From a virus, in the IMG/VR virus record IMGVR_UViG_3300037485_001284, positions 1 through 38,334 of that record: a stretch of 38,334 nt of DNA, one strand, 5' to 3'. The notes under the pieces are model-generated. The model had not been told where the DNA came from. It ran no database searches and was given only the letters and a program-made list of their open reading frames with translations. Both the position numbers and the translations under genes were made by a program. Numbering within the stretch: the stretch's first letter is position 1; every line of letters begins with the position of its first letter. Of the stretch, positions 1 through 38,334 are shown piece after piece.

Positions 1-790
1 CCATTTTAAGTTTTATCGTTTGTTGAATGAAGGGCGGAAGGTCCAAACATTCTGACTTTAACGCCTTGACGGTATTACGCTCCATTTTTCTGGTCATATC
101 ATCCATCATTTCAGGGATTGCTCTGAAGTCTGGGAAGTGATTCTGCTTATTATTCCACGACTCGTTAGCATCATAGAAGTAACGCCGCCGGAAATTAAAG
201 AATGACTTACCGAAGGATTCCCCTTTATCCAAAAATAAATACTGCATGAAAATATCCATCGGGGTATTTAGAATCGCCGTTCCAGTCATGCCGATATTAT
301 AGAGCGAATACTCTGCAAGCTTCGTCGCCGCTAGGGCCCTTTTACTTTTTGGTGACTTGATCCTATGGAGCTCATCTCCTACGATAATATCAGGCCTCCA
401 AGATTCTACATAACTAAAGAATTTTCTTGAATCAAGCGACTCATAATTTGTAATAACAACACAAGCCTCTCTAAAATTGGAGATAGTTTCCATTTTCCCT
501 GGTCTAACCTTGGCGTTATCAAGGGCATAGATTTTCGGAAAGTCCTGCGGGAAGCTGAATTTCTTAATTTCATTTTTCCAATTGTTAATGACTACACCTG
601 GACATAAAATAAGAATTTTCATTTTGTTGTCGTGCTTATCCTGTATATGCCTAAGCATGGATATGGCCGTAAAGGTTTTACCTGTACCGACTTCCGCCAA
701 TAAAAAGAAATTGGATAACCTGGAAGAAATGAATTTATGCAACGCTACTGTTTGCCAATTTAAAGGCTCGATTCCGGCGGGAAACTTCAT
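1..790 (-). CDS. SNF2-type DNA helicase, N-terminal part (cut by window end)
   Basis: This is the N-terminal 263 codons of a superfamily 2 SNF2-like helicase, an ATP-driven DNA translocase likely used in phage replication or recombination. I see Walker A GTGKT at residues 35-39, the DELH box at 139-142 and motif III MTGTA at 168-172. The start ATG at 790 overlaps the stop of the upstream gene by 4 bases. The reading frame is open to base 2 and runs off the window. The missing second RecA-like domain is present on the same strand at 37701-38334, so the two pieces are one gene on a circular or permuted genome. Together they give about 473 residues plus a short gap, a normal length for phage helicases of this type. 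Confidence 0.9.
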   Translation of the reverse strand, partial: MKFPAGIEPLNWQTVALHKFISSRLSNFFLLAEVGTGKTFTAISMLRHIQDKHDNKMKILILCPGVVINNWKNEIKKFSFPQDFPKIYALDNAKVRPGKMETISNFREACVVITNYESLDSRKFFSYVESWRPDIIVGDELHRIKSPKSKRALAATKLAEYSLYNIGMTGTAILNTPMDIFMQYLFLDKGESFGKSFFNFRRRYFYDANESWNNKQNHFPDFRAIPEMMDDMTRKMERNTVKALKSECLDLPPFIQQTIKLKM

Positions 791-1038
791 ATCATTCTTC
801 CCTCTTCGTGACTTATTACGATTCTAGGTGAATAATCACTAGAAGATACAAGCCAACCAGAAGCTATTCCGGCGGGGTCGATTCCGTTAATCTTTAAATT
901 CGCTGCCAATACTCTGAGTGTTTTCTGACACTCAATCCGTCCTTCCATCTCGTTGGTGTAGCAAGATCCTTCGGCGGCGTTGTAGTAGCTCATGGTGGCC
1001 AGTGCTTTTTTGAATTGTTCGACTAGTTCATTGCTCAT
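787..1038 (-). CDS. Hypothetical protein, 83 aa
   Basis: I do not recognise this small soluble protein. The start is taken as the ATG at 1038, because GGAAGG lies about six bases upstream; an in-frame TTG at 1053 would add five residues but has no better signal. It begins two bases after the stop of the metalloprotease gene and its TGA overlaps the helicase ATG (ATGA), so it is co-translated within the leftward replication operon. It contains two cysteines, no membrane segment and no obvious catalytic motif. Its C-terminal half includes a DPAG segment encoded by one copy of the repeated octamer CCGCCGGA. Confidence 0.75.
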   Translation of the reverse strand: MSNELVEQFKKALATMSYYNAAEGSCYTNEMEGRIECQKTLRVLAANLKINGIDPAGIASGWLVSSSDYSPRIVISHEEGRMI

Positions 1039-1039
1039 A

Positions 1040-1471
1040 TTAAACCTTCCCAATTGATTCTAGGTATCTGATAAACATTAACGCTGCTTTGTAAGGCACC
1101 GTCTGTAGATTGTAGGCGTTGACTCTGTTTCCTTTATGGGAATATCCAATCAAGTGCATAGACTCATGAAATAAATTTTGTATTCTATCCTTTAAGGGCA
1201 AGTCTATTTTCCTTACATTGACAAAAATTGTATTCCCGTGAGCATACCCAATTACATTGGACCAGGGAGAAAACGTAGAGTAGGGCTTAATTGTAATGGC
1301 CAAATCACTGTTATAAATATTTTTCCCTAGGGCATACCCTGAATCATTTGTATGGTTGAAGGTCTGAACAACACCAAGATTGAATAAAAATTCAGGATCT
1401 TTATAGTGCTCCATAAGTAAACTAGCTGCTTTCCTAATCGTTTCGCCTTGCATTTCTATGGTAATTTTCAT
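1040..1471 (-). CDS. Metzincin-like zinc metalloprotease, 143 aa
   Basis: A compact predicted zinc protease. Residues 102-112 read HESMHLIGYSH, a full HExxHxxGxxH signature in which H102, H106 and H112 would bind zinc and E103 would be the general base; this is the metzincin-type arrangement. There is no signal peptide, so it should act in the cytoplasm unless exported with help. At 143 residues it is close to a bare catalytic domain. The start ATG at 1471 has AGGAATG just upstream, supplied by the last codons of the membrane micropeptide gene at 1474-1566, which suggests translational coupling. It is the second HExxH protein in this genome, besides the ArdC homologue. The substrate is unknown; an anti-host or anti-repressor role would be speculation. 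Confidence 0.7.
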   Translation of the reverse strand: MKITIEMQGETIRKAASLLMEHYKDPEFLFNLGVVQTFNHTNDSGYALGKNIYNSDLAITIKPYSTFSPWSNVIGYAHGNTIFVNVRKIDLPLKDRIQNLFHESMHLIGYSHKGNRVNAYNLQTVPYKAALMFIRYLESIGKV

Positions 1472-1473
1472 AA

Positions 1474-1566
1474 CTACATTCCTATTGGTGTATGCGCCGC
1501 TACTATTATCGCAGCGACAACCATTAATAATATGTACATGGACATTATAATAAACTCAAAATTCAT
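1474..1566 (-). CDS. Single-span membrane micropeptide, 30 aa
   Basis: A short ORF with a good ribosome binding site (AAAAGGAAACA then ATG at 1566). The 30-residue product is almost entirely hydrophobic, with one predicted membrane segment from about residue 5 to 24 (IIMSMYILLMVVAAIIVAA), and no charged residue in that span. An in-frame ATG at 1641 would extend it to 55 residues, but that start lacks a recognisable SD. It lies directly upstream of the metzincin-like gene, three bases apart, and its last codons form that gene's SD. Function unknown; it could be a regulator or anchor for the protease, or a small holin-like or toxin-like peptide. Confidence 0.5.
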   Translation of the reverse strand: MNFEFIIMSMYILLMVVAAIIVAAHTPIGM

Positions 1567-1631
1567 ATTGTTTCCTTTTAAAAATTCTCTCCGTAAAGCA
1601 AGAGAGACACACACAGTTCCAATGGAAATGT

Positions 1632-1655
1632 AACCAGGCATACGCCGCTTTACTG
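1632..1655. terminator. Weak hairpin after the repressor gene
   Basis: Arms AACCAG and CTGGTT (6 bp) enclose a GC-rich loop just downstream of the repressor stop codon. A T-rich tract follows only on the plus strand, so it may be a weak terminator or attenuator; the direction is uncertain. Confidence 0.3.
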
Positions 1656-1664
1656 GTTTTTATA

Positions 1665-1925
1665 TTATTCGCCGAAAATTTCAGTATTGATGGAATTGGC
1701 ATAGTCTTCAACCATTGCCATTTTTAAACCAGAAGTGGGTATCTCTAGTATTTCTGCTAGTTTTAGAATTTTCTTAGATGGAAAATTAGTTACACCATGC
1801 TCTAGGTTATAGATAACTTGCCCGCCCTTGTAACCTAAAAGTATTCCTAAGTTGTGCATAGATAAGCCTTTATCTATTCTTTTAACTCGAACAATTCTAC
1901 CTAATCGAAAGTTTTTTAAACGCAT
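1665..1925 (-). CDS. Cro/CI-type HTH transcriptional regulator, 86 aa
   Basis: A small DNA-binding protein of the phage repressor (HTH_3/XRE) fold. The region from about residue 8 to 65 fits the pattern: an arginine-rich start, LSMHNLGILLGYKGGQVIYNLEHG as helix-turn-helix, then a KILKLAEILEIP helix. The C-terminal tail is short, with no peptidase domain, so this is Cro-like in size rather than a LexA/CI-type cleavable repressor. The ATG at 1925 is chosen because it follows AAAAGGACAAAAG, the leader used by several early genes here; the longer frame opens only with a TTG at 1967. It is divergent from the primase-helicase gene and first in the leftward replication block, so it probably controls the 1926-2157 region, including the inverted repeat at 2092-2113. 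Confidence 0.8.
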   Translation of the reverse strand: MRLKNFRLGRIVRVKRIDKGLSMHNLGILLGYKGGQVIYNLEHGVTNFPSKKILKLAEILEIPTSGLKMAMVEDYANSINTEIFGE

Positions 1926-2004
1926 CTTTTGTCCTTTTGTGAAATCAATGAAGCAAGCATCTAACAATGTTTTGAATGAGTCAACTAATTATTTTTGGGA
2001 GTGT

Positions 2005-2056
2005 AAAAAACCGCCGGACTAATAAAAGGACAAGTTAAATTAATCCGGCGGAAAGG
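2005..2056 (-). terminator. Leftward hairpin terminator made of paired octamers
   Basis: Arms at 2011-2023 and 2039-2051 pair over 13 bp with a single mismatch; each arm carries one copy of CCGCCGGA/TCCGGCGG. Read leftward, the stem is followed at once by six Ts (positions 2010-2005), which is the form of an intrinsic terminator. The 15-nt loop, read rightward, contains AAAAGGACAA, the same SD leader used by early genes but with no start codon after it. It would stop antisense transcription leaving the primase promoter region. Confidence 0.55.
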
Positions 2057-2064
2057 AGTGGCCA

Positions 2065-2088
2065 ATGACAACCACGAATAAATTCTAA
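2065..2088 (+). CDS. Possible seven-codon minigene
   Basis: ATG at 2065 is preceded by AAAGGAG with six bases of spacing, a near-ideal SD, but only seven codons (MTTTNKF) precede a TAA. It lies upstream of the likely primase promoter, so a transcript start further left would be needed. It may be a leader peptide or a chance SD. Confidence 0.25.
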   Translation: MTTTNKF

Positions 2089-2091
2089 GTT

Positions 2092-2124
2092 AGCTTGACA
2101 AGGATTGCAAGCTTTATTTAACCT
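2092..2124 (+). promoter_or_regulatory. Promoter with overlapping operator for the primase-helicase gene
   Basis: TTGACA at 2095-2100 is a perfect -35. TAACCT at 2119-2124 fits a -10 (TAnnnT) at 18-bp spacing. A perfect 6-bp inverted repeat, AGCTTG (2092-2097) and CAAGCT (2108-2113), straddles the -35 box and is a natural binding site for the divergent HTH regulator. Confidence 0.5.
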
Positions 2125-2157
2125 AGGGTTCTCACAAAAAAGGACAAGGGTAAATAA

Positions 2158-4488
2158 ATGATTCAAATTATCGGTTATAGAGATTACTACAACAACCAAG
2201 ATAAAATTTGGGATGTTTCGCAAAAGTTAATGCTTACTACTGAATATGATAACGTCGGTACAATGATTCAAAACTTAAATAAAGTTTTGGAAAAAATACC
2301 TTCTGAAGAACATTATAATTTGCACTACACGACTGCTAATTGTTTTGAGGCCCCACGACAATTTAAATCACAGACACTTATTCCTATAGACATAGATGAT
2401 ATTACCGAAGAAAACCTAGATGCTCATATTGCCGTTATTTCCCATGCTATTAATATTTCCGAAGATAAATTTATTCAAGTATCTAGTGGGCATGGCCTTC
2501 ATTTATTGTTTGAAGTGGACCACGTTATTGGATCCGTAGAAGAATTGCGTGAGCTCAAAAAGTCCTACGGTATTTTCTGCGACGTTATTCAAAACGCTCT
2601 AAAAAATGCTGAGTTATCTGGTAAAGTTGATAAGCAAGTTTTCAGACAATCAGGAACCTTGCGACTACCAGGAACAATTAACCGTTGTTTAAAGAAAACC
2701 GCTCTAACTTACGATGACACTAATTGTACAATCCTAAGCTCTGCTTACGTTGTGCAGTCTTTTGCCAATATATTGGGTGAAGTAGCTACTGCTGAAGCCG
2801 GAGAATCCATTGATTCTAGCTCGATCAGAGCGTTCCCACTACCTGACACAGAATACATCATTAAAGAATGTAAATTTCTAGATTGGAATTTTACATCTCC
2901 CGCCGAAGTCTCTGAGCCTGAGTGGTATGCTGCTTTATCCATTGTTGGTTATTTAGAGAATGGCGGCATGTTAGCACACAAAATGTCCGGCGGTCATCCA
3001 CAATACACCCATGCAAATACCGAATCAAAATTGGCCCAAGCAATTTCAGCTAGTGGTCCTAGAACATGCCAAAATATTGACATGCTGAGTGATAAGTGTA
3101 GAACTTGTCCGCATTTTGGGAAAATAACGTCACCTATTCTTCTCAAGGGACCAGGCTATATCAAAACCGCCGGATCCGGATTTTGGGACATAGGACCAGA
3201 TAAAAATGGCAACCCTAAACCAATTAAGCCTAATTATGAAGATCTTAGACGCTATTTTGAGAAAAAATATCAGTATGTTTCGACGACTTCACGGCAAGTT
3301 TGGATCTATGAAACACCAGTTTGGAAAGAGTACAAGAAGTCATTCTTAGAAGAATTTGCACAAAATAACTTCTCTCCTAGACCGTCTTCAGCGCATGTAC
3401 AAGAATTTACAAATTTAATTTTGAGATCAAATGTTGTCACGGATTCATGGTTCGATGAAAAAAGTGAAAACAAGGTCAATTTGTCCAACGGCGTTTTGGA
3501 TATGATTACACTGGAATTTTCGGGTCACGATAAAAAGTTTGGTTTTAAGCACGTTCTAAACCATGAATATAGTCCAGGGGCCGAGTGTCCTAGATTCGAT
3601 AAATTCATGGAGGAAGTGACCGTCGGACGACACTCTCTACAATCGGTTTTAATGGAGTTTATGGCCTACTCTATATCAGGTATGCCCTACATCCATCATA
3701 AGGCCCTAGTGCTTAGTGGTGAAGGATCCAACGGTAAATCAGTATTCTTATCAGTTTTGAAAAAGCTTGTTGGACATACTTCGTATTCTTCGCTTCTCAT
3801 GACTCAATTTGAATCGGATTATCACCGTTCAATGATGGTAGGTAAACTTTTCAACGTGGCCGAGGAAACACCTAGCCGAAGAAGTGATAGTTCATTTTTC
3901 AAAATTCTATCGTCCGGCGGAAGTTATCTGGCCCGTGAGCCCTACGGTAGACCTATCCAGGTAGAATCAAACCGCACCAAGTTAATTATGGCATGTAACG
4001 AATTACCTGAAATGAGTGACTTTAGTGGTGGATTTGCCCGACGACTTTTGATTGTGCCCTTTGACGCTACTTTTACCAAGAAAACGGCCGACGTTAAAAT
4101 TGAAGATAAGTTAACCCAAGAACTACCAGGGATTTTCAATAAAATCATAAAAGCCTACCAAAATTTGGTGGCCAACGGAAGATTTACTGAGTCTGAAGTG
4201 GTTGAGAAAGCCGTTGACGAATACCGTACTTCTCAAAACTCACTTGTTTCATTTATTGATTCTGAAATGATTTTCACAGACGAGGACGAAGACGAAGTGA
4301 ATTGCAAAGAATTTTTCGTGGAATATATCAGATATTGCCGTGATGTTGGGATCTATGCCGTAACTCCAAACAGGGCCGGAAGGGACTTGAGCCGCTTTTT
4401 TAACATTAAGAGCAGAATTTCCAATTTAGAAGGATCCACTATTCGGAAATATCCAAAATTAAAATTCAAGAAATCCCCAGGATTTTAA
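2158..4488 (+). CDS. Primase-helicase: AEP primase fused to SF3 helicase, 776 aa
   Basis: A replication initiator/elongation protein that should make primers and unwind DNA. The N-terminal domain (about 1-205) resembles archaeo-eukaryotic primases: IDIDD at 77-81 supplies the DxD metal ligands, followed by SGHGLHL at 110-116 and FRQSGTLRLPG at 162-172. The middle has a cysteine cluster (C304, C314, C317) that may bind zinc. The C-terminal half is a D5/SF3 helicase: Walker A GEGSNGKS at 521-528, Walker B-like LFNVAEE at 564-570, sensor asparagine N614 in MACNELP, and an arginine pair at 628-629. The ATG at 2158 follows an AAAAAAGGACAAGGG leader. It is transcribed alone, away from the repressor. 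Such fusions are common in plasmids, satellites and some phages; with the iterons at 8.3-8.6 kb it may be the origin-opening protein. Confidence 0.92.
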   Translation: MIQIIGYRDYYNNQDKIWDVSQKLMLTTEYDNVGTMIQNLNKVLEKIPSEEHYNLHYTTANCFEAPRQFKSQTLIPIDIDDITEENLDAHIAVISHAINISEDKFIQVSSGHGLHLLFEVDHVIGSVEELRELKKSYGIFCDVIQNALKNAELSGKVDKQVFRQSGTLRLPGTINRCLKKTALTYDDTNCTILSSAYVVQSFANILGEVATAEAGESIDSSSIRAFPLPDTEYIIKECKFLDWNFTSPAEVSEPEWYAALSIVGYLENGGMLAHKMSGGHPQYTHANTESKLAQAISASGPRTCQNIDMLSDKCRTCPHFGKITSPILLKGPGYIKTAGSGFWDIGPDKNGNPKPIKPNYEDLRRYFEKKYQYVSTTSRQVWIYETPVWKEYKKSFLEEFAQNNFSPRPSSAHVQEFTNLILRSNVVTDSWFDEKSENKVNLSNGVLDMITLEFSGHDKKFGFKHVLNHEYSPGAECPRFDKFMEEVTVGRHSLQSVLMEFMAYSISGMPYIHHKALVLSGEGSNGKSVFLSVLKKLVGHTSYSSLLMTQFESDYHRSMMVGKLFNVAEETPSRRSDSSFFKILSSGGSYLAREPYGRPIQVESNRTKLIMACNELPEMSDFSGGFARRLLIVPFDATFTKKTADVKIEDKLTQELPGIFNKIIKAYQNLVANGRFTESEVVEKAVDEYRTSQNSLVSFIDSEMIFTDEDEDEVNCKEFFVEYIRYCRDVGIYAVTPNRAGRDLSRFFNIKSRISNLEGSTIRKYPKLKFKKSPGF

Positions 4489-4499
4489 AATCCTTGGGG
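4475..4499. terminator. Hairpin over the primase-helicase stop codon
   Basis: CCCC-AGGATTTT and AAAATCCTTGGGG pair with one bulged T across the stop codon at 4486-4488. No T tract follows, so it may protect the mRNA end rather than terminate by itself. Confidence 0.4.
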
Positions 4500-4596
4500 C
4501 CCCCGTTGACCAATCGAATATATGGTATAAAAAACAACAAAATTTATAGAATCCCGTGAATAAAATCTATTTAAATCAACAAAATTTATTGATGGA
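4489..4596. other. Short intergenic stretch with a repeated AT-rich motif
   Basis: CAACAAAATTTAT occurs twice (near 4535 and 4579); the second copy lies in an imperfect palindrome, ATCAACAAAATTTATTGAT. A TTGACC (4506-4511) and a TATAAA (4527-4532) could make a weak rightward promoter with short spacing. It could also hold recombinase sites. Confidence 0.3.
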
Positions 4597-4641
4597 AAAC
4601 CCCCCCGAATATCTTTTTTATCAGATACTTAGGGGGATTTT
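4597..4641. terminator. Bidirectional terminator between convergent genes
   Basis: Runs of C (4600-4606) and G (4632-4636) pair, an inner TATCT (4610-4614) pairs with AGATA (4623-4627), and the stem is flanked by AAAA on the left and TTTT on the right. It separates the rightward primase-helicase gene from the leftward resolvase gene and should work in both directions. Confidence 0.8.
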
Positions 4642-4647
4642 ATAGGC

Positions 4648-5232
4648 CTAGTTTTCCTTATTCAGTAGCCTTGAAATAGTAGCCTTATTGAGGCCATGCT
4701 TTAGGCCTATTTTAGACAACGATAGTCCGGCGGCCTTGTCTGTTTTTATCTCTAGTATCATCTCATTAGTTATCTTAAAGCGGGCCCGCCCGCAATGAAT
4801 CCCCTTAGACTGCGCCGCCTTGATTCCGGATTTAACCCTAGCAACGATATTTTCTCGTTCAAATTCAGCTAGTACGGCAAAAATCCCGAAAATCATTTTT
4901 CCGGCGGGTGTAGTTGTGTCAATTGATTCAGTAATAGAGACAAAATCAACGCCTAGGGCCTTTAATAGTTCCATTATCTCAATAAGGTGTTTTGTTGATC
5001 TTGATATCCGGTCAAACTTGTAAACCAAAACAGTGTCAAATTCCCCCGCCTTGACCTGATTCACCATGATATCAAATTGGGGCCTAGAGATTTTGCGGCC
5101 TGATTCACCATGATCTATAAAAAGGGCCGGCGTTGGCCAGCCCTTTAAAGTACAAAAATTTTTAACTGCCTCTAGTTGCGAGTCTGTTTTTTGTTCATCG
5201 GTTGAGACTCTAATATATGCTGCAATTTTCAT
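4648..5232 (-). CDS. Small serine recombinase (resolvase/invertase), 194 aa
   Basis: A site-specific recombinase that cuts both DNA strands through a serine-phosphodiester link. YIRVSTDEQ at 6-14 places the nucleophile at S10 with R8 beside it. The conserved YKFDRISRS block and the FERENIVARVKSGI long helix E follow, and a C-terminal helix-turn-helix of the HTH_7 type begins near residue 150. The length matches Tn3/Gin-type resolvases, not large serine integrases, so it is better suited to multimer resolution or inversion than to lysogenic integration. Its ATG overlaps the stop of the upstream gene (ATGA). It closes the leftward accessory operon. I found no obvious invertible fibre segment, so plasmid-dimer resolution is the more likely job. 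Confidence 0.93.
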   Translation of the reverse strand: MKIAAYIRVSTDEQKTDSQLEAVKNFCTLKGWPTPALFIDHGESGRKISRPQFDIMVNQVKAGEFDTVLVYKFDRISRSTKHLIEIMELLKALGVDFVSITESIDTTTPAGKMIFGIFAVLAEFERENIVARVKSGIKAAQSKGIHCGRARFKITNEMILEIKTDKAAGLSLSKIGLKHGLNKATISRLLNKEN

Positions 5233-5477
5233 TTGATATCCTTTGACTCGAATTTATAAAGTAGGACCATGGCCGTCGCATAAATATGCCTATCAGCCAA
5301 TTTTAAAAAGAGGGGCTCAACTAGGCCTAGGGTTAAAAAGTCGTCATTGTTCCAGTCATTTAATATCTGAATTTCATTTTCGGATAGGCCTAAATCTTCT
5401 AATTGCTCAAAAAAATCATCGTTTTCACTCTCTAAAATATACTGAATTAAATCGTTTATCATTGTTTCACGTTTCAT
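5229..5477 (-). CDS. Hypothetical acidic protein, 82 aa
   Basis: Unrecognised. The product is acidic in its middle (residues about 17-48 rich in D and E) and ends with a hydrophobic helix-like stretch. The ATG at 5477 is chosen because GGGAG lies eight bases upstream and it starts two bases after the previous stop; an ATG six codons earlier falls inside the preceding gene. Its stop overlaps the resolvase ATG, so both are probably made together. No membrane segment, cysteine pair or catalytic motif is visible. It contains several repeats of an ND/DD-rich motif that could mimic DNA, but this is only a guess. Confidence 0.7.
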   Translation of the reverse strand: MKRETMINDLIQYILESENDDFFEQLEDLGLSENEIQILNDWNNDDFLTLGLVEPLFLKLADRHIYATAMVLLYKFESKDIK

Positions 5478-5478
5478 C

Positions 5479-5718
5479 TTAATACTCCCTTTCATCGTTG
5501 TTAATATTGTTTTCCTCGTAACCCTTGTCTAGGCCGTCGTGGTCCGGCAGATCTTTGAAACATTCCTTACATATTACAGTGTCAAATATTTCAGGGGATT
5601 TATTCACTCTGATTTTTGACACTTCTACATGAATCAAGTCAACATTTGAACCGCACCAAGTACAATGGACCGGCCCAAAAATAATTAAATCCTCTTTGTA
5701 TGTTCTATTTTGTTTCAT
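5479..5718 (-). CDS. Zinc-ribbon-like small protein, 79 aa
   Basis: Two CxxC knuckles, CTWC near residue 19 and CKEC near residue 49, predict one structural zinc ion of the zinc-ribbon type. The spacing of about 27 residues is usual for such folds. The C-terminus is acidic and asparagine-rich. ATG at 5718 overlaps the upstream stop (ATGA), and the next gene follows immediately, so the genes form a tightly packed operon. Function unknown; nucleic-acid or protein binding is plausible. Confidence 0.72.
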   Translation of the reverse strand: MKQNRTYKEDLIIFGPVHCTWCGSNVDLIHVEVSKIRVNKSPEIFDTVICKECFKDLPDHDGLDKGYEENNINNDEREY

Positions 5719-5924
5719 TTTAATTCCCTTGGGTTTACAGGGTTTTTAGTGTTTCTTAATAACATTTCATGCAAATGAATATCTTGACTCAACCATTGAA
5801 TATAAAGCTCAACAAATAAATCCTCAAAATCATTACCAATTATAGGACACTCAAAATCTGCATTACCTTCTAAAAAATTGCTTAATAGATAACAATGTAA
5901 ACCGTTCAATTTTATGTTTATCAT
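5715..5924 (-). CDS. Hypothetical protein, 69 aa
   Basis: Unrecognised. The start ATG at 5924 lies two bases after the ArdC stop and has AAGG upstream; a longer frame that begins inside ArdC has no better signal. The sequence mixes leucine-rich and acidic segments (NFLEGNADFE, EDLFVELYIQW) and looks like a small globular helical protein. It sits second in the ArdC-to-resolvase operon. Confidence 0.65.
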   Translation of the reverse strand: MINIKLNGLHCYLLSNFLEGNADFECPIIGNDFEDLFVELYIQWLSQDIHLHEMLLRNTKNPVNPRELK

Positions 5925-5925
5925 C

Positions 5926-6906
5926 TTACACCGCCTTAGTATTTTGTTCTTCATTTTCACCGAAAGCCGTGAATCCGGCGGCGTTTAAGATAAAATCCAC
6001 CGCCGCTTGAGCTTTAGAGGCCGCTTTATAGGCCATTGTTGTGTCCCCTTTAAAGACTTTCAACCAACCCTTAATATAAGCAGCGTTTTGGCCGTTTTCA
6101 AGGCTAGTATCAACGCCGCAATAACTCGCTAACATTGATGCGCCTAGTTCCGCCACTAATTCTTCGAAGGCGTAACCCTTGGAACCAAATGAATGATAAG
6201 AGCCGTCGAATCCTTCTCTTTTAAGACGTTTTGCGTGGCCGGTAGAATGAATCATTTCATGAAACATTGTTGAATAATAAGCGTCAACCGAATGAAATTG
6301 GGTTTTTTCCGGCATAATTAAAGAATCTTGAGAGGGTGAATAGGCCGCATTTTGCGCCGTCTTAATGCCTAGTAGTTGATTTTGACAAAAAGCATTGACC
6401 AAATTTTCAGCGGCAAAAACAGGCTTAAAATCCAAAACAGGGTCAATAAATTGGTTGAAATCAATCCCTTCAGTTTGTTCCAAGGTAAAAACGGCATATT
6501 GTTTCATTAACCAAAAAGATTTAACGCTTAATTCTGATTCATCTTCATTTTTATAATCTTCAGATATCTTCTTAATAGGTGAATAAAAGAAAACCGGAAC
6601 GGATTTAGAGCCCTTAATAACAGTTCCGCCCGCATCTCTAATTTGGTTAAAAGTAGCAAAAAAAGGATATTTTGTTGGAATCATACCCAATAAAAGGCGA
6701 TTGATTCCCCTATATTCTTTTCTAGTCACTAAATTTTGAGCATCTAAGGCGTTCCATGGTTTTTTCCATGGAATCACGTTAGACTCTAATGATTCAATGA
6801 TTTTATCAGTAATTAGTTCATGTTTTGATTTAACCTTCTCCACGGTCCCTAGTGTTTCACCTTGTTTGAATTTAGCTTTTTTTGTTGTCTTTTTAGGCGT
6901 TGTCAT
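5926..6906 (-). CDS. ardC: ArdC-type antirestriction protein, 326 aa
   Basis: The N-terminal 145 residues match the ArdC_N/TraC-like ssDNA-binding domain (PWKKPW near 47-51, TRKEYRGINRLLL at 61-73). The C-terminal part is a zinc-dependent peptidase-like domain with HEMIHSTGH at 216-224 (H216, E217, H220) and a downstream FEELVAELGA at 247-256 that supplies the third ligand. ArdC proteins, known from conjugative plasmids, bind incoming single-stranded DNA and shield it from type I and II restriction. Here it would protect the genome after entry. The ATG at 6906 follows AAAAAAGGACAAAACA. It opens a packed run of five genes. The N-terminal tail is lysine-rich. Its plasmid distribution supports the phage-plasmid reading of this genome. 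Confidence 0.9.
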   Translation of the reverse strand: MTTPKKTTKKAKFKQGETLGTVEKVKSKHELITDKIIESLESNVIPWKKPWNALDAQNLVTRKEYRGINRLLLGMIPTKYPFFATFNQIRDAGGTVIKGSKSVPVFFYSPIKKISEDYKNEDESELSVKSFWLMKQYAVFTLEQTEGIDFNQFIDPVLDFKPVFAAENLVNAFCQNQLLGIKTAQNAAYSPSQDSLIMPEKTQFHSVDAYYSTMFHEMIHSTGHAKRLKREGFDGSYHSFGSKGYAFEELVAELGASMLASYCGVDTSLENGQNAAYIKGWLKVFKGDTTMAYKAASKAQAAVDFILNAAGFTAFGENEEQNTKAV

Positions 6907-6929
6907 TGTTTTGTCCTTTTTTGTTGTTA

Positions 6930-7085
6930 TTAGAGAATAATATCTAATAGTTCATCGTCTGTTTTTGATTCTAGTGATTTAACCAAAATATCTTGAAGGT
7001 CCAATTTTAATAAATTAAAGAGAGTTTCATCGTCGTTTTCATCTAAAATTTTATCAATAATCTTTTCACGTTGTTCGGTTGTCAT
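6930..7085 (-). CDS. Hypothetical acidic protein, 51 aa
   Basis: A short ORF with a strong leader (AAAAGGACAAAACA before ATG at 7085), placed immediately downstream of one copy of the 51-bp hairpin repeat. The product is very acidic (DENDDE at 15-20, SKTDDELLD near 40-48) with regularly spaced leucines and isoleucines, consistent with two amphipathic helices. No family recognised. An acidic small early protein could act as a DNA mimic or an adaptor, but the sequence alone does not show it. Confidence 0.65.
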   Translation of the reverse strand: MTTEQREKIIDKILDENDDETLFNLLKLDLQDILVKSLESKTDDELLDIIL

Positions 7086-7131
7086 TGTTTTGTCCTTTTA
7101 AGTCCGGCGGGAAAATCCCCGCCGGATAATG
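7081..7131 (-). repeat. 51-bp hairpin/leader cassette, copy 1
   Basis: Exact duplicate of 7396-7446. Read leftward it consists of a hairpin with 10-bp GC arms (TCCGGCGGGG and its partner, 4-5-nt AT loop), then AAAAGGACAAAACA and the start codon. It gives the downstream 51-aa gene its translation start. Confidence 0.9.
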
Positions 7132-7142
7132 CTATATGTTGC

Positions 7143-7400
7143 TTATAAAATAGATAGAGCTATTTGTTTTTCTTCGTTTCTTTTATCATAAAGGGCCGTT
7201 CTGATTTGATTGCTTAATTCTAAATCATTAGAATTTTTAAGATTTAATATTTCAGTGTTATTAACCAATATTTTAAGGGAATCAGATTTAAGCTCTAAAG
7301 TCATAGCGCTATCAATAACAATGCAAAAAACATTTGAGCCGGTATTTTTTGAAGCCTTGATTCTTAAGATTGCTTTTTGTACGATTTCAGAGTTAGTCAT
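7143..7400 (-). CDS. Hypothetical protein, 85 aa
   Basis: Unrecognised. The start at 7400 is set by the second copy of the hairpin/leader cassette (AAAAGGACAAAACA). The product begins MTNSEIVQKAILRI, has two hydrophobic strand-like segments (NVFCIVIDSAMTLEL, SLKILVN) and ends in a charged helix, so a small alpha/beta protein is likely. It shares its promoter-proximal architecture with the neighbouring 51-aa gene, but I see no protein similarity between the two. Confidence 0.7.
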   Translation of the reverse strand: MTNSEIVQKAILRIKASKNTGSNVFCIVIDSAMTLELKSDSLKILVNNTEILNLKNSNDLELSNQIRTALYDKRNEEKQIALSIL

Positions 7401-7446
7401 TGTTTTGTCCTTTTAAGTCCGGCGGGAAAATCCCCGCCGGATAATG
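7396..7446 (-). repeat. 51-bp hairpin/leader cassette, copy 2
   Basis: Exact duplicate of 7081-7131, lying 315 bp away. It contains two inverted octamers (TCCGGCGG at 7418-7425 and its complement at 7434-7441) that form the stem, and the ribosome binding site of the 85-aa gene. Confidence 0.9.
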
Positions 7447-7491
7447 ACATTCTATATTAAAGCGTTGTCAAAGTATATATGAATAAACCAA

Positions 7492-7773
7492 TTATTTCAG
7501 TTTTGCCGTCAATTTAGCTATTTGGGCCATGATTTTAGCTTTTTGTACTACTTGTTTTTCGGCCTTAACTGCGTCTTTCACTGAATCCTTGCATAGCTTA
7601 ATTGATTGATTCATCTCTTTTAATACGTCTTTAGATAATTTGCCATGATTTAACGATAGTCCGGCGGTGGTTAAGGCTTTTTGAGTGCAAGAATTGAGCT
7701 TAATTTCACTCGAATCATTACCAAATGAAGAAAGGGAAAATGTTAATAAAGCGATAATTGAGATAGTTTTCAT
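7492..7773 (-). CDS. Secreted helical small protein, 93 aa
   Basis: Residues 1-18 (MKTISIIALLTFSLSSFG) form a Sec signal peptide, with cleavage likely after FG. The mature part holds two cysteines about 43 residues apart (NSCTQK and KLCKDS) that could form a disulfide, followed by a long alanine/lysine-rich helix (residues about 60-93) with coiled-coil character. ATG at 7773 is chosen because of AAAAGGACAAAAC right before it; the longer frame begins upstream of this leader. It is expected in the periplasm or outside. An early-operon secreted phage protein may alter the envelope or exclude other phages. It shares the short segment TTAGL with the next gene. Confidence 0.72.
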   Translation of the reverse strand: MKTISIIALLTFSLSSFGNDSSEIKLNSCTQKALTTAGLSLNHGKLSKDVLKEMNQSIKLCKDSVKDAVKAEKQVVQKAKIMAQIAKLTAKLK

Positions 7774-7790
7774 GTTTTGTCCTTTTATAA

Positions 7791-7808
7791 TGACTCTAAA
7801 TTGAGTCA
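7791..7808. promoter_or_regulatory. Inverted repeat before the secreted helical protein
   Basis: TGACTC and GAGTCA form a perfect 6-bp inverted repeat with a 6-bp spacer, 18-35 bases upstream of the start codon. On the minus strand it overlaps a TTGACT. It may be an operator, or part of an internal promoter. Confidence 0.35.
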
Positions 7809-7838
7809 AATTGTTAAAATCGTTAAATCCAAATAAAA

Positions 7839-8081
7839 TTAATTGTAGATATCGCCGTAAACTTCATTGATGCATGATGTTTCTGAGATTTTTAGTTCGT
7901 CTGAATCGGCCATGCAATCCGTTAAGGCGATAATTTCAGAATTGGTTGATTCATCTACCGTTTGAGTCTCTAGATCAGTCAATCCGGCGGTTGTAAACGC
8001 TGCATCATCTAATTGAGAACGGTCAAAGGCTAGGGCCTGAAATGAGATAAAAAGCGAAAAACCAAGTAAAAAAAGCTTCAT
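7839..8081 (-). CDS. Secreted acidic small protein, 80 aa
   Basis: First gene of the accessory operon. Residues 1-18 (MKLFLLGFSLFISFQALA) are a clear Sec signal peptide with an ALA cleavage site. The mature 62-residue chain is acidic with two cysteines (TDCMAD, ETSCIN), suggesting one disulfide in the periplasm. The ATG at 8081 follows AAAAGGACAAACA, and a strong promoter lies 43-71 bases upstream. It shares TTAGL with the protein encoded at 7492-7773, where the same DNA octamer encodes the AG pair. No family recognised. Confidence 0.75.
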   Translation of the reverse strand: MKLFLLGFSLFISFQALAFDRSQLDDAAFTTAGLTDLETQTVDESTNSEIIALTDCMADSDELKISETSCINEVYGDIYN

Positions 8082-8123
8082 TGTTTGTCCTTTTAAAAGC
8101 GTTTTGCATCGTTGCGTTGTGGA

Positions 8124-8152
8124 ATCTTACACCTGATAATGTGCGTTGTCAA
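8124..8152 (-). promoter_or_regulatory. Sigma-70-type promoter of the leftward accessory operon
   Basis: Read leftward: TTGACA (8152-8147), exactly 17 bases, then TAAGAT (8129-8124). This is near consensus. It would start RNA near 8117 and drive the genes from 8081 down to the resolvase. Confidence 0.85.
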
Positions 8153-8260
8153 AACTAAAAAGAAGATTATGACGCTAGTCTGAAATTGTTACATAGTGTT
8201 AAATTGATTCAAGGTGTTAGTTGATGCGGGGTGTTGGGGAATCCGGCGGGGATTGGTGAA

Positions 8261-8576
8261 ATTACCGATTATTTGGTAGGGTTTACTCAAAAAATACCAA
8301 TTTGAAAAATGAAAATAATAGATAGAATTTAGTGGGTTATATTGTTTTGGTTACTGATTACCGATTACTAATTAAAAGAGAAGTATATAAACTCTATCAA
8401 TAAATTTGGTTTATATATAAAATCACCTTATATTTCTATTATAAAAAAGTATGGCGATTTTTTGCAAAAATCGGTATTAAAAAATAAAAAACGTTGTAAG
8501 TTAGTGATATTGATCTGTTATTCGGGATACCGATTGATAAAATAATCGGTAATGAATCGGTAATAAATCGGTAATC
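8261..8576. other. Probable replication origin (iterons)
   Basis: The motif AATCGGTA(A/T)T is present in seven copies: three head-to-tail 11-bp units at 8544-8554, 8555-8565 and 8566-8576, one more direct copy at 8469-8478, and inverted copies at 8261-8270, 8357-8366 and 8527-8535. Degenerate units continue to about 8591. They surround an AT-rich stretch that could melt. This is the layout of iteron origins of plasmids and some phages. The binding protein could be the primase-helicase or the HTH regulator; in the latter case these would be operators. Confidence 0.65.
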
Positions 8577-8717
8577 AGTAATTCAGTAATAAATAGATAA
8601 AATTCAATAAATCTTATTGAGCAACGCTTTAACTCGCCACGTTGACCTATCAACCGCCGGACTATCTTACATTGAATAAGGTGAATCATAAGCCCAATCG
8701 TTGCCGAACCTTTAGGA

Positions 8718-8750
8718 TTGACAACCGAATGGCTTAAGTATGCTTAATAT
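8718..8750 (+). promoter_or_regulatory. Possible rightward promoter of the late operon
   Basis: A perfect TTGACA (8718-8723) faces the late genes, but the -10 is unclear: TATGCT (8739-8744) is at 15-bp spacing and TAATAT (8745-8750) at 21. A promoter is needed between here and 8950; this is the best candidate seen. Confidence 0.35.
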
Positions 8751-8959
8751 CATAGGCTAGGCGCATCTTGTAGCCTTGAGAAAGCTTAAAATCCTATAGT
8801 TTTTATTTAGTTCGTATATTCGAGGGCGTACCCCCAAAGTTGTGTCCAACTTAATTTGTTTACGGACTCTTTGATTACTGAGCGTATTTATTACTTACAT
8901 GCTTGCAATTCCGCTTTCCTAGTGCTAACCTGGTCCCTGAACTTTAAAAAGGATTGTTT

Positions 8960-9157
8960 ATGATTGAATACCGAGTTATCTGTACACCTGCTTCAGGAAG
9001 CGTTGAGATCTTCCCTTCTATTTTCCCTACCCTGGAGTTATTTATGGAATATACCCGAATAGATGCAAGCAGGTACACAAGCGTTGAATTTAAAGCCTAC
9101 CGCCTGATAGAGCTTGATATTGCTAAAGAACTAGACAATACCCCCGCAGGACTATAG
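8960..9157 (+). CDS. Hypothetical protein, 65 aa
   Basis: First gene of the rightward late operon. The ATG at 8960 has AAAAAGGA six bases upstream; a TTG two codons earlier is not needed. The product is a small beta-rich protein (MIEYRVICTPASGSVEIFPS) with no known motif. Position next to adhesin and virion genes suggests a structural or assembly role, but there is no direct evidence. Confidence 0.65.
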   Translation: MIEYRVICTPASGSVEIFPSIFPTLELFMEYTRIDASRYTSVEFKAYRLIELDIAKELDNTPAGL

Positions 9158-9180
9158 TCTTATTGGTAGTGAGGTCTTAA

Positions 9181-9498
9181 ATGAACAATAAAAGCATACA
9201 TACTCCTGAAGATGATGAATCTAGAGGAATCCCCGCTATCTTTCCTGGAATCTCTCAGGCAGTGGCCATTGGAGCTATTAGTGCCCAATCAACAGCTATC
9301 GGTCAAACGACGGGCCTGGTTCGATTGTGTGCCTCTAGTGACTGTTTTGTAGCGTTTGGATCCAACCCTACGGCCTCTAGTTCTTCTTTGTTCCTCCCCG
9401 CAGGAATGGTTGAATACTTTGGCATAAACCCTGGCGACAAGATTGCAGTTATTCAATCTTCGGCTTCAGGGTTTTTAAGTATTGTTGAGGCATTGTGA
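9181..9498 (+). CDS. Probable virion surface/decoration protein, 105 aa
   Basis: The chain after residue 28 is a beta-sandwich-like sequence (AIGQTTGLVRLCASSDCFVAFG, then FLPAGMVEYFGINPGDKIAVIQ, ending FLSIVEAL). This pattern of a residue-tolerant beta domain ending in PGDKIAVIQ-type strands is common in small phage head or tail decoration proteins; I rely on remembered similarity, so the family name is left open. GAGG upstream of ATG 9181 supports the start. It sits just before the glycine-rich fibre gene and its stop overlaps an in-frame GTG of the next small ORF. Confidence 0.55.
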   Translation: MNNKSIHTPEDDESRGIPAIFPGISQAVAIGAISAQSTAIGQTTGLVRLCASSDCFVAFGSNPTASSSSLFLPAGMVEYFGINPGDKIAVIQSSASGFLSIVEAL

Positions 9499-9518
9499 TA
9501 GTTCTTGTAGGCAGATTA

Positions 9519-9629
9519 ATGTCTAAATTCAAGAAAACTACTGCAATAGTGGTTATTACAAATTTCCTTAAAATGGAAAATGGAAGCTATTTATTACTAG
9601 AATCTGGTAGTAAAATTATATTGGAATAA
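9519..9629 (+). CDS. Small protein, 36 aa
   Basis: A short ORF in the otherwise empty gap between the decoration-like gene and the fibre gene. The product ends YLLLESGSKIILE, a C-terminal strand pattern often seen in small phage tail-associated proteins. The ATG at 9519 has a weak AGG upstream; an alternative GTG at 9495 overlaps the preceding stop (GTGA) and would add eight residues through coupling. Its stop lies seven bases before the fibre gene start. Confidence 0.5.
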   Translation: MSKFKKTTAIVVITNFLKMENGSYLLLESGSKIILE

Positions 9630-9636
9630 GGATTAT

Positions 9637-10962
9637 ATGGCAGATACAAAAATTAGCGCATTAGTTACTAAAGCAACGCCTATCTCTACGGACATTATCC
9701 CTATTGTGGATAGCGCCGCAGGAGATAACAAAAAAGTTACAATGGATACTCTACCAGTATCTACTGCTACTCAGACGGCCATTAACGCTAAAGTATCTGA
9801 TGCTATTGTTGATGGGGTGACTACTGTAGCGCCTTCTCAAAACGCCGTATTCGATGCCTTGGCCACTAAGCAAGCTTCTATTGGATTTACTCCTGAAAAC
9901 GTTGCCAATAAAGATAACGGTGCTCTATCTACATCTATTACGACTTACCCTACTTCTGGGGCGGTTAAGACATACGCAGATACCAAACAAGCTGCTCTTG
10001 GATTTACTCCTGAAAACGTAGCGAATAAAGACAATGGAGGGCTATCTACTTCAACGACTACATACCCTACGTCTGGTGCGGTTAAGACTGCGGTAGATCT
10101 CAAGGGAGACATAACTGATATTCAGACTTTCACTTCATCGGGTACCTGGACAAAACCAGCGGGAATCCCTAAATACGTTGACGTTTACATGAGAGGTGCT
10201 TCTTCGGGTGGTGGTTCAGGTAGACGAGGTGCGGCCGGAACAATTCGGGTCGGTGGTGGTGGTGGTAGTGGCGGCGGTCTAATATATGTAAGATTTTTGG
10301 CTTCTGATTTAGGGGCTACTGAATCTGTACTACTTGGGGCCGGTGGAACCGGAGGGGCAGCAGTTTTAACAGATGATACAAACGGAAACGACGGGGCAAA
10401 CTCTGGGAATACAACTTTTGGAACCGTTCCATATATCCAAACATCTTTCTGTAACTCTGGGAAAGGCGGCGGAGTAGCGGCCGGAGGAACAGGCGGAACG
10501 GCCAACGGATCAACATCATTTGGTGCCGTTGCTCAAACGGCGGGTTCAGGAGCATTAGTAGCGGGTGGGGCGGGAGTAAGTGGAACAAACGTCATTGGAT
10601 TTCAAACAATGGGCGGAGCAAGTGGAGCAGGGATACCGGCGGCAAATACAGTAGCGGCCGGAGGCGGTGGAGGACGATCAACTTCACTTGGTTATATGTC
10701 TGGTGTTTCAGCAGCAGCAGCAGGGACGGCCGGAGGCGGTAACGGGGCAAATGCTATTTTGAGCAATTCAAAATTTGTATCTATCCCTATTGGTGGATCT
10801 GGTGCCGGTGGAGGAAGTAGCATTACTTCAGCTTCGGGTGCTGGCGGAAATGGTGCCGGTGGAAGTGGAGGCGGGGGCGGAGCAGCTTCGGCGAATGGGT
10901 TTGCTTCAGGTGCCGGTGGAGATGGAACCGACGCTATAGTAGTAATTATTACTTCTTTCTAG
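9637..10962 (+). CDS. Tail fibre/adhesin with glycine-rich tip, 441 aa
   Basis: A probable receptor-binding protein. Residues 1-75 form an N-terminal attachment region (MADTKISALVTKATPI). Two 39-residue repeats follow (about 79-156; GFTPENVANKDNG, YPTSGAVKT), typical of fibre shafts. A short bridge (FTSSGTWTKPAG, about 168-180) leads to a C-terminal 260 residues packed with GGG, GAGG and AGGTGG clusters, resembling polyglycine adhesin tips such as those of T4-like gp38. The glycine run should fold as stacked polyglycine II helices with variable loops contacting the receptor. ATAAGGATT precedes the ATG. The gene is separated from the second fibre module by the whole head and tail region and may be horizontally exchanged. 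Confidence 0.8.
   Translation: MADTKISALVTKATPISTDIIPIVDSAAGDNKKVTMDTLPVSTATQTAINAKVSDAIVDGVTTVAPSQNAVFDALATKQASIGFTPENVANKDNGALSTSITTYPTSGAVKTYADTKQAALGFTPENVANKDNGGLSTSTTTYPTSGAVKTAVDLKGDITDIQTFTSSGTWTKPAGIPKYVDVYMRGASSGGGSGRRGAAGTIRVGGGGGSGGGLIYVRFLASDLGATESVLLGAGGTGGAAVLTDDTNGNDGANSGNTTFGTVPYIQTSFCNSGKGGGVAAGGTGGTANGSTSFGAVAQTAGSGALVAGGAGVSGTNVIGFQTMGGASGAGIPAANTVAAGGGGGRSTSLGYMSGVSAAAAGTAGGGNGANAILSNSKFVSIPIGGSGAGGGSSITSASGAGGNGAGGSGGGGGAASANGFASGAGGDGTDAIVVIITSF
9871..10104 (+). repeat. Two 117-bp tandem repeats in the fibre gene
   Basis: Units start at about 9871 and 9988 (period 117 bp, 39 codons). They are similar but diverged at synonymous sites, so the duplication is old or under protein-level selection. 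Confidence 0.75.
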
Positions 10963-10971
10963 GAAATAAAT

Positions 10972-11148
10972 ATGAACAAATATGCAATGGTTAAAGACAA
11001 CGAAGTTATCAACGTAATAGTATGGGATGGAGTGAAGGAATTAAATATTACCTACGCCACACTTGTACACATTGGAAGCCAATTTGTAGAAATTGGATAC
11101 ACTTACGTTGATGGAGTATTTTCTCCTCCAGTAGAAATCATAGAATAA
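10972..11148 (+). CDS. Small fibre-associated protein, 58 aa
   Basis: A complete short ORF with AGGAAATAA upstream of the ATG, ten bases after the fibre gene. The sequence (MNKYAMVKDNEVINVIVWDG, ending TYVDGVFSPPVEIIE) follows the pattern of small proteins encoded beside phage tail fibres and thought to act as fibre assembly or accessory proteins: a start with K-Y-A-V and a YVDGVFSPP tail. The role is inferred from that pattern and from position only. Confidence 0.6.
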   Translation: MNKYAMVKDNEVINVIVWDGVKELNITYATLVHIGSQFVEIGYTYVDGVFSPPVEIIE

Positions 11149-11161
11149 CATTTGAAACTAA

Positions 11162-11797
11162 ATGAATGAATTAACGGTTAAATCGGAAGATATCTTCTAC
11201 CGCTGGAACGAACATTATAGAATCATCGAAGCGGTTGACTCCCTTAGTGGTAGAGTCATAGCTATTCAAGAAGACTTTCACGAAGAACATGCTCTTAATC
11301 CTGAAAATATGATGGAAGTTATATTGGATGGAACAAAGATCCTTGTACAAAAAGGCATGAGCATATCAAATTATGTTCCACCTAAACTAAATTACTCGAA
11401 GCCTATTGCAGATATCGTTGTCCAGCGGGTAAGCGAGGGCGACACACTTAAAAAAGCTATTAAAGGTACAGGCGTTTCCGCCGGAACAGTGCTTTCCTGG
11501 GCAACCAAGATCACTTCATTCGGGGATGAGCTTGCTAGAGCAAGGCTTGTCAGAGCAGAGATGATACAAGATACTATCCTTGAAGCGGCGGAAGAAATGA
11601 GTGCCGGAGGAATATCCAAAGGTGACTTAGACGCAAAATCTAAATCAATGGATCTATATAAATGGAGTGCTGAGAAAGACAGCCCCAATAGATTTGGTAA
11701 TAAAAAGGATCAAGGGTCCGGCGGTGCCACGGTTATTAATATTATAACCGGCGTTGTTAGAGATGAACCATTAACAGTAGAGGTAATTAGTGACTAA
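11162..11797 (+). CDS. Probable terminase small subunit, 211 aa
   Basis: The region from about residue 78 to 180 matches the Sf6-like small terminase layout: a helix-turn-helix (KPIADIVVQRVSEGDTLKK, GVSAGTVLSWATK), the FGDELARARLVRAEMIQDTILEAAEE helix, then DLYKWSAEKDSPNRFGNKK, the usual exit into the oligomerisation part. The protein would recognise the phage DNA and load it on the large subunit. The first 75 residues are an extra N-terminal domain of unknown role. It lies two genes before the large terminase, and overlaps the next gene by 8 bases. Start ATG 11162 has a weak SD. Confidence 0.7.
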   Translation: MNELTVKSEDIFYRWNEHYRIIEAVDSLSGRVIAIQEDFHEEHALNPENMMEVILDGTKILVQKGMSISNYVPPKLNYSKPIADIVVQRVSEGDTLKKAIKGTGVSAGTVLSWATKITSFGDELARARLVRAEMIQDTILEAAEEMSAGGISKGDLDAKSKSMDLYKWSAEKDSPNRFGNKKDQGSGGATVINIITGVVRDEPLTVEVISD

Positions 11798-12005
11798 ACA
11801 AATCCATGAAAGAGTTCTATTAGAGAACGGCCAATTTGGACACTTCCCTCAAAGACATTTGGATAAAGCAGTAGAACTTGGCAATCGTGAGCCAGTAGAT
11901 CCTATTATCCCTGAGCCTCAAATATCCCACGGGAAGCATGGGAAAGCTGAAGTAGAATCTAAGAATAAAAAACAGAAAGCTCTACAAGATAAAACAAAGA
12001 TTTAA
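11790..12005 (+). CDS. Hypothetical basic protein, 71 aa
   Basis: Starts with GTG at 11790 (AGAGG about six bases upstream) inside the end of the small terminase gene and ends directly before the large terminase GTG. The C-terminal half is lysine-rich and low in complexity (KAEVESKNKKQKALQDKTKI), likely disordered. Its place between the two terminase genes suggests a packaging accessory factor, but no family is recognised. Confidence 0.6.
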   Translation: MTKQIHERVLLENGQFGHFPQRHLDKAVELGNREPVDPIIPEPQISHGKHGKAEVESKNKKQKALQDKTKI

Positions 12006-13307
12006 GTGAAAACAGAAACTATTGATACCGGATATATCCCTCGATCTTGGCAGAGGAGATTTCACACTATTGCTTATAAAAAGCGGTTCGGAGTCGTCGT
12101 TGTTCATCGACGAGGCGGTAAAACTGTTTCGGTTATTAACGAACTACTAGATAGACTACTTCATTGTACCCAGAAAAATCCTCAAGCCGCTTACGTTGCT
12201 CCTACATTTGGTCAAGCGAAGCGAATTGCATGGGTTTACCTTAAGGATTATGCTTCTAAACTTCCAGGATTCGTGGCAAACGAGGCAGAGCTCAAGGTAA
12301 CATTTAGCGCTCCTTATGGTAACGGCAAATGCGTGATGCTATTACTCGGAGCGGAGAGTGCTGACACACTTCGAGGGATGTACTTCGACGCTATCGCACT
12401 AGACGAGTATCAGGATTATTCTCCCGATGTTTTTTCGCTAATTGTTCGTCCGGCCCTAGCAGATAGGCAGGGATCTTGTTTTTTTATTGGAACACCTAAA
12501 GGCGTAAACGATTTCAAAGATAAGTACGAATTTGGTTTGAAAAATCCAAACTGGTTTACTTTTATGCTTAAGGCTTCCGAGTCTAAGCTTATCCCACAAC
12601 ACGAACTAGATGAAATTAGAGCGGAAATTGGTGATGAAGCCTATGCCCAGGAATTTGAGTGCTCTTTTGCAGGGGCCAATACTGGAGCTTATTTTGCCAA
12701 ACATATTTCAGAGCTCAGGGACAAGAAGAAAGTTATGTCCGTTCCGCATGATCCGGCGTTATGCGTGGATACCTTTTGGGATCTTGGAGTATCAGACACC
12801 ACAACCGTCTGGTTTAGGCAGCAATTTGGAGCCGAGTACAGATACATTGATTACTATGAAATGAGTGGAGAAGGACTAGAGCATTTTGCTAAAATGCTTA
12901 AATCTAAGCCATATAACTATGGTAGGCACGTTTTCCCTCACGATGTTAAGGTTAGGGATTTATCTACAGGCAGAACCAGGCTAGAAACTCTAAATAGCCT
13001 TGGGATACGTGGCGAAGTTCAGCAGAAAAACTCAGTGGCCGACAGGATTAATGCGACAAGAATAATTCTCCCTAGATGCGTTTTTGATGAGAAGCTTACT
13101 CGTAGAGGACTTGAGGCATTAGAAGCTTATAGTAGAAAATGGGACGCTAAAAATAAGATCTGGCAGGATTCCCCGCTCCACAACTGGGCCTCTCATGCCG
13201 CCGATAGTTTTGGGTATTCTTCGATGGACTCAAGGGATACGAACGAAGTAAAGAATAGGAACTTGCCAACTAGGGCGGATGATTCTTATAATGAGTATGA
13301 GTATTAA
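12006..13307 (+). CDS. Terminase large subunit, 433 aa
   Basis: The ATP-driven packaging motor and nuclease. Walker A-like HRRGGKT is at 34-40, Walker B ALDEY at 131-135 (D133, E134), and the coupling motif FIGTPKG at 160-166. The RNase H-like nuclease domain starts with DTFWDLGVSDTTT at 255-267, where D255 or D259 is a metal ligand, and continues through FPHDVKVRDL to the last acidic site in HNWASHAADSFGY near the C-terminus. Full length for the family. GTG at 12006 is the only start that keeps the conserved SWQRRFH region; it follows the preceding stop directly with a poor SD, so coupling is likely. Confidence 0.95.
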   Translation: MKTETIDTGYIPRSWQRRFHTIAYKKRFGVVVVHRRGGKTVSVINELLDRLLHCTQKNPQAAYVAPTFGQAKRIAWVYLKDYASKLPGFVANEAELKVTFSAPYGNGKCVMLLLGAESADTLRGMYFDAIALDEYQDYSPDVFSLIVRPALADRQGSCFFIGTPKGVNDFKDKYEFGLKNPNWFTFMLKASESKLIPQHELDEIRAEIGDEAYAQEFECSFAGANTGAYFAKHISELRDKKKVMSVPHDPALCVDTFWDLGVSDTTTVWFRQQFGAEYRYIDYYEMSGEGLEHFAKMLKSKPYNYGRHVFPHDVKVRDLSTGRTRLETLNSLGIRGEVQQKNSVADRINATRIILPRCVFDEKLTRRGLEALEAYSRKWDAKNKIWQDSPLHNWASHAADSFGYSSMDSRDTNEVKNRNLPTRADDSYNEYEY

Positions 13308-13327
13308 TCTAGACGCAGGAATTTATT

Positions 13328-13648
13328 ATGGCTAATGACATTATTAAGGTGGGTAACTTCTTTACTAAGCCGTTAGGGCTTGATATGGAGAAGCAACAAA
13401 AAGAAAACGATAGACAGAAAAAAATTCTTGAAGGTACTGCTTCGGATATCAAAGATTTCAGCAAATTCACAGCGCAAGAAGACAATCTACTTAACACAGC
13501 AAGTCAAGAACTATTTAATCCTAAATATAAAGTTAGAGGCGATTTAGCGAAGCAAACAGAAGCACTAGCGCAGATTTTTAACGCTAGAAAATCTGAAGCA
13601 CTTCAAAGAAGATCTTCACCAGGGATCACTCAAACTAGGTCTGTATAA
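13328..13648 (+). CDS. Hypothetical helical protein before portal, 106 aa
   Basis: Unrecognised. AGGA lies upstream of the ATG at 13328, and the stop overlaps the portal start (TAATG). The sequence is charged and helical (GLDMEKQQKENDRQKK, LLNTASQELFNPKYK), ending in a short disordered tail. Position between terminase and portal is shared with small head-assembly factors in related phages. Could be a minor head protein. Confidence 0.65.
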   Translation: MANDIIKVGNFFTKPLGLDMEKQQKENDRQKKILEGTASDIKDFSKFTAQEDNLLNTASQELFNPKYKVRGDLAKQTEALAQIFNARKSEALQRRSSPGITQTRSV

Positions 13649-15246
13649 TGGAAAATGATAAGGCTCTAGGAATAATTAAGCTTTATGAAAAGCTTAAGTC
13701 TAACCGAGTAAATTGGGATTCTCATTGGCGAGAAATCGCAGAATTTGTTATTCCAAACAAAGATAACGTCTACCAATTTGACAGAGCTCCAGGGGAGAAA
13801 AAATTCAATGAAATTTTTGATTCGACGGCCATTCATTCTAATGAGCTTTTGGGATCTGCTCTACATGGTATGCTTACCAATCCTACTAATATTTTCTTTG
13901 GTCTATCTACTGGCCTTTCGGCATTGGATAAAAACGACGAAGTAAGAAAATGGCTCCAAGAGTGTGTCCGCCGGATGCACCAAGTTTTAAATAACTCAAA
14001 CTTTCAAACAGAAATACATGAAGTTTATTTAGACATTGGAAGCTTTGGGACCGGAGCTTTATTCATTGATGAAGATGATAAAGACATTATCCGATTCCAG
14101 TCACACCCTATTTATCAAATGTATATCGACGAAAACTATAAAGGATCCGTTGATACAGTTATTAGATGTTTTAAAAAACCACTAAAAGATCTTCTAGATG
14201 AATTTGGCGATGAAGCCTTTCAACAAGATCCTATGTTTTCACTTCAAAACATGGATATGCACAAAGAGTATGAAGTTATTCATGCGGTTCTAGCAAACAC
14301 AGAATACAATCCATACTTTGAACAAAAAATAAACAAGCCTTTCAAGTCTTGTTACGTGCTCAAAGATAAAAAAATTATTCTAAGAGAAAGAGGATACGAC
14401 ACTTTCCCTTATGCGATTCCCCGCTGGACTAAAATTTCCGGTGAAAAATATGGCCGTTCTCCTGCCATGAAGAGTCTTTCAGATACTAAGATGATTAACC
14501 AAATGATGAAGGTAACGATTAGATCCGCTCAAAAAGTCGTGGATCCTCCTTTAATGGCACCGGATGACGGAGCCATGGGACCAATCAGAACCGCACCAGG
14601 CGCAATTAATTATTATCGTGCTGGCACAGCCGACAGAATTGAACCACTCTTAACCGGAGCAAGGATTGACTTCGGTTTTCAGATCATGGAGGACGTTCGC
14701 ACAAGGATTCGTTCGGCGTTCTTCATAGATCAACTCCAACTTCGTGAAGGTCCACAAATGACTGCCACAGAAGTTATGCAGAGAACAGAAGAACAACTCA
14801 GACTTCTCGGCCCTATTTTGGGTAGACAGCACAATGAATTACTAAGACCATTGATTGATCGAGTATTTGATATCATGTTAAAACGTGGCAAACTTCCAGA
14901 AATTCCTGAATCATTAGCGGGAGTAAATCTTGAGGTTCAGTATTCTTCAATGATTGCTAGAGCTCAGAAAACTTCTGAACTAGAATCTATGAATAGAATG
15001 TTCAGTATTGCTGCACCTTTATTCCAAGTGGATCCTACGGTTACAGATAATTTTAATCCGGACGCTGCTTTTAAATATATTGCAACAACATTGTCGTTGC
15101 CGTATGAATTAATGAGAGATGAGAAAGAAGTTAAAAAGTTAAGAGAGAATAGAGCACAACAAGCTCAAGCTGCTCAACAACAAATGGAAGAAACTCATTC
15201 AGCGGATATGGTCAGTAAAATGGGACCAATGGTTCAAGGACAGTAA
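13648..15246 (+). CDS. Portal (head-to-tail connector) protein, 532 aa
   Basis: Forms the dodecameric ring at the packaging vertex. The sequence matches the head-tail connector family of BPP-1/T7-like podophages: RVNWDSHWREIAEFVIP at about 19-35, FNEIFDSTAIHSNELLGSALHGMLTNPT at 52-79, a central FGTGALFIDEDD, SGEKYGRSPAMKSLSD, and the MTATEVMQRTEEQLRLLGP crown/barrel helix near 371-389. The C-terminus is glutamine-rich. Length is normal. The start overlaps the preceding stop and the stop overlaps the next start (TAATG both times), so stoichiometry is probably set by coupled translation. Confidence 0.95.
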   Translation: MENDKALGIIKLYEKLKSNRVNWDSHWREIAEFVIPNKDNVYQFDRAPGEKKFNEIFDSTAIHSNELLGSALHGMLTNPTNIFFGLSTGLSALDKNDEVRKWLQECVRRMHQVLNNSNFQTEIHEVYLDIGSFGTGALFIDEDDKDIIRFQSHPIYQMYIDENYKGSVDTVIRCFKKPLKDLLDEFGDEAFQQDPMFSLQNMDMHKEYEVIHAVLANTEYNPYFEQKINKPFKSCYVLKDKKIILRERGYDTFPYAIPRWTKISGEKYGRSPAMKSLSDTKMINQMMKVTIRSAQKVVDPPLMAPDDGAMGPIRTAPGAINYYRAGTADRIEPLLTGARIDFGFQIMEDVRTRIRSAFFIDQLQLREGPQMTATEVMQRTEEQLRLLGPILGRQHNELLRPLIDRVFDIMLKRGKLPEIPESLAGVNLEVQYSSMIARAQKTSELESMNRMFSIAAPLFQVDPTVTDNFNPDAAFKYIATTLSLPYELMRDEKEVKKLRENRAQQAQAAQQQMEETHSADMVSKMGPMVQGQ

Positions 15247-15515
15247 TGTTTAATTTAAGAAAGAAGAAACTAGACCAGGTAGCTTGCTATCAAGCTATCT
15301 TCTCGTCTGAAGATGGTAAAAAAGTGCTTTATGATTTAATGAGAACTCATTATATTATTGGCAGCACATTCTCAAAAGATCCTTACGAGACAGCACTAAA
15401 AGAAGGCGAACGGAATACCGTTCTACGTATTTTGTCTATTCTCAAAATTGATCCAATTCAATTGCTAGACGGTATCAATAAAGGTATCGAGCAAGATAAT
15501 CAATATAAAGACTAG
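15246..15515 (+). CDS. Bbp19-like head protein, 89 aa
   Basis: Resembles the Bbp19 family of BPP-1-like phages: a short protein with FSSEDGKKVLYDLMRTHYI at about 19-37 and a DPYETALKEGERNTVLRILSIL motif at 45-66. These proteins lie between portal and scaffold genes, exactly as here. Function in the head is not established in my knowledge. The ATG overlaps the portal stop. Confidence 0.72.
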   Translation: MFNLRKKKLDQVACYQAIFSSEDGKKVLYDLMRTHYIIGSTFSKDPYETALKEGERNTVLRILSILKIDPIQLLDGINKGIEQDNQYKD

Positions 15516-15523
15516 GAGAAATT

Positions 15524-16381
15524 ATGTCTGAATCACTTCTTGGAGGAGCAGCCGCTACTCCCGCTGAGATTACACCGCCCGCCGACACTACACAAGCAAC
15601 ACCCGCCGCCGCTCCCGTAACTATTACTTTCCCTGAAAACTGGAAAGATAGTTTGCCCGACGACATTAAAGGGGATCCATCCATTACTTCGATTATGGAC
15701 ATTCCATCTCTTGCAAAAAGCTATGTACATGGCCAGAAAATGATTGGCAGAGATAAGCTAATTATTCCTGATAAATTTGCTACAGACGATGACTGGTCTA
15801 AAGTCTACCAAAAACTAGGCGTTCCTGAATCGGTCGATAAATACGAATTTAAGGCACCAGAAGGAACAGACGCAGAGTTCTTATCTAGCTTTAAAGATCT
15901 TGCCGTTAAAAGTGGTATTCATCCAAGACAAGCAGAAAAACTGTTTGGGTTTTATAATGACCATGTAACTAAAGTTATGACTACAAATGAAGCCGAAACT
16001 AAACGGACATTTGAAGAGTCTGTTAAAGGTCTACAAAAGGAATGGGGTCAAGGATACGATAGAAAGCTCCAAGCCGCTTCAGGACTATTTAACTCTATAG
16101 CCGACGAAAACTCTAAGAAATTTGTAGCGGAATCGGGCATTGGTAATAATCCGGAATTTATTAAGATCTTCTCTAAGCTTGCTGAACAAATGGGCGAAGA
16201 TAAGTACGTCCAGGCGGATAACCGTTCTAGCATGGGTAAAACACCGGCGGAAGCTCAAATGGCAATTAATGAAATTTACGGTAACAAGAATCACCCTTAT
16301 TACAATAAATCTCACCCAAGCCATAAAGACGCTATTAACGAGATGACTAAACTTTTCGAGGCAATTACTCCTAAAAAATAA
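15524..16381 (+). CDS. Capsid scaffolding protein, 285 aa
   Basis: Expected to guide procapsid assembly and then leave. The first 40 residues are a proline/alanine/threonine-rich disordered stretch (PADTTQATPAAAP), followed by FPENWKDSLPDDIKGDPSI and the SLAKSYVHGQKMIGRDK motif at about 65-81 typical of scaffold proteins of this phage group, then KLGVPESVDKYEF. The remainder is helical and charged. AGGAG precedes the ATG at 15524. It lies directly upstream of the capsid gene, from which it is separated by a 159-bp control region. Confidence 0.88.
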   Translation: MSESLLGGAAATPAEITPPADTTQATPAAAPVTITFPENWKDSLPDDIKGDPSITSIMDIPSLAKSYVHGQKMIGRDKLIIPDKFATDDDWSKVYQKLGVPESVDKYEFKAPEGTDAEFLSSFKDLAVKSGIHPRQAEKLFGFYNDHVTKVMTTNEAETKRTFEESVKGLQKEWGQGYDRKLQAASGLFNSIADENSKKFVAESGIGNNPEFIKIFSKLAEQMGEDKYVQADNRSSMGKTPAEAQMAINEIYGNKNHPYYNKSHPSHKDAINEMTKLFEAITPKK

Positions 16382-16396
16382 TTGACAAGATAATTA

Positions 16397-16436
16397 CCTA
16401 GTCCGATCATGGTAGTATAACTATGATGGGACTAGG
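16397..16436 (+). promoter_or_regulatory. Long stem-loop upstream of the capsid gene
   Basis: Seventeen-position stem with a six-base loop AGTATA: outer arms CCTAGTCC and GGACTAGG, one G-G mismatch, then inner arms ATCATGGT and ACTATGAT (one G-T pair). No T tract follows. The 3' flank, GGTTCAATCC then GGACA, resembles a tRNA T-arm and acceptor end, but no anticodon arm exists. A processing site, RNA stabiliser or regulator of capsid synthesis is likely. Confidence 0.6.
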
Positions 16437-16477
16437 TTCAATCCCCCCGCTGGACAGATCAAAGTTATATCCGTGAT

Positions 16478-16490
16478 CCTTGTTTCAAGG
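16478..16490 (+). promoter_or_regulatory. Small hairpin in the capsid leader
   Basis: CCTTG-TTT-CAAGG forms a 5-bp stem about 50 bases before the capsid ATG. It is followed by an A-rich unstructured leader and a strong AAGGAG SD at 16530-16535. It may aid mRNA stability. Confidence 0.3.
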
Positions 16491-16540
16491 GTAGTCACAA
16501 AAACAAAATATTATTTTTTAAAAACTCTTAAGGAGAAACT

Positions 16541-17482
16541 ATGTCTATTCAAATTACAGAAGCTTTTGTTAAACAATACTCAAGCAACGTACTTCACTTG
16601 TCTCAACAAAAAGGTTCTAAACTTCAAGGTTTAGTTCGTTCAGAATCACAAAATGCTGAATCAGCGTTTTATGACCGTATCGGTTCAGTAGATGCTCAAT
16701 TAAAAGTTGGCCGTCACTCTGATACTACTTACTCTGACACTCCTCATTCTCGTCGTAGAAATACTCTTAAAGATTTTTTCTATGCTGACTTGGTAGATAA
16801 AGAAGATAAAGTTAAACTTCTAATCTCTCCTGAATCTGAATACGTTCAAGCTGCTGTATGGGCTCTTGGTCGTTCTAAAGATGACGAGATTATTGCTGCT
16901 GCTCTTGGAAATGCTTACTCTGGTGTAGACGGTGCTACTGCCGTTGCCCTTCCTGCAAGCCAAAAAATTGCTGCTCACGATGGTACTACTACTTCAGGTG
17001 TAAACCTTAACGTAAAAACATTAAGAGCTGTTAAGCAAAAATTTGACGGCAATGATGTTTCTGAAGAAATTCCTAAACACATGGCGATCACTTCTTTCCA
17101 GATCCAGTCACTTCTTGCTCAAACAGAAGTAACTAACTCTGACTATGCTTCAGTAAAAGCTTTAGTTATGGGCGAAGTAAATACGTTCATGGGTTTCAAC
17201 TTTGTAAGAACAGAACGTCTTCCACGTTCAGCTTCAAACGTAACTTATACTGTATCAAACGGTGTAACTGGAGCCGGTACAGGAACTATTACAGCTGCTA
17301 ATTCTCGTCGTTGTTTCGCATGGGCGATGGACGGTATTATCTTGGCTACTTCACAAGACATTATGGGTAAAATTGACGTTCTCCCTACTAAGCATTACTC
17401 TACTCAAGTTTACGCAAGCTTGCAGTTAGGTGCTACACGTATGGAAGAGTCAAAAGTAGTAGAAGTTATTTGTTCTGAATAA
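16541..17482 (+). CDS. Major capsid protein, 313 aa
   Basis: The main shell protein, with the HK97-like fold expected for its family. The sequence fits the capsid family of P22/BPP-1-type podophages: MSIQITEAFVKQYSSNV at the start, LHLSQQKGSKLQGLVRSE, the RIGSVDAQLKVGRHSDT loop and DDEIIAAALGNAYSG helix near 114-129. AAGGAG lies six to seven bases before the ATG, a strong SD. Codon choice shows few rare triplets and favours T-ending codons, fitting high expression. The gene has its own leader with hairpins and is followed by a GAAA-loop hairpin, so it is insulated within the late operon. Confidence 0.93.
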   Translation: MSIQITEAFVKQYSSNVLHLSQQKGSKLQGLVRSESQNAESAFYDRIGSVDAQLKVGRHSDTTYSDTPHSRRRNTLKDFFYADLVDKEDKVKLLISPESEYVQAAVWALGRSKDDEIIAAALGNAYSGVDGATAVALPASQKIAAHDGTTTSGVNLNVKTLRAVKQKFDGNDVSEEIPKHMAITSFQIQSLLAQTEVTNSDYASVKALVMGEVNTFMGFNFVRTERLPRSASNVTYTVSNGVTGAGTGTITAANSRRCFAWAMDGIILATSQDIMGKIDVLPTKHYSTQVYASLQLGATRMEESKVVEVICSE

Positions 17483-17490
17483 TTAACATT

Positions 17491-17510
17491 AGAGGGGAGA
17501 AATCCCCTCT
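17491..17510 (+). terminator. Hairpin after the capsid gene
   Basis: A perfect 8-bp stem, AGAGGGGA and TCCCCTCT, with a GAAA tetraloop. Only a weak T-rich tract follows (AGTTATTATC), so it is a partial terminator or a 3' stabiliser of the capsid mRNA. Confidence 0.7.
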
Positions 17511-17557
17511 AGTTATTATCAGAAAAATGTTTTAAAATTTATTTATAGGAGATTTTT

Positions 17558-18013
17558 ATGGCCATTTTTAACGGTAGCAATTTTGCAAAAATAAACAGCG
17601 TTCCTTCTCAAAAGATTCCTAAAGGGGAACTTTCTGGTAAAGTTCGTTGTCTATACGACTCTTTTGCTTGTCCTCAAAACATTATCGCAATTGGCGATAA
17701 AATTAACATGAGTGCTTTACTCCCTAAAGGTGCAAGAGTTTTGGAAGCAGTTCTAGCTTCTCCTTCTCTTGGTACAACTGGGATTATGCAACTTGGTTTC
17801 GCAGCCGGAGCAATTGAAGCAGCGGATCCAGATGCTTTTATCGCAGTAGCAGATGCGGGCGGACAAGCAGTAAAAGCTGAAATGCCACTAGGTTCTTACG
17901 GACTTGGGAAGCAATTCTCAGAAGATCTTCAAGTTCAAATCAACTTTACTGAAGCTTCAGATGCAGCAAACGGTTTAGTTATTCAAGCTTGGATCTACTA
18001 CGTTTTAGATTAA
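17558..18013 (+). CDS. Probable capsid cementing/decoration protein, 151 aa
   Basis: Placed directly after the major capsid gene, as the cementing protein is in BPP-1 (Bbp17 capsid, Bbp16 cement). The sequence is beta-rich with MAIFNGSNFAKINSVPSQKIPKGE at the start, an ALLPKGARVLEAVLASPSLG core near 50-70 and a C-terminal VIQAWIYYVLD strand, all consistent with a small head surface protein. TAGGAGATTTTT precedes the ATG, a good SD. A strong terminator follows right after the stop, marking the end of the head transcription segment. Confidence 0.75.
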   Translation: MAIFNGSNFAKINSVPSQKIPKGELSGKVRCLYDSFACPQNIIAIGDKINMSALLPKGARVLEAVLASPSLGTTGIMQLGFAAGAIEAADPDAFIAVADAGGQAVKAEMPLGSYGLGKQFSEDLQVQINFTEASDAANGLVIQAWIYYVLD

Positions 18014-18017
18014 TCAC

Positions 18018-18043
18018 AAAGGGGACTTCGGTCCCCTTTTTTT
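18018..18043 (+). terminator. Rho-independent terminator after head genes
   Basis: AAAGGGGAC and GTCCCCTTT pair perfectly around a TTCG tetraloop, followed by an unbroken T run. This is a textbook strong terminator. Tail genes downstream must rely on read-through or a promoter not identified here. Confidence 0.96.
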
Positions 18044-18058
18044 CACAAGAAGGCATCA

Positions 18059-18616
18059 ATGGCCACCGAACTAGGAATAGTTAATTCTGCTCTTATAAAA
18101 CTTGGCGTTGAGATTCTTTCTGCGCTTCCAGGGACAACAAGACAGGGAGCACTAGCAAATGAACAATACTCTAAGATACGTGACGAACTCCTAAGCGAAC
18201 ATCCTTGGAATTTTGCCATTAAAAGAGCTACACTAGTTCCCACTCTAGCAACACCCGCTTTTGAGTTTAGCTATGAATACACCCTTCCGGCAGACTGCCT
18301 AAGAGTCTGGGCCGGACAATATGAAGAAGATTTTTTCCAAGTAGAAGGCGGAAAGCTTTACTCCAATTACTCAGATCAAAAAATTAGATATATCGCAAAA
18401 GAAACTACTGCCGCTTTATTCCCTCCAACTTTTGCAGAACTACTTTCATTAAAACTAGCAGCGGATTTAGCTTTTGTTTTGGTTCAATCCAACTCCCTTA
18501 AGCAAACATTACTCCAAGAGTATTTAATTAAGCTTAGGGATGCTAGAGGGTACGATGCTCAAGAGAATCCTCCATACTTATTAACGGACGATGTTTTCAT
18601 TAAATCGAGGTACTAA
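18059..18616 (+). CDS. Tail tubular protein A-like adaptor, 185 aa
   Basis: Homologue of the T7 gp11-type adaptor that forms the ring below the portal. MATELGIVNSALIKLGVE at 1-18, EHPWNFAIKRATL at 47-59, EYTLPADCLRVW at 73-84, and FAELLSLKLAADLAFVLVQSNSLKQ near 124-148 are characteristic. Length is close to T7 gp11. AAGG is seven to eight bases upstream of the ATG. Followed without gap by the nozzle gene. Confidence 0.93.
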   Translation: MATELGIVNSALIKLGVEILSALPGTTRQGALANEQYSKIRDELLSEHPWNFAIKRATLVPTLATPAFEFSYEYTLPADCLRVWAGQYEEDFFQVEGGKLYSNYSDQKIRYIAKETTAALFPPTFAELLSLKLAADLAFVLVQSNSLKQTLLQEYLIKLRDARGYDAQENPPYLLTDDVFIKSRY

Positions 18617-20884
18617 GTGAAGTACAATTCGATTTACAATAAGTTCTCTTCTGGTGAATTGTCTCCCTACCTTAAAGGTAGAACGGACCTAGAAGAGTAT
18701 TTTTCAGGCGTAGACGATATGACCAACTTCCTCCCGCTGAAACAAGGGGGAGCTTATTTTCGTCCCGGCACAACCAATGTATCAGTAGACATTACAACAA
18801 GAAATTTTAACAACCGTATATTTAAGTTTAATCCAGCGGACGGATTTAGCTATATAGTTTTTGCCTCTCCAGGGAGCTCACTCGCAATTTCAAGGATTGA
18901 TGGTGGAGGACTTACAAACTGTACCATTACAAAGCCAACAACTATCTGGAATAAATATCCGGATTTTACGCTTGTCGCCGGAGCGGTTACAGCCTCGTTT
19001 GACCTAATAGATAATTTAAATTTTACTTCTTATGGTGATTTATTTGTTATTTGCGACGGTACAGGAGTCATGGCCCCAATCGTAGGGAAACGAACAGGGG
19101 CAACGACATTCATCATAGACTCTTATTTATTCCCAACATTAATATCTCCTACCACAGGAGTCCTTGATCTAGATGTTTCAGCAAAATATCCGATAAGATT
19201 TCCCTTCAAGGATACAAACATTGATGCAGGGATAAAGCTTAAGCCAAGCGCAGTCACAGGAAACATTACAATCACTTCCGAAAATGCCACAGGTACTCCT
19301 ATAAACTTCTTCACAGGAGATGTTATAGGTATGATGGTTAAGATAACCCATGCCGCCCAAGGCGGAGTAGCAAGAATAGTATCCAAGGTTTCCGACAGCG
19401 TAGTAAATGCCCAAGTGGTTATTGTTTCTTTTGGTGCTACTACCGCTTCTACAAACTGGGAAATATCTGCCTTTAATGCGATAGATGGCTACCCAAGAAA
19501 CTCTTGTTTCTTTCAAGGAAGATTATTTTTTGGTGGAAATATAAAGTTTCCTGATACGCTATGGGCTTCATTTCTTGGTAACATATATCACTTAATGAGT
19601 AAGAAATTTATCCAAGATGCTACAGCCGATGTTTCATCTATGAACTACTTTGGGCCCTTGAAAGATTCGGATCCATTTAACTTCACACTTGCAGCAACCG
19701 TAGCAAACTCAATTCAGTGGATGTACCCTTCTCAAACATTATTGGTAGGGACAACCGGAAACGAGTATTCGATTTCTGGAGGAACAGACAGCGTTTTAAG
19801 TATCTCCAACATTGAAGCCGCTCCTCTTTCATCTCACGGATCCGCAAGGGTCAATCCGGTAAAAGTAGGATCTTCTATTTTATTTGTATCTTATGACCGA
19901 AAAAGATTATTAGAACTTCCAAAAGACTTAAGACAATATACTAGTGCTACAGACCTGACTTCTTTATCAGAAGGAATTATCGACAAGTCCCTTTTGTCTA
20001 TTACCGATTCTGCACAGAACAAGTTATTTAACCTTCATGGTATATCCGAAATGGCTTTCCAGGAATCGGAAGGTATTTTGTGGTGTCTTTGCCGAACATA
20101 TTCTTATAGAACAACAAGCATGGTTTCTTTAGTTATGGACAAGACAACAAAGACTCTTGGATGGTCCAAGCACACCTTCCCAATGGGGTCTACTTTTGCC
20201 ACGATATCAGGCATTGCCTCTATACCTATTGCTTCACAAAACAATAGGGATTTTTTGTATCTTTATACAAACAGGCCCAACAGCTTTTTCTCATTAGAAA
20301 GAATGTGGATGAGAACAAGACAAACAAACATGAACACGACAGACAGTTTTGATACTGTAACCGCAAGTTATGGGTGCAACCATCTAGACTACGCCAAGCT
20401 ATTTACCGCCACTTCTGATACAGTTAGCATCGGGAATCAGTATGGAAGTACAAGAGATGTGAGTGTTATTTCATACCAGGGCGAATACCTTGGAGAATTT
20501 ACACCGTCACTTTTTGGCGACATAACAGTCCCAGGAGCCGTAGCAAAATCTCCTCTACTGGTAGGCTATAAGTACACAGGAACTATTAAGACTATGCCGA
20601 TTGAAGCGGGAGCACAGTTTGGTGTAGCCCAAGGATCTTCTAGAAGAGGCCATGAAATTTCTGTATTTTTAGACAGATCTAGAGGCGGAAAATATTCTCA
20701 GTCATTATCTCCAAACGAATACCCACTAGATACCACAGGTACAGCAGCGGTTTTAAAAACTGGTGAAATTAAACTTTCACTTAATGCTTCTCCAAACGAT
20801 ACCCAAACCATAATTAAGCAGGATCTTCCGTACCCGCTAACAGTTCTTTGGCTTCTCACCAAGGGATACACTTATGACGCTTGA
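18617..20884 (+). CDS. Tail tubular protein B-like nozzle, 755 aa
   Basis: Large tail nozzle protein of the T7 gp12 type, which forms the distal part of the short tail. The N-terminus has the signature FSSGELSPYLKGRTDLEEYFSG, then NFLPLKQGGAYFRPGT. The rest is beta-rich as expected for the propeller-like nozzle. GTG at 18617 directly follows the adaptor stop and has GAGG at a good distance. Its end overlaps the next gene by 11 bases. Confidence 0.92.
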   Translation: MKYNSIYNKFSSGELSPYLKGRTDLEEYFSGVDDMTNFLPLKQGGAYFRPGTTNVSVDITTRNFNNRIFKFNPADGFSYIVFASPGSSLAISRIDGGGLTNCTITKPTTIWNKYPDFTLVAGAVTASFDLIDNLNFTSYGDLFVICDGTGVMAPIVGKRTGATTFIIDSYLFPTLISPTTGVLDLDVSAKYPIRFPFKDTNIDAGIKLKPSAVTGNITITSENATGTPINFFTGDVIGMMVKITHAAQGGVARIVSKVSDSVVNAQVVIVSFGATTASTNWEISAFNAIDGYPRNSCFFQGRLFFGGNIKFPDTLWASFLGNIYHLMSKKFIQDATADVSSMNYFGPLKDSDPFNFTLAATVANSIQWMYPSQTLLVGTTGNEYSISGGTDSVLSISNIEAAPLSSHGSARVNPVKVGSSILFVSYDRKRLLELPKDLRQYTSATDLTSLSEGIIDKSLLSITDSAQNKLFNLHGISEMAFQESEGILWCLCRTYSYRTTSMVSLVMDKTTKTLGWSKHTFPMGSTFATISGIASIPIASQNNRDFLYLYTNRPNSFFSLERMWMRTRQTNMNTTDSFDTVTASYGCNHLDYAKLFTATSDTVSIGNQYGSTRDVSVISYQGEYLGEFTPSLFGDITVPGAVAKSPLLVGYKYTGTIKTMPIEAGAQFGVAQGSSRRGHEISVFLDRSRGGKYSQSLSPNEYPLDTTGTAAVLKTGEIKLSLNASPNDTQTIIKQDLPYPLTVLWLLTKGYTYDA

Positions 20885-21299
20885 GGCTATCCCAACAACT
20901 TCTGAGCACATCAAATATTTTGAGTCTCAAGAAGTAGGACTAGATGTTAAGATAACTTTATCAGACTGCATGAACAGCCCTACAGTTCGCCCTATGATGA
21001 GCTTTATGGATGGGAACTATGTAGTCTTTGTTTGCGGTCTATCTTTTGTTTCTGAAGGCGTTTGGGAAGCCTGGCTAATACCTAGTAAAAGACTGCATAA
21101 TTATGCAAAGTCTACAGTTAGAGCAATGAAGAGTTTTACAGACTGGCTATTGACTGACTATCCCGCCCACAGGATCCAGATAGCGGTCCTCCAGGAAAAC
21201 AAAAAATGGGCCGAATCCATTGGTTTTCAATTTGAGAGTATCGTGAAAAAATACCACAAAGGTCTAGATCATTTTATGTATGTTAAGGTAGGTGAATAA
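20874..21299 (+). CDS. T7 gp13-like GNAT-fold protein, 141 aa
   Basis: A small protein with acetyltransferase-like secondary structure (a VVFVCGLSFVSEGVWEAWLIPS beta unit, then AVLQENKKWAESIGFQFES, typical of the GNAT motif B region). It matches in size and position the T7 internal virion protein A (gp13), which shares this fold and has no proven acetyltransferase role. The coenzyme A loop is not convincing here. Overlaps both neighbours (11 bp before, TAATG after). Confidence 0.75.
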   Translation: MTLEAIPTTSEHIKYFESQEVGLDVKITLSDCMNSPTVRPMMSFMDGNYVVFVCGLSFVSEGVWEAWLIPSKRLHNYAKSTVRAMKSFTDWLLTDYPAHRIQIAVLQENKKWAESIGFQFESIVKKYHKGLDHFMYVKVGE

Positions 21300-21745
21300 T
21301 GGGAGCGGAAGTAGCCGTACTGGCAGTAGGAGCAGGGGTTTCAGCCTATTCTCAATACCAACAAGGCAAGCAGCAAGCCGAAGCTGCAAAACAACAAGCA
21401 AAATTTAAACGTGCTCAAGCCAAAGAAATGCTTGACCGAATGGTTATTGAAGAAAAAAATATAGCCATGCAAGGCGAAGAGTTCAAGGCATCTCAAATGG
21501 GAGCCTATGCTTCCGGAGGAGTCGCACTAGGGACCGGAGCTACACTACTTGCATTAGAAGATACAAACGCCAAAATTTTCCAAAAAATAACTGAGATGAA
21601 GAGAGACACAACTTTCAGGGCCGGACAACTAATGAAAGGTGCAGATGTTTCTATGCAGGAATCATCTCAATACTCTCAAGCTGGCACACTTGGAGCAGTA
21701 GGCACACTTTTAAGTGGTGGAGCCAAGGCTTACAGCGCAAAATAA
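21299..21745 (+). CDS. Internal virion protein (gp14-like), 148 aa
   Basis: An alanine- and glutamine-rich helical protein with hydrophobic glycine/alanine segments at residues 1-20, about 69-86 and 129-146, bracketing a charged coiled-coil (QAEAAKQQAKFKRAQAKEM). In T7-like phages the gene at this position encodes the ejection protein that forms the outer-membrane pore. The membrane-active segments fit that task. Start overlaps the preceding stop. Confidence 0.75.
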   Translation: MGAEVAVLAVGAGVSAYSQYQQGKQQAEAAKQQAKFKRAQAKEMLDRMVIEEKNIAMQGEEFKASQMGAYASGGVALGTGATLLALEDTNAKIFQKITEMKRDTTFRAGQLMKGADVSMQESSQYSQAGTLGAVGTLLSGGAKAYSAK

Positions 21746-21764
21746 AAATAACTAGGAAATAATT

Positions 21765-23897
21765 ATGCCACAAATTCCAATGCTCAAAACACAATCCATT
21801 AACACAAATGCCGTAGATCTGGCACAAGGTCCATCTACCGCAAGAGCAGGAATGGCATATCAGGCCCTAGGAGAACTAGGCGGAGTCATTGCCAATATTG
21901 GCAGTAACTTAATGGAAAAAAGAAAGCAAGCAGACACTAGCTCTTACATCAACACTAGAAAGAACGAATTAAATAGATTGGTTGCAGAAAAAGAAACTGA
22001 GCTAGACTCTAAATATACTGGAGATCCTACAGGGTATGCTTCAGAAATGAACAACTTTCTAAATTCTTATGGCGAGGAACACGTTGATTCCGCTCCAAAC
22101 TCAGACGCAAAAAGAATGTGGCAAGAAGGGTTTTCTACCTACTCTACAGACATTGGAATTAAATCCCAGGTCAAAGAAGACAGAAACAAATCTATTTATC
22201 AATCAAGTTTAATTGACGAGGACGTTTTCAAAAACCGACAAGTCCTAGCACAAAAACCAGACGCAGCACTAGCTACTGATTTTTTAAATAACTCACTTAA
22301 TGCTATTAATGATGGCGTAGGTCTTTACTACAACGAAGCCGAAGCCGCCGATAAAAAAAGAAAAATAGGATCAGAGTATGCGGGCACTTTTTTAGAGGGA
22401 ATTGAAAACTCTAAACAGTATGGTGCAGGATTAAGATTTTTAAATGGTAAAGATCCCGCCGGAAAAGGGCTCCTAGAATATACAGATCCTAAACAGATCC
22501 AGGCTTACAAAGATAGATTCGCAAGACTTGGTGAACAGGAAATGGAGCTATCCAAACGAGTTCTAAATACTAATATCACAGACGTATCAAACGCACTTAT
22601 GCAGGGAATGAATGTTCCGGACGATGTTTTTAATAGCCTATCATCACAAGTCGGTATGCTTAAACCAGAAGAAAAAGCACTAGCACTAGACAATCTTAAT
22701 TCAGCAAAACAGTATAACAGGGTTTTACAAGACGTTAAAACTCTCCCAGCAAACCAACTTAGAAACATGGCAACCTTTGAAATCCCTAGAAAAGAAGGGG
22801 ACATTTTTAACCTAACTGCCAGACAACAAATGGCTAACATGTATCAAAAAGCCGCTTCTGATATGCTTAATAAAAAGCTAACAGATGGGGCTACGTTTGC
22901 AGCGGAAAATGACAAGAGTATTTTAAACCTTTCCATGCAAGCCACTGACATAACTAACCCTTCGGCTATGAAAGAATACGCCACAAAAGTTAAATCTAGA
23001 CAAGTTATCGACGGCGTTACAAACCCTAAGATCCTAAACAAAAATATGTCTGCTACCTATGGTGCAATTATTTCTTCGCCAAATCCGGAAGTGGCCAACA
23101 ATTCTTTTATCTCATTAAGAAATGGATACGGAGATGATTTTGGAAATGTTGTTTCAGAAATGGTTATAAACAAATCCATTACACCCGATCATGCTATGGC
23201 TATGTATCTAGATAGCGACGATACAAGAAAACAAAGCTTCGCCAACATCTCAAAGAAAAAAGAAATTGATGAAGCCTACACAAAGGTTTCTAAAACAAAA
23301 TCAGAGCTCACAGATGTTTTTAATGATCCTGTTATTCAGGATTTAAAAAAGACAATCTCGGTTAATGATCCTACAAACCAAAGACTATGGCTTAACAATG
23401 GCATGGACAATTTACTAGAGCTTGAGTACAAGAACATGCGAGTTAACGGAGTAGACGCTTCAAAGGCAAAAGAAGAAGCAATTAAAAAAGTTATCTCAAA
23501 CAATTTTTCTACTGCCAACTCTAGAAACTCTTCAGTCATCCTAACAAGAGATCACATTCAAAACAAATCTCAGATCCAAGATTATATGTCAGAGTCATTG
23601 TCTGATCTAAGCTTAAGAGATATGAAGTTTTCGATCCCTGATAACTACAAGCAGCAAGCAGATATCCTGGGAGTAGACGCAGAAGAACAATACAAAAAAG
23701 ATTTAGCAAAGAATGGGGTTTGGCTTTCTAACTCTGGGCAAAACGGAGCAAGACTGGCAAAGCTTAATAAAGATGGAAAATATGTTTCCATCTCAGATGC
23801 TTCGGGTAATCCTATAGAAGTTTCTTTTAACGATATGGTAAAATCCAACGTCAAAAAAGCCAGAAACTATCAACCTAAGCCGCTAAGAGGTTTTTAA
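21765..23897 (+). CDS. Internal virion protein (gp15-like), 710 aa
   Basis: A long, mostly helical protein at the gp15 position. The N-terminus (about 14-50) has AQGPSTARAGMAYQALGELGGVIANIGSN, a pattern common in podophage ejection proteins, and the rest is charged, helical and without membrane segments, as expected for the periplasmic tube protein. No enzymatic motif was found. AGGAAA precedes the ATG; the stop overlaps the next start. Confidence 0.8.
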   Translation: MPQIPMLKTQSINTNAVDLAQGPSTARAGMAYQALGELGGVIANIGSNLMEKRKQADTSSYINTRKNELNRLVAEKETELDSKYTGDPTGYASEMNNFLNSYGEEHVDSAPNSDAKRMWQEGFSTYSTDIGIKSQVKEDRNKSIYQSSLIDEDVFKNRQVLAQKPDAALATDFLNNSLNAINDGVGLYYNEAEAADKKRKIGSEYAGTFLEGIENSKQYGAGLRFLNGKDPAGKGLLEYTDPKQIQAYKDRFARLGEQEMELSKRVLNTNITDVSNALMQGMNVPDDVFNSLSSQVGMLKPEEKALALDNLNSAKQYNRVLQDVKTLPANQLRNMATFEIPRKEGDIFNLTARQQMANMYQKAASDMLNKKLTDGATFAAENDKSILNLSMQATDITNPSAMKEYATKVKSRQVIDGVTNPKILNKNMSATYGAIISSPNPEVANNSFISLRNGYGDDFGNVVSEMVINKSITPDHAMAMYLDSDDTRKQSFANISKKKEIDEAYTKVSKTKSELTDVFNDPVIQDLKKTISVNDPTNQRLWLNNGMDNLLELEYKNMRVNGVDASKAKEEAIKKVISNNFSTANSRNSSVILTRDHIQNKSQIQDYMSESLSDLSLRDMKFSIPDNYKQQADILGVDAEEQYKKDLAKNGVWLSNSGQNGARLAKLNKDGKYVSISDASGNPIEVSFNDMVKSNVKKARNYQPKPLRGF

Positions 23898-25582
23898 TGG
23901 CCCTCCCTATTCAGCAAGAATTTGCAGAAGATTCTGGACCACAGATAGGAACATTCGATGCAGCCTATGATCTTGCCATGATGGATACATTTGTATCTGG
24001 AGTAGCGAGATCAGGGCTAGACTTTCTTGGGATTGAAGGATCCTTAGATCAACTCAAAAAAACCACTTCTAAAGTATTGTCCGTAGAAGAGGCAAACAAT
24101 CTATACCCTAATGTTGAGAAGCCTTTTTCTCAGCCTATAAATGAAGCCGTAGCCTTTCAGTTAAATGAAGAGGGTAAAAAGCGACAACTTCTACAGCAGA
24201 AAATTGCAGACGGTCCTGGTGGATCCTTCTACAAAGGAGCTGTAAATCTTGGTGCTGGCCTCGTTGCCCATGCTCTAGATCCGGTAGAATTTGGAGTGGG
24301 AGCGTTTGCAGGAATGGGGATTGGAGCTCTTGGGAAAGTAGCAGCCGCCGGAAAATTTGGGCAAGCCGCTGTTTCGTCCGGGCAAGTATTATCCAAGGGC
24401 GGATTCATAGCCGAAGCTACCGAAGGGATACTAGGTAACGCCCTTCTTGAGCCCGCCATGTATGCTCAGTCTCAGGAAGCTCAAATTGACTACACTATAC
24501 AAGATGCGTTTGTTTCTATTGTTGGAGGAGGACTTGCCGCCCCTACAGCAATTTATGGGATAAAGGCAGGATTTAATCAGCTAAGAAAGATATCTCCAAA
24601 CTCATTTGGCTTAGGTCAAAAAGCATCTATTGGACAACTTCACGACGGAAAAATTCCAAACGTCGATAGCATTAAAGAATCATACGACGAATTGCTTTAT
24701 GCAGAACCGCCTAAAGACGCAATCAAAGGCCCGGTCCGGTCAGAGTATTCTTTCGAGCAAGCCGACATACCATCAATCAAGCAGCGTCCTATGTATGCCT
24801 CTCCTGTTCAACATGGGGCAATGGATACCGGAACTAGAGTAATAGGCGAATACCAAGGCGATGGAATATACCTAACCGACAATCCAAACATAGCCAACAA
24901 TGCAGCAGTTCACTCAATGGAAGAGGCGCAGTCAAACGTCCATGAGTTTAATATAAATGAATTAAATTTAGTCGATGCAGATCTTCCAAACAGAGAGCTC
25001 CTTGATTCGCTCAACCTTCCTACCGAAGTAAGAGACATAATATCCCAGGTAGATTCTATTAAAGACGCTCAAACATATATCAGAAATGCGATTGATGAAG
25101 GTCTTTTAGATGATTCTGATTTTGATTTCTTCATGGCATCTATTAAAGAATCAGGCGTAGAAGGCTTAAAGTTTGAAGACTCTGCGAAGGGACACAACTC
25201 CCTATTTGTTTTCAAAGAGTCACAGCCTAAAATGGTTGAGTCAAACAAGTTCGATGCGGACGTTAACTCTACTCCAAAACTTGACCAGGCCAAAATTGAC
25301 ATAACCAAGAAAAACGTACAAGAAAATTTGTTTGACCACGACAATGCTTTACAAAACGAGTTCGATAAATTTGAATCAAAGAACGACTTTCCAATAGAAG
25401 AAAGAGCAAGAGCAGCCGAAGACTCTATCAATACCCTAACCACTATGGAGTCACAGGGATTGATTACGGATCCGGATGATATAAATCTTCTTAACCAAAT
25501 TAAAGAAGACGCTAAAACCAACAACGAACTTTTGGATGCTGCAAAAGAGTTCGCAGAATGTATGATTATGGGAGCCGATTAA
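23897..25582 (+). CDS. Ejected virion protein with ADP-ribosyltransferase-like domain, 561 aa
   Basis: Residues 1-290 are ejection-protein-like, with glycine/alanine-rich hydrophobic stretches (about 113-160 and 203-223) that could insert in membranes. Residues 297-446 look like an ART fold of the kind found in polyvalent phage proteins: MYASPVQHGA (a YHG-like entry with H306), GDGIYLTDNP at 321-330, and at the end GVEGLKFEDSAKGHNSLFVF at 420-439, matching the usual final strands. If active it would modify a host target with NAD soon after entry. Catalytic residues are not all evident, so activity is uncertain. Tail of the protein is helical. Stop overlaps the next start. Confidence 0.7.
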   Translation: MALPIQQEFAEDSGPQIGTFDAAYDLAMMDTFVSGVARSGLDFLGIEGSLDQLKKTTSKVLSVEEANNLYPNVEKPFSQPINEAVAFQLNEEGKKRQLLQQKIADGPGGSFYKGAVNLGAGLVAHALDPVEFGVGAFAGMGIGALGKVAAAGKFGQAAVSSGQVLSKGGFIAEATEGILGNALLEPAMYAQSQEAQIDYTIQDAFVSIVGGGLAAPTAIYGIKAGFNQLRKISPNSFGLGQKASIGQLHDGKIPNVDSIKESYDELLYAEPPKDAIKGPVRSEYSFEQADIPSIKQRPMYASPVQHGAMDTGTRVIGEYQGDGIYLTDNPNIANNAAVHSMEEAQSNVHEFNINELNLVDADLPNRELLDSLNLPTEVRDIISQVDSIKDAQTYIRNAIDEGLLDDSDFDFFMASIKESGVEGLKFEDSAKGHNSLFVFKESQPKMVESNKFDADVNSTPKLDQAKIDITKKNVQENLFDHDNALQNEFDKFESKNDFPIEERARAAEDSINTLTTMESQGLITDPDDINLLNQIKEDAKTNNELLDAAKEFAECMIMGAD

Positions 25583-28053
25583 TGTCTAAATGCTCATTAC
25601 TTGTTAATACCAAATTCCAATCTTTAGCTGAAAAAAACCGTGAAGGTTTAAATGAAATGATATCAGATATTAAAGGGATAAACGAAAGAGCAAGGACCAT
25701 TGAAGGATTTAGAAAATCACTAGATCAATACGTTAAGGATACAGGCGAATCCAACTTGGTAAACTCTTATTATAAAACAATCCAGCTAGGTAAAAGCCTC
25801 ACAAACCAAAAACGAATTAAGGCATCTCCTACAAGAGTGGAGGGAATGAAGTCCCTACTTAGAGCTTCCAACTATCAAACTCCAGACTCCGGTTTAACAC
25901 TGGAATCAGTACAGAGCACTCGTAACATAAAGTATCAAACAATCCTGGACCAATCCTTAACCGACGGCGAATTTAAAATTCTTGCTTCAGGAGAAATGGA
26001 TAAAGAAATTATTCTGTACATATCTTCAGGAGGTAAAAAGGGAGATCCACAGGTAAAGAAAATAGCTGAGACTTTCCAAAAGTATAACAGCTATCTCCAT
26101 AACGATAAGCTAAACGTCGGCATTATGGAAAACTTTATCAAGGACTACGCCTTTAACCAACGAGATCTTTACAACATTGATAAAATGAAAGAGATGGGGA
26201 AGGATGCTTGGGTTAGAAGTACATTTAAAAACGTGGACCACGAACGAACATTTCCCAACCTGACCGCTACCGAAGATCAGCTAGAATATCTAGCAAACGC
26301 CTACGATGGATTCATTAATAGATCAGACGATGCTCAAGCGGTAGACTTTACCAACCTTCCTAAAGAAAGAGTCAAGGGGCAGATACCTAAGAAGTACGCC
26401 AAGGCTAGGCAGATTTACTACACTTCTGAGGGCTTATCTGAAATGTTCTCAACATTCTCAGATAAATCATTGATTGAATCAATCACTTCGGAAGGGGCCA
26501 AAACAGCAAGAGACATAGCTATCTTTGAAACACTAGGACCAGGCGGGCAAAACGCTTTTGCTACTTTGGTTCAGAAAAATATTAGAGAATTACAAGCAGA
26601 GATAAAGGGATTAAAACCTTCGGATCCAAAATATATTTCAGTTCAAAAAGAAATTAAAAGCATAAAAGATGCAGGATCTTCTTTTAATCAGTATTTTGCA
26701 GAGCTCACAAACTCTTCAAACATTGGTAACAAAAATACAACTTCAGAAGTTATGTCAAACATGAGAGCTCTAACCGGAATGGGCTCCCTTGGTGCCACTA
26801 CAATTTCAGCTATAACCGATGTGGCGTTTGCTATGACAGCACTACAGACTTATACCGGACAAGGATATTTTAAAACGGTAGGAGAATCTATTGGCTCAAT
26901 GTTTAAAAACATTAAGCCAGAACAGCAAAGAGCATTAGCAGCGAAGTTTGCAATTTCTTTAGAGACAAACATGGGGAACTATTTAAGGATCCAAGGTTCT
27001 ACAAACCCAGTATCTAGATTTATTAACAAGCTAAACAATTTACATAACAAAATAAATCCCATGCTCCAACAAGCAAGGGCTACAAGAGCAGGGGCCGCAT
27101 CCCTCTTGTCTCTTCATTTGGGTGAATGGTCTTCAAAAGGATTTAACGATTTAGAGCTTGACCCAAAAAACAATCTTTTAAAAGCAGGGATAAAAGAAGC
27201 GGATTGGAAAGGAATTCAAGCAATGCGAAAGAACATTGAAGGGGACCAGTTTGCAGTAGACACAATTAGCACTCACGAAATTAGCCCAGAACTATGCGAA
27301 GAGTTAATAGCAAACCATAAAAAAATAGATCCTTTATTTCAACCTAAAACTCCCCAACAATACCGAGCATACTTAGAAAAAAGATTAGACTCTTATTACA
27401 ACGAATTTGCCAACAACGCAGCACCAAACCCAGGGGCAAGAGAAAGAAAAAATCTTTTAATGGGGACACAGAAAGGAACAAACCTTGGCGAGTTAATGGC
27501 TACACTTACTATGTTTAAATCTTTTACGGTTAAGCAAGCCTCTATCATGCAAAGGGTTTACAACAACAATCCAAATAGATCAGCGAAGATTAATCAAATG
27601 TCTGGTATGTTCCTAGGTCTAACTACTATGGCATACATGGCGGAATCACTTAGAGCTATTGCCAATAACGAGACTCCTCCGGATCCGACAAACCCTAAGA
27701 CACTAGCCAAAGTAATAACAAGATCGGGAGCAGGATCCGTTATGGGGGATGCTCTACTTAGTGGTGACGACAAATTCATGGTAAACTTTATTGCCGGTCC
27801 AGTAGTTTCCAAAACTCAAGATGCTTTCAATATTGCTAAAAATGTTGTGACAGGACAAGCCGGAAGCAAGGATGCAGACAGAGCAACTAGCCTTTTACCC
27901 TTTAACAACCTATGGTATTTAAAATCTGCGCTCCATTATACGTTCCTAGACGATTTTAAAGAAGAAATGAAGCCTGGGCATAAGGCCAAGATGGAACAGC
28001 GTAGAAGGGATAATGAAGGGCTATTATGGAAACAAGAGAAAATCGTCGATTAG
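25582..28053 (+). CDS. Large internal virion/ejection protein (gp16-like), 823 aa
   Basis: The largest ejection protein. The start ATG at 25582 shares its A with the preceding TAA and has GGGAG nine bases upstream; a start eight codons earlier (25558) is possible but less favoured. The N-terminal half is helical and charged. A hydrophobic segment at about 402-425 (MGSLGATTISAITDVAFAM) is a hallmark of large podophage ejection proteins. I see no transglycosylase motif, unlike T7 gp16, so peptidoglycan cutting at entry must use another protein or is absent. The C-terminus is highly charged. Confidence 0.82.
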   Translation: MSKCSLLVNTKFQSLAEKNREGLNEMISDIKGINERARTIEGFRKSLDQYVKDTGESNLVNSYYKTIQLGKSLTNQKRIKASPTRVEGMKSLLRASNYQTPDSGLTLESVQSTRNIKYQTILDQSLTDGEFKILASGEMDKEIILYISSGGKKGDPQVKKIAETFQKYNSYLHNDKLNVGIMENFIKDYAFNQRDLYNIDKMKEMGKDAWVRSTFKNVDHERTFPNLTATEDQLEYLANAYDGFINRSDDAQAVDFTNLPKERVKGQIPKKYAKARQIYYTSEGLSEMFSTFSDKSLIESITSEGAKTARDIAIFETLGPGGQNAFATLVQKNIRELQAEIKGLKPSDPKYISVQKEIKSIKDAGSSFNQYFAELTNSSNIGNKNTTSEVMSNMRALTGMGSLGATTISAITDVAFAMTALQTYTGQGYFKTVGESIGSMFKNIKPEQQRALAAKFAISLETNMGNYLRIQGSTNPVSRFINKLNNLHNKINPMLQQARATRAGAASLLSLHLGEWSSKGFNDLELDPKNNLLKAGIKEADWKGIQAMRKNIEGDQFAVDTISTHEISPELCEELIANHKKIDPLFQPKTPQQYRAYLEKRLDSYYNEFANNAAPNPGARERKNLLMGTQKGTNLGELMATLTMFKSFTVKQASIMQRVYNNNPNRSAKINQMSGMFLGLTTMAYMAESLRAIANNETPPDPTNPKTLAKVITRSGAGSVMGDALLSGDDKFMVNFIAGPVVSKTQDAFNIAKNVVTGQAGSKDADRATSLLPFNNLWYLKSALHYTFLDDFKEEMKPGHKAKMEQRRRDNEGLLWKQEKIVD

Positions 28054-28072
28054 ATTAGTTTACATAGCATAA

Positions 28073-28125
28073 ATTTTCCTCCAAAATATAAGTACCTATG
28101 AAAGCCTTAAGGACTGGAGGAAAAT
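28073..28125 (+). promoter_or_regulatory. Stem that buries the fibre gene ribosome binding site
   Basis: ATTTTCCTCCA (28073-28083) is the perfect complement of TGGAGGAAAAT (28115-28125). The right arm contains the SD GGAGG and ends one base before the ATG at 28127. The 31-base loop holds the palindrome CCTTAAGG. The stem would block translation of the fibre gene until opened. Confidence 0.75.
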
Positions 28126-28126
28126 C

Positions 28127-29869
28127 ATGTCTGGCATCACTACGAGAACTGCGTACGGCAAACTACAAAAGCCTAACTCCCAAGATAAAGATTTAAGAAA
28201 CGAATCATTTATAACAGGGCAACCTGTAGGATCTAACCGTCGTGCCCTGGATGTTTTCCCAATGGGTGTCTACGAAGTATCTGCTTCTGATATTGTCGAA
28301 GCCGGATCCAATGATTACCTAGTCAAGGCAACCGCTCATGGGGCCAAGATCGGCGACATTTTCAGGATCTTAACTTCTACAAATACAATTAATGAATTTG
28401 AAGTTTTTGTTGACAAAATTGTTGACGCTAACTTTTTTGAGCTATCTTCAGTATTATCTGCTTCTCTATCCCCTGGAGATACTTTCTCTATTTTACGTCC
28501 AGTAGCAAACAAGTTATCTGTAGATGGCACAACTCTTGCATCTATTACAAATACTCCGATTCAGTTTAGCCTGGATGGAACGGCTACAAACGTAACTGAA
28601 GACACAGTAACCCCTGCAAACAACAAGCCATTACCAGTAAAATTGGTTGATTTCTCAGGCGATATTAGCATTACTGCTTCTCAGATTGATGTAAATCTAG
28701 AAGATACAGAAGACAGTGTTGCTCTTGGTGACGGTAGCGGAAATCTAATTGGCACAGTAACTCTTCCATCTTCTTCTATTGCCTTGTCGGTACAAGACGA
28801 TGAAGCCTTGGTGTCTCTTTCAAGCATAGACTCTAAGATTATACCTAACGCAAATCTTGATTCTGGAAATTCTACTGGTACACCACTAGGGGCAAATGCT
28901 GTTTATACAGGAGATGCTTTTAATATTACGGATTACGCTGCTATAAATGTAAACGTAGTATCCGATGTGGCCTCTGCTACGGACGGATTAAAAGTACAAT
29001 TCTCTGGGAACGGTACAACGTGGGTCCATTCTCACCAAACAACTTATAATGGTGGGACTGGAGTAGGTTATATTTTTAACTGCGAATGGCAGTTTGCCCG
29101 CATACAATATACCAACGGTCCAGTAGCCCAAGGATCTTTCCTATTACAAACAATCTTTAAAACTAATGCCGTAAAACAATCCCTATATACTCTTGACCAG
29201 ACTGCAACGGGACAAATGTTCGCAGAGCTAGGAAAGAGTGTCATCATTGGTAAAACTACTGGTGGCGGCGGTGGATATGTTCCGGTTAAAGTTAATCCTT
29301 CAGGAGCTTTAACTGCCGATGTTACCGGATCTGTTTCAGTATCTAACTTTCCAGCTACTCAACCTGTATCAGGGTCAGTATCAGTATCTAACTTTCCAGC
29401 TACTCAGGCCGTATCAGGAACATTCTGGCAAGCAACACAACCAGTAAGCGGAACATTTTTCCAGGCTACTCAACCGGTAAGTGCAGCGTCTTTGCCTCTT
29501 CCTTCGGGAGCCGCTACAGATGCTAAACTTGATTCAATCATTACGGCAATCGGAAGCACGAATACAAAGCTAGATGCAATTGAACTAGATCTTAGTCCGG
29601 AATTTTCAAACTTCAGCACTCAAAGTGTTTTTGATACTCCTGTAGTAACCTTCACCGCTCCAACTGCTGCCAAGAGAATGATAATCCAAAACTCTCTTGA
29701 AGCAAGCGGTCCTATTAGGTTTGTACCTTCTGCCAATACTCCTTCATCTACAAGTGGGTTTTATTTGGGAGTAGGTCAATCCACTTCAGAAATGCCCGCC
29801 GGAAGTTTTAAGGCGATTGCGGTAAATTCTGGTGAAGCTGGAGATGTTACAGTTATTTGGTTCGTATAA
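28127..29869 (+). CDS. Tail fibre/tip protein with VSNFPATQ repeats, 580 aa
   Basis: A probable tail-tip structural protein. The N-terminal 370 residues are beta-rich. Residues about 395-465 carry short tandem repeats of the form VSVSNFPATQPVSG, then GTFWQATQPVSG and GTFFQATQPVSA, a trimeric beta-helix shaft motif common in phage tail proteins, followed by LPLPSGAATDAKLDSI and a helical stretch, and a final beta domain (FDTPVVTFTAP). No enzymatic motif. Translation is probably controlled by the 11-bp stem just upstream. The next gene follows after nine bases. Confidence 0.8.
   Translation: MSGITTRTAYGKLQKPNSQDKDLRNESFITGQPVGSNRRALDVFPMGVYEVSASDIVEAGSNDYLVKATAHGAKIGDIFRILTSTNTINEFEVFVDKIVDANFFELSSVLSASLSPGDTFSILRPVANKLSVDGTTLASITNTPIQFSLDGTATNVTEDTVTPANNKPLPVKLVDFSGDISITASQIDVNLEDTEDSVALGDGSGNLIGTVTLPSSSIALSVQDDEALVSLSSIDSKIIPNANLDSGNSTGTPLGANAVYTGDAFNITDYAAINVNVVSDVASATDGLKVQFSGNGTTWVHSHQTTYNGGTGVGYIFNCEWQFARIQYTNGPVAQGSFLLQTIFKTNAVKQSLYTLDQTATGQMFAELGKSVIIGKTTGGGGGYVPVKVNPSGALTADVTGSVSVSNFPATQPVSGSVSVSNFPATQAVSGTFWQATQPVSGTFFQATQPVSAASLPLPSGAATDAKLDSIITAIGSTNTKLDAIELDLSPEFSNFSTQSVFDTPVVTFTAPTAAKRMIIQNSLEASGPIRFVPSANTPSSTSGFYLGVGQSTSEMPAGSFKAIAVNSGEAGDVTVIWFV
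29338..29490 (+). repeat. Short tandem repeats in the fibre gene
   Basis: Repeated units of about 45-50 bp with the core TCTAACTTTCCAGCTACTCA (two near-identical copies) and diverged relatives, encoding the VSNFPATQ/FWQATQ shaft repeats. Confidence 0.7.
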
Positions 29870-29878
29870 GGAAGGTTT

Positions 29879-31612
29879 ATGATTAATATATTAAAACTAG
29901 TATTAGCTGTTGTCGGGTTTTCCCTGTTGATCGAAGCGTCCTTCGGTCAAGGTGATGCTCCTGCAATCTTAAGAGGACTCAACCAGGCCGACAAATCTAT
30001 TGGTGCTTTTATCCGCACACCGAATGGCCAGGCTACAAAAATTTCTAGTTCGTCTGCATTGATTGAAACTGGAAACAATAACATTCTCGAAAACCCAAAT
30101 TTTGAACATAGCGTTTATGATACGTCTTGGGTTATTGGCTCAGGATCTTCAAGTAAAGTAGACGTAAACATTGATAACACAAAAGTATTTAGCGGTCTTA
30201 ACGCTTTGAAAATGACAATGACAGCGTCTTCTCTAAATGTTTTTAACGTGTCTCCTACGGGGAACCAAGCGTTCAAAGATGGAGTACAAGGCTTAGTGTC
30301 TGTACGAGTTAAAACAACCGTATCTGGAATTAAGGTATGTCAAAGAAAAGGTTTCGCCGTAACCACAAATTGCGTTAATGTAAACGCAGACGGCAAGTGG
30401 AATTTATATAAGGTGCCTAGTATCTTGGGTGAATTTTATAATGGCGTAGAAATTACAAGTTCTCCTTCCGTTGTGACTGGGGACGTTTACATAGACGATG
30501 CTTTCGTGGGTGCTGTTGATCTTCAGGCGATAAATTCTTTTGATACTACTTGTCCTACTATAGGCTGCGAAACTAACTTTAGTGCTAAGGTATCGGCTGT
30601 TGGAGTAGTTAGTGGAGAGAATTTAGATTGGATTTCTGGTAACTGTTCAAACCCTGCTACAGGTACTTATAACTGTACACTTAATACAGGAGTTTTTACT
30701 CAGATTGCAAACTGCACAGCAACCCCAGAAGGTGCAGTAGGATCTCCAAATACTTCAATGTTAAACATTACTTCAGCAACGGCCTTAAGTGCTTTTTTAA
30801 GAAACACTTCAAACGGTGCTCAGAGTTCTATTTGGAATTTAGTTTGTCAAAAACAAGCAACGGATTATGCAGCAGCAATGGCAGCTAGAATTGCATACCA
30901 AGCTACCCAAGTAGCTTCTTATTCTGCTCCTTGTGGTGCGGATTGTGTGGATGGGCTAAATTCAAAAGTATCTGCAACAGACGTTGTGAGTGATGAAAAT
31001 ACTGATTGGATTACTGGTGACTGTACCAATGCGACGGCAGGAGTAGCTACTTGTACTTTTAAGACTGGTATCTTTACTGTTACTCCAAACTGCTCAGCGA
31101 CAATGGCGGCAAATGTTTCAGGAGTCAGCCAGTCTGCAAGTGTTTTTTCAGCGTCATCTACGTCTGTTAGCGTTCTAACATTATCAGGAGGAGCGGCATC
31201 GAATCAGCCTTTTACATTAAATTGTGACAAGCAAGGCGTTGACTTTCAAGCAACTCGGAACATAGTAGGAAGTTTTACTGGAGTCGTAGCCGTTAAAAAT
31301 ACTATTACTCCAACAGTTTGTGGAGTATCTGCTGCTCCTGCTTCTATCTCTAGTCAAATGGGAGGATGCGGAGCTTCTATATCTACCGTGGCAGTAGGTA
31401 GATATTTATTAAACTTCACATCATCGTTTTGGAAATCAAATCCTTATTGTGTTTGTTCTTATAATGGAAGCTTGGGATCTACCAGTGATACTCCATGTAG
31501 AGTGGGAGGCATTAGTCAGACAAGCATGAATTTTGAATTAACAGCAAACGGACCAGGCGGGGGCCTTATTGCTTCTCCTGCTATGATTATTTGTACTGGA
31601 GAGACTTTGTAA
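29879..31612 (+). CDS. Secreted cysteine-rich repeat protein, 577 aa
   Basis: Residues 1-23 (hydrophobic, ending ASFG) look like a Sec signal peptide, unusual for a late virion gene. Residues about 68-215 form a carbohydrate-binding-module-like beta domain (ENPNFE at 71-76). Two homologous modules of about 97 residues follow, at 233-330 and 361-456, each with KVSA..VVS.EN.DWI.G.C, C....TG.FT....C.A and a C.KQ..D closure. The C-terminal part holds more cysteines. Disulfides would form in the periplasm or outside. It may be a fibre whose N-terminal segment is not cleaved, or a phage-encoded protein shown on the infected cell. AAGGAAGG precedes the ATG. Confidence 0.65.
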   Translation: MINILKLVLAVVGFSLLIEASFGQGDAPAILRGLNQADKSIGAFIRTPNGQATKISSSSALIETGNNNILENPNFEHSVYDTSWVIGSGSSSKVDVNIDNTKVFSGLNALKMTMTASSLNVFNVSPTGNQAFKDGVQGLVSVRVKTTVSGIKVCQRKGFAVTTNCVNVNADGKWNLYKVPSILGEFYNGVEITSSPSVVTGDVYIDDAFVGAVDLQAINSFDTTCPTIGCETNFSAKVSAVGVVSGENLDWISGNCSNPATGTYNCTLNTGVFTQIANCTATPEGAVGSPNTSMLNITSATALSAFLRNTSNGAQSSIWNLVCQKQATDYAAAMAARIAYQATQVASYSAPCGADCVDGLNSKVSATDVVSDENTDWITGDCTNATAGVATCTFKTGIFTVTPNCSATMAANVSGVSQSASVFSASSTSVSVLTLSGGAASNQPFTLNCDKQGVDFQATRNIVGSFTGVVAVKNTITPTVCGVSAAPASISSQMGGCGASISTVAVGRYLLNFTSSFWKSNPYCVCSYNGSLGSTSDTPCRVGGISQTSMNFELTANGPGGGLIASPAMIICTGETL

Positions 31613-31935
31613 TGAAAAAACTATTAGTTAAATTTGAAGATCAAATCATCGACCAAACTCAAGGCAATGAGTATGAGCTTATCCAATGGCTTGCCGGCAA
31701 CGTTTCCGCAAGCAAGTACCCTGAAGGATTCATAGTTGAGTACATCGACCTAGAACAAGACTTTGATTATCTGTTAGCTAAATGTCACTCGCTCAGAGCT
31801 TCAGAGTATCCAAGTTTAGGGGATCAAGCGGACGCTGCTTTCAAGGCTCGTCAAGGAGATAACTCACAACAACTAGCTCTTGATACATTGATTGAAGCGG
31901 TTAAAGCTAAATACCCTAAGCCAACGGCGGTATAA
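31612..31935 (+). CDS. Probable tail-fibre assembly chaperone, 107 aa
   Basis: The C-terminal half (ASEYPSLGDQADAAFKARQG, then AVKAKYPKP) matches the YPSIGDQLDAL-type motif of small phage proteins that assist fibre or tail assembly. The ATG at 31612 shares its base with the preceding stop and has GGAGA at a suitable distance; an in-frame ATG 21 bases earlier lies inside the upstream gene. Follows the secreted repeat protein, which supports a fibre-related role for both. Confidence 0.62.
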   Translation: MKKLLVKFEDQIIDQTQGNEYELIQWLAGNVSASKYPEGFIVEYIDLEQDFDYLLAKCHSLRASEYPSLGDQADAAFKARQGDNSQQLALDTLIEAVKAKYPKPTAV

Positions 31936-31936
31936 G

Positions 31937-32179
31937 ATGAAACAATTACTTCAGTTTATTTTCCCTACTCTTAAAGCTATCACTCAGGTAATTGGTTTTA
32001 TTGTGACTCTTACCATAAGTTCATATTATGGTATTAAGGCCATTGCCCAAGCAGAAGGCCAAGTAATTGAGAGTAAAATTATGGCCGTTAGAAACGCAGA
32101 TTTCCAACACATCAATGGAAGGTTTGATCGAACGGACGAGAAGCTTGATAAGATAATGGAAATGGTAGGACATAGATGA
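31937..32179 (+). CDS. Holin candidate, 80 aa
   Basis: One predicted membrane helix at about residues 12-36 (LKAITQVIGFIVTLTISSYYG) followed by a charged coiled-coil tail (RFDRTDEKLDKIMEMVG). Size and position just before the endolysin fit a single-span holin. The ATG at 31937 is one base after the previous stop; the longer frame starts inside the previous gene. The TGA overlaps the endolysin ATG. No lysis activity can be shown from sequence. Confidence 0.6.
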   Translation: MKQLLQFIFPTLKAITQVIGFIVTLTISSYYGIKAIAQAEGQVIESKIMAVRNADFQHINGRFDRTDEKLDKIMEMVGHR

Positions 32180-32553
32180 GTATTATTAAGTTTAAATCTG
32201 AAAAAGAAAAAACTGAGTTTCAAAAAATAAAATCTAACCTGGCCTTCATAGTTCTAGATATGGCCTCTTATTTTAACGCCGAAGGATATGAGTTTCTAAT
32301 TACAGACATACTTTCCGAAGTACAAGAAGACAAGAAACTTAAGAGAATATCCTCCTCTCACAGAGAAGGTAGGGCCGTAGATGTTAGGACTCATGGAATC
32401 CCTGAAGATTTCCTGAAGACTTTTGAGGAAAAATTTGAAAGGATATATACAAATGAAGCCGCTATTTCCTTAAAGACTGGTGAGCCGAATTTAATATTAA
32501 AACATAATAATGGAAATGGTAATCATCTCCATATTCAAGTGAGGAAAACATGA
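32176..32553 (+). CDS. Endolysin, M15-type peptidase, 125 aa
   Basis: A zinc L,D- or D,D-peptidase expected to cut peptidoglycan stem peptides. SSHREGRAVDV at 60-70 gives the SxHxxGxAxD signature with ligands H62 and D69; NHLHIQV at 116-122 supplies H119 as third ligand, with H117 nearby. No signal peptide, so it needs the holin for access. Length is that of a single catalytic domain without cell-wall binding module. Start and stop overlap the neighbours (ATGA on both sides). Confidence 0.88.
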   Translation: MSIIKFKSEKEKTEFQKIKSNLAFIVLDMASYFNAEGYEFLITDILSEVQEDKKLKRISSSHREGRAVDVRTHGIPEDFLKTFEEKFERIYTNEAAISLKTGEPNLILKHNNGNGNHLHIQVRKT

Positions 32554-32810
32554 AAGACATTAAGAATATTATCGAAGTTTTAGAAGCTATTAAGTCTGCT
32601 GCTATCCCTGTTAAAGAAGCTCTTAAAGATGGGTTAGATGCTTCAGATCTTGGAAAGCTTTTAGACCTAGTTAAAAATTACCAGGTATTTCTAGACGCAG
32701 TAGAAGGCATTGGAGAAATTGGCGAAGAGATCAGTGATCTTGAGTCTCCAGAAGCTATCATGATTGCCTCTAAGGTTTTTGAAATTATTAAAGCAATTAA
32801 AGCCGCATAA
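32550..32810 (+). CDS. Hypothetical lysis-region protein, 86 aa
   Basis: A helical, isoleucine- and leucine-rich acidic protein (EAIKSAAIPVKEALKDG, ISDLESPEAIMIASKVF) with no membrane span or known motif. It is coupled to the endolysin (ATGA) and to the next gene (TAATG). In lysis cassettes the gene at this place is often an accessory factor, but there is no direct evidence. Confidence 0.6.
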   Translation: MKDIKNIIEVLEAIKSAAIPVKEALKDGLDASDLGKLLDLVKNYQVFLDAVEGIGEIGEEISDLESPEAIMIASKVFEIIKAIKAA

Positions 32811-33034
32811 TGGAAATAACACTTATCCTTTCTCTTGTTAAACTTGGTTTAGAAGTATTTCAAGGCGAGAGAAGGGATAAGTTTCTAAAGAAATATATTA
32901 AGATACAAGGAGAATATCAAGATGAACTTAACAAAGGGCTTGATAATCGTTCTGATCTTAAACTTGATCGGCTGCGCCTCGAAGCAATCGGTCTTGCAGA
33001 GCTCGTTGTCAGAGAGCGTAATTCAAGCAAATAA
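32810..33034 (+). CDS. Possible inner-membrane spanin (Rz-like), 74 aa
   Basis: Starts with a weakly hydrophobic segment (MEITLILSLVKLGLEVF, 15-17 residues with one lysine) followed by a charged coiled-coil up to the end (FLKKYIKIQGEYQDELNKG, RLRLEAIGLAELVV). This is the general outline of an i-spanin, although the membrane segment is short. The gene for a lipoprotein begins inside it in another frame, the classical Rz/Rz1 arrangement, and this context is the main reason for the call. Confidence 0.45.
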   Translation: MEITLILSLVKLGLEVFQGERRDKFLKKYIKIQGEYQDELNKGLDNRSDLKLDRLRLEAIGLAELVVRERNSSK

Positions 33035-33260
33035 TCCTATGGCCAAGGCTCCAGACATAGCCTTAAATCCTGAAGACGCTTTCTTCCCTCTAAGAGTAGA
33101 TCCTTCTGATGATAAAATAAAGCCGTCATATCAGTATGAGTTATGCGTGAAGAAATTTATCGTGTGCTTAAAGTTTGAAAAAAGAACAGTCTTCTTTGAA
33201 GACTTAACATGGTTCTATCAACTTGGTTTTGGACTAAAGAAGATCCCTGGAATTAAATAG
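32922..33260 (+). CDS. Outer-membrane lipoprotein, probable o-spanin (Rz1-like), 112 aa
   Basis: Residues 1-17 form a lipoprotein signal peptide with lipobox LIGC ending at C18, followed by alanine and serine, which favours outer-membrane sorting. The mature part has a FFPLRVDPSDDKIKPSYQ segment and a KKFIVCLKFEKRTVFF segment. The ATG at 32922 has AAGGAG nine bases upstream and lies 112 bases inside the preceding gene in another frame. Such nested genes are typical of spanin pairs that fuse the membranes at the end of lysis. Larger than lambda Rz1 but within the range of o-spanins. Confidence 0.65.
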   Translation: MNLTKGLIIVLILNLIGCASKQSVLQSSLSESVIQANNPMAKAPDIALNPEDAFFPLRVDPSDDKIKPSYQYELCVKKFIVCLKFEKRTVFFEDLTWFYQLGFGLKKIPGIK

Positions 33261-33406
33261 TGACCGATCATAAGCCAAATAAAGAGCGCTTAAGGAAAGA
33301 ATCGCTCGAAAGATTGCAAAATACCCTGTACCAAGCACAGGCAAATAATGACGTTTTACTAGCGAAAAAGATCAAGTTAATCATTGAAAGACTAAAATCC
33401 AAGTAA
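33260..33406 (+). CDS. Small basic coiled-coil protein, 48 aa
   Basis: GTG at 33260 overlaps the preceding TAG by one base. The 48-residue product is rich in lysine, arginine, leucine and glutamine (ERLRKESLERLQNTLYQAQ, KKIKLIIERLKSK), with heptad spacing typical of a helical hairpin or coiled-coil. The SD is weak, so expression depends on coupling. Function unknown. On the opposite strand a longer shadow frame exists, but has no SD. Confidence 0.5.
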   Translation: MTDHKPNKERLRKESLERLQNTLYQAQANNDVLLAKKIKLIIERLKSK

Positions 33407-33418
33407 GACAATACTTGT

Positions 33419-33835
33419 ATGACACAAGCACAGGGAAATATTTCAGAAATTGAGTTTATGTCTAGAGCAATTAAAAAAGGCTTTAGTATCTCTAAGCCAA
33501 TGTTTGTTGAGAAGTATGATTGCCTGGTTGACAATGGGAAACACTTATTAAAAATTCAAATTAAATCAACTAACTTTAAAAGTAAAACTAGCTATTCAAT
33601 TTCCCTCCTGCATGGATCCAAGAAGAAAGAGAAGTACACCGCCGGACAAGTTGATTACATTGTTATCCATATCCCCAATGAAAACATTTGGTACATTATC
33701 CCCTTCAGGGAAGCCGCTACTCACTTGCATCTACATCCATGGGACGATGGGTGTAGATATGATAAGTACAAAGAGGCCTGGAATATTTTATGTCCTAGGA
33801 TTGAGATAGCCACCAACGAGACTCTGAAACTTTAA
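33419..33835 (+). CDS. PD-(D/E)XK nuclease, Holliday-resolvase-like, 138 aa
   Basis: Matches the PDDEXK_5/intron-endonuclease-like pattern: GNISEIEFMSRAIKKGFSIS at 6-25 with E10, SKPMFVEKYDCLVDNG at 25-40 with D34, and LLKIQIKST at 43-51 with Q47 and K49. These residues form a metal-dependent nuclease core. It could resolve branched DNA before packaging, like T7 endonuclease I, or be a homing or recombination nuclease. It is the last gene of the late operon and meets the leftward genes tail to tail with a 41-bp overlap. Confidence 0.72.
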   Translation: MTQAQGNISEIEFMSRAIKKGFSISKPMFVEKYDCLVDNGKHLLKIQIKSTNFKSKTSYSISLLHGSKKKEKYTAGQVDYIVIHIPNENIWYIIPFREAATHLHLHPWDDGCRYDKYKEAWNILCPRIEIATNETLKL

Positions 33836-34028
33836 TTGCCGCCTGGGTTATCATGGTAGGATCTTCATCATTGTTTTCCCTATTGGCGGAAAAATCATAA
33901 AGGTATTGTTCGATATCACACAGAAGCGAATCCATTTGATCGCCGTCTAACTGGTAAAGCCAATCTACAAAGCCGTCAACTCTGGCCTGTAGGTGGTTAT
34001 GGTTTACTGGGAGCTCTAGAATCTTCAT
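33795..34028 (-). CDS. Hypothetical protein, 77 aa
   Basis: Last gene of the leftward replication block, overlapping the convergent nuclease gene by 41 bp. GGAGGG lies about ten bases before ATG 34028. The product is acidic and tryptophan-bearing (FVDWLYQLDGDQMDSLLCDIEQYLYDF) with probable helices. No known family. Convergent overlap means both genes can affect each other's expression through antisense RNA. Confidence 0.6.
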   Translation of the reverse strand: MKILELPVNHNHLQARVDGFVDWLYQLDGDQMDSLLCDIEQYLYDFSANRENNDEDPTMITQAAIKVSESRWWLSQS

Positions 34029-34055
34029 GATAAAATACCCTCCATGGATATGGTA

Positions 34056-34352
34056 TCAGAGATTTAGTAGCTCCTCTAAGGATTCTTTGAAGTTTTCTGG
34101 ATAAACAATCTTAGCTAACCCGCCGGAATCACATATCTTTTTGATATTATATTTCTGTAGTTCGTGACCATCTCGCCAAGTTGACGCTACCTTCTCCGAG
34201 CGTTTTAGTTCCCATGCTATAAAGCGTCCTTTATAACAAATGATAAGGTCGGGTATCCCACGGATTGCCGCCGCTTCCTTGACGAAATAGTAGAGATTAT
34301 CAATATCTTTTAATGCCGAGATCACTTTCTTTTTGAAATTCTTCTCTAACAT
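34056..34352 (-). CDS. VRR-NUC-type nuclease, 98 aa
   Basis: A single-domain nuclease of the PD-(D/E)XK superfamily. RGIPDLIICYKGRFIAWELK at 31-50 holds the core: D35, E48 and K50. The N-terminal helix and LQKYNIKKICDSGGLAKIVY complete the VRR-NUC fold. Small stand-alone VRR-NUC proteins in phages are thought to cut branched or flapped DNA. The ATG at 34352 is the first in frame with a plausible (weak) SD and lies 53 bases inside the upstream gene. Confidence 0.78.
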   Translation of the reverse strand: MLEKNFKKKVISALKDIDNLYYFVKEAAAIRGIPDLIICYKGRFIAWELKRSEKVASTWRDGHELQKYNIKKICDSGGLAKIVYPENFKESLEELLNL

Positions 34353-34647
34353 CTCTCTGGACCTGTTCAAAATTTGGCATATCAACGCCGTTCTTTTTTA
34401 GTTGGTCTATTAAAACAGCGTTAGATCTTAAGAGTAAAGCATTTTGTTCAATGGTCCCTTCGATCTGGTCATCTAGCATATTAATAGTTCTTAGTTGAGC
34501 TTCCATGTATGGGCGAATAACTTTATTAAAAGTCTCTTTGGCCCCCATTGGGTTACGCTCAAGATCTTTTAAGAATGTCATAGAAAAAGAATTAACGTAG
34601 TCAATTTCTTTCTGAGTAGGTGAAGCTAGTAAATTGGAAATATTCAT
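34300..34647 (-). CDS. Hypothetical protein, 115 aa
   Basis: Unrecognised. AGGA eight bases before ATG 34647 supports the start. The protein is helical and charged (LLASPTQKEIDYVNSFSMTF, LRTINMLDDQIEGTIEQN), with no membrane span or catalytic motif. It lies between the DNA polymerase and the VRR-NUC gene, overlapping the latter, and so probably has a replication-related role. Homologues may be phage-specific. Confidence 0.65.
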   Translation of the reverse strand: MNISNLLASPTQKEIDYVNSFSMTFLKDLERNPMGAKETFNKVIRPYMEAQLRTINMLDDQIEGTIEQNALLLRSNAVLIDQLKKNGVDMPNFEQVQRDVREEFQKESDLGIKRY

Positions 34648-34655
34648 TTGTAATC

Positions 34656-36371
34656 CTAGTGTACATCGTACCAGGTTTTACCGGAACGTGATTGTCCGGT
34701 AAGTTTGCACTTAAATCCAAGGTCATCTCCTGCCTCTTCAATAGATTTAACCGCTATTATTTTGGTTTGTTCGGCGTATTCATCTTTAACGTAAACTTCA
34801 AATTCATCGTGGACATTTAAGCATGGGGTAAAAGGGATTCCTGCGGTGTCCATGTTGTCTCTAAACTTAACAGCCGCTAGTTTCATGGCAACCGCACCGG
34901 CATTTTGGAGCAAGGTGTTTAGGGCCGCATGCCTATGCCTTACGTTGAGGATCCTTCCATCAATGCCCGTAATTTGGTTGTTATTGGCGGTCAATTTATC
35001 CTGTATCTTCACGGTCAAATGTCTGTAGGCGGGCACCTTGTCCATAAACGAGTAACGCATTTTCCTACCTTCGGCCTTTAACTGTTCAGGAGTTCCTGAG
35101 ATCTTAATCGCACCTAGCTTCTCATCTCCTGCGCCGTAGAGTAAAGCATAGATGAATGTTTTAGCGTCATCTCTATTGGTTAATCCGGCGGCGTACATGT
35201 TTCTAGTATGCACATCTCCGTGAATCACTTCGTCCGAGTATGTCCCGTTGTCATATTGGTGGAGGTAATGGGCAAAACACCTGAGCTCTAGACCACTAGC
35301 ATCGGTCCCTACCATTGTATATCCGGCGGGAGCATAGAACAATTCCCTCACTTCCTTCCCCATGAAAGACCTGGGAGAGGGGATCTGAGCAAGGTTAGGA
35401 GAGGCGTGAGTACACCTGGCAGTAACCGCACCTAGGGTTATGACCCTTCCATGAAGCTTGCCGTTCTTAACATAATTTAGCCATGAATTATCACCTTCCG
35501 ATATCATGCCCACTAGCTTCTGAGTCTTGAAAAACTCTGAAAAAAGCTTGGCTTCTGGGTAGGGCAAGGCTTCCAAAACGTCTTCGGATAACTGAGCATT
35601 ACCTTTTTCAGTGAATTGTGTCGGTTTCCAGTCATACCGTTCGCACAGGTAGGCAATAATCTGGGATCTGCTTGCAGGATTAAAGTCTATTTTCTTAGTG
35701 GATCTTGGTAGTTTAATTATTTTGGGAGGTATTATAGTCTGAAGCTCTTTAGTGATTGCTGCAATTCTCTCTATGAGTGGTTTCTGTAGCGACAACGCCT
35801 TCTCAACGTTGAAGTAAACCCCTGCTTGCTCTTGTAAGTGGATAAATTTCTGAAATTCAGTCTCAATATACAAGGCCTTGATTGGCGGAAGTTTGTCGCC
35901 AATCGTTTGCCATAGCTTAAACGTGACTTCTACATCTTGGATGCAATATTTCTGCATTTCTGGGGACCATTTATCCCATTCAACGTGACTTCCCTTGGCA
36001 AGATTTAGCCTGTAACCAAACGCCTCAAGAGAGTAACTTCCAAAAAGATTTCCTGGAATGTTGTATTTCTTTTTAGCGTCCGCCGACATACCAATTTCTG
36101 GCCATACCATGCGGGAAATTAGGAGAGTATCCATTAATTTTGCATGGATCTTAATTCCAAATAGCTTCTCCAGGACCGGAACATCGTAGCAAATTATGTT
36201 GTGTCCAATCAAAACTTCGGCTTCCTGTATCTTGTTGATACCCTCATTCAAATTGGACACATCATAACTAAAAACTTCTTTTGTTATGATATCTTTTAAA
36301 ACAATAGACCAGACGTTTGTTACAGTATCCAGTAGACCGTTGGCTTCAATATCAAAAACAAAAGAAGACAT
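34656..36371 (-). CDS. DNA polymerase, family A with 3'-5' exonuclease, 571 aa
   Basis: Replicative polymerase of the T7 gp5/Pol I family. The proofreading domain has FDIEANG (D7, E9), HNIICYDVP (D63) and YCIQDVEVT (Y142, D146). The polymerase domain carries motif A GTDASGLELRCFAHY with D357, motif B RDDAKTFIYALLYG at 400-413 with K404, and motif C VHDEFEVYV with H521, D522 and E523. At 571 residues it is shorter than T7 gp5 but complete in all motifs; the thumb thioredoxin-binding loop is lacking. It acts with the AEP-SF3 primase-helicase and SNF2-type helicase of this genome. Confidence 0.96.
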   Translation of the reverse strand: MSSFVFDIEANGLLDTVTNVWSIVLKDIITKEVFSYDVSNLNEGINKIQEAEVLIGHNIICYDVPVLEKLFGIKIHAKLMDTLLISRMVWPEIGMSADAKKKYNIPGNLFGSYSLEAFGYRLNLAKGSHVEWDKWSPEMQKYCIQDVEVTFKLWQTIGDKLPPIKALYIETEFQKFIHLQEQAGVYFNVEKALSLQKPLIERIAAITKELQTIIPPKIIKLPRSTKKIDFNPASRSQIIAYLCERYDWKPTQFTEKGNAQLSEDVLEALPYPEAKLFSEFFKTQKLVGMISEGDNSWLNYVKNGKLHGRVITLGAVTARCTHASPNLAQIPSPRSFMGKEVRELFYAPAGYTMVGTDASGLELRCFAHYLHQYDNGTYSDEVIHGDVHTRNMYAAGLTNRDDAKTFIYALLYGAGDEKLGAIKISGTPEQLKAEGRKMRYSFMDKVPAYRHLTVKIQDKLTANNNQITGIDGRILNVRHRHAALNTLLQNAGAVAMKLAAVKFRDNMDTAGIPFTPCLNVHDEFEVYVKDEYAEQTKIIAVKSIEEAGDDLGFKCKLTGQSRSGKTWYDVH

Positions 36372-36539
36372 TTATAATCCTTCGCTAACTAATTTTTCAA
36401 ACAATTCTCTAGGCAACAAATTATTTTTCTTGGCGATATCGTAAAATTTATTCTTCGTTTCCGCCGCAATACTTCTAATGTAAATTGTCGAATTGTTCTT
36501 AACTTTCTTCTCAACTTTTACTTTTTTAACATTTTTCAT
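36372..36539 (-). CDS. Ribbon-helix-helix-like small protein, 55 aa
   Basis: After a lysine-rich N-terminus (KKVKVEKKVK) the chain has a short strand (STIYIRSI) and two helices (ETKNKFYDIAKKN, LPRELFEKLVSEG), the outline of a ribbon-helix-helix DNA-binding domain such as those of Arc or plasmid copy-control proteins. ATG 36539 is preferred to one six codons upstream because the latter overlaps the preceding gene. Lies right before the polymerase gene, and may regulate it. Confidence 0.6.
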   Translation of the reverse strand: MKNVKKVKVEKKVKNNSTIYIRSIAAETKNKFYDIAKKNNLLPRELFEKLVSEGL

Positions 36540-36540
36540 T

Positions 36541-37218
36541 TTAGAATCCTTCCGCATCTAGCACAGCAGACTTAGAAACTGTTTTGTACCAGTCAAACGC
36601 CTGTTTAATTTCTTCATTGGTTGATTTTCCTACGGCCTTAACTGTTTTAACACAGTAAGTCCCGTCATCGTTTGTCTCAATCTTTACACCAATGGCAATC
36701 TTTGTAGCAGCGGGAGGTAATTTTAACATGGCATTTTTAACGAACATTTCAGTGACTAACTCTTTACCCGCTTTAGCAGAAGTAGAGGCGAAGTCAATGG
36801 TATAAGGAAGGACATTTCCTTCAACCAAAACATAGAATCTACGAGTGTAAACCCGCTTCATCTTGGCACCATTTTCCTGGAAGTCCCACGGCGAGGCTTC
36901 ATTCTGAGGAGTGATCTTCTCAATTCTCTCATAAAGAAACTTCTTTCCATTGTGCTTTTGAACAATGAAGAATTTTTCCAAATGGAAAGGGACACACACA
37001 AGCGGTTTCTCAACGTTTCCAAGGAGCTCGCCAGATACGGAATCAACCATATCCCCAAGCTTATTTCGTCCGGCGGTAACTGCCTGACTCATACCCTGCA
37101 TTAGTTGAACCTTTGGAATAACGATATCAGCAGAGCTAGACTCGTTTACTCCCCAATGGCCAACATCATTTTCGATTGAAAGTTCTGTACTTTCTTTTTT
37201 AGCAATCTCTTTAGTCAT
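36541..37218 (-). CDS. Probable single-stranded DNA-binding protein, 225 aa
   Basis: Resembles phage ssDNA-binding proteins found with family A polymerases: an acidic-flexible N-terminus, a DIVIPKVQLMQGMSQ segment at about 30-44, a central beta domain (KPLVCVPFHLEKFFIVQKH, KRVYTRRFYVLVEGNVLPY), and a conserved phenylalanine near the C-terminus (VLDAEGF). It would coat single-stranded DNA in replication. Position between a coiled-coil protein and the polymerase agrees. The family call is from memory of similar phage genes, so moderate. Confidence 0.6.
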   Translation of the reverse strand: MTKEIAKKESTELSIENDVGHWGVNESSSADIVIPKVQLMQGMSQAVTAGRNKLGDMVDSVSGELLGNVEKPLVCVPFHLEKFFIVQKHNGKKFLYERIEKITPQNEASPWDFQENGAKMKRVYTRRFYVLVEGNVLPYTIDFASTSAKAGKELVTEMFVKNAMLKLPPAATKIAIGVKIETNDDGTYCVKTVKAVGKSTNEEIKQAFDWYKTVSKSAVLDAEGF

Positions 37219-37220
37219 AA

Positions 37221-37658
37221 CTACTTCCCTTTGCGGAATCTGAGTTCCGGCGTTTCTTTTATTTCTGCTACACCTGGTATTTTAAATTCTGGATCCAATT
37301 CTGATTGCTCTTTAATGTATGAATTTAATGTCATGCTATTAATGCTGACATAGGCATTGTACAATTCTGGTCCTAGTGACTCAAAATATTCAAGCATAAG
37401 CTTTTTGTCGGAAGGATTTTTAGGCACACTTGCTTGACGTTTTAAGGCAAGACTAATTGTACCGTAGTCTTCAGCATGGTATTTTGTAATGCCCGCTTCG
37501 GTTAAAATATTTAATAACTTCATTCTCTGAGCTTCATACTTCTCGTCTGCTTCTCTGTAAATTCTCTTCTTGGCTTCATAGTCTGTATCAAGCTCAACCA
37601 GTAACGCTACTTCTTGATTGATTTCTTGGACCGATACTTCTTTAGGTTCCCAACTCAT
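37221..37658 (-). CDS. Coiled-coil replication-region protein, 145 aa
   Basis: The first 60 residues form a charged coiled-coil (AKKRIYREADEKYEAQRMKLL), followed by a small domain (GITKYHAEDYGTISLALKRQ, NPSDKKLMLEYFESLG). This two-part design, with a K-Y-H-A-E-DYG-T-I segment, is seen in a common phage family of unproven role, often next to recombination or ssDNA-binding genes. AAGGA before ATG 37658 supports the start. Lies directly between helicase and ssDNA-binding protein. Confidence 0.65.
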   Translation of the reverse strand: MSWEPKEVSVQEINQEVALLVELDTDYEAKKRIYREADEKYEAQRMKLLNILTEAGITKYHAEDYGTISLALKRQASVPKNPSDKKLMLEYFESLGPELYNAYVSINSMTLNSYIKEQSELDPEFKIPGVAEIKETPELRFRKGK

Positions 37659-37700
37659 TTGTTTTTCCTTCTGTTTGTGATTTCAATGTAGCAATCACTG

Positions 37701-38334
37701 TTAATTAAAGTCAAGAATAATATCGCTAATCTTCTGTTTGTTATGAAGGGCTTCCAATACTCTTTCCTCTATGGAGTCTTCCATAATAAGATTTATCTCT
37801 GTAATTTTCTCATGGATCTGAGAGCCGTTTCTGTAGTTCCTGCCTTGACTCTGAATTTCTTCCTCTAGGGAAAAATTCCTGGAGTAAACAATGGAATATG
37901 CGGCGGCGGTTAAGTTTGCTCCGATTCCTGCGGCCTTACGGTTTGCAACCATAACTTTTATTAATGGATCCGTTTGGAATTTCTCAATCGCTTCGGTCTT
38001 CTCTTTGGAGTCATGCTCCCCTGTTACGATGCAAAATGAGATCTTATTATCCAATAGATATCTGGAAATATCCCCATAGTTTGCCTTGTAACTACACCAG
38101 ATGATAACCTTCTCGTCGCCAATTTCACCTAGGATTGAATCAATCGCTTGGATCTTTGGGTTTTCCTTAAAGCTATATGTGGTCCCGTCGTCAAGAGTAA
38201 CGAATCCGGATGCAATTTGGATAAGTCTTAAGCCTTTAGTAAGGGCGATATTGGCAACCGCCGCTTTAGACTCGCCTTCAGTTTGGATAAATGCCAAGAA
38301 GTCTTTGTGCATACTATCGTATGCCTTCTTCTGC
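37701..38334 (-). CDS. SNF2-type DNA helicase, C-terminal part (cut by window end)
   Basis: Second RecA-like domain of the helicase that starts at 790. Open from the window end with no internal stop: QKKAYDSMHKDFLAF at the start is the usual entry after a PEQ-KAY linker. Motif IV-like VIIWCSYKANY, motif V AAGIGANL and motif VI IQSQGRNYRNGS follow. It is 210 residues. The internal ATG at 38312 is not a true start. Joining base 38334 to base 1 leaves one leftover base on each side, so 3n+1 bases appear to be missing between them. Confidence 0.9.
   Translation of the reverse strand, partial: QKKAYDSMHKDFLAFIQTEGESKAAVANIALTKGLRLIQIASGFVTLDDGTTYSFKENPKIQAIDSILGEIGDEKVIIWCSYKANYGDISRYLLDNKISFCIVTGEHDSKEKTEAIEKFQTDPLIKVMVANRKAAGIGANLTAAAYSIVYSRNFSLEEEIQSQGRNYRNGSQIHEKITEINLIMEDSIEERVLEALHNKQKISDIILDFN

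Follow-up and report, generated by a model that had tools for sequence, protein, structure and literature searches.

What does a dense cluster of short repeats do in the largest noncoding gap of a tailed-phage genome? The window, the whole 38,334-nt stretch analysed here, is an almost complete tailed-phage genome opened inside a helicase gene, the two parts of which lie at 2-790 and 37701-38333 (window ends 1-790 and 37701-38334). Because the junction of this gene is out of frame, the record is short by a few bases, and its opening point is arbitrary. Terminase, portal, and tail genes are all present, the structural genes point rightward from about 9 kb onward, and a 571-aa protein (34656-36371) is a family-A DNA polymerase. 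No DNA similarity to known phages was found; by portal, the closest named phages are HTVC010P-like pelagiphages (about 45% identity). The gap itself (8082-8958) measures 877 bp, against 464 bp for the second largest, and a terminator scan across it found none.

Several neighbouring features were recorded alongside. An ArdC-type antirestriction protein with a metallopeptidase domain is encoded between the primase gene and the repeats (5926-6906, minus strand), and two small adjoining proteins with signal-peptide-like starts lie beside the repeats (7492-7809 and 7839-8081, minus strand), the second being partly conserved in the related locus L002. A weak inverted repeat (9544-9565 / 10771-10792, 77%) surrounds most of a glycine-rich tail-fibre-like gene; an invertible segment is therefore conceivable, the genome also holding a short serine recombinase gene (4648-5232, minus strand, 194 aa).

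The word AATCGGTA occurs seven times within 311 bp of the gap (8263-8573) and once more elsewhere in the genome, and the longer unit AATCGGTAAT has a single further exact copy outside the array, at 20000. Read 5' to 3', two minus-strand copies of AATCGGTA stand on the left, followed on the right by one plus-strand copy, one minus-strand copy, and three tandem plus-strand copies. As a null, the gap was shuffled 3,000 times with its dinucleotides preserved: the best 8-mer reached at most five copies, and did so once, compared with seven within 400 bp of the real sequence. The array comprises the following features:

8261-8270, minus strand: iteron AATCGGTAAT, left arm, exact match
8293-8302, minus strand: degenerate iteron AATTGGTATT, two mismatches
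8350-8359, minus strand: degenerate iteron AATCAGTAAC, two mismatches
8351-8366: perfect 16-nt inverted repeat, left arm TTACTGATTACCGATT, paired with 8566-8581 at a distance of 199 nt
8357-8366, minus strand: iteron AATCGGTAAT, left arm, exact match
8364-8463: proposed melting site, an AT-rich core with a GC of 0.18, lower than in any other 100-bp window of the genome
8455-8473: 8-bp inverted repeat CGATTTTT-TGC-AAAAATCG, read from the sequence
8469-8478, plus strand: iteron AATCGGTATT, right arm, one mismatch to AATCGGTAAT
8526-8535, minus strand: iteron AATCGGTATC, opposite orientation, 8-bp core exact
8544-8553, plus strand: tandem iteron unit 1, AATCGGTAAT, exact
8555-8564, plus strand: tandem iteron unit 2, AATCGGTAAT, exact
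8566-8575, plus strand: tandem iteron unit 3, AATCGGTAAT, exact
8566-8581: perfect 16-nt inverted repeat, right arm, paired with 8351-8366
8573-8582, plus strand: degenerate iteron AATCAGTAAT, one mismatch

A further degenerate match lies at 8364 (minus strand), and the single spacer base that follows each tandem AATCGGTAAT is G, A, and C in turn. The iterons thus flank the lowest-GC stretch of the genome with mostly opposed orientations on its two sides, and the right arm of the short inverted repeat overlaps the iteron at 8469. Three perfect tandem 11-bp units, an 8-bp inverted repeat at 8455-8473, and a location in the largest noncoding gap between divergent operons had all been described in the initial annotation, and each was recovered exactly. 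Its count of at least four more copies of the form AATCGGTA(A/T)T holds for three, which fit exactly, but the fourth (8526-8535) deviates at its last base. The array matches no family in an Rfam scan, and an 8-mer scan of the window detected no second array resembling crr of P4.

Two features, both on one polypeptide, describe the candidate reader of these sites:

2158-4488, plus strand: 776-aa P4-family primase-helicase, proposed initiator (TIGR01613, AF2 model, fold match)
4183-4467, plus strand: winged-helix domain, proposed iteron reader (residues about 676-770, AF2 model)

The protein scores 193.5 bits against TIGR01613 over residues 439-735 (cut-off 108.7), with an AEP domain at about 1-207 and an SF3 helicase at about 430-660. 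In its AF2 model (pLDDT 88), the N-terminus is AEP-like, an SF3 core follows, and the C-terminus folds as a helix-helix-helix-wing unit, so that primase domain, helicase, and winged helix are predicted to share one chain. The best solved fold match is SaPI5 PriRep1 (7ola; VIA Z 32.9 over 337-774, next family 27.7), which is also the best solved match by sequence (family profile A4 to 7ola, E 5e-54), and the AEP domain (1-207) matches that of cyanophage S-2L PrimPol (Z 12.6). Within the winged helix, the model places a putative recognition helix at 737-748 and a wing at 753-766, and profile A4 matches the hRFX1 winged helix over residues 692-765 (E 0.0012). The array lies 3.8 kb from the primase stop codon, not directly downstream of the gene.

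A single-sequence primase search of viral contigs returned no matches; relatives were first reached by a portal search, and primase alignments then opened a wider family. Two sibling genomes, G002 (38,396 bp; 63% primase identity) and G003 (42,302 bp; 49%), share the arrangement of the window. The same-position gap in both holds the strongest 8-mer cluster found, with six or seven copies of a different word, CTGTTACC. In G002, long inverted arms (19 nt, 95%, 175 nt apart) enclose a very AT-rich core, which is likewise the lowest-GC stretch of the genome. G003 is less regular: three of its six sites are antiparallel, its core is not its lowest-GC stretch, and its array lies about 4.3 kb from the primase. 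The comparison with related phages that had been proposed as a check shows position and two-armed layout kept and iteron spelling changed. A changed iteron sequence in a constant layout points to DNA that would be read by a co-changing protein.

One noncoding block in the same gap (8791-8869) has 82% DNA identity to positions 2541-2619 of L002, the G002 locus, and a related ACCCCCCAAAGTCTTGTCC occurs in G003; therefore, the iterons changed while some neighbouring noncoding DNA did not. This block lies just upstream of the rightward operon, 2.3 kb before terS, and is possibly a cos/pac site or the main promoter.

The primases show where the co-change might reside. Up to alignment column 545, G002 is nearer to the window (69%) than to G003 (51%), whereas in columns 545-605 it is nearer to G003 (88%, against 54% with the window), and over the last 84 columns G002 and G003 share 32% identity, compared with 17% for the window and G003. 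Thus, the two genomes with a common iteron resemble each other more in the helicase core and C-terminus than would be expected from the rest of the protein. In columns 521-640, identity between G002 and G003 rises to as much as 95%, against 51% in the first 545, probably through recombination in the helicase core or strong constraint on it.

Beyond the siblings, noncoding two-strand arrays were found in many primase relatives, usually directly 3' of the primase gene and each with its own spelling, for example GAATCGTAAGG (L113), AAAGTCGGTAAA (L122), and ACCTGTCACA (L126). Under a strict automatic rule (noncoding, both strands, related-primase loci), 15 of 47 loci had an array in the 1.5 kb that follow the matched part of the primase gene, compared with 7 of 392 other 1.5-kb blocks; the strict scan gave no array at 26 of the 47. 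Among portal loci without a detected primase, 6 of 74 had one. The opposed-arm layout around a low-GC core also recurs: across 26 arrays, 127 of 160 sites are oriented consistently with it, against a null of 105.2 ± 3.9. The motif lists contain weak cases (L101, L120, and L123), on which we did not rely. Similar arrays, ATCTGTCC and ACCTGTCC, occur in two portal relatives without a detected P4-family primase (L013:2520-2858 and L024:2340-2615), contigs that are fragments and may stop short of the primase.

Half of the named phages sampled down the ranking (7 of 14) carry such an array downstream of the primase, most clearly Lactobacillus phage CL2, Lacticaseibacillus phage R18.1, and Mycobacterium phages Mitti and Nutello, and array-bearing isolated phages include those of Lactobacillus, Listeria, Lactococcus, and Mycobacterium. 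None of the 14 named-phage regions has an annotated origin, the AcaML1 record having no annotation.

Iteron spelling followed primase divergence at close range: the primases of L108 and L111 (98% identical) accompany the same iterons, and those of L114 and L118 (about 83% identical) altered ones. Over 22 primase-array pairs, iteron similarity correlated with similarity of the primase C-terminus (Mantel r 0.41, p 0.0004) and about equally with that of the helicase core (r 0.37), so the correlation does not pin the reader domain. It lends indirect support to the predicted specific binding of iterons by the initiator. We accordingly set aside the C-terminal domain as a specificity determinant on correlation alone, it being inseparable there from the helicase core.

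Taken together, we consider it very probable that 8261-8582 is the replication origin of this phage, of the two-armed theta type known from P4, SaPIs, and PICIs, and that it is read by the 776-aa primase-helicase. A plasmid-type iteron origin, as first proposed, is the best-supported reading, given the sibling layout, the arrays beside related primases, and the P4 yardstick, and it can be sharpened to the PICI/SaPI/P4 type. Two likely partners had been named with it: P4-family membership, the sibling layout, and the arrays beside related primases favour the primase-helicase, whereas the HTH regulator found no support.

A position between divergent operons would also suit operators of a phage regulator controlling both, for instance the 100-aa protein at 1665-1967, a weak HTH_3 match, and a promoter-like site lies inside the core (8467-8438, minus strand), although such matches are no more frequent than in shuffles. 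In relatives, however, the array comes after the primase gene, and the genes on its two sides often share one direction; a usual operator has less than some ten sites arranged as opposed arms around the lowest-GC stretch of the genome; and the equivalent P4 repeats are annotated as ori. We therefore regard an operator function in place of an origin as unlikely, while the array may serve as origin and operator at once.

Packaging is a still weaker contender. Cos regions can contain repeated terminase sites, and the array lies 2.6 kb upstream of terS, whose product, the small terminase subunit (11162-11797), would bind it as a cos/pac signal; yet arrays in relatives go with the primase, not the terminase, and the block at 8791-8869, which retains 82% identity in the sibling where the iterons differ, is the better candidate, which makes this explanation very improbable. 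Least credible is that the serine recombinase (4648-5232) recombines or resolves DNA at the array, or that the array serves in partition. The genome does encode a resolvase-family protein, but resolution sites contain a small number of dyads and a crossover core of two nucleotides, which the 10-11-bp direct repeats in opposed arms do not resemble, and no partition genes were recognised among the scanned proteins.

For the origin read by the primase-helicase, the layout suggests a mechanism, in which origin activity and bidirectionality, like iteron binding and melting, are inferred. The 776-aa protein would use its C-terminal winged helix to bind the 10-11-bp iterons flanking the AT-rich core, and two oppositely placed helicase assemblies would form, because the sites mostly point opposite ways on the two sides. 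The SF3 motors would then melt the core, the AEP domain would prime, and the phage family-A DNA polymerase (34656-36371) would extend the primers, the expected outcome being theta replication through a circular intermediate. GC skew, one of the checks first proposed, was dropped as uninformative: in three genomes the cumulative skew is lowest 0.4-1.5 kb from the array, but this minimum tracks divergent transcription and gene direction, and skew at third codon positions does not switch there.

The result places a likely origin in a little-known environmental phage group and offers a simple rule for locating origins in other phages with P4-family primases. The many initiator-iteron pairs with varied spellings make the specificity of self-loading helicases directly testable; iteron and winged helix may co-change fast, and it is about as likely as not that these phages form a natural series of origin-initiator specificities, readable as a code. 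Origins of this kind may have been mapped before in phages of dairy streptococci and lactococci that carry such primases. The mechanism is already known from satellites; less expected are the fast iteron change and the breadth in ordinary tailed phages, which suggests that full phages commonly carry an origin of the satellite type. This breadth is less expected because PMC6092414 states that the PICI layout is shared by no other known bacterial replicon.

Among known systems, P4 provides the yardstick: its record annotates ori and crr repeats, most of which, including the ori type-1 repeats, read CTGTTCACC, and the scan used here recovers them, ori included. P4 alpha, a TIGR01613 protein of 777 aa, belongs to the same family as the 776-aa protein and is nearly equal in length, and in P4, as in the window, an AT-rich stretch is accompanied by short iterons on both strands. 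The siblings' CTGTTACC is CTGTTCACC minus one base, and the window iteron AATCGGTAAT is further from it. In P4, however, sites are split between ori and a crr region that lies beside alpha, whereas only one array was found in the window, and P4 is a satellite, whereas the window phage is tailed and encodes structural proteins of its own.

PICI origins, as described in PMC6092414, have two iteron sets around an AT-rich region 3' of rep; the window shares the two flanking sets, and SaPI5 PriRep1 has the same fold as the 776-aa protein from residue 337 to the C-terminus. A PICI element is a satellite without a full head and tail gene set; the window phage has its own terminase, portal, and tail genes and is therefore a tailed phage, PICI-like in origin only. 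The C-terminal domains of SaPI Rep and SCCmec Cch2 bind iterons, according to PMC7581432; Cch2, a helicase of the D5/Primase_Cterm type that contacts direct repeats through this domain, resembles the proposed window reader in this respect, but its iterons are just three, of 5 nt each, and its primase is separate, compared with a fused primase-helicase and seven or more sites in the window. Placement also differs: the PICI origin lies directly 3' of rep, an arrangement found in many relatives but not in the window, where the array is removed from the primase and lies between divergent operons, or in G003. The main P4 ori also lies away from alpha, so a 3' position defines PICI placement rather than mechanism, and the array fits the PICI/SaPI/P4 kind in every feature tested except placement.
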